From NCBI GenBank assembly GCA_003003615.1, contig PVWD01000037.1, forward strand, positions 1-32,738: DNA of 32,738 nt, given 5' to 3'. Positions 1 to 32,738 of this stretch are shown here, piece after piece. A program made the translations under genes and the position numbers. The stretch comes from a filamentous cyanobacterium CCP2 (GTDB taxonomy: Bacteria > Cyanobacteriota > Cyanobacteriia > Elainellales > Elainellaceae). Below the pieces are notes generated by a model, which worked only from the letters and a program-made list of their open reading frames with translations, had not been told where the DNA came from and did no database searches. The first letter of the stretch is position 1. Every line of letters begins with the position of its first letter.

Positions 1-54
1 CGGTTTGTGAGGCAGCCGATCCAGCCGAACTACCATTTGTCCTTCAGTTGTCAT
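1..54 (-). CDS. possible 5' end of an unidentified gene (partial)
   Basis: An ATG on the minus strand at 54-52 opens 18 codons (MTTEGQMVVRLDRLPHKP) that run off the left edge without a stop. A GGAG lies about ten bases upstream of the ATG, a workable ribosome binding site. The peptide is too short to identify. It could equally be a chance reading frame. Nothing else in the first 50 bases suggests a gene. Confidence 0.3.
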   Translation of the reverse strand, partial: MTTEGQMVVRLDRLPHKP

Positions 55-105
55 GCGTTGAATACTCCATCTTTAAGTTGAGGTGACTGTCCTTCGGTTG
101 GTTCG

Positions 106-135
106 TATTCAGTTGGCAGTGATATTCAGTTGGCA
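106..135. repeat. 13-bp direct repeat
   Basis: TATTCAGTTGGCA occurs at 106-118 and again at 123-135, a 17-bp period. Looser copies of the core (CTTCAGTTG, CTTCGGTTG, CTCGTTGGGCAG) lie just before and after. It sits upstream of the possible minus-strand gene at the left edge. Function is unknown; it could be slippage or repeated regulator sites. Confidence 0.5.
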
Positions 136-192
136 ATTCATGACTCGTTGGGCAGCTAACCAATTTTTACCATTGGCTAAAATTGCATCGTG

Positions 193-220
193 TCAAAATT
201 GACAGTTAATTCAATTTTGA
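193..220. repeat. perfect 10-bp inverted repeat in non-coding DNA
   Basis: TCAAAATTGA (193-202) and TCAATTTTGA (211-220) are exact reverse complements separated by eight bases. No T-run follows on either strand, so it is not a typical terminator. It could be an operator. The surrounding 55-495 is AT-rich, and I see no gene in it. Confidence 0.45.
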
Positions 221-472
221 TGGAAGGGATTCCAGAAAGCTCTTAAATATCTTCAGAAAAGGGCTTTGAAGCTTATCGGTAAAGCAAACCTTCAGTAAAA
301 CTACTGCTGAATAGAAGGGAAATTCTACAAAAAAACAAGATTTTCTGGCAAATACCCTGAAAATATCAAAATTCTATAAGTGATTTAGATTTCTCACAAC
401 TTACGCACTTTCCCCCTTGCATTTTACTCCTCATTCAGAATTTGAAAAAAGAGTAAACCCGCCGCCCCTGTA

Positions 473-524
473 GGCTTGAGCAGTCATCTCTGGGGGTGTT
501 GGCGCGAAGGCATTTACTCAAGCC
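473..524 (+). other. hairpin with 8-bp perfect stem, possible structured RNA
   Basis: GGCTTGAG (473-480) pairs perfectly with CTCAAGCC (517-524) across a 36-base loop. The loop holds GGGGGTGTTGGCGCGAAGG, which is much more G-rich than the flanks. I could not match it to a known riboswitch, 6S RNA or SRP RNA. It overlaps the start of the small ORF at 496, so RNA and ORF are competing explanations. Confidence 0.3.
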
Positions 525-756
525 GTGTTCTTTGAGACAGACTGTAGACAAAACTCTTGGTTACAACAAGCCTGGAGGCATCCTTAGGAAAGGTTTAAAT
601 CCTTGGGGTGAACAACGCCTCTTATTCCCTGGATCGATTGGGGAACCTCCCATTGATGCAGATGGGATTGCTTGCCGCATTGTGAGTACCTTGCCTGCCA
701 ATGAGCGATCGGTCATGCAATTGCAAAACTGGGATACACCCGATCGATTAGGATAA
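496..756 (+). CDS. small hypothetical protein, doubtful
   Basis: This GTG-initiated ORF encodes 86 residues. The second half, from about residue 40 (PWGEQRLLFPGS, then PPIDADGIACRIVSTLP), has ordinary codon use and protein-like composition. The first 35 residues look less convincing and lie inside a G-rich hairpin. The true protein, if any, may begin further in. No domain, signal peptide or membrane segment was recognised. It sits 126 bases before the BioD-like gene on the same strand. It may be a small cyanobacterial protein, a gene remnant, or chance. Confidence 0.3.
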   Translation: MLARRHLLKPCSLRQTVDKTLGYNKPGGILRKGLNPWGEQRLLFPGSIGEPPIDADGIACRIVSTLPANERSVMQLQNWDTPDRLG

Positions 757-882
757 AATTTGCAAAATCTTATGACGCATTGGTGAAGATAAATGAAACA
801 AGATCAATAGAATGAGAAAGATGCTCGACCTAAATTGAGTTGACCTTAAAAAAACTATTGGATTGAGTTCAGGAGTGAGGGC

Positions 883-1971
883 GTGCCAAAGTCCGCGAAG
901 TATTTATTAATTGGTTCATCGGAAGCCTACAGTGGTAAATCTGCCATGATCTTGGGAATGGCACATCAACTCAAGGCAAAGGGCATTGACTTAGCATATG
1001 GCAAGCCGATCGGCACTTGTCTGAGCGAATCTACAGTGGACAATCTTGATGAGGATGTCCGCTTGATTGCCCACACCCTGGACTTAGCAGACAATCGCCT
1101 GCTGCCAACGCTATTGTCCTTGGATGAAGACACGATCGCCCAACGAATTAGCGGTGCGGATCAGTCCAACTATTCCCACATCCTCCAGGAAACGTTGCAA
1201 GCTCCAGGTGGGGATCTGGTGCTATTGGAAGGCACAGGCACCCTAGAGGAAGGGCTACTGTTTGATTTATCCCTGTTGCAGATGGCGCAAACCCTGAACG
1301 CCTCGGTGGTTTTGGTGAGCCGTTATCATTCTGGGCTGGTGGTAGAAGGGTTAATGGCTGCCAAGCAAAAACTTGGAGATTATCTTATTGGTGTCCTGAT
1401 CAACGATGTGCCGATCGAACATTTAGAAAAAGTGGAAACTCAGGTGAAGCCTTTCCTGGAGCGACAGGGCATTGAAGTGTTAGGGATCTTGCCCCGCAGT
1501 GACATCCTTCGCAGCGTCAGCGTTGGCGAATTGGTACACCAGCTAGGAGCAGAGATTCTGTGCCGTCCCGATCGCCTGGATTTGATGGTAGAAAGCCTTA
1601 AAATCGGGGCAATGAATGTGAACTCGGCCCTGGAATATTTCCGCAAAGGTTACAACATGGCAGTTGTGACAGGGGGCGATCGAACTGACATTCAGTTAGC
1701 TGCCCTGGAAACTTCAACGCAATGTCTCATCTTAACCGGGCATATGCCACCCCTCCCTGCCGTTTTGAGCCGCGCTGAGGATCTAGAAATTCCCATTCTT
1801 TCAGTTGATTTAGACACCCTCACAACCGTGGAAATCATCGATCGCACCTTTGGGCAAGTCCGCGTCCACGAACCCATCAAGGTGCAAACCATCAGCCAGT
1901 TAATGGCAGCTTCATTCAACGTCGATCGGCTGTTGGCAAAGTTGGGTCTGGAGCCTGTTCCAACAGTTTAA
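883..1971 (+). CDS. BioD-like / DRTGG-domain protein (phosphotransacetylase N-terminal-like)
   Basis: This 362-residue protein matches the group annotated as BioD-like N-terminal domain of phosphotransacetylase. The N-terminal half is a dethiobiotin-synthetase-type P-loop NTPase, with the nucleotide loop GSSEAYSGKS at residues 11-20. The C-terminal half (about 225-335) is a DRTGG-type domain with GGDRTDIQ near residue 264. The phosphate acetyltransferase catalytic domain that follows in true Pta enzymes is absent, so a regulatory or nucleotide-sensing role is more likely than acetyl-phosphate synthesis. The GTG start at 883 is supported by an upstream AGGAGTGAGGG. The kinase gene downstream is convergent, so this gene is probably transcribed alone. 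Exact substrate unknown. Confidence 0.8.
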   Translation: MPKSAKYLLIGSSEAYSGKSAMILGMAHQLKAKGIDLAYGKPIGTCLSESTVDNLDEDVRLIAHTLDLADNRLLPTLLSLDEDTIAQRISGADQSNYSHILQETLQAPGGDLVLLEGTGTLEEGLLFDLSLLQMAQTLNASVVLVSRYHSGLVVEGLMAAKQKLGDYLIGVLINDVPIEHLEKVETQVKPFLERQGIEVLGILPRSDILRSVSVGELVHQLGAEILCRPDRLDLMVESLKIGAMNVNSALEYFRKGYNMAVVTGGDRTDIQLAALETSTQCLILTGHMPPLPAVLSRAEDLEIPILSVDLDTLTTVEIIDRTFGQVRVHEPIKVQTISQLMAASFNVDRLLAKLGLEPVPTV

Positions 1972-2013
1972 GTCGGTTGGGAATGCAAATTTAATAACCT
2001 GAAAGTCTTGTGG

Positions 2014-2058
2014 GGTGGGCAGCGTTTCGACTGAGCTCAAGCCGAAGTCTTGCCCGCC
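2014..2058. repeat. dispersed-repeat hairpin between convergent genes
   Basis: GGTGGGCA (2014-2021) pairs with TGCCCGCC (2051-2058), with one G-T pair. The hairpin lies between the stop of the BioD-like gene and the stop of the convergent kinase gene, so it may act as a bidirectional terminator. The same GGGGTGGGCA start occurs at 21103-21112, suggesting a dispersed family. Confidence 0.45.
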
Positions 2059-2164
2059 TATTCAGCCCAATAAGGCATTGCAGAGGTTATCTAATTCATG
2101 ATCCTTGGTTGGGTAATGAGGAATCAGATTCCGTAGGGGCGATCGGCTGTACAGATGTGAAATT

Positions 2165-3547
2165 TCACGTTTCTCCTCCCCACTCCCCCTCTTGGGGAAT
2201 CCGCACCGTAAAGGTTGTGCCAACTCCGGGCTGACTCTTGATCGAAATTTCCCCATTGTGAAGATCCAGGCAGCGTTTCACCACCGCCAACCCCAACCCG
2301 GTTCCTGCAACCCCTTTGACATTACTCCCCCGCACAAACAAGTCATACACATGGGGCTGTTCCTCTGGAAGAATGCCGACTCCCTGGTCTTTGACCTGAA
2401 AGAAAACGGCATCAGGCTCACAGAAAAGGGCAAGGTGAACCGTGCTTTCGGGCGGTGAAAATTTGATGGCGTTGGAAAGTAAGTTGCTGAGGATAGCGTA
2501 TAGCAGTTTCTCGTCCACGTAGGCACGAACGCAGTCTCCCTGCTGGCTAAAGGTGAGCGATCGGCTGGCATCACCATACAGTTGAAAATCCTCAACTAGA
2601 TTCAGGCAAAAGGTTTGAATCTCAATCCATTCGGGTTTACATTCCAGTTTTCCAGCATCGGCTCTGGCCAAGGTTAAAATGTCGCTGAGAAGTTGAGTCA
2701 TCACCTTGGCAGAGGATTGAATCCGGTAGAGGTTTTTGAGTTTGGCGGGTTCCACCTGATGCTTCAGGGTTTCATCTAAAAGCTGAGCAGACCCTAAAAT
2801 CAGGCTGAGGGGTGTCCGAAATTCATGGGACACCATCGAAAACAGTTGCAGCTTTAATTCACTCAGCTCTTTTTCCTGGGCGAGAGTGCGCTGGCGCGTT
2901 TCAGCATACTGTCGTTTGACCATTTGCCGATAGAGTTGGGCATACACGCCAAATAAAATGGCGAAGGTCAGTAAAGTTCCTAATGGCTCAATTAGCATCC
3001 TCAAGCGTAAATTGGACTGGGCTTGCTCCACCTGCGATTGTAAAATTTGCTCTTCCTGGTCTTTGAGGATCGCCGTTAGCTGCTGAATGGCTTCCTGGTT
3101 TTGCTGGCTCTGGACAATTAAAGGATCGGTGATGGAAGGAATCGTTTGTCTACCCTGGTAAGCTTCGAGCGATCCCTCCAATAACTCCACTTGTTCAATT
3201 AATAATTGTTCTAGTGCGTCTAGTCGCTGTTGCTGAATGGGTGCATCTGCAAGGGGTTGTCTTAACTGCTTCAGGATTGGATCAAGTTCACGAATGGCGA
3301 CACGATATTGCTCAAGCCTCGTTCGATCGCCCGAAAGGACATATCCCCATCGGCGTGACTCAGCATCTGCTAAAGTAACAGACAAATTCGTGAGAACATT
3401 AAGAATTTCATTGGTTTGGCTCACCTGATTTGCGCTCTCTACTAACTGCGTCGCATTCTGATAAGAGGTAACGCTGACTGCACCCATTAACAAGACTGCC
3501 AGCCCAAACCCGCCCGTTATCCATTTTCCTTCGTGTAACCATTTCAT
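2165..3547 (-). CDS. CHASE3-type sensor histidine kinase
   Basis: Membrane sensor kinase of 460 residues from the ATG at 3547. The open frame extends to a TTG at 3589, but that would overlap the divergent regulator. Order: a short N-terminus, a membrane segment (about 10-29), a roughly 150-residue periplasmic CHASE3-like helical region with the typical ESRRWGYVLSGD sequence, a second membrane segment (about 190-210), a HisKA domain with H241 in SHEFRTP, and HATPase_c with NLLSNAIKF, DQGVGI and GTGLGLAV boxes. It should autophosphorylate H241 and pass the phosphate to the regulator encoded divergently beside it. The signal is unknown; CHASE3 domains sense extracytoplasmic cues. All catalytic boxes look intact. 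Confidence 0.9.
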   Translation of the reverse strand: MKWLHEGKWITGGFGLAVLLMGAVSVTSYQNATQLVESANQVSQTNEILNVLTNLSVTLADAESRRWGYVLSGDRTRLEQYRVAIRELDPILKQLRQPLADAPIQQQRLDALEQLLIEQVELLEGSLEAYQGRQTIPSITDPLIVQSQQNQEAIQQLTAILKDQEEQILQSQVEQAQSNLRLRMLIEPLGTLLTFAILFGVYAQLYRQMVKRQYAETRQRTLAQEKELSELKLQLFSMVSHEFRTPLSLILGSAQLLDETLKHQVEPAKLKNLYRIQSSAKVMTQLLSDILTLARADAGKLECKPEWIEIQTFCLNLVEDFQLYGDASRSLTFSQQGDCVRAYVDEKLLYAILSNLLSNAIKFSPPESTVHLALFCEPDAVFFQVKDQGVGILPEEQPHVYDLFVRGSNVKGVAGTGLGLAVVKRCLDLHNGEISIKSQPGVGTTFTVRIPQEGEWGGET

Positions 3548-3556
3548 ACTGACTCT

Positions 3557-4234
3557 ATGCGTATTCTGGTTGTTGAAGACGATGTCCAAATTGCTGATAT
3601 GCTGACGGAAGCCCTAACCAACCGTCAGTACAAAGTTGATGTGGCACAGGATGGAGAGGAAGCCTGGAGTTGGGCGGAAGCCTTGGAATATGACCTGATT
3701 TTGCTTGACATTACCTTACCTAGAATGAACGGACTCCGGTTTTGCCAACAGTTACGCGATCGGCATTCTGCTGTCCCCGTTTTGATGCTAACTGCCCGCG
3801 ATACGATCGCCGACAAAATCATCGGTTTGGATGCCGGGGCTGATGATTATATGGTGAAGCCCTTCGACATTGAAGAGCTGATGGCACGCATTCGGGCCCT
3901 GCTGCGGCGCGGAGGGTCTACGGTGCGGCCAAACCTACTGTGGGGAGATTTGGCCCTCAACCCCAACACCTATGAAGTCAATTATGCCAGCCAACCTCTG
4001 ACGCTGACCCCCAAAGAATATGCCTTATTAGAGCTACTCGTCACCAACGGCCGAAGGGTACTCAGCCGACCTGGCATCATTGAACGACTGTGGGCAGCAG
4101 ATGACCCACCCACCGAAGAGGCCGTTAAATCTCACATTAAAACGCTGCGGCAAAAGCTGCGATCGGCTGGGGCCCCCGAAGACTTTATTGAAACGGTTCA
4201 TGGGCTAGGATATCGCTTACAGCAGACCCAGTAG
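3557..4234 (+). CDS. OmpR/PhoB-family response regulator
   Basis: This 225-residue regulator has an N-terminal receiver domain (about 1-115) with acidic pair D8/D9, phosphoacceptor D51 in LLLDITLP, the T of MLTAR and the K of MVKPFD. A C-terminal winged helix (about 127-222) ends in the typical ETVHGLGYRL. It is almost certainly the partner of the kinase encoded on the opposite strand. The two ATG codons are nine bases apart, and no clear Shine-Dalgarno precedes this one, so each gene's promoter must lie inside the other's coding region or the transcripts are near leaderless. A terminator-like hairpin follows at 4400. Targets are unknown. Confidence 0.93.
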   Translation: MRILVVEDDVQIADMLTEALTNRQYKVDVAQDGEEAWSWAEALEYDLILLDITLPRMNGLRFCQQLRDRHSAVPVLMLTARDTIADKIIGLDAGADDYMVKPFDIEELMARIRALLRRGGSTVRPNLLWGDLALNPNTYEVNYASQPLTLTPKEYALLELLVTNGRRVLSRPGIIERLWAADDPPTEEAVKSHIKTLRQKLRSAGAPEDFIETVHGLGYRLQQTQ

Positions 4235-4399
4235 TGAGGTAAAAAGCGAAACATCCGCCAAAACCAAGCCTTGTTTCCGATTTCCCTCTAAATCTCCCGA
4301 AACCCCCCCGAAATTCTCCCCACTTTTTAAGACTGACACGGTACGCTTAAACGTAGCGATTTCATAAATGCTCTAGAGTACCCCTTCATGCACTGTACG

Positions 4400-4433
4400 C
4401 CCTAACCTCGGAAGATGAGTTGGGGTTTTTTTT
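4400..4433 (+). terminator. rho-independent terminator after the response regulator
   Basis: CCCTAACCTC pairs with GAGTTGGGG, with one bulged C and one G-T pair, around a short loop, followed by eight T. It is about 165 bases after the regulator's stop. The rest of 4235-4759 shows C-rich runs but no gene, RNA gene or clear promoter that I can support. Confidence 0.6.
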
Positions 4434-4759
4434 GGGACTTCTTCCCCCCCAAATCCTCCCGTTCTTGCCCAGGTTTTCCCACTTTGAATCAGTAACCTTA
4501 ACGAACTGGGTATTCAGTGGATGTGGCAAGCGAAAGGATGGCTATTCAAAGCTCTATATTTCGGGCTGATAGAGGTTGTTCTTTCCACTTGTCTTAACGG
4601 TTCTATAAATGCATTCACGAAACCTGTTGTCCCTTAAAATGGCAAGTAACTGAATGCCTGAAGTGCTGAGAACCGACAAATTTACCGGATTTGTCACAAA
4701 AATAGCTTGTCATTGGGATTTTCAGTTTGTTGCGTCAGGCGGAAGCCCTATCAATCTTT

Positions 4760-7438
4760 ATGCTAACCATTGGTGATCCTATCCCCTGGTTTACGCTGCC
4801 TTCAACCTCAAACCCGACCTACCACTTCGATACGCTGGGTGGCTATCGGACGGTTCTGTTTTTCTTTGGCAGCTCCAAAATCCCGAAAGTTGCTGATATT
4901 CTCAAAGACTTTTTGCAACGCCAAGACCAGTTTGAACGGCTGAATGTGCCTTTTTTTGGGGTCAGCATTGACCCGGAAGATGCAGAACTGAAAGCGGCGA
5001 TCGGCACTCCTACCTTTTTTAAGTTTTTGTGGGACTTTGAGCGGCAAGTCAGCCAGTCTTACGGAGTGTGTCAGGTTGACGGAGAGAATGCCTTCTACGC
5101 ACCAACCGTTTTCATTATTGATGAAAGTTTGCGGGTTTTGCATATTCTTCCGATAGAGAATGCAGAGTCATTTGCAGCCAAGGTGATGAACCTCCTGGAG
5201 GCCCTGCCAGCGCAAGAGCCTCACGTCATGGCATCGCGCCAAGCCCCAGTGCTGATGATTCCAAAAGTATTTGAGCCAGAATTTTGCCAGCAGTTGATTC
5301 GTCTTTATGAAACGAAAGGTGGTGAAGAGTCTGGGTTTATGCGCGAGGTGGATGGCAAAACCGTTGCTGTGATGGACTATGGCTTCAAGAAGCGGCGGGA
5401 TGTGCTGGTGGAAGATCCAACATTGCTAGAGGCAATCAACACATTTGTCCTCCGGCGGATTAAACCAGAAATTGAAAAGGCTTTTCAGTTTGAAATTACC
5501 CGCTTTGAACGGCATCTGATCGCCTGCTACGAGTCCCATAATCAGGGTTTTTTCAACCGTCACCGCGACAACACCACCAAGGGCACAGCCCACCGTCGCT
5601 TTGCCATGACCCTAAACCTCAATACGGGAGAATATGAGGGCGGCTGTTTGTGGTTTCCGGAGTATGGTCGGCAGTTGTATCGCCCCGGCGTAGGGGAAGC
5701 CGTTATTTTTTCTTGCTCCATGCTGCATGAAGTGACACCCGTTGTGGAAGGACGGCGGTACGCGCTGCTTTCCTTCTTTTATGGCGATGAGGATGCCCAA
5801 ATTCGAGAGCAAAACCGCAAATATCTGGCAGCAAAACAGGCTTCGGCGCGTCAAGTGGAGCCATCTACCGAGGAGGCTGAAGCGGTGCAGCGAAGGGATA
5901 CGTCATTAGGGACAACTGCTGTTGCGGTGGAAGAGGATAGTGCAGTGGAAGCGGAGCAACCCCAGGAAGCTATTCCCTCTCTAGTCGAGGAAACAGAGGT
6001 CGGAGAAGCCTCACAGGATACGCTGGACGCGATCGATGCAGACCAGGCAGATGCAGAAAAGCTTGAGGATGAACCAGCAGATGGGGACAAGATGAGTTCT
6101 GGTGAGCCTGATGAGCCTGAGTTGAAAAAATCTGCGGGCGATCGAGCGTCCGAAGGCAAGCGGGCTGGGCTGGGCTTTCAACCTAAATCAAAAACCAAGC
6201 AGGGGAAACGGGTCAAAAATCCTACCAAAATCCTGTTTTTGCATCCCAACTTTCCAGCCCAGTTTCGCCACATGGCAACCACCTTAGCGAACGATCCCAA
6301 TTATCAAATTGTCTATGGAACCACCCGCCAGGAAGGGGAAATTCCCGGTGTGAAAAAGGTGCTGTATGCCCCAAACCGAGAGGCTCACCCCGAAACCCAT
6401 CACTATGTTCGATCGCTGGAAAGTGCTGTGCTTCAGGGGCAAGCAGTGTACCGACTGATTCAGCAGCTTAAGGATGAAGGATTTGTGCCCAATGTGGTGT
6501 ATGGGCATTCGGGCTGGGGGCCAACGCTCTTTATCAAAGATGCTTTACCCAAAGCCAAGCTGCTCTGCTATTTTGAGTGGTTTTACCATGCTCACGGATC
6601 AGATAGCGATTTTGACCCCGCCAACCCCCTGACTGCCGACGATGAAGCCCGAATTCGGATTAAAAACTCGCCGATTTTGCTTGACCTTTACAGTTGTGAT
6701 CAGGGGCTGACCCCCACGCGCTGGCAACAGCAGCAATTTCCTTCAGAATTTCGATCGAAGCTTAAAGTGCTCCATGACGGAGTAGACACCGACTTTTTCC
6801 AGCCTAACCCCGGAGCCAAACTCGTTTTACCCGCTCTGGGAATTGATTTGTCTGAAGTGGATGAACTGGTGACGTATGTGGCGCGGGGCATGGAACCCTA
6901 CCGAGGGTTTCCCCAATTTATGCAGGCGGTGTCCCTGCTGCAAAAGCGTCGCCCTAACTGCCATGTGGTGATTGTTGGCGAAAACCGAGTTGCCTATGGA
7001 CGCGAACTGCCCGATGGCAAAACCTACAAGCAGGTCATGTTAGAACAGTTGCCCCTTGACCTGTCTCGGCTGCACTTCACAGGCTATTTAGCCTACACGG
7101 ACTATTTGAAGGTGTTGCAGGCTTCCTCTGTTCATGTTTACCTGACCTATCCCTTTGTGTTGTCCTGGTCAATGCTGGAGGCTATGTCTACAGGGTGCCT
7201 AGTCCTGGGTTCAAACACTGCGCCTGTCCTGGAAATGATTCAAGACGGTGAAAACGGCTTGCTCGTAGATTTCTTCAAGCCCGATCGCATTGTGGAGCGC
7301 ATGATTGAAATCCTGGATCACCCCGATCGGATGGCATCCCTACGACAAAAGGCGCGAGAAACCATCCTAGATTCCTATCGCCTAAGCAATCTGTTACCCC
7401 AACATTTAGAGTGGGTAAAAGAGTGGAGCCAGGCATAG
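4760..7438 (+). CDS. three-domain fusion: peroxiredoxin-like, 2OG-Fe(II) hydroxylase, GT4 glycosyltransferase
   Basis: An 892-residue protein from the ATG at 4760, chosen over an upstream TTG because MLTIGDPIPWF is a typical redoxin start. Residues about 1-150 are AhpC/TSA-like, but where the peroxidatic cysteine should be the sequence reads FFFGSSKIPKVADIL, with no cysteine, so peroxidase activity is unlikely. Residues about 160-355 are a prolyl-4-hydroxylase-like dioxygenase: iron ligands H268, D270 and H323, and a 2-oxoglutarate-binding arginine near 332-333. A low-complexity acidic linker (about 360-485) follows. Residues about 490-890 are a GT4-type glycosyltransferase with LHPNFPAQFRH, ARGMEPYRGF and SMLEAMSTG, and a second Glu in VLEMI. 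No signal peptide, so cytosolic. Hydroxylation followed by glycosylation of a target is an inference. Confidence 0.85.
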   Translation: MLTIGDPIPWFTLPSTSNPTYHFDTLGGYRTVLFFFGSSKIPKVADILKDFLQRQDQFERLNVPFFGVSIDPEDAELKAAIGTPTFFKFLWDFERQVSQSYGVCQVDGENAFYAPTVFIIDESLRVLHILPIENAESFAAKVMNLLEALPAQEPHVMASRQAPVLMIPKVFEPEFCQQLIRLYETKGGEESGFMREVDGKTVAVMDYGFKKRRDVLVEDPTLLEAINTFVLRRIKPEIEKAFQFEITRFERHLIACYESHNQGFFNRHRDNTTKGTAHRRFAMTLNLNTGEYEGGCLWFPEYGRQLYRPGVGEAVIFSCSMLHEVTPVVEGRRYALLSFFYGDEDAQIREQNRKYLAAKQASARQVEPSTEEAEAVQRRDTSLGTTAVAVEEDSAVEAEQPQEAIPSLVEETEVGEASQDTLDAIDADQADAEKLEDEPADGDKMSSGEPDEPELKKSAGDRASEGKRAGLGFQPKSKTKQGKRVKNPTKILFLHPNFPAQFRHMATTLANDPNYQIVYGTTRQEGEIPGVKKVLYAPNREAHPETHHYVRSLESAVLQGQAVYRLIQQLKDEGFVPNVVYGHSGWGPTLFIKDALPKAKLLCYFEWFYHAHGSDSDFDPANPLTADDEARIRIKNSPILLDLYSCDQGLTPTRWQQQQFPSEFRSKLKVLHDGVDTDFFQPNPGAKLVLPALGIDLSEVDELVTYVARGMEPYRGFPQFMQAVSLLQKRRPNCHVVIVGENRVAYGRELPDGKTYKQVMLEQLPLDLSRLHFTGYLAYTDYLKVLQASSVHVYLTYPFVLSWSMLEAMSTGCLVLGSNTAPVLEMIQDGENGLLVDFFKPDRIVERMIEILDHPDRMASLRQKARETILDSYRLSNLLPQHLEWVKEWSQA

Positions 7439-7472
7439 CATCAGGGGGGAGAAGACCGTTGCAAAGCTGCCC

Positions 7473-7856
7473 TTAGAGGTTAGTGCTGAGGCCGATCACG
7501 CTTCCTGCAATCACTTGCCAGCCCTTTTCAAATTGCTTCCACACTCTGAGATAGCGGAATTTGCCATCAAGTTCCTGCCCCAAATAATTTCCTTTGATTT
7601 CTACCGTAACGGCAACAACAACAGTGTCTCCGATCGCACTGAGTATTTGATCACTCGATTCAACCGTATGCAGGTGGATGTTCCCCGAACGGTAGTTGTT
7701 CAGATCAACTGCTTTAGTTACCGTTTCGCCAGTTGGACTGTTACATAGGAGATCGTCATGAAGCAACTCGTCTAGAAGCTCCACGTTGCTGGTTTTCATT
7801 GCCTCCAGAAGATTTTTCTCACTGGCGATAATTTGGGCTTTGCAGGCAGCATCCAT
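7473..7856 (-). CDS. DUF4440 / NTF2-like (SnoaL-type) protein
   Basis: A 127-residue protein with the cone-shaped NTF2-like fold pattern: an N-terminal helix (EKNLLEAMKTSNVELLDELLHDDL), then NSPTGE, and a late GKFRYLRVWKQFEKGWQVIAGS strand pair typical of DUF4440. Members bind or convert small hydrophobic molecules, or have no known activity; no substrate can be named here. The gene begins three bases after the stop of the upstream M16 peptidase gene, so the two are very likely cotranscribed and translationally coupled. It is convergent with the fusion gene, with only 34 bases between the stops and no clear terminator. Confidence 0.8.
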   Translation of the reverse strand: MDAACKAQIIASEKNLLEAMKTSNVELLDELLHDDLLCNSPTGETVTKAVDLNNYRSGNIHLHTVESSDQILSAIGDTVVVAVTVEIKGNYLGQELDGKFRYLRVWKQFEKGWQVIAGSVIGLSTNL

Positions 7857-7859
7857 AGG

Positions 7860-9038
7860 CTAAGGTTTGAGCGTTACAACCCGATAAGAGTCAGGAGAAA
7901 GGTATTGTTGAGCAGCAGTTTGCAGTTGGGCAGCATCGATCGCCCGGATTTGAGCCGGATAGTTAAATGCTGGAGCTAAATCGCCCAAAACAGCCTGGTA
8001 ATATCCATACAAACTGGCCCGATCGCTCGGTGTTTCGTTACCGAAGACATAACGGTTTGCCACGATCGTCCGGACTCGCTCAATTTCGGACTCGGCGATC
8101 GGTTCGGTTTGGATGGTTTGGATATGTTGAATGATTGCCGCTTCTACGGTGTCCAGGTTTTCAGCCGGGAGATGGGCAGAGATATAAAACAAACCCTGGT
8201 GGGCATAGGTCATGTTGCTGACGGAAATCCCCGAAACTAAGCCGCGTTCTTCTAAGCGGGCTTGTTGGAGGGTATCGTCGTCATATTCGTAACGCCGAAT
8301 GGTGGTGAAGGCAGGTTCCGGAGTGGCAACGGGAAAGACCGGCTTGTAAGCTTCGGTTGATTTTGCTTCGCCCAGTTGGGCCGATGCCATGCCATTTGCC
8401 ACGATTTCAATCAATTCTTCAACGGGCAGGTTGCCTACTACGGAGGCCGTGATGGACTGCGGCCGATACCAGGTGGCGTGAAAATCGCGCATTTGCTGCG
8501 GACTCAGGTTTTCAATGACGGAGGCTGGGCCAAGCACTTGCCTGCGGTAGGGGAGGCGATCGAACGCAGCTTCCATCGAACGGTAATAGGTACGTCGTCG
8601 AGGACTGTCTTCAGAACGCCGGATTTCTTCTAAAACAACCAACCGTTCCCGCTCAAAGGCTGCATCGGGGATGGCAGCATTCAGAACCACCTCCATTTGT
8701 AAGGGGGCCAGTTCAGCAAAGTCTTGAGGAGCCGTTGTGATGTAGTAGTTGGTGTAATCCTGGCTGGTGGCCGCGTTGGTGATGGCTCCTCGTTGTTCGA
8801 TGCGCTGTTCAAACTCTCCACTTTCCAGGCGATCGGTTCCCTTGAAAATCATATGCTCTAGAAAGTGAGCCATACCGTTGATTTCGTCAGTTTCGATCGC
8901 AGAGCCAATGCCGAGCCAGAGGCTCAGGTTTACCGCTTCAACGGGTAGCTGTTCTGCAATGATGGTGAGACCGTTGGAAAGCCGATGGAGGGTGGGTGCG
9001 TTGAGGGTAGTGGGTTGCGTGATGTAGGTTGAGGGCAT
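7860..9038 (-). CDS. M16 family metallopeptidase with apparent internal deletion
   Basis: A 392-residue zinc protease of the M16B (pitrilysin / processing-peptidase) family. The HxxEH site is H58, E61 and H62, and the third ligand region is E137/E138 in VLEEIRRSEDSP, so the N-terminal catalytic half is intact. Near residue 260 DDTLQQARL runs straight into EERGLVSGISVSNM. From my knowledge of cyanobacterial homologues, about 38-40 residues normally lie between these, including the LGxGxxSRL stretch that opens the C-terminal half. The frame is kept. The short length fits such a deletion. Homologues often occur as two adjacent genes; here there is one. The protein may be a weak or inactive peptidase. 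Next gene: DUF4440. Confidence 0.88.
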   Translation of the reverse strand: MPSTYITQPTTLNAPTLHRLSNGLTIIAEQLPVEAVNLSLWLGIGSAIETDEINGMAHFLEHMIFKGTDRLESGEFEQRIEQRGAITNAATSQDYTNYYITTAPQDFAELAPLQMEVVLNAAIPDAAFERERLVVLEEIRRSEDSPRRRTYYRSMEAAFDRLPYRRQVLGPASVIENLSPQQMRDFHATWYRPQSITASVVGNLPVEELIEIVANGMASAQLGEAKSTEAYKPVFPVATPEPAFTTIRRYEYDDDTLQQARLEERGLVSGISVSNMTYAHQGLFYISAHLPAENLDTVEAAIIQHIQTIQTEPIAESEIERVRTIVANRYVFGNETPSDRASLYGYYQAVLGDLAPAFNYPAQIRAIDAAQLQTAAQQYLSPDSYRVVTLKP

Positions 9039-9140
9039 GAAACAGAATTTTTTAACTGTCCGCTAATTTCTTCATCTATCTTAATCCTGACGACCCCCGA
9101 TCGCGTAGCATTCTGATGGGAGAATTCCGATCAATTTACC

Positions 9141-9929
9141 TTAATCCATCCAGCCGATGTCAATTTTATCGGTTTCCTCCACCTTTTCGGAGAATTTTTC
9201 CGATGGCATGGCAGGTAACTTGCCAGGGCGGGTTGGGTGATCCAAAATTTGGCGGAGCGCAATTTGGTTTTGCTTGGGCGGTGGGCTACCCTTAGCAGCA
9301 GGCTTCATTGCGGAACTTGATGATTCCAGTTCTGGTTCAGCAGCCCGGTTCAAAGCTGGCGTAGGACGAGGCGGAGCGGGTTGGGCATTTACCTGAGACA
9401 GTTGCAGAATCATTTTTTTGGCATCTTCTAACTCGGCTTTAAGCTGACGAACTTGCTTGCCATCTTCCTGAAGCTGGTCGATCGTCTCTTGTTTCTCGTC
9501 TAGTTCAGTTTGTAAATCGGTGATTTTTTGCTTGAGTTTGGCCTCATTTTTATGAGCCGTTTCATAAGCTGATTTGAGATTGGACTGCAAATCGGCGATC
9601 GTCGCTTCAAGTTCCTGGATTTTGGTTTGCGCCTCCGAAAGGCTGGAATCTTCTGCCGCAGAGGAGTCTGCCGTTACGGGTTCTGCTTTAACATCCACTG
9701 GCTCGTCCCCTGAAGCATCAGGGATAGGCTTTTGAGCAGACTTGGCTTTGGATTGCGATCGGACTGCTGCCCTGGGCGTTGGGGGTGTTTCTGCGTCCGG
9801 CTGGGAATCTGCGGACTGCTCCACTGCGGACTGCTCCACTGCGGATTGCTCCACTGCGGGCTGTTCTGCCTCAGGCTGAGCTTTGTTTGCCTCTTCCCGC
9901 ACCAAATCAGATAGTCGTTTTCTAGCCAT
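9141..9929 (-). CDS. mcdB: McdB-like carboxysome positioning partner (type 2)
   Basis: Unrecognisable by catalytic motifs, but its layout fits McdB, the adaptor that lets the McdA ATPase space carboxysomes along the nucleoid. From the ATG at 9929 (GGAGG five bases upstream) it has 262 residues: a basic N-terminal MARKRLSDLVREE, a disordered Gln/Glu/Ala/Ser-rich stretch, a coiled coil (about 95-175, QTKIQELEATIADL onward), a Pro-rich segment, and a C-terminus with Trp three residues from the end (IDIGWMD). A near-terminal invariant Trp and a central coiled coil are reported for McdB proteins. It lies 50 bases downstream of a ParA-type gene. The alternative is a generic ParA-partner protein. 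A 15-bp tandem repeat lies in the gene. Confidence 0.65.
   Translation of the reverse strand: MARKRLSDLVREEANKAQPEAEQPAVEQSAVEQSAVEQSADSQPDAETPPTPRAAVRSQSKAKSAQKPIPDASGDEPVDVKAEPVTADSSAAEDSSLSEAQTKIQELEATIADLQSNLKSAYETAHKNEAKLKQKITDLQTELDEKQETIDQLQEDGKQVRQLKAELEDAKKMILQLSQVNAQPAPPRPTPALNRAAEPELESSSSAMKPAAKGSPPPKQNQIALRQILDHPTRPGKLPAMPSEKFSEKVEETDKIDIGWMD
9811..9867. repeat. 15-bp tandem repeat inside the McdB-like gene
   Basis: The unit GCGGACTGCTCCACT occurs three times (9811-9855, the third copy with one change), and a degenerate partial fourth follows. On the coding strand it encodes repeated AVEQS. The unit is a multiple of three, so copy changes keep the frame and only lengthen a disordered segment. 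Confidence 0.85.
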
Positions 9930-9979
9930 CATCGCCTCCATTGCACGGCATATCATTTCAAGCAGGGGGAACTTTTTTC

Positions 9980-10651
9980 TCATCGATTCCCTTCCCTTCC
10001 CATTGTTGCCCAATCTCGTAGCACTTCATCAGCAACATTGCGATAGTCTGTTTGGGCCTCTCGTCCATTTTTGCCGCGCCATTGAAAAATAGAAACCCCC
10101 TCTAGAGCGGCTCGTTCGTGAGCTTTGTATGCCCGAATGAAGGTTTTGCAAGCCGGAATCCCCATTTCGGTGAGGGTCGATTGGGCATCTAGAGCTTCAC
10201 CAATGCTGCGGGGGTCTACCCGTGTTAGCAAAACTCGGTGGGCAATGTGGGTGGGAGCCACCTTTTGTTTGACGGTTTCAATCAGCACAGACAAGTCCAT
10301 CGGAGCTGGAGGCGTTGGCAAGATTAGATAATCAGCAAGATCTACCACGACCGCCAGGGTTTGAGATTCCAGGGCAGGCGGCGAATCCACGATCGCCCAT
10401 TCATACCCTTGGATGCGCTGTAAATCTTTGAGGAAGGCAGGATTCGTTTCTTTTGCCAAATCAAACCCGATCTCGCCTGTATTTCGCTCCACCCACCAGG
10501 TCGCTGAGCCTTGCGGATCGGCATCTACCAACAACACCCGGAACTGTTCTGCAAAAGCCGCAGCCAGATTTACCGCCGTTGTTGTCTTGCCCACACCGCC
10601 CTTGCCGTTTAACACGACGAGAAGTTTTGGTGAAGTGGGGGATGATGCCAC
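9980..10651 (-). CDS. mcdA: ParA/MinD-type ATPase, probable McdA (type 2)
   Basis: A 223-residue ParA-family ATPase. GTG at 10651 is preferred because GAGGAGG lies seven bases upstream; the longer frame starts at a TTG with nothing similar. The deviant Walker A is [10 protein letters not shown] at residues 16-25 with signature lysine K17, then [11 protein letters not shown], and a Walker B-like IVDSPPA. Type 2 McdA proteins keep this KGGxGKTT signature, unlike the Synechococcus elongatus type. ParA ATPases bind DNA non-specifically as ATP dimers and form gradients that move cargo; with the McdB-like gene next in the operon, the cargo is most likely carboxysomes. A chromosomal or plasmid partition ParA is less likely: no ParB is present. 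Confidence 0.75.
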
Positions 10652-10924
10652 TAGAAGCCTCCTCAACAAGGGCAAGAATATTAAGCAATCAAACCATATG
10701 GGGCAATCAAAATGCGAAGCTCTGATGCTGAATTTTAACGGCCAAGCCTTAAATACTAAACATTTGAATACTGAACATCCACATTACCAGTTTGCAGGAA
10801 CCAGGAGCAGAATTTTGTTATGAGCATTTTATGAGCATTAATGTTCCACTGCGATTTTCCTGACAAAGTCTGCAAGAATAGGTAAATTTCTACGAGTTGA
10901 TTTTAAGCGTAAGTGAGATAAAAC

Positions 10925-11485
10925 ATGAGTCAAACACAGCACGGTGTAACCGTTTGGTTTACGGGTTTGAGCGGTGCAGGGAAAACAACGATTCGGATGG
11001 CGATCGAGCAGGCATTGCGGGGGCAGGGCCTTAAGGTCGAGGTGCTAGACGGTGATATCGTTCGGCAAAACTTGACAAAAGGCTTAGGGTTTAGCAAAGC
11101 CGATCGCGATGAAAATATTCGGCGAATTGGTTTTGTGGCAAACCTTCTTACCCGTAATGGTGTCATTGTGCTAGTTTCGGCAATCTCTCCGTATCGGTCT
11201 GTGCGAGAAGAGGTACGGCAAAAAATTGACAACTTTGTCGAAGTTTATGTTAATGCACCTTTGGATATTTGTGAGCAACGAGATGTGAAAGGGTTGTATA
11301 AGAAAGCTCGTGCTGGGGAAATTAAGCAGTTTACGGGCATTGATGACCCCTATGAACCGCCGCTCAACCCTGAGGTGGAGTGCCGCACTGATCTGGAAAC
11401 GCTAGAAGAAAGCACAGCCAAAGTAATATCCACTTTACAAACGCTGGGATATCTGCCGAATCCTTCGATCGCTAATCCGATCTAA
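10925..11485 (+). CDS. cysC: adenylylsulfate (APS) kinase
   Basis: A 186-residue enzyme that phosphorylates adenosine 5'-phosphosulfate to PAPS in assimilatory sulfate activation, in the cytosol. The P-loop GLSGAGKTT is at residues 14-22. The family signatures LDGDIVRQNL, GLGFSKADRDENIRRIGFVA and ISPYRSVREEVR follow, then GLYKKARAGEIKQFTGIDDPYEPP. Length is normal for stand-alone CysC, with no fused sulfurylase or sulfotransferase. Upstream, 10652-10924 is non-coding; it holds a short direct repeat (ATGAGCATT near 10820 and 10830) but no promoter I can assign firmly. No other sulfur gene lies nearby, so it is probably a single-gene unit. Confidence 0.95.
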   Translation: MSQTQHGVTVWFTGLSGAGKTTIRMAIEQALRGQGLKVEVLDGDIVRQNLTKGLGFSKADRDENIRRIGFVANLLTRNGVIVLVSAISPYRSVREEVRQKIDNFVEVYVNAPLDICEQRDVKGLYKKARAGEIKQFTGIDDPYEPPLNPEVECRTDLETLEESTAKVISTLQTLGYLPNPSIANPI

Positions 11486-11497
11486 GGTTTTGTTTGG

Positions 11498-11650
11498 GTA
11501 GGTTGGGTTGATGACGTTAGGTTTTATGGCGGTACGAAGGCACGTTAGGACAGTTGCATATTGCTAAACCTATCTGTTTTGGGGGTTCCGTCACCTGAGG
11601 TTGCCCGAACCTTTCCATCCGTTGCCATACTGCGCTCAACCCTAACCTAC
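11498..11650. repeat. MITE-like element bounded by GTAGGTTGGGTTGA inverted repeats
   Basis: GTAGGTTGGGTTGA (11498-11511) and the reverse complement of 11636-11650 (GTAGGTTAGGGTTGA) match except for one inserted base. This sequence resembles a dispersed cyanobacterial intergenic repeat. The right end overlaps the stop codon of the AraC gene, so the element may have supplied that gene's terminus. The inside holds no gene. It could also serve as a terminator between convergent cysC and araC-type genes. Confidence 0.5.
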
Positions 11651-12540
11651 AAAATGCGAAATGCTTTGGGAGTCATGCCGGTATATTGCCGAAACCACTT
11701 GCCAAGATGGCTATGGCTGCTGAAGCCACACCTCAAAGCAATGTCCATGATAGATAAATCAGTTGTTTTGAGTAAATGTTTAGCGCGATCGACTCGTTGC
11801 TGAAGCACGTATTGATAGGGAGCCACTCCGATCGATTGCTTGAACAACCGACTGAAATGAAACTGGCTCAGTTGCAGCAGTTCCGCTAAATCCGCAAGTT
11901 GAATATCATCTGCTAAATGTTCACGAATGTAATCCGTCACTTGCAGCAGTTGATAATCACTCAGCTTTCCTTCACATGATGTTGAATCCGATCGCAGGGC
12001 TGAGAAGTTTCTGAGCAAATGGACGGCTAAAACGTTGGTGAGCGATTCAACATAAAGCGTTCCTACGGTTCCCCCCGTGCGAAGTTCGCTTAACAGCATC
12101 ATCATCACTTGTTCAACCTCAGGATTTCTGGCTCGAAATTCGGGTAGCAATTCCACACGATTAGAGCCAATTTCGATCGCACTTTGCGCCACCCGTTCCA
12201 GAAACTCAGAAGCAATCTGAACGCGCAAGTATCGATCTTCCTGATTCCATTGACTGAATAAGACTGCTCCGGCAGGGGCAATGGAAATGTCTCCTTTGGC
12301 AAAAAGGCTGATATGACGGCGATCGGCGATCGTTTGCAATAGCCGCCCCGGACGCGGGTTCAGCGATAAACACAGTGTATGTTCGGTTGCGTTTTGATAC
12401 ATCTCCTCACCTGGAGGCTGGTGAAACTCTTCCACCACAATATTCTGCCAACCAGACGCTTTGCTGGAAACGATCGGGGGTTGGAGTCCTCTTTGAGGCG
12501 ATTGAGCAATTCTCACTGAAGATGTCACGGCTGATTGCAC
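11647..12540 (-). CDS. AraC-family transcriptional regulator
   Basis: A 297-residue regulator. The C-terminal 100 residues carry two helix-turn-helix motifs: LADLAELLQLSQFHFSRLFKQSIGVAPYQY and MDIALRCGFSSHSHLGKWFRQYTGMTPKAFR, the classic AraC/XylS signature. The N-terminal two thirds is a probable cupin-like effector region without recognisable ligand residues. The start is a GTG at 12540 with no visible ribosome site, so it is uncertain. The gene is divergent from the MATE exporter, with 169 bases between, which suggests it controls that exporter or itself. The last codons coincide with a dispersed repeat arm. Confidence 0.9.
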   Translation of the reverse strand: MQSAVTSSVRIAQSPQRGLQPPIVSSKASGWQNIVVEEFHQPPGEEMYQNATEHTLCLSLNPRPGRLLQTIADRRHISLFAKGDISIAPAGAVLFSQWNQEDRYLRVQIASEFLERVAQSAIEIGSNRVELLPEFRARNPEVEQVMMMLLSELRTGGTVGTLYVESLTNVLAVHLLRNFSALRSDSTSCEGKLSDYQLLQVTDYIREHLADDIQLADLAELLQLSQFHFSRLFKQSIGVAPYQYVLQQRVDRAKHLLKTTDLSIMDIALRCGFSSHSHLGKWFRQYTGMTPKAFRIL

Positions 12541-12709
12541 AGAAAAATCTTGCTACATGCTTTAGTTTAATGGATTTGAACGCGATAGTTTTTTACCATG
12601 CCAAATTCACCGCAAGAACCTGATAGTTGAGCAAAGTTTGAGTAGTCCAGTCTGACTCAGTTTCATAAATTAAGGGGGTGAATCAGAGATGTAGTAAAGA
12701 GGCGCGGCA

Positions 12710-14095
12710 ATGGTGACAAAAGTATTTGCTCGATCGCAGATTGGCACAGAAGTGGGGGAATTTCTGAAGCTTGCAGTTCCCTTAGCCAGTGCCCAAGTTG
12801 CCCAAGCTGCTGTGGGGTTTGTCGATACGATTATGATGGGACATTTAGGAGCAGAAACCCTTGCGGCAGGAGGGCTAGCCTCAACCACGTTTCAGCTTTT
12901 GTTAAATACGGCAAGTGGGCTGGTGATGGCAGTGAGCCCGCTTGTGGCGGAAGCCTATGGTTCGGGTCAGAAAGCAAGAATTGAGCAAATTGCTCGTCAA
13001 GGATTGTGGCTAACTTTCTTCCTGGGTGTTCCCCTGATGTTTGCGATCGGACATCTTGATGCGGTACTGCTTTTGCTCCGACAACCTGTATCATTAGTAT
13101 CCCTGGCTGAGCGATATTTTCACTTTATCCTATGGGGAATTTTTCCGGTGTTAGGGTTTGCCATGCTGCGAGGCTATGTCTCAGCTCTTTCTCAGGCGCA
13201 TGTTGTAACCGTGATTGTGATAATTGGAACTGTATTCAATATTGCGGGTAATTACGTTCTGGGATTTGGTAAGCTTGGCTTTCCGCGCATGGAGCTAGCA
13301 GGATTGGGGTTGGCAAGTGGGTTAAGTTTCTGGTTGATGTTTTTAATTTTCCTACTTTATATTCTGAAACATCCGCAGTTAAGAGAATACCGATTTCTGC
13401 AAGCTCTTCATCAGTTGAAGCCTCGAATCTTGCAACGGCTCGTGACAATTGGTGTGGCGATCGCTGTTACGATCGTGTTGGAATATGGGATGTTTGCCGC
13501 TATCACGTTTCTCATGGGGATTTTAGGAACTGAAGCTTTGGCGGCCCACCAAACTGCTTACCAAACTGCGACGATTATTTATATGGTTCCCCTGGGAATG
13601 TCCTATGCGGTGACGGCCCGTGTAGCGCAGCGGTTTGGGAAAAGAGACTTTGAGGGTGTACGACGAGCCGGATATGTGGGAATCGCTAGTGTGGCAACGT
13701 TCATGGTTTTAACGGCGATCGTTCTCATCCTTTATCGTCAGCAAGTGGTTGGCATTTACTTAGATATTCATCATCCCGACAATGCCAATGTCATTCGGTT
13801 AGCAGTTCCCATACTGTTGATCTCAGCCCTCGCTCAACTCCTAGATGGCATCCAGCGGGTGGCAATGGGCGCATTGTACGGACTACAAGATACACGCATC
13901 CCCATGCTGTTGAGCGGCTTCGCCTTTTGGGGAGTTGGATTAACAAGTGGTTATTTACTGGGATTTCCTCTGGGGCTGCAAGGGGTGGGATTGTGGATTG
14001 GACAGTCGATCGGTGTGGCTGTGGCTGGAGTCATTTTTGTTTGGCGGTTTCATTGGCTAACGGCTCAAACCGGCAAAATGAAAGTCAAAAATTGA
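12710..14095 (+). CDS. MATE family multidrug/Na+ antiporter
   Basis: An integral inner-membrane exporter of 461 residues with the twelve-helix, two-lobe MATE plan. The N-terminal signature reads FLKLAVPLASAQVAQAAVGFVDTIMMGHLG followed by LAAGGLASTTFQ; the mid-protein pair GTEALAAHQTAYQTATIIYMVPLGMSYAVTARVAQRFG is the matching motif of the second lobe. Members use Na+ or H+ gradients to expel cationic drugs, dyes or metabolites. Substrate here is unknown. The ATG at 12710 has AGAGG eight bases upstream. Divergent from an AraC regulator, a common local-control layout. Confidence 0.93.
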   Translation: MVTKVFARSQIGTEVGEFLKLAVPLASAQVAQAAVGFVDTIMMGHLGAETLAAGGLASTTFQLLLNTASGLVMAVSPLVAEAYGSGQKARIEQIARQGLWLTFFLGVPLMFAIGHLDAVLLLLRQPVSLVSLAERYFHFILWGIFPVLGFAMLRGYVSALSQAHVVTVIVIIGTVFNIAGNYVLGFGKLGFPRMELAGLGLASGLSFWLMFLIFLLYILKHPQLREYRFLQALHQLKPRILQRLVTIGVAIAVTIVLEYGMFAAITFLMGILGTEALAAHQTAYQTATIIYMVPLGMSYAVTARVAQRFGKRDFEGVRRAGYVGIASVATFMVLTAIVLILYRQQVVGIYLDIHHPDNANVIRLAVPILLISALAQLLDGIQRVAMGALYGLQDTRIPMLLSGFAFWGVGLTSGYLLGFPLGLQGVGLWIGQSIGVAVAGVIFVWRFHWLTAQTGKMKVKN

Positions 14096-14377
14096 ATCCC
14101 GTAATGCTGGAGTGGGTATCTTGCTAGTAGGGTTTTTTTACCCGCCTCAACTGAACGGTTGATCGATCGGCGGATTAAGAAAATGGCGTACACGGTGCCA
14201 ATCGAAATGGCTGCTTAGGGCAAACGCACAAAAATCATTGAGCAAGAATCTTGACGAGATAAGCTCTTATCCTTAATGCGCTAATGGTTAAGTTTGCCGA
14301 GCTTGATTTAAGCTAAGCTGACGAGATAACTTTAACATCCCTATCAGTCCTCACATGACACAGATACAGGCAAACGA
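14096..14377. other. non-coding debris after the MATE gene
   Basis: Just past the MATE stop, GTGGGTA (14112-14118) can pair with TACCCGC (14139-14145) across a loop that includes seven T; this resembles a worn copy of the GGGGTGGGCATCTTGC repeat and may help termination. A short plus-strand frame ending at 14220 (RLIDRRIKKMAYTVPIEMAA, then stop) looks like the tail of a lost gene. TGACGAGATAA is repeated at 14252-14262 and 14319-14329. No intact gene is visible. Confidence 0.45.
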
Positions 14378-14569
14378 CTATCCACTTGTTAAAGAATTTG
14401 TGATGGATGAGTGTGCTGTCAAATCCTTATTAGTCGCTGCTGTTTGTGCTAACAATGCTTCATCAATCACCACTACTGCACGATGCGTTCCCGGTGGCAA
14501 ATCTGATGCTAATTCAATTGTTAGCTTTCCCTCATGATTGACTGTGGCAATCGTTTCTATAGTTTTCAT
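14378..14569 (-). CDS. small antitoxin-like protein, orphan
   Basis: This 63-residue protein starts MKTIETIATVNHEGKLTIEL and continues DLPPGTHRAVVVIDEALL. That pattern (short beta-rich start, then PPGxHxVVVVIDE) is common in cyanobacterial small proteins encoded before PIN-type toxins, so I read it as an antitoxin-like protein. GGGGAAAGG lies eight bases before the ATG. No toxin gene follows on this strand: the next 280 bases have stops in all frames. The last 15 residues lack the usual continuation, so the gene may be truncated. Functional assignment rests on memory of similar proteins, not on a catalytic motif. Confidence 0.6.
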   Translation of the reverse strand: MKTIETIATVNHEGKLTIELASDLPPGTHRAVVVIDEALLAQTAATNKDLTAHSSITNSLTSG

Positions 14570-14624
14570 CGTTAAGCCTTTCCCCGGTCTTAAACGCTAA
14601 TCTTAGTATGGCACCCATTGCTCT

Positions 14625-14759
14625 CTATGCCGATGGGATCTTAGCGACCTCTGCGGTTTGCAGTACTTCAGGGAATTGTTTCCAGGGAATATTACCGTCT
14701 TTGCTGGCGAGATAGAGTTGACCAAATTGCAGCAGGGCTTCTTTTCGGTGGCAGGGGCG
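14625..14759 (-). pseudogene. C-terminal remnant of an unidentified protein
   Basis: On the minus strand a coherent reading frame (EALLQFGQLYLASKDG, then NIPWKQFPEVLQTAEVAKIPSA and a stop at 14625) has clear protein character but no start codon; a stop at 14760-14762 lies just upstream. It reads as the last 35-40 residues of a gene whose front is gone. Family not recognised. It lies between the ABC permease gene and the orphan antitoxin, in a stretch of decayed DNA. Confidence 0.45.
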
Positions 14760-14809
14760 TTATGGCTATGTACAAATTGCTCGATCGCCCCTCACTGTTC
14801 ACCAAAAGC

Positions 14810-15673
14810 TTAGCCTTTCACCAAGAACTTAGATAGACCGGAAATACGCTCTAATACCAGCATGAGTAATGCTGTTGCGACAATCAAAAGACCAGATACT
14901 GCTGCTGCCCGCACATCCAAATCGTTCTCAATCATTGACCACATCCGAATCGGCAGAACTTCAGTTCTTGCATCCGATAGGAACAGCGAAACAGTAATAT
15001 TATCGAATGAACTTAGGAATGCCATAAACGCACCTGTAATCACCCCTTGTTTAATTAAAGGTAACGTTACCTTGAAGAATGTGTAGGTTTGGCTAGCTCC
15101 TAAAACAGTTGAAGCTTCCCGCATAGATGAACCAAGCTGCGTTAAACTGGCGAGCGTTGTCCGGACAACATAGGGAATACAGATCACCGCATGACTGATC
15201 ACCAATGTGAAAAGCGATAACCGCCAACCAATCAGGCTGAAATAGGTCAACATGCCCAAACCGACTGCAATTCCTGGCAAGGCAAGCGGTGACATCACCA
15301 ACGCATCCATTGCTGCTACCCAACGGGCACGGCTCCCAGCCATTGCCAACGAAGCACACACCCCCAGCACAACGCAGAGCAGGGTTGCCCAAGTTGCTAC
15401 CTGTAAACTGGTTACGGCGGCTGACCATAGCTCTGGATAGCTGAATAGTGCGGTGTACCACTGCAAGGACAAGCCCGGTGGCGGGAAGCGCATGGTTTGG
15501 GCAGAACTGAAGGAAACAATTAAGACAATTAGGGTAGGAATGGTAAGCAATAGCAAACTGAAGATAGCAATGCCGCCAATCACCCAGGAGAAAGAGAGGC
15601 GATCGAACTGATATTGCTGTTTTGCTGAAGACTGAGCAGATTTGGATGTAGAAACTGAAGGATTAGCGGACAT
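14810..15673 (-). CDS. ABC transporter permease, PotC-like
   Basis: A 287-residue inner-membrane permease with about six transmembrane helices. The EAA loop, which docks on the ATPase, reads EASTVLGASQTYTFFKVTLPLIKQGVITG near residues 187-215. It belongs to the spermidine/putrescine-type (PotC) branch. The ATG at 15673 is preferred over a GTG at 15679 because AGAGGAG sits eight bases before it. It overlaps the end of the PotB-like gene by eleven bases, so translation is coupled. It is the last gene of the ABC operon. No good terminator follows. The substrate cannot be read from a permease. Confidence 0.9.
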   Translation of the reverse strand: MSANPSVSTSKSAQSSAKQQYQFDRLSFSWVIGGIAIFSLLLLTIPTLIVLIVSFSSAQTMRFPPPGLSLQWYTALFSYPELWSAAVTSLQVATWATLLCVVLGVCASLAMAGSRARWVAAMDALVMSPLALPGIAVGLGMLTYFSLIGWRLSLFTLVISHAVICIPYVVRTTLASLTQLGSSMREASTVLGASQTYTFFKVTLPLIKQGVITGAFMAFLSSFDNITVSLFLSDARTEVLPIRMWSMIENDLDVRAAAVSGLLIVATALLMLVLERISGLSKFLVKG

Positions 15674-16508
15674 ATTCACGGCTCCTCTGACCTAATGCAC
15701 TGAATGCAAAGACAACAATCAATACCATCACCAACAGAATGGCGGAAATCGCGGCAGCAAACGGACGGTTAAGCAACACGACTCCCTGCTGATAGATCAA
15801 CGTTGGCATATACATCACCTGCCCCCCGCCAATGATGGACGGTGTAACAAAGGAACTGACCGTCAGCGCAAACACCAACAAACATCCAGAAATGATTCCT
15901 GGTAAGGTGAGCGGTAAGGTAATTTGCCAAAACGTTCGCCAAGCTCCACCCCCTAAGCTGGCAGAAGCCGCCGCCAAGCGAGGATCAATCTGTGCGAGGG
16001 ATGCAATGATCGGTAAAATCATCAGCGGAAGCCAGATTTGCGTCATGGCGATCATTACCCCTTTGTGGGTGAATAGTAGCCGAATCGGTTCTTCAATCAA
16101 TCCGAAACTTTGCAAAAATGAGTTCATTAACCCTTGTCGTCCTAGAATCACTACCCAACCAAAGGTGCGAACCACTGAACTAGTTAGTAAGGGTAAAAGA
16201 ATGAGAAAAGTGAGAATCCCTTTCCATTTCGCGGGTGTGTAGTGATATAAATACGCAACGGGATAACCCAGAATCAGACAACCGATCGTCACTTGCACAC
16301 CCAGCCAAAAGGTATCTGCCAGCACTTTGAGATTGACTGCATCTTGAAAGAACTGCAAATACTGTCCGAGGGACACTCCGCCCTCACGGGACTGAAAGCT
16401 GGAGGCAAGTAGGACGATCAGGGGAGCGACATAAAATAAATGCAAAAAGATGGCTAAGGGTAAGGCTAATTGGGATTCACGGGGAGCAAACAATTTCGGA
16501 ATTTTCAT
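15663..16508 (-). CDS. ABC transporter permease, PotB-like
   Basis: A 281-residue permease with about six membrane helices. The first follows a short cytoplasmic N-terminus (LPLAIFLHLFYVAPLIVLLASSF). The EAA-loop region reads AASASLGGGAWRTFWQITLPLTLPGIISG, matching the PotB branch. It should form a heterodimer with the PotC-like subunit encoded next. ATG at 16508 is preceded by AGAGGTG. It starts 17 bases after the stop of binding protein 1, so the genes form one transcript. No unusual residues noted. Confidence 0.9.
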   Translation of the reverse strand: MKIPKLFAPRESQLALPLAIFLHLFYVAPLIVLLASSFQSREGGVSLGQYLQFFQDAVNLKVLADTFWLGVQVTIGCLILGYPVAYLYHYTPAKWKGILTFLILLPLLTSSVVRTFGWVVILGRQGLMNSFLQSFGLIEEPIRLLFTHKGVMIAMTQIWLPLMILPIIASLAQIDPRLAAASASLGGGAWRTFWQITLPLTLPGIISGCLLVFALTVSSFVTPSIIGGGQVMYMPTLIYQQGVVLLNRPFAAAISAILLVMVLIVVFAFSALGQRSREYVR

Positions 16509-16525
16509 TTACAATTTTGCACCTC

Positions 16526-17638
16526 TTAAACTTGCACTTCGCGATCGAATCGTTCAATCCAGGCAGTACGATTTTTATTAATCTCATTCCAATCCAGCAG
16601 CACCAGTTTGTCCAATACTTTGGCTGAATTACTGCCCAGTTTTTCCTCCAGTATTCCTGTCAGGGCAACATTTCGATTAGACGGCACAAAGTAGTAAGGT
16701 TCAGCCGCCATTGCCGTTTGCACTTCCGTACTTAATGCAGCATTGATAAACGCCGCTGCTAATTCCAGATCGGCACTGGTATTTTTGACAATCTGCTGGG
16801 CGGGACGCAGGGCAATTCCGCCTTCCTGGGGCATCACCCAATCAATCTCTGCTCCCCTTGCCTTGAGTGCCATCACATTATTTAAGTCGTGGGGTGCAAT
16901 GACTACCTCCTCCTGCTGGAACAATGTTGCGAGTGCGCCTGCATTGGAAGCAATACCCGCCAAATTGGGTTTCAGTTCTTGGAGGGCAGCAAAGGCAGGT
17001 TCAATGTCGGTTTCGCTGCCGCCATTCATTTTGGCAATCTGCACCATTAAGGATGTTCCCTGAGTGGTTTGCATTCCCTGCATGGACACTCGCCCTCGGT
17101 ATTGGGAATCCCACAAATCTTCCCAGGAGGTGGGCGGTGTAGAAACGATCGTCGGGTTGTAGGCAATTCCCATGACCTGCACTCCGGTGGTGGGGCCCCA
17201 TCCGTCTGGGTTTTGCAATTCGGGCAGCACCTCGGCATAGTTGTCAACTAAATCGACGGGCAGCTTTTCAAACAGTTCATCTCTAGGTGCAGCATTAAAG
17301 GGGCCCTCATCGAGCAACGCCACATCAAAGGGAGGATTTTGAGCCGCCGCAGTCAGTTGTGCAACTTGCTCTAGTGACACCATTGGGGTTAGGTTCACCT
17401 CACCTCCAGTAACTTCCACAAAAGCAGGAACCAAGACATCGCGATAAAACTGTTCCCAACTTCCCGCAAAGCAAGCAGCGATTAAGCGACCACCGATCGC
17501 CCCTGCATCGGCAGAACCGTTTGCGCTAACGGAACTGGGATTACCACCACAGGCTTTGAGCAGCAAGCTCGTTCCGGTAAATAATCCGGCTCCCAATACG
17601 GCACGACGAGACACCCGGTTGAAGGATGGATAAGTCAT
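16526..17638 (-). CDS. ABC substrate-binding lipoprotein 1 (PotD-like, Tat signal)
   Basis: A 370-residue extracytoplasmic binding protein from the ATG at 17638. An ATG 34 codons upstream is in frame, but only the shorter start aligns with the two paralogues in the operon. It has a twin arginine (R11R12 in SRRAVLGAGLF), a hydrophobic stretch, and a lipobox ending in C30 (LKAC), so it is probably exported folded by Tat and lipid-anchored. The mature part resembles PotD/PotF-type polyanion or polyamine binders, with TPPTSWEDLWDSQYRGR in the hinge region and ERFDREVQV at the end. The ligand is unknown. It is one of three binding proteins serving one permease pair. Confidence 0.88.
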   Translation of the reverse strand: MTYPSFNRVSRRAVLGAGLFTGTSLLLKACGGNPSSVSANGSADAGAIGGRLIAACFAGSWEQFYRDVLVPAFVEVTGGEVNLTPMVSLEQVAQLTAAAQNPPFDVALLDEGPFNAAPRDELFEKLPVDLVDNYAEVLPELQNPDGWGPTTGVQVMGIAYNPTIVSTPPTSWEDLWDSQYRGRVSMQGMQTTQGTSLMVQIAKMNGGSETDIEPAFAALQELKPNLAGIASNAGALATLFQQEEVVIAPHDLNNVMALKARGAEIDWVMPQEGGIALRPAQQIVKNTSADLELAAAFINAALSTEVQTAMAAEPYYFVPSNRNVALTGILEEKLGSNSAKVLDKLVLLDWNEINKNRTAWIERFDREVQV

Positions 17639-17736
17639 AGAATCACACTTTGTAACGTCTAAACCTGAATACTGAAACTCAGTTGCACTAGTCTTCACAT
17701 CTGTCCTGCAATCAATTGTGGACGAATGGCTCGAAC

Positions 17737-17850
17737 CCATTGACGGAGGTTAAGAATTTAATTCAGTAATTTCGATTGGCAATCATCCCACTGGAGGCAA
17801 GATGCCTGCGCTACGGATTATCCGATTAAATTCTTAACTTCCATTAATGG
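17737..17850. repeat. 114-bp MITE-like element with 26-bp imperfect inverted ends
   Basis: The left arm 17737-17762 and the reverse complement of the right arm 17825-17850 match at 23 of 26 positions; the inner 14 bases (GTTAAGAATTTAAT) match exactly. The 62-base middle contains GGCAAGATGCCTGCG, a core shared with the repeat at 21107. It sits between binding proteins 2 and 1, in a 294-base gap with no gene. As RNA it would fold into one long hairpin and could stabilise or separate the flanking messages. Confidence 0.6.
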
Positions 17851-17932
17851 TTGAAATCCTTCTCTACAGCCGATCGAGTCTGTTTCAACGGACTTCAGTT
17901 CCTAGCCCCGAATAGATTCGAGGGTGAATGGC

Positions 17933-19075
17933 TTAAACTTGAACAATTCGATCGAACTGCTCAACCCACTCTGTCCGGTTTTGATTAATGGTTGCCCAAT
18001 CTAGAAGTTCCAATTTCGTCAAAATTGCGTCCAAATCATCGCCTAGTTTTTGGGCAATTTCGGCTGGAATGGGCACATTTTTGTTCGTTGGTAAAACATA
18101 GTTCGTTTCCACCATTTGAGTTTGTACATCCTGACTCAAAGCAGCATCAATGTAGGCTGCGGCTAGCTCCACACTGGCTGTCGGATTTTTGACAATGCTC
18201 ATTATCGGAGTCAGGGCAAATCCTCCTTCCTGGGGCAACACCCAATCAATGTCTACGCCCTTTTCCTGAAGCAGGCGAACACTGTTTAAGTCATGAGGCG
18301 CGATCACCACTTCTCCTTGCTCAAATAAGGTAATCAACGCCCCTGAATTTGCCACCACTCCTGCCAGGTTTGGAACCAGTTCTTCCAGTGCTGCAAATGC
18401 TGGATCAAGATTATCTGCGCTGCCACCGTTCATCTTGGCAATCTGCTGCATAAAACCGATCGTGTGATTGTTCCGCATTGCCATCAACGCCACACGACCT
18501 TTGTATGCATCATTCCATAAATCTGCCCAGGAAGTGGGCGGAGTCGTGACGACCGTTGGATTATAGGCAATTCCCACTGCCTGCACTCCAATGAGGGGTC
18601 CCCAAGTATCAGTACTCTTAAATTGATCGGCAAGGTCATTATAATTTTGGAGCAGATCAACAGGTAGTTTCTGAAATAATTCTTCCTTCGGCACACCCTC
18701 AAATACGCCAGAATCCAGCGATACAACATCAAAAGGGGGACTGTTTGGCGATGCCTGGAGTTTGGCAATTTGATCTGCAGAAACAGCCGTGACCAGGGAA
18801 GCTTCTGCCCCGGTTTCTGCCGCAAACTTAGGAACGAGGGTATTCCGGTTGAACTGTTCCCATGATCCGGGCAAAGTTGTTGAAATCAGCGTTCCACCTG
18901 CCAGGGAATTGGTTGCAGAATCGGCGGCAGCATCACCAGCAGAATTCTCTGTATCAGGATTGGTTGCCGTATTGGAACCGTTCGCGCATCCCTTCAACGC
19001 CAAGCTTGCGCCCGTAAATAATGTTGCCCCCAACATCGCACGGCGAGTCATCCGAAACCGTTTATGATTTGACAT
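17933..19075 (-). CDS. ABC substrate-binding lipoprotein 2 (PotD-like, Tat signal)
   Basis: A 380-residue paralogue of binding protein 1. The signal reads MTRRAMLGATLFTG with twin arginines R11R12 and a lipobox ending in C30 (LKGC), followed by a Ser/Asn/Ala-rich tether to about residue 55. Shared landmarks are FDVVSLDSGVFEGVPKEELFQKLPVDLL, TTPPTSWADLW and a terminal VEQFDRIVQV. AAGGAC is nine bases before the ATG. Tandem placement with binding protein 1 suggests a local duplication. The two copies have diverged in the middle, which may give different ligand preferences. Ligand not identifiable. Confidence 0.88.
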   Translation of the reverse strand: MSNHKRFRMTRRAMLGATLFTGASLALKGCANGSNTATNPDTENSAGDAAADSATNSLAGGTLISTTLPGSWEQFNRNTLVPKFAAETGAEASLVTAVSADQIAKLQASPNSPPFDVVSLDSGVFEGVPKEELFQKLPVDLLQNYNDLADQFKSTDTWGPLIGVQAVGIAYNPTVVTTPPTSWADLWNDAYKGRVALMAMRNNHTIGFMQQIAKMNGGSADNLDPAFAALEELVPNLAGVVANSGALITLFEQGEVVIAPHDLNSVRLLQEKGVDIDWVLPQEGGFALTPIMSIVKNPTASVELAAAYIDAALSQDVQTQMVETNYVLPTNKNVPIPAEIAQKLGDDLDAILTKLELLDWATINQNRTEWVEQFDRIVQV

Positions 19076-19169
19076 TGGATTTTGTCCTTTCGTTTTTTAA
19101 GATGAAATGATGATTCAAAAAGAGCGATCGTTTAGATAGAAGCAGGATGAAATTGGGTTGGCGATTGAA

Positions 19170-20312
19170 TTAGCGATTGGCTGGGAATAGGGAGCAGGCG
19201 CGAGAAGAAGCCAGTTCTAGATAAATGGTTTCACCCAGCGCGAGGGGGGCAACTCCCGGAATACGGGGCTGTGTCACTTTGACCTTGGTATCTGGTGCGA
19301 TGCGGATTTCGTAGGTCATGACTGCACCCAACGGCAGACAAATTTCTACCGTACCCGGTATGCAGTGGGAACTAGGTTCTGACTGAACTCTGAAATTCTC
19401 AGGACGCACCGCTATCAGGATATGGCGATCGGACGGCAACGAGATATCTTTTGCCAACAGCAAGCGACCACCACCAAGAACTTGAATCAGATGGCTAGCA
19501 GAATCTTGCTCAATTACCTGGGCGGGCAGTAAGTTACATGTTCCAACAAACGTACTCACGAACAGAGTAGAAGGCTGATCATAGATTTGACTCGGAGAAC
19601 CAAACTGATGAATTTCTCCCTGAGACATGACTGCAATCCGATCGGACATGCTCATGGCTTCTTCCTGGTCATGGGTCACGAGAATTGCTGTCACGCCTTG
19701 CTCAGTCAGGAGCCGTCGAATTTCAATTTGCATATCTAACCGCAAATTCTTGTCTAACGCGCTGAAGGGTTCATCCAAGAGCATTAGCTTGGGTTCCACT
19801 GCCAGAGCACGGGCGATCGCAACACGCTGTTGTTGTCCGCCAGATAGCTCACTAGGATATCGCTTCGCCAAGTGACCCAACTGCACCAATTCCAGCATCT
19901 CGCCCACCTTGTTCGACACTCGCCCACGAGCAGTCCCCTTTGCCCGCAACCCATAAGCAATATTGTCCCAAACAGACATATGGGGAAAGAGAGCGTAATT
20001 TTGAAACACAATTCCCACACCGCGCTGGTTTGGCGGCAGGGCGGAAACTGGCTGACCATCAATGCGGATTTGCCCTGAGGTGGGGGTTAGGAAACCAGAA
20101 ATGATTCGTAGCAGCGTCGTTTTACCACAACCGCTAGGGCCCAACAATGAGACAAACTCTCCTGGCTTAATGTTCAGATTAATATTCTGAAGGGCAACCA
20201 TTGCCCCAAAGCGGTGCATGATTTGCTCTAAAGCCAGACTGTGCCCAACATGGGGGATGGCTTGGGTGGCACTAGGAGCAATCAATGGGCTAATTTGTTC
20301 TACCGACTCCAT
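19170..20312 (-). CDS. ABC transporter ATPase, PotA-like
   Basis: A 380-residue nucleotide-binding subunit energising the import. All motifs are intact: Walker A GPSGCGKTT (about 59-67), Q-loop VFQNYALFPH, signature LSGGQQQR, Walker B LMLLDEPFSALD and switch histidine in VTHDQEEAM. A C-terminal TOBE-type regulatory region (about 290-375) is typical of PotA and related subfamily members. An N-terminal extension of about 30 residues (MESVEQISPLIAPSAT) precedes the domain. GAGAGG lies about seven bases before the ATG. It is third in the operon, between the flavin reductase and binding protein 2. Confidence 0.93.
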   Translation of the reverse strand: MESVEQISPLIAPSATQAIPHVGHSLALEQIMHRFGAMVALQNINLNIKPGEFVSLLGPSGCGKTTLLRIISGFLTPTSGQIRIDGQPVSALPPNQRGVGIVFQNYALFPHMSVWDNIAYGLRAKGTARGRVSNKVGEMLELVQLGHLAKRYPSELSGGQQQRVAIARALAVEPKLMLLDEPFSALDKNLRLDMQIEIRRLLTEQGVTAILVTHDQEEAMSMSDRIAVMSQGEIHQFGSPSQIYDQPSTLFVSTFVGTCNLLPAQVIEQDSASHLIQVLGGGRLLLAKDISLPSDRHILIAVRPENFRVQSEPSSHCIPGTVEICLPLGAVMTYEIRIAPDTKVKVTQPRIPGVAPLALGETIYLELASSRACSLFPANR

Positions 20313-20373
20313 AGACTTATCCTCTCAAAGGTTTGATTCGTGAACACCAACACGGACATTCAGCAAATGACCA

Positions 20374-21018
20374 TCAGACAGTGGGAATTTTTAAGGCAAA
20401 CAGTTCACCAATTTTGGTATATTCGATCGGGCCACCCAGGCGAGTGATTGGCTTCATTTGCATCGTGTCAACCAGTCCTAAATCTTTGCGGTAAAGATCT
20501 TCGCGAATATGAAACCGCAAAACTCGCCCTAAAACCATGACGTTTGTTGCGCCCTCCACTGGAACAATTTGCGTGACTTTACACTCCATTGCAACAGGTG
20601 CTTCAGCAATGCGGAATGGACGCACATCAACGGAGGGAACTGCCTTTAGATTTGCCGTCTCAAATTCGCTGACTTCATGAGGGAAATCGATCGCCGTTTG
20701 AATCATAGATTCCGACATGGTTTCATCCACCACATGACAAACAAATTCATCGATCTCTTTAACATTGCGAAGCGTGTCTTTTTCTTTGGGTTCCTTTCTG
20801 CGATATGACACAGAAAACAGAATAGTAGGTGGAAATCCTGCAACCGCGTTGTAGAACGAATAGGGGGCAAGATTGGGAATTCCTTCTGCACTGATTGTTG
20901 ACACCCAAGCGATCGGACGAGGAGCCACAATGCTGGTCAGCAGATGATAGGGAGCCGGATCAGGCATTTCATCTGGCACGAATGAAAGCATACTCAATTC
21001 AGGCACGGTAGAAGGCAT
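20374..21018 (-). CDS. flavin reductase family / FMN-binding split-barrel protein
   Basis: A 214-residue protein of the DIM6/NTAB flavin reductase-like group. The FMN-binding segment reads YHLLTSIVAPRPIAWVSTISAEGIPNLAPYSFYNAVAGFPPTILFSVS (about 24-72), with the characteristic P-R-P and NLAPYS sequences. Members use NAD(P)H to reduce FMN for a partner monooxygenase, or bind FMN for other redox roles. It lies inside the ABC operon, after binding protein 3 and 61 bases before the ATPase, so its job is tied to the imported compound; the obvious oxygenase in the neighbourhood is the HpxO-type hydroxylase, but that enzyme carries its own FAD and uses NADH directly. AAAGG precedes the ATG. Confidence 0.88.
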   Translation of the reverse strand: MPSTVPELSMLSFVPDEMPDPAPYHLLTSIVAPRPIAWVSTISAEGIPNLAPYSFYNAVAGFPPTILFSVSYRRKEPKEKDTLRNVKEIDEFVCHVVDETMSESMIQTAIDFPHEVSEFETANLKAVPSVDVRPFRIAEAPVAMECKVTQIVPVEGATNVMVLGRVLRFHIREDLYRKDLGLVDTMQMKPITRLGGPIEYTKIGELFALKIPTV

Positions 21019-21100
21019 GGATAGAACCTTTCAGTTATTCATCAAATAGAAGCGAACCCGATCACTTCAAAAAATAGAAATTCGCTAAACGATTACTCTC

Positions 21101-21125
21101 GTGGGGTGGGCATCTTGCCTGCCCA
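21101..21125. repeat. dispersed repeat with TGGGCA/TGCCCA hairpin
   Basis: GTGGGGTGGGCATCTTGCCTGCCCA contains TGGGCA (21107-21112) pairing with TGCCCA (21120-21125) over seven bases. A related core is inverted at 17794-17808 and a longer relative lies at 2011-2058. It is part of the gap between binding protein 3 and the flavin reductase gene. Confidence 0.5.
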
Positions 21126-21128
21126 GTT

Positions 21129-21153
21129 GCTTGAGCATGACTCCTGCTCAAGC
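21129..21153 (-). other. intercistronic hairpin after binding protein 3
   Basis: GCTTGAGCA (21129-21137) and TGCTCAAGC (21145-21153) form a perfect 9-bp stem with a seven-base loop, 12 bases past the stop of binding protein 3. No T-run follows in the transcription direction. Such a hairpin could protect the 3' end of the upstream message so that this binding protein is made in excess over the transporter. Confidence 0.5.
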
Positions 21154-21165
21154 CATTCAGTCCTC

Positions 21166-22293
21166 CTACACCTGAATTTCTCGGTTGAACTGCTCAATCC
21201 AAGCCGATCGCTGCTGGTTAATTGTTGCCCAGTCTAATGTATTAGCTTTTGCCATAAAATCAGCAATGCTGGAAACCCCCATGATCTCTTCAAACTCAGC
21301 AGGAAACTCGGCTGCACTGTTGGCAGGAATATAAAAATATGGATCACCCACCACAGCAGATTGGGCTGCTTTCCCCAGCATGGTATCTACGTAGGCAACG
21401 GCGCGATCGATCCCTGCCACAGGCTGACTTACCACATTCAGGCTATACCGGGCGGCGATAATGCCAGATTCCGGCAAACCCATTTCAATGGGGAGTCCCC
21501 GTGCCTTCAAGTTCATCACATCGTTGTGCCACATGGGAGCAATATCAATTTCGCCCTGCTGGAACAAAGTCAGTAATGCACCAGGGTTTGCTGCAACCCC
21601 ATTCACATTCGACAAAATTTCCCGTAGTGCTACAAAAGCGGGTTCAATCTCTGATTCGCTACCGCCTCTCAGCTTTGCCAACTCCACCATAAACGAAGTC
21701 CCCAACACGCTGTTCATGCTGACTAGCCCAATCCGTCCTCCCAGGTTCGGATCAAACAAAGCATCCCAAGAGGTGGGTGGTGTGGTGATGCGCTCTGGGT
21801 TATAGCCAAGGACAGCCCCCTGAGCATAGAAGATAGGAGCCAAACCCTGGGAGTCAATGAATGAAGGCTCAACATCTGCGAGATTCTGGCTCTTGTCGGC
21901 AGGAAAAGCCTGAATGAGTCCTTCCCTGAGGGCAATGTCGTTCTGTCCGTCGTCTAAAATCACCACATCAAAGGGGGGATTGTCTGGAGAAGCCTTGAGC
22001 CGTGCTACTTGTTCAAATGCCAACAAGGGAATTGCGCTAACCTTAATCCCCGTTTCCTGATCTACGATCGCTGCTAGTTTTTCCCGATAGAGGCTGTCGG
22101 TCGTTCCTGGAAACGAGGCGACGACTAGTTCCCCGGCGGTAGCACCTCCTTCAGGACTGGATTCACCACCATCGGCAGTGGCATCTCCATTGGGTGCAGA
22201 AGCGCAGCTTTTCAGTGCCCAACTCGTTCCCAGAAATAGCCCTGTACCCAGAACAGCGCGACGGGTAATGCGTTGTGTTGATCGACTCATCAT
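21166..22293 (-). CDS. ABC substrate-binding lipoprotein 3 (PotD-like, Tat signal)
   Basis: A 375-residue member of the same family as binding proteins 1 and 2, and the first gene of the operon. Twin arginines R11R12 (TRRAVLGTGLF) and a lipobox ending in C30 (LKSC) occupy the same positions as in the other two. It keeps the FDVVILDDGQ and TTPPTSWDALFDP landmarks and ends IEQFNREIQV. The middle differs more from 1 and 2 than they do from each other by eye. ATG at 22293 has GGGGAG about eleven bases before it. Operator-like palindromes lie about 170 bases upstream, so the GntR regulator probably controls it. Ligand unknown. Confidence 0.88.
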   Translation of the reverse strand: MMSRSTQRITRRAVLGTGLFLGTSWALKSCASAPNGDATADGGESSPEGGATAGELVVASFPGTTDSLYREKLAAIVDQETGIKVSAIPLLAFEQVARLKASPDNPPFDVVILDDGQNDIALREGLIQAFPADKSQNLADVEPSFIDSQGLAPIFYAQGAVLGYNPERITTPPTSWDALFDPNLGGRIGLVSMNSVLGTSFMVELAKLRGGSESEIEPAFVALREILSNVNGVAANPGALLTLFQQGEIDIAPMWHNDVMNLKARGLPIEMGLPESGIIAARYSLNVVSQPVAGIDRAVAYVDTMLGKAAQSAVVGDPYFYIPANSAAEFPAEFEEIMGVSSIADFMAKANTLDWATINQQRSAWIEQFNREIQV

Positions 22294-22459
22294 GGCTCAA
22301 TACTCCCCAGGAATGACAGTTTTAGGAATGACAATTTGGGTCACTGCTTTGTCAAAGCTTAAATAAGCTGCCAGATTGAACGGCAAACCGCTGGATGCTG
22401 CTCCCACCCTTCATTTCGATCGCCTGACCTTACCGCTAAAAAATTCTGTTCACGAAAAA

Positions 22460-22482
22460 TCGCATACAATAAATGTACACAA
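22460..22482. promoter_or_regulatory. operator pair upstream of the ABC operon
   Basis: Two decamers, TCGCATACAA (22460-22469) and ATGTACACAA (22473-22482), each differ from TTGTATACAA at two positions and have centres 13 bp apart. The same spacing and nearly the same sequence recur at 22711-22733. They lie 167 bases before the start of binding protein 3. Predicted binding site for the adjacent GntR/FCD regulator. Confidence 0.5.
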
Positions 22483-22672
22483 TCTTTTATACTTAATTGA
22501 CGGTTCAACTTACCTCCAGTTAATAGACTATTTTCAAAAGAATTCCAGGAAATAACCGTGTTCGAGAACACAATTTGCGATCGATCGTTGTTTCAGCGAT
22601 TTTATGAGCGTTACCTAAGCGGAAACCCAGAATTATCGGTAAAAGATTGACAGTCGCAGCAGCAAATCGTAC

Positions 22673-22684
22673 TTTGTATACAAA
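22673..22684. promoter_or_regulatory. single palindromic operator in the divergent region
   Basis: TTTGTATACAAA is a perfect 12-bp palindrome between the divergent binding-protein and GntR genes. It contains the consensus decamer TTGTATACAA exactly. Predicted GntR/FCD site. The rest of 22294-22976 is AT-rich with no gene I can support. Confidence 0.55.
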
Positions 22685-22710
22685 CCTGTTTGAGATGTCC
22701 AGCACGAAAT

Positions 22711-22733
22711 TTGCATACAAGAGTTGTACACAA
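22711..22733. promoter_or_regulatory. operator pair upstream of the GntR gene
   Basis: TTGCATACAA (22711-22720) and TTGTACACAA (22724-22733) each differ from TTGTATACAA at one position; centres are 13 bp apart. They are about 245 bases before the GntR start, suggesting autoregulation through a long leader. Confidence 0.55.
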
Positions 22734-22976
22734 TTTATGGGGAGTAAAAAGTAGCTTAGACTACAATTTCCGCACGGCTTCAGCGAATGTCAAAGCATCA
22801 TTAAATTTGCGATTCTCCTTCGATCGGGTCAAGCAGGGGATGAAGGATGTTTTTTCCACTTGCTTAGGGTTCGCCCCGCAATTGACCGAGTAACATGGTT
22901 TTAGAGGGTTGGTTTACCCCCAAAAATACATTAGTCTCATCCCGCAATTTCCGACTTTCTCTTTAGGACGTTCACT

Positions 22977-23693
22977 ATGGTCAGCATTCGACGGCATTCT
23001 AAATCAGACGCAAAACCAACCGAAGATTTTATCTATACTGATCTCTACAATGCAATTTGTGAACGCCATTTACCCCCAGACACGAAGCTGGGCGAAGCAA
23101 TGCTGGCAGAGCATTATGGGGTGAGCCGCACCATTATTCGGCAGGTGCTGCTGCGGTTGTCTAGCGATCGACTGGTGAAGTTAGAACCAAACCGAGGGGC
23201 GTTTGTTGCCAGCCTGACACTAGAAGAAGCTCGACAAATCTATGAAGCTTGGCGGTTAGTTGAAGGGGCAATTATTCAAGACGTAACGGAGTGCATTACA
23301 CCCCAGCAGATCGCTTCGTTGCGCTCACTCATTGCGGCTGAACGAGTTGCCTGTGATGAGCAAAATTATCCTCTGTTAACCCGCTTATCAATCCAGTTTC
23401 ATATGCAGCTAGCTGATTTATGCAGCAATAAATTTTTGGGGCGGTTTTTAAAGGAATTGATTCCCCAAACCTCGCTCGCATACTTTTATGAAATTCGTAA
23501 GATGCCGGTTTGTACGAAAGATGAACATAGCGAGATTTTGGAGCATATTGTGGCAGGAAATGCGGAGGCGGCGATCGAAGCGGCAAGGCAGCACCTAGAC
23601 GGAATCGAGGCGGCTCTGAATGCTCGTGCAGACATCAATCGACGGATCAGTTTAGTTGATAAATTAAATTCTAGAATTTCTTCACGTTCTTGA
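22977..23693 (+). CDS. GntR-family transcriptional regulator, FCD type
   Basis: A 238-residue regulator. Residues about 15-80 are the GntR winged helix (DLYNAICERHLPPDTKLGEAMLAEHYGVSRTIIRQVLLRLSSDRLVKLEPNRGAFVA). Residues about 90-220 are the all-helical FCD effector domain, with FHMQLADL and EHSEILEHIVAGNAEAAIEAARQHL, including metal-type histidines. FCD regulators bind carboxylic or amino compounds, and those in purine-degradation clusters (for example HpxS of Klebsiella) are GntR proteins. It is divergent from the ABC operon, with TTGTATACAA-type palindromes in between. Start ATG at 22977. Most likely it represses the ABC operon and its own gene until a ligand is present. Confidence 0.92.
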   Translation: MVSIRRHSKSDAKPTEDFIYTDLYNAICERHLPPDTKLGEAMLAEHYGVSRTIIRQVLLRLSSDRLVKLEPNRGAFVASLTLEEARQIYEAWRLVEGAIIQDVTECITPQQIASLRSLIAAERVACDEQNYPLLTRLSIQFHMQLADLCSNKFLGRFLKELIPQTSLAYFYEIRKMPVCTKDEHSEILEHIVAGNAEAAIEAARQHLDGIEAALNARADINRRISLVDKLNSRISSRS

Positions 23694-23702
23694 GATTTGA
23701 GC

Positions 23703-23972
23703 TTATGGAAGATGATTTATTGAAGAATGCTGCATCGATCGAATCCAGTTGCGAATTGTAGTACGGCTAACGCCCGTCAGTTGTTCAATTTCGCGTGATG
23801 TTAAGCCAAGCTGATGCATTCTCAAGCAAATCTGCTTAACATCTTTAGAATATCCTCTTGAAGTATACGCATTGACAAACTGGCATCTACACTCCTTGCA
23901 ACGATAGTTTTGTTTACCGCGTCGGTGTCCGTTTTTTTGGAGTTGCTGTGAACCACATTTAGGGCACTTCAT
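23703..23972 (-). CDS. IS1-like zinc-ribbon/HTH protein (InsA-type), solo
   Basis: An 89-residue protein. Four cysteines in CPKCG and CKECR form a zinc ribbon (residues 3-29), and a helix-turn-helix follows (LTSREIEQLTGVSRTTIRNWIRS). This is the N-terminal, DNA-binding part of IS1-family transposases. The catalytic DDE part is absent: the frame ends ten bases from the convergent GntR gene. It is either a truncated insertion sequence or a solo or domesticated DNA-binding protein. I found no terminal repeats of an IS. A predicted GntR-controlled promoter (24134-24162) points toward it. Confidence 0.75.
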   Translation of the reverse strand: MKCPKCGSQQLQKNGHRRGKQNYRCKECRCQFVNAYTSRGYSKDVKQICLRMHQLGLTSREIEQLTGVSRTTIRNWIRSMQHSSINHLP

Positions 23973-24109
23973 TGCGATTCCTTCATTGCAAAACCTTGGT
24001 GTGATGCCAGTAACTTGTAATGTGAGGCGTAAAAAACAAAAGGTAAACAGTTTTATCTTTAGACCTGGCTCAAAGAAACAGACTGATGAGGTTACGCTCT
24101 AGATTGGTT

Positions 24110-24132
24110 TTGTATACAAAAATTGTATACTT
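24110..24132. promoter_or_regulatory. strong operator pair at the start of a leftward transcript
   Basis: TTGTATACAA (24110-24119, inside a 14-bp palindrome TTTTGTATACAAAA) and TTGTATACTT (24123-24132) have centres 13 bp apart, as at 22460 and 22711. A further copy, CTGTATACAA, is at 24148-24157. The pair would cover the transcription start of the minus-strand promoter, consistent with repression. Confidence 0.6.
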
Positions 24133-24133
24133 G

Positions 24134-24162
24134 ATTATAAATGTATGCTGTATACAATGCAA
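24134..24162 (-). promoter_or_regulatory. sigma70-like promoter, leftward
   Basis: On the minus strand TTGCAT (24162-24157) and TATAAT (24139-24134) are separated by 17 bases, a near-consensus promoter. An operator-like palindrome lies between the two boxes and two lie over the expected start. The only downstream gene is the 89-residue zinc-ribbon protein at 23972. Confidence 0.5.
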
Positions 24163-24181
24163 GATCTTGCCGATCGCAAGA

Positions 24182-24204
24182 AAGGTGGACAAACTGCCCA
24201 CCTT
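24182..24204 (-). terminator. possible terminator of the permease gene
   Basis: AAGGTGG (24182-24188) and CCACCTT (24198-24204) form a perfect 7-bp stem. In the direction of permease transcription it lies 47 bases past the stop, and only a weak TTTCTT-like tail follows. It would separate the permease transcript from the downstream promoter. Confidence 0.35.
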
Positions 24205-24250
24205 CACTGTGCAACTTTCTATGCAACTGAAACAGGTCTAATTTTTCTGG

Positions 24251-25684
24251 CTATGCTTTTGGCTGATTCTCCTGCATCTCTGGAGAACCCATGTTGCGGG
24301 GCAGCAGCCAATTGAGCAGAATTGCCGTTAAGCCGCCAGTGGAAATTCCAGACGAAAGGACATTTTTGATTAGAGCAGGCTTATCATCCAAAATTTCGGG
24401 AACGTACACAACTCCTAACCCCAAGGCTAGAGAAGCTGCAATGATGATCAAAGCACGCCGATCGATTTGAGTAGAAGCCAAAATGTTGATACCTGCTACC
24501 GCGATCGAACCAAACATGATGATGGTGGCTCCACCGAGAACGGGTTGGGGAATGGCTTGAAAAATGCCGCCGACTAAAGGCAACAAGCCCAATAGGGAAA
24601 ACAGCCCTGCCACATAGAAACCGACATAGCGGCTGCCCACTCCCGTCATTTGAATTACGCCATTATTTTGGCTGAAGGTGGTGTTAGGGAATGTATTAAA
24701 CACAGCTGCCAGCAAAGAGTTCACCCCATCTCCTAAGACTCCGCCCTTAATGCGGCGAAAGTAAACTGGCCCTTCGATCGGCTGCTTGGAGACGGCTGAC
24801 GTTGCGGTGAGGTCGCCGATCGTTTCAATGGCGGTGATGAGATACAGCAAGATAAACGGCAGGAAGGCTGCAAAGTCAAAGCTCATGCCATAGCGAAATG
24901 GAATCGGCAACCGCACCAACGGTAAATTGCTCAATGCACTCAGGTTGACTAGCCCCAACGCCAGAGAAATCATGTAGCCGATCGCCAAACCAATTGCGAT
25001 CGATCCCATGCGTAAATAGCGGTTGCCAGTCATGTTCAGCGCAATAATAATGGCAAGGACTAATCCGCCTAATGCCAAATTCTGATAGCTGCCAAAGGTT
25101 TCGTTTTGCTGGGCAATGGCTCCCCCTGCCAAACTGAACATTCCCGTGCGGATCAGGCTGAGTCCAATGATCAGAACCACCGTACCCGATACCACGGGTG
25201 TAATAATTTTCTGCGCTAAATGCAAAAATTGGCTTAAAAAGATTTCAACAAATGCCCCAAAAAAGCACACTCCAAAAATGAGGGCGAGGGCCTGCTCAGG
25301 GGTTTGCCCTGCTCCAGTGGCAGCCGTTCCCACTCCAATAATCGGGCCCAGAAAGGCAAAGCTGGTTCCCTGTAAGCTCAGCAACCCAGAACCAACGGGC
25401 CCAACCCGCTTGCACTGAATGAAGGTGGCAATCCCCGAAACAAACAGCGACATGCTGATGATGTAGCTTGTTGTGGCTGCATCTGCTCCCAGTGCCGAAC
25501 AAATCAACAAGGGGGGTGTAATGATGCCAACAAAAGCCGCTAACACATGCTGCACTGCCACAAACAGCGACTCCACCACAGGAGGGCGATCGTCCAGTCC
25601 ATAGATCAGTTCTGAGCCAGTGCGAACGGCAACATCCGCTTGGGTTTCTTTGCCTAAAACAATTTCCTGATTCGATTGCGCCAT
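24251..25684 (-). CDS. NCS2 family urate/xanthine permease
   Basis: A 477-residue inner-membrane nucleobase symporter with about 14 helices. Diagnostic features are the conserved His in VQHVLAAFVGIITPP (first helix), the Glu of AIETIGDLTATSAVS, and the NAT signature QNNGVIQMTG followed by VGSRYVG. These fit the purine (xanthine/uric acid) branch rather than the uracil branch. GGAGG sits five bases before the ATG. It follows the HpxO-type hydroxylase gene by 48 bases on the same strand, so the two are likely one operon for uptake and oxidation of urate. Closest named relatives by memory are UacT, PucJ/PucK and HpxP. Confidence 0.88.
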   Translation of the reverse strand: MAQSNQEIVLGKETQADVAVRTGSELIYGLDDRPPVVESLFVAVQHVLAAFVGIITPPLLICSALGADAATTSYIISMSLFVSGIATFIQCKRVGPVGSGLLSLQGTSFAFLGPIIGVGTAATGAGQTPEQALALIFGVCFFGAFVEIFLSQFLHLAQKIITPVVSGTVVLIIGLSLIRTGMFSLAGGAIAQQNETFGSYQNLALGGLVLAIIIALNMTGNRYLRMGSIAIGLAIGYMISLALGLVNLSALSNLPLVRLPIPFRYGMSFDFAAFLPFILLYLITAIETIGDLTATSAVSKQPIEGPVYFRRIKGGVLGDGVNSLLAAVFNTFPNTTFSQNNGVIQMTGVGSRYVGFYVAGLFSLLGLLPLVGGIFQAIPQPVLGGATIIMFGSIAVAGINILASTQIDRRALIIIAASLALGLGVVYVPEILDDKPALIKNVLSSGISTGGLTAILLNWLLPRNMGSPEMQENQPKA

Positions 25685-25732
25685 GTATCCTCCAATCCTC
25701 TAAATTGCATGACTAAACAGATATTAAACCCA

Positions 25733-26893
25733 TCACCGTAAGGGCCCCGCCATAATCACTTTTGTGATTGCATCGGTGACATCGGTTGGTTTTTCCATTG
25801 CCAATTGGTCATACCATTCTTGGGTAATCGCTGGGTCTTTCCCATGAATTTGCTCAGCCCGTTTGCGGGCCTTTTCCACAACCGCATTGGCCCGTTCTGT
25901 TCGCTCCATTTCGTACCGTTTCAGAGCGTATTCAATTCCTAAATTTGTCGTCATTAAATATTGCGTTAACACCCAAGCATCTTCCATCGCCTGACAGCCA
26001 CCCTGTCCCATGTCGGGGCAAGTCGCATGGGCAGAGTCTCCCAGGAGGGCAACGCGCCCCTTCACGTAGCGATCGATCGGCCCAATATCATGAATTTCAG
26101 GACGAGCAACGCCACTCGGATCAAACAATTCAATCAATGCCTGAACGGGGTCTGCCCAGCCCTGGAAGTGTTCCTTCAGTTCCGCTTTATAGGTTTCAGG
26201 GTTGGCAGGCGTTCCTTTGGGCAAGGGCACATCAAAGAAAAAGTAAAACCGATCGCCCGCCACTGGCATCATTGACACCCGCTTGTGATCGCCCACATAA
26301 ATAATCCAGCAGTCTTTAGGGGCAAGGGCTTCATCCGCAGGGACAAGACCATTCCAGTTGGTGTAGCCGCCATATTTCGGTTCAATCTGCTGCCCCAGCA
26401 CATAGGTTCGTAAAATCGATCGAATCCCATCTGCCGCGACTACCAAGTCTCCCTGGGCTTTGTGACCATTTTCAAAGACGGCCGTCACGCCGTTGTCGGT
26501 TTCTTCCACCCCAATGCACTTGTGCCCCAGCTTCACCTCACCTGGAAAGGCTTCTAGCAGCATTTTCTGCAAGTCCCGTCGGGCTACCGGGTAAGGACGC
26601 TGCCCTACCGTATGAATCAGGGGATACAGCGTGATGTCGTTGAGCAGTTCGCCCGTTTTGGTGCGGTATTCCATTCGCTCCATTTTGCCGCCAATTTTGG
26701 CCATTTCTGCCCCCAATCCCAGCCGATTCACAACCTTGACCCCATTCGACCAAAGCGAAATTCCAGCCCCAACGGGACGCAAATCCTGAACGCGATCGTA
26801 CACCTCCACTTCGTAGCCCGCTTGGCTGAGGGCAATTCCGGCAGTCAATCCACCAATTCCGGCTCCGATCACCACAACTTTAAGATTGTTCAT
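25733..26893 (-). CDS. hpxO: FAD-dependent urate hydroxylase, HpxO type
   Basis: A 386-residue class A flavoprotein monooxygenase closely resembling Klebsiella HpxO, which converts urate to 5-hydroxyisourate with NADH and O2. Residues 10-15 are the FAD GxGxxG motif (GAGIGG); VAADGIRS is the DG motif; LLGDSAHATCPDMGQGG binds the FAD ribityl and pyrophosphate. The HpxO-typical stretches GGYTNWNGLVPADEALAP, KRVSMMPV and RFYFFFDVPLP are present, including the Arg, Tyr and Asp known to matter in HpxO. GGAGA is nine bases upstream of the ATG. The permease follows. Genes for the next steps (HIU hydrolase, OHCU decarboxylase) are not in this window. Another aromatic hydroxylase is possible but less likely. 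Confidence 0.85.
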   Translation of the reverse strand: MNNLKVVVIGAGIGGLTAGIALSQAGYEVEVYDRVQDLRPVGAGISLWSNGVKVVNRLGLGAEMAKIGGKMERMEYRTKTGELLNDITLYPLIHTVGQRPYPVARRDLQKMLLEAFPGEVKLGHKCIGVEETDNGVTAVFENGHKAQGDLVVAADGIRSILRTYVLGQQIEPKYGGYTNWNGLVPADEALAPKDCWIIYVGDHKRVSMMPVAGDRFYFFFDVPLPKGTPANPETYKAELKEHFQGWADPVQALIELFDPSGVARPEIHDIGPIDRYVKGRVALLGDSAHATCPDMGQGGCQAMEDAWVLTQYLMTTNLGIEYALKRYEMERTERANAVVEKARKRAEQIHGKDPAITQEWYDQLAMEKPTDVTDAITKVIMAGPLR

Positions 26894-27371
26894 GCTGCTT
26901 GTCTCCAGGAAAGTCTATCTGTCATTGTGAGGGGTGAGGGCAGGATACGCACGAGACAAAATCCTATCTGCATTAAAAAGGCAGACGGCGGGCATTTCAG
27001 TAAACTGGCTATCTGTTTGGGGCGACAAAGCAGAACGATGCCTACCTTCAGCCCTGCACCCAGTTCTAATTTGTGAAAAAAGGAGTACAGAAAGTTGGGT
27101 GACGAAAACTTTTGAAGCAGTTCGCAATGCGATGGGGGAGCCTACTCCAACCAATGAGACACGAACGACGAGTGGCTGAAAATTTGCAATGTATTCAGTA
27201 AACGTGAGTCATTGCAGCAGGTTTGTATCAAAAATTACGCTTTCCTATCCTTGTTGCAGCAAATCCGTCGATCGCCCCGGCAGAATTTTCTTATTACAAA
27301 TCCCTGATTTGCTCGTGGTAGTCTCTGGTTACGGTACTTCTAAGTAACGCTTGCGAATAAGGTAAACGACT
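26894..27371. other. 478-bp divergent intergenic region
   Basis: This lies between hpxO (leftward) and the Yip1-like gene (rightward) and must hold both promoters. I see no palindrome of the TTGTATACAA type. A GTATCAAAAATTAC at 27225-27238 fits the NtcA pattern GTA-N8-TAC, but no -10 box lies at the usual distance. An 81-codon frame at 26934-27179 looks like chance. Confidence 0.4.
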
Positions 27372-28454
27372 ATGGAAGCGGCAACTGCATATTCAGTTTG
27401 GGATTTGTTGGGGGGAGCGTTTCAGCTTGATGCCGAGGCGTACCAGCAAATTAGCATTGCTCCCGGCGGGATAAGGCTGGCCTTATTGGTGGTATTGGTG
27501 GCTGGCTTGTCGATCGCTGTTGCCCAAAGCATCATTCTTTTTATTAATCAAGTTAGACCGGCCCGCTTTATTTTTAGCCTGCTCCTAAACATGGTGCTGT
27601 TTGCGGCAGGTTTTATTTTTCTCGTGTTCAGCACCTGGCTCATTACCCTTCTGCCCTGGACGGTGCAGGTTTCTTTTCCCAAATTAATTGCCGTGTTGGG
27701 GCTGAGCTACGCCCCGATTTTGTTTGGCTTTTTGGGGGGTCTGCCCTACTTGGGGTCGCCTCTGCTCTCGGTGCTGTCGGTTTGGCACTTACTGGCAATG
27801 GTCGTCGGGTTTGGAGCCGTCACAGGGACAGATCTAGGACACGCTTTCGGCTATGTTGCTGTTGGCTGGCTCGTTTTACAACTGTTGCAGCAAACCATTG
27901 GTCGGCCGATCGCCAATTTAGGCAAATGGCTGGCAAATACGGTGGCAGGGGTGGAGCTAATCACCCATCGACGAGACGTGGTAGACGTGATTTACAGCCG
28001 AGCAGAAGAGTCGGCAACCCATTGGCAAGAAGAATTTCGGCGACGAATTGAGGAAGTGCGCCAAGGAGATTTAGTCGGTGCTTTGACGGGAGGAGAAGGA
28101 CTCATTCCAGGAACCCATCAGTCTATGGCGAGTTCTGGGGAAAGAGAAGTGGGCGAATCGACCTTTTCCTCTGGAGGCTCTTCTGCTCCTGAGGACTCCA
28201 CCCGTCGGACTTCCGTGCATCGTCCCACCCTCGACAATGACACCCTGAGAACCATCCTGGGACTCGTCGGTATTGCCCTGCTCACCTTTTTGGTAGTCAT
28301 TTCCCTTAGACCCGTTCGAGATGCCTGGTTTGGTTGGTATGCCACGTTGCCAAGGGTGCTGCGGTTTGTGTTTAATCTAGGCTGGATTGGAGTCATTGCT
28401 CTTGTTGTGGCGGGGCTGCTGGCTCCCCTGGAAACGCTGGGCTGGTGGGTATGA
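27372..28454 (+). CDS. Yip1-like multi-spanning membrane protein
   Basis: A 360-residue inner-membrane protein. Five hydrophobic helices between about residues 30 and 180 (for example LALLVVLVAGLSIAVAQSIILFI and LSYAPILFGFLGGLPYLGSP) match the Yip1 domain pattern. A cytoplasmic segment of about 110 residues follows, containing HRRDVVDVIYSRAEESATHWQEEFRRRIEEV and a Ser/Gly/Glu-rich linker, and then two more helices (about 292-315 and 332-355). AAGG lies before the ATG. The next gene begins about eight bases after its stop, so the two likely form an operon and may act together at the membrane. No enzymatic motif is visible. Function is unknown. Confidence 0.75.
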   Translation: MEAATAYSVWDLLGGAFQLDAEAYQQISIAPGGIRLALLVVLVAGLSIAVAQSIILFINQVRPARFIFSLLLNMVLFAAGFIFLVFSTWLITLLPWTVQVSFPKLIAVLGLSYAPILFGFLGGLPYLGSPLLSVLSVWHLLAMVVGFGAVTGTDLGHAFGYVAVGWLVLQLLQQTIGRPIANLGKWLANTVAGVELITHRRDVVDVIYSRAEESATHWQEEFRRRIEEVRQGDLVGALTGGEGLIPGTHQSMASSGEREVGESTFSSGGSSAPEDSTRRTSVHRPTLDNDTLRTILGLVGIALLTFLVVISLRPVRDAWFGWYATLPRVLRFVFNLGWIGVIALVVAGLLAPLETLGWWV

Positions 28455-28461
28455 CGATGAA

Positions 28462-31098
28462 GTGGATACGACGGTTAATGCTGGAGAATTAGCGCAGCCG
28501 ATCGCCAATCCAGAGGAAATTTCGCGCTATATCGTGTATTTGGATGGGATTAGCAAATCCACGTTTGAATATCTGCCTGATATTGAAGATTTTCTCAACG
28601 GGTTAACGCCGACCTTACCCGAAGATGTGGCCCTGGTGCGGGGAATTATGCCCTACTCGGTGATTAATAACCCCCTGGATGAAGACCGTCCCCTAGCGTT
28701 TTTGTGGAAACTGGCCGATCGCAATCGATATGACAACCCCGCTGACTTACTCGGCTTACTGGTCAACCTGCGTAACGTGATTATTGTGGGCGTGTCTGCC
28801 GATCGCCGGTATGGGCCACTCTACAACCAGGGCATTGCTCAGGTCGTGTTTAATGGACTCGTCAAAAATGGTTATCAACTGGGCAGCGGCATTCCGGTAA
28901 CGCTGATTGGCTACAGTGGCGGTGGGCAGATGGCCTGTGCCTGTGCTCCGTTCCTCAAAAAAGCATTGCGGGCCCCGATCGATGTTATTTCGTTGGGCGG
29001 AGTCATTAGTGCGAACTGCAACATTCTGGCTCTGGAACACCTTTATCACCTGTCTGGAAAGAAGGACTCCGTGGAACGGCTTGGAGCCATCATGTTTCCT
29101 GGACGCTGGAAGTGGCTGCCGTTGTCTTTCTGGAACCGGGCCAAGCGACGCGGAAAAATTTCCTTTTTTGACATGGGAGATATTGGCCATCAGGTTCCAG
29201 GCGGCATTCTTGACCCCAAGCTCATCCTGCCCGATGGACGCAGTTCCCTTCAGCAAACCATCGACACCATTAACGGCATCCTGCGGGAAGAAATTCTGCC
29301 AGAAGAAGACCTGACTTCCGTTAAGCTAAGCAACTACGAGCATTACATTCAATCTGCTGCCTTTAACCGACCCGACTATTACCCAATTCAACAATCCTTA
29401 CCGTCCGAGTGGTATCGACCGATCGGCAGTTGGATGGGCCGATTAATTTTGCCCAAACCAGAGGAACGCAAAACCATTCGGGGAGTCTTGTTTGAGGTGT
29501 ATCACGCCGACGCAGCCTATCAGCATTTAGTCGGGAAAATTGTGCCTTTACGCTGGAGCCAAGACCCGATCGTCCAAAAGCTGGTCAGAGCCGTCAAGCA
29601 GGACATTCACTTTAGCGCGGAGGCTTCCTACACCAGCAAACACGGCGGTATGGTGCATCCCGATCGGCTAAATCACTGGTTGCAAGTTGGGCCGTTAGAA
29701 TCCCTTGCCGGGGCACGCCCAGAAGATGACATGGTGGTGATGCTGAATGAACCCGTTGCAGTGGAGGAAGGGGGCTTGCGGATTGGCAGCCAGCCCGTAC
29801 AAATTACCGGCCGCTTCTATGCCTTGGTGCAGTTTATCAAACCGATCGCCAACACGGATCAGTTTCAGGTGGTTCACTTTAACCGGGACTCTCGCCAGTT
29901 TGATGGGCTTAAAGAAGTGATGCGGCTTCCTCCTGTCGTTTTTTCAGAAGACTATGGCAGCGCGCTTTCCACGACTCGCGATCTGGAAAAATCGCCGTTG
30001 AATGAAACGGGCTGGTACGTTTACGGAGCGCAAGATGGCAGTGGAATGTTTGTGGTGCAGTCTTTGGCTCCCCGGGCCCTGTTTCGGTTGCAGCCGGATG
30101 AGGTGGTGTTTGGCAAAAAAGCTGCTTACCATTACATTCGCAAACGAGCCTGGGCCGAGGCAAAAGCTCAAAAAGGACGAATTTCTTCAGTTTTATGTAC
30201 GTGCCGATCGGATGAATCTTCTTCGGCCATTCAAGCTGCCATTGACGAGTGGCAAGAGGGCGATCGAGCGTTGGTGGTTCATACCTATGGCGGTATTGGC
30301 GGAAACCACAAAGAGCCTGCTGCGGCAACCCCCATTTTCTTTGGGCATTTTGCCTTTGGGTTGGCGATCGTGATTTGGGAACCGCTATCGAATGAGTTGC
30401 GCTTTGATATTCGCTATGAGCAAGTCTACACCCACAATACGGATGGCATTATTGCCGGAACCCTGCATTGGTCGCGCTATATGGGCGATCGGCAGTTTGG
30501 CTGGCTGGGAACTCGTCCTGTTTGCGATCTAATTATTAAACACGATGCATTTACCAAGGACTATGACTTCAACGGTGCCCAGCGATCGGCTCTTTTCTAT
30601 ATGCTGATGCAGCTTCAGGTGATGACGGCTCGATATCGCACCGGCGATGGCACTGGCGGAACCTACGTTGGCCCGGCTAATAACTGTGCCCAAGATTCCA
30701 ACCAGGCCCTCTTTGCCAGCCTGAAATATATGGAAAATCAGGTTCAGCAAAATGTAGACACCTTACGGCAATGGCAGGCAGAACACCCAGAACAAGGAGA
30801 ACGATTTAACCAACTCTTGCAACTAGGACGAGAACTCCGTCAGCAATTGCAACCCCTCAGCGGAGACTATTCTGCCTGGGAACGGGGCGAATTCAATTTA
30901 GGCAGCAGCCTGGAAGACCAACCCCTCCGCAATTTAATTACCGGACTGGGCAGTTGGCGCACCATGCTTCCCCGCTATGCCAGCGATACAGTTGTAAAAA
31001 TTTTCCTCAACTACGAGGCTACCGTCTGGGTGTTGCGAACTAACCAAGTTGGCGGACACGATCCAGATATTGAACCGATCGTGCCAATGACGCTCTAA
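28462..31098 (+). CDS. large two-part protein: alpha/beta-hydrolase-like plus conserved NCxQD region
   Basis: An 878-residue protein if it starts at the GTG at 28462. The open frame extends upstream to a TTG inside the Yip1-like gene, which is less likely. The N-terminal part (about 20-280) resembles an alpha/beta-hydrolase, with nucleophile elbow GYSGGGQ (S152). The middle holds long poorly recognised segments with LNEPVAVEEGGLRIGSQPVQITGRFYA. The C-terminal part has VHTYGGIGGNH (H607), GHFAFGLAIVI, YTHNTDGIIAGTLHW, ARYRTGDGTGG and GPANNCAQDSNQAL (C742). I recall this C-terminal pattern in cyanobacterial CPBP (CAAX protease-like) proteins. Whether Cys742 and a His form a catalytic pair is inference. 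Eight bases after the Yip1-like gene. Confidence 0.7.
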   Translation: MDTTVNAGELAQPIANPEEISRYIVYLDGISKSTFEYLPDIEDFLNGLTPTLPEDVALVRGIMPYSVINNPLDEDRPLAFLWKLADRNRYDNPADLLGLLVNLRNVIIVGVSADRRYGPLYNQGIAQVVFNGLVKNGYQLGSGIPVTLIGYSGGGQMACACAPFLKKALRAPIDVISLGGVISANCNILALEHLYHLSGKKDSVERLGAIMFPGRWKWLPLSFWNRAKRRGKISFFDMGDIGHQVPGGILDPKLILPDGRSSLQQTIDTINGILREEILPEEDLTSVKLSNYEHYIQSAAFNRPDYYPIQQSLPSEWYRPIGSWMGRLILPKPEERKTIRGVLFEVYHADAAYQHLVGKIVPLRWSQDPIVQKLVRAVKQDIHFSAEASYTSKHGGMVHPDRLNHWLQVGPLESLAGARPEDDMVVMLNEPVAVEEGGLRIGSQPVQITGRFYALVQFIKPIANTDQFQVVHFNRDSRQFDGLKEVMRLPPVVFSEDYGSALSTTRDLEKSPLNETGWYVYGAQDGSGMFVVQSLAPRALFRLQPDEVVFGKKAAYHYIRKRAWAEAKAQKGRISSVLCTCRSDESSSAIQAAIDEWQEGDRALVVHTYGGIGGNHKEPAAATPIFFGHFAFGLAIVIWEPLSNELRFDIRYEQVYTHNTDGIIAGTLHWSRYMGDRQFGWLGTRPVCDLIIKHDAFTKDYDFNGAQRSALFYMLMQLQVMTARYRTGDGTGGTYVGPANNCAQDSNQALFASLKYMENQVQQNVDTLRQWQAEHPEQGERFNQLLQLGRELRQQLQPLSGDYSAWERGEFNLGSSLEDQPLRNLITGLGSWRTMLPRYASDTVVKIFLNYEATVWVLRTNQVGGHDPDIEPIVPMTL

Positions 31099-32334
31099 CC
31101 CCGTCGGTATCACCCCACTCCTCTCTCCTCCCTCCTCCCTTCTCTCTGCCAAACTCGCCCCCAGCAACGCGCAGATTGCTGGATAAATAATGAAGTTATA
31201 ACGGGGAACGACTGTGAGATCTTTATTTAGCAGGTAGACGATCGCAAAAAATTGCAGCAAGATGCCCAGGATAAAGCCGCCCAAAAGTTGGATGGTGGGG
31301 CGATGAATAGAAATCTGCCAGAGGTGACGGAAGCCTTTTTGAACTTGCCAAATTAGCCAAACACTAAAGCCAAGCATGACCAGCGAAAGGGGAATGACCA
31401 CGCGATCGGGCTGATTTTCAACGGGTAGAGCAATCACCATTAGCACCCAATTCACCAAAGTTTGGTAAAGGGGAGCAAGGCGGCGTTGCCAGGTCAGCCG
31501 ATAGGGAATGAGCCAGTCTGTTTCAGGACGGTTGAAATGCTCAAAGAAAATGGGCAACCAAGGCAAGTAGCATAGGGCAATCAGACCAACCGCAAGCCCG
31601 ATCGCCCCCCACTGATGCCAAGTTAATCTGCGGCGTTGCAAAATCATCCAGCCCAGCAGGGCCATAAGTTGGGCAACCAGGGCAATGGCACAAAAGTAAT
31701 GCGTATATAAACCCAATCCATTGACCGCGCTCCAACCCAGCCATATCCAGGGACGGAACTGGTTCGCAGACATCAGATCTCGCTGGATTTGTACCAGTCC
31801 TAGCAGTGCTAAAGTAATCAGCAACATGGGCAGCGTATAGTGCCGTGCTTCCTGGGAAAGATACACCGCAAAGGGAGACACCGCCATCAGAGCCGCCCCC
31901 ACCAGCCCTGCCTGTGGAGAAAAGGCCACTCGGTTCAGCTCATACAAAGCCACGATCGCCCCTACTCCAAACAAAGCAGGCAACGATCGCAATGCCCACA
32001 CCCAGTTTTCCGTCCAATGCTGCAACCATCCCATCCAGGTATAGAGCAAGCAAAAAAAACCAGGCGGATGCACCGAATCAATGACAATGCGCTGAGCAAT
32101 TTCGGTACAGCTATTTCCTGGCTGAAATGCAAAAACTCGCTCTAGCTCCGACAACGGAAAAAACACCTGCAACGGCACATCAGCATACCGATGTCCTGTG
32201 CTGAATAGGGCCGTGATGACTTCATCCAACCAGAGCGGCTTAGAATCCAACTGCCAAAACCGCAACCCCAACCCAACCAGCAGGATGGCAACCAACACCG
32301 CATAATGCAAACCGGGTCGTTTTATTTGAGACAT
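30934..32334 (-). CDS. GT39/ArnT-like membrane glycosyltransferase, C-terminus replaced by read-through
   Basis: A 466-codon frame from the ATG at 32334. The first 395 residues are a typical polyprenyl-phosphate-sugar-dependent GT39 protein: first helix, the catalytic acidic pair in LWLDEVITALFSTG, a second loop IDSVHPPGFFCLLY, then SQEARHYTLPML and about ten further helices. Homology stops at about 31150 (IIYPAICALLGASLA). The last 70 codons read through a 30-base polypyrimidine tract and then antisense through the end of the convergent hydrolase gene (to 30934), so they are not native. Cyanobacterial relatives have another 100 or more C-terminal residues as I remember them. Catalytic loops remain, so activity is possible, but this may be a decaying gene. 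Confidence 0.75.
   Translation of the reverse strand: MSQIKRPGLHYAVLVAILLVGLGLRFWQLDSKPLWLDEVITALFSTGHRYADVPLQVFFPLSELERVFAFQPGNSCTEIAQRIVIDSVHPPGFFCLLYTWMGWLQHWTENWVWALRSLPALFGVGAIVALYELNRVAFSPQAGLVGAALMAVSPFAVYLSQEARHYTLPMLLITLALLGLVQIQRDLMSANQFRPWIWLGWSAVNGLGLYTHYFCAIALVAQLMALLGWMILQRRRLTWHQWGAIGLAVGLIALCYLPWLPIFFEHFNRPETDWLIPYRLTWQRRLAPLYQTLVNWVLMVIALPVENQPDRVVIPLSLVMLGFSVWLIWQVQKGFRHLWQISIHRPTIQLLGGFILGILLQFFAIVYLLNKDLTVVPRYNFIIYPAICALLGASLAERREEGGERSGVIPTGLERHWHDRFNIWIVSANLVSSQHPDGSLVVEENFYNCIAGIAGKHGAPTAQSGN
31118..31147. repeat. 30-base uninterrupted polypyrimidine tract
   Basis: Thirty consecutive C/T bases (repeating CTC, CTCC and CCT units) lie 20 bases after the hydrolase stop. 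On the other strand they are read as codons for Glu, Arg, Gly and Ser at the point where the GT39 protein loses similarity. Slippage at this tract, or use as a rearrangement junction, may explain the loss of the glycosyltransferase tail. Confidence 0.75.
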
Positions 32335-32625
32335 TCTCACAGAGTCAAAGTCACCCAATCAGAATTGACACACAATAGTAGGGACAAAGCATTCAATCAA
32401 GTATGGCAACGGATGGAAAAGCTGGGACGGCCGAGTTTGTTGAAATCCACAACGGATGAGCTTAACACCGGGGAACTTGTCCTAAGCATTCTGCGTAATG
32501 CCATATTCTCTCAAACCAGTAAAACTGCTAAAACTGGATTTAAAACCGATCTTAAAAATTGTCTATTGAGTGCTTTACCCCTTGATGTATGGGTACTACA
32601 CAAGTAAGACGCACCACTACCATTC
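32335..32625. other. intergenic region between divergent GT39 and helicase genes
   Basis: About 290 bases without a convincing gene. A plus-strand frame of 100 codons crosses it but starts inside the GT39 gene at a TTG and has no recognisable domain. A short run (FNQVWQRMEKLG, near 32395) looks protein-like. No terminator or promoter stands out. Confidence 0.35.
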
Positions 32626-32738
32626 ATGTCAACAAACCTTGATCAGCCCACCCAACGAGAACAGATCTTACACCGCCTCCAGCATCGCCTGCGCCCCGGA
32701 CAGCAACGCATGGCCAATTGGCAAGGAGGGCCCCTGGC
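32626..32738 (+). CDS. UvrD/PcrA-type ATP-dependent helicase, N-terminal fragment
   Basis: From the ATG at 32626, 37 complete codons run to the window edge. The sequence LRPGQQRMANWQGGPLA matches, in my memory, the region just before the Walker A motif in a cyanobacterial family of UvrD-like helicases (RPGQQxMADWQGGPLAVSAVPGAGKS). The P-loop itself lies beyond the window, so this is a tentative but specific call. Upstream bases show no strong ribosome site. Confidence 0.55.
   Translation, partial: MSTNLDQPTQREQILHRLQHRLRPGQQRMANWQGGPL

What the first reader, a model, noticed from the sequence alone, without database searches (positions are those of the whole stretch)
4760..7438. Cysteine-less peroxiredoxin, prolyl hydroxylase and glycosyltransferase in one protein
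The protein joins a redoxin fold that has lost the peroxidatic Cys, a 2OG-Fe(II) dioxygenase with a complete HxD...H site plus Arg, and a GT4 glycosyltransferase. Hydroxylation followed by glycosylation of the same residue is known from eukaryotic Skp1 and plant hydroxyproline glycosylation, where separate enzymes do it. A single bacterial polypeptide could do both to a protein or peptide substrate, with the dead redoxin domain acting as a recognition or oxygen/redox-sensing module.
Basis: partly seen in the sequence, partly recalled or inferred. Interest (0 to 1): 0.65.

Follow-up and report, generated by a model that had tools for sequence, protein, structure and literature searches.

The report
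Fused hydroxylase and RTX-linked sugar transferase
A cyanobacterium makes one protein that joins an oxygen-using hydroxylase to a sugar-adding enzyme whose separate relatives sit beside genes for exported calcium-binding surface proteins, so the two parts may modify the same exported protein, much as one animal and giant-virus enzyme does on collagen.

Summary
The ORF at 4760-7438(+) is real: 892 aa with a redoxin fold, a PKHD-type 2OG-Fe(II) oxygenase (H268, D270, H323, R333 invariant in 33/33 relatives), a ~125-aa acidic linker and a GT4-type glycosyltransferase. The lost peroxidatic Cys is a trait of the whole redoxin-oxygenase (RO) family, not of the fusion. RO and GT are usually separate genes. 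They are fused in the window and in one relative, and adjacent in another, where an A9 run puts them one frame apart. Stand-alone ROs end in GFQPKxxKKR; the same motif lies just before the GT in the fusions, so the fusion looks like stop-codon loss between neighbouring genes. A tree test rejects one RO clade for the fusions: at least two joins, or one with several losses. Stand-alone relatives of the GT are repeatedly beside RTX (calcium-binding) protein genes and type I exporters in cyanobacteria and Proteobacteria; in Nostocales and some other filamentous cyanobacteria the GT is fused to a PpiC prolyl isomerase. Most likely the fusion hydroxylates and glycosylates an exported, probably RTX-type, protein. 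The same-residue hydroxyproline idea is possible but untested. Collagen LH3 and mimivirus L230 are overlooked precedents.

The parts
4760..7438 (+). Fused ORF, 892 aa: redoxin-like + 2OG-Fe(II) oxygenase + linker + GT4 glycosyltransferase (an in-frame TTG at 4727 is a possible earlier start; the ATG matches relatives)
4760..5209 (+). Redoxin (thioredoxin-fold, AhpC/TSA-like) domain, residues 1-150; Val44 (4889-4891) at the peroxidatic-Cys position
5237..5830 (+). PKHD-type 2OG-Fe(II) oxygenase domain, residues 160-357
5561..5758 (+). Iron/2OG-binding residues H268 (5561), D270 (5567), H323 (5726), R333 (5756)
   Evidence: invariant in 33/33 relatives
5840..6220 (+). Low-complexity linker, residues 361-487: acidic, then basic
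6173..6187 (+). GFQPK motif (residues 472-476): former C-terminus of a stand-alone RO, a fusion scar
6221..7435 (+). GT4-type glycosyltransferase domain (GT-B fold), residues 488-892; F799 (7154) replaces the first Glu of EX7E, E807 (7178) is the second
2165..4234 (.). Flanking CHASE3 histidine kinase (2165-3589, -) and OmpR-type response regulator (3557-4234, +); same order beside an unfused RO in relative G016. Neighbourhood only, regulation not shown

Best explanation
A stand-alone redoxin-like/2OG-oxygenase (RO) gene acquired, directly downstream, a copy of an RTX/type-I-secretion-linked GT4 glycosyltransferase, and loss of the RO stop codon fused them. The product is proposed to be a cytoplasmic two-step modifying enzyme. 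The 2OG-Fe(II) domain hydroxylates side chains of a protein substrate, with the catalytically dead redoxin fold helping to bind it. The GT, on a flexible linker, adds a sugar to the same protein before type I export, the likely substrates being glycine/aspartate-rich RTX surface proteins. Shown: the architecture, intact oxygenase residues, the fusion scar, recurrence of the join, and the GT family's linkage to RTX and export genes. Inferred: catalytic activity, a shared substrate and its RTX identity. Not shown: which residue is hydroxylated, and whether the sugar goes on that hydroxyl.
For: Domains and catalytic residues. Fold models: RO pLDDT 91.7, pTM 0.84, hits PKHD 3dkq, PHD2 and BCP/Prx; GT pLDDT 89, pTM 0.86, GT-B, hits PglA, MshA, HepE. 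Recurrent fusion: G028, G011; AU test rejects one fused-RO clade, p 2.5e-5, or p 0.0035 with the unfused sister G023b included. Scar: stand-alone ROs of the same clade end GFQPK..KKR, and the GT part starts at the stand-alone GT's own N-terminus. GT context: an RTX gene within two genes of 25/26 long (GT-PpiC) and 6/54 short cyanobacterial forms, against 5/389 distant ORFs; 4/12 in the window's own family; 7/14 regions from other, mostly small-genome, lineages of the phylum; RTX and/or type I exporter genes near the GT in 8 of 11 proteobacterial plasmid regions examined. PpiC (Rotamase) fusion. The RTX proteins oscillin and SwmA are reported as glycosylated (PMC3034196). The window genome has about 30 contigs with RTX repeats.
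Against: The fused gene is not itself beside an RTX gene. Many genomes have RO without GT, or GT without RO, so neither needs the other. The RTX link is weak in short-form GTs (6/54), and the fused copy is a short-form GT. Some GT relatives lie among polysaccharide genes, so the sugar may go onto a glycan. Neighbours of stand-alone ROs (two-component genes, Cupin_8, unrelated genes) do not point to glycosylation. No activity data exist.
Confidence: 0.5

Rival explanations
1. Same-residue coupling: the oxygenase makes hydroxyproline (or another hydroxylated residue) and the GT glycosylates that very hydroxyl, as LH3/L230 do on lysine.
For: Recurrent fusion. The 2OG fold is nearest to PKHD 3dkq and to PHD2; 3dkq is also the structural neighbour reported for the L230 hydroxylase domain (PMC5802723). 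The same GT family is also fused to a PpiC prolyl isomerase.
Against: RO without GT and GT without RO are both common. The 2OG fold does not set the residue. No hydroxylase gene was recognised in the RTX-GT operons examined.
Confidence: 0.2
2. Two separate jobs on one chain: the RO part keeps its unknown ancestral role and the GT merely rides on the same polypeptide, by chance read-through of neighbouring genes.
For: The fusion retains both parental termini and a long disordered linker. The locus is syntenic with an unfused RO in G016. G023 has the sister RO without the GT.
Against: The join recurs in the tree, the linker frame stays open in two genomes, and catalytic residues of the oxygenase stay intact.
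Confidence: 0.25
3. The GT builds exopolysaccharide or another glycan rather than protein-linked sugar, and the oxygenase modifies a glycan-pathway or small-molecule target.
For: GT4 neighbours by fold include HepE, MshA and PglA. Several proteobacterial relatives sit among polysaccharide genes.
Against: Repeated RTX and type I exporter linkage in two phyla and fusion to a protein foldase.
Confidence: 0.2
4. Assembly or sequencing artefact joining two genes.
For: G011, with an A9 run between the parts, shows how a one-base change joins or splits them. Reads could not be mapped here.
Against: G028 has the same architecture in another assembly, and the linker has coding-frame structure.
Confidence: 0.04

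Closest known systems
Collagen lysyl hydroxylase LH3 (PLOD3) and mimivirus L230
   Same: One polypeptide carries a 2OG-Fe(II) hydroxylase and a glycosyltransferase acting on the same protein (PMC5802723, PMC9546862)
   Different: From general knowledge, their GT parts have the GT-A fold; here GT-B/GT4. L230 has the hydroxylase at the C terminus, here it precedes the GT. Here a redoxin-like domain is added and collagen or lysine is not implied
PKHD-type hydroxylases (3dkq Sbal_3634, PiuC, YbiX)
   Same: Same 2OG-Fe(II) domain type by sequence and fold
   Different: No redoxin or GT domain; about 20% identity; physiological substrates not established here
Glyco_trans_4_3 (PF12000) glycosyltransferases of RTX/type I secretion loci
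   Same: Same family, up to 74% identity over the GT part
   Different: Usually stand-alone, or fused to PpiC, not to an oxygenase
Skp1 / plant hydroxyproline glycosylation (general knowledge)
   Same: Hydroxylation followed by glycosylation of a protein
   Different: Separate enzymes, eukaryotic; hydroxyproline not shown here

Membership tests
Peroxiredoxin (AhpC/TSA) | Thioredoxin-like fold | tested here: met
   Pfam 1.2e-14; Foldseek hits to BCP and 1-Cys Prx
Peroxiredoxin (AhpC/TSA) | Peroxidatic cysteine | tested here: not met
   Val44 in the window; Cys in 3/33 relatives
2OG-Fe(II) oxygenase, PKHD type | HxD...H iron ligands and 2OG-binding Arg | tested here: met
   H268, D270, H323, R333 invariant 33/33
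2OG-Fe(II) oxygenase, PKHD type | Sequence and fold match to PKHD structures | tested here: met
   phmmer 3dkq 6e-6; Foldseek rank 1, 2.4e-11
Prolyl hydroxylase | Proline as substrate | not testable with these tools
   PHD2 is a fold neighbour only
GT4 glycosyltransferase | GT-B fold and Pfam GT4 models above cut-off | tested here: met
GT4 glycosyltransferase | Complete EX7E motif | tested here: not met
   First Glu is F799 (24/24 relatives have F there); E807 kept. A subfamily trait, so activity is not excluded
LH3/L230-type bifunctional hydroxylase-glycosyltransferase | Hydroxylase and GT in one chain | tested here: met
LH3/L230-type bifunctional hydroxylase-glycosyltransferase | Homologous (GT-A, DxD-type) GT domain | tested here: not met
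   GT-B fold, PF12000; analogous, not a member
LH3/L230-type bifunctional hydroxylase-glycosyltransferase | Sugar added to the residue hydroxylated by the same protein | not testable with these tools
   Needs biochemistry

The most novel reading that the evidence does not exclude
A bacterial single-polypeptide enzyme, evolved at least twice, independently of LH3/L230 and from different GT stock, that hydroxylates residues in exported RTX proteins and caps those hydroxyls with sugar before type I secretion.
Probability: 0.17. Interest if true: 0.82.

Novelty: new variant of a known kind. Interest (0 to 1): 0.55.

Why it matters
Cyanobacterial RTX proteins such as oscillin and SwmA are described as glycosylated, and oscillin's glycosylated surface has been proposed to aid gliding, but I found no paper in the held library naming the glycosyltransferase. 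The RTX/exporter-linked GT family found here, present across cyanobacteria and in Proteobacteria, is a concrete candidate. The fused protein adds a testable hint that hydroxylation is part of the same pathway. If so, hydroxylation plus glycosylation in one protein arose separately in bacteria.

Tried and rejected
Equal-length 903-aa and 474-aa ORF pairs in the window: coincidence, the proteins are unrelated. Dead redoxin as a special trait of the fusion: rejected, family-wide. Fusion in all relatives: rejected; 3 joined cases, all in the window's own family, among the genomes sampled at order, class and phylum level. A single RO clade of fusions: rejected by AU test. The GT tree could not say whether the three fused GTs share one origin. 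A Pfam tally of short-GT neighbours found no recurrent oxygenase among the families shown. RO neighbours outside the family gave no consistent clue. Alignment A2 for a full-length model was misaligned and not folded, so domain packing is not modelled. Paper searches for this architecture found nothing relevant.

Full report
What is there. The ORF at 4760-7438(+) encodes 892 aa without interruption. Pfam finds AhpC-TSA, 2OG-FeII_Oxy_3, Glyco_trans_4_3 and Glycos_transf_1. A second gene in the same genome (C135) encodes only the redoxin plus oxygenase part, 54% identical. I call that unit RO.

Catalytic state. In 33 ROs, H268, D270, H323 and R333 are invariant, so the oxygenase looks active. The residue at the peroxidatic position is V44, and Cys appears there in 3 of 33, so loss of the peroxidase Cys is general in the family and not tied to the fusion. 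In the GT, the first Glu of EX7E is Phe in all 24 aligned relatives and the second Glu is kept. AlphaFold models are confident (RO pLDDT 91.7, GT 89.0). The RO model matches PKHD 3dkq, HIF prolyl hydroxylase PHD2 and BCP/1-Cys peroxiredoxins. The GT model matches GT-B enzymes PglA, MshA and HepE.

The fusion is real and recurrent. Across the family, RO and GT are usually separate ~400-aa proteins. G028 has the same fused architecture in an 863-aa ORF. In G011 the RO ends in ...GFQPKSKKKR and the GT follows at once in the -1 frame behind an A9 run, with no ATG, GTG or TTG upstream of its conserved start. That could be a broken fusion, a slippage-bridged fusion or a sequencing error. Stand-alone ROs of this clade end in GFQPKxxKKR or a close variant. 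The window protein carries GFQPK internally at residues 472-476, just before the GT begins at ILFLHPNFPAQF. Both parental ends are therefore preserved, as expected from stop loss between adjacent genes. The window locus is syntenic with G016, where kinase, regulator and RO lie in the same order and the RO is unfused.

How many origins. In the RO tree the window's RO pairs with unfused G029, while G028 and G011 group with unfused G023b. Forcing the three fused ROs into one clade is rejected (p 2.5e-5), also with G023b added (p 0.0035). The GT tree is unresolved for this. So there were at least two joins, or one join with several losses. In samples of 388 and 386 genomes at class and phylum level no further joined case was listed, though the match lists are limited.

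What the GT does. Neighbours are the strongest clue. Of 80 cyanobacterial GT loci, the ~690-aa form carries a PpiC (Rotamase) domain C-terminally (one example tested), and 25 of 26 such loci have an RTX gene within two genes; ORFs four or more genes away are RTX in 5 of 389. Short forms have it in 6 of 54. In the window's own family, 4 of 12 stand-alone GT loci have RTX genes within two genes, and 7 of 14 regions from other lineages of the phylum do (looser RTX threshold). ABC exporters lie close by in 8 of 22 long-form loci; two of them were tested and carry weak Peptidase_C39 and cNMP-binding matches. On proteobacterial plasmids, relatives at roughly 33-49% identity lie beside type I exporter and calcium-binding genes in Shinella, a Pseudomonas plasmid, Qipengyuania, Sulfitobacter, Phyllobacterium and S. 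meliloti pSymB, and more loosely in Phaeobacter and Azospirillum; three further regions lack this. The regions were picked by hand from a list, so these counts are illustrative, not a rate. Cyanobacterial RTX proteins oscillin and SwmA are reported as glycosylated (PMC3034196). I infer an RTX/secretion-linked glycosyltransferase family, most likely acting on protein, with a glycan role as the main alternative.

What the RO does is less clear. Its neighbours vary: two-component genes, and in four genomes a Cupin_8/JmjC-type oxygenase, including the fused G028 locus. It occurs in 58 of 388 class genomes and on two proteobacterial plasmids.

Mechanism and confidence. The best-supported reading is a two-activity modifying enzyme for an exported protein (0.5). 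Same-residue coupling is possible (0.2). A fortuitous fusion with two separate roles is a serious rival (0.25). The listed explanations overlap and do not sum to one.

Comparison. The present protein works like them in layout but is not a member, since its GT is of a different fold class. It is a new variant of a known kind.

Noticed in passing
L016:1480-1560 (G011:C286): RO and GT separated by one frame at an A9 run, with no usual start codon upstream of the GT's conserved N-terminus: possible -1 frameshift or transcriptional slippage fusion.
   Followed up: partly
L021, L022, L024-L028, C-termini: Stand-alone ROs share a conserved basic C-terminal tail GFQPKxxKKR after a variable low-complexity stretch; its function is unknown.
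   Followed up: partly
L041:7998-10049 and similar loci, mostly Nostocales: The same GT fused to a PpiC-type prolyl isomerase, flanked by RTX genes on both sides.
   Followed up: yes
L041:15525-16391, L067:9387-10253: A 288-aa protein with an FLEDDL motif and no Pfam match, recurrent downstream of the GT; possibly a second glycosyltransferase.
   Followed up: no
L163:2940-3911, L144, L159, L164: A Cupin_8/JmjC-like 2OG oxygenase gene beside RO in four genomes, one of them a fused RO-GT locus.
   Followed up: partly
window 16526-17740, 17933-19075, 21166-22293 (-): Three paralogous ABC substrate-binding proteins, which look polyamine-type, in one cluster with ABC ATPase and permease genes.
   Followed up: no
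window 28387-31098 (+): A 903-aa ORF with no Pfam or NCBIfam match.
   Followed up: no
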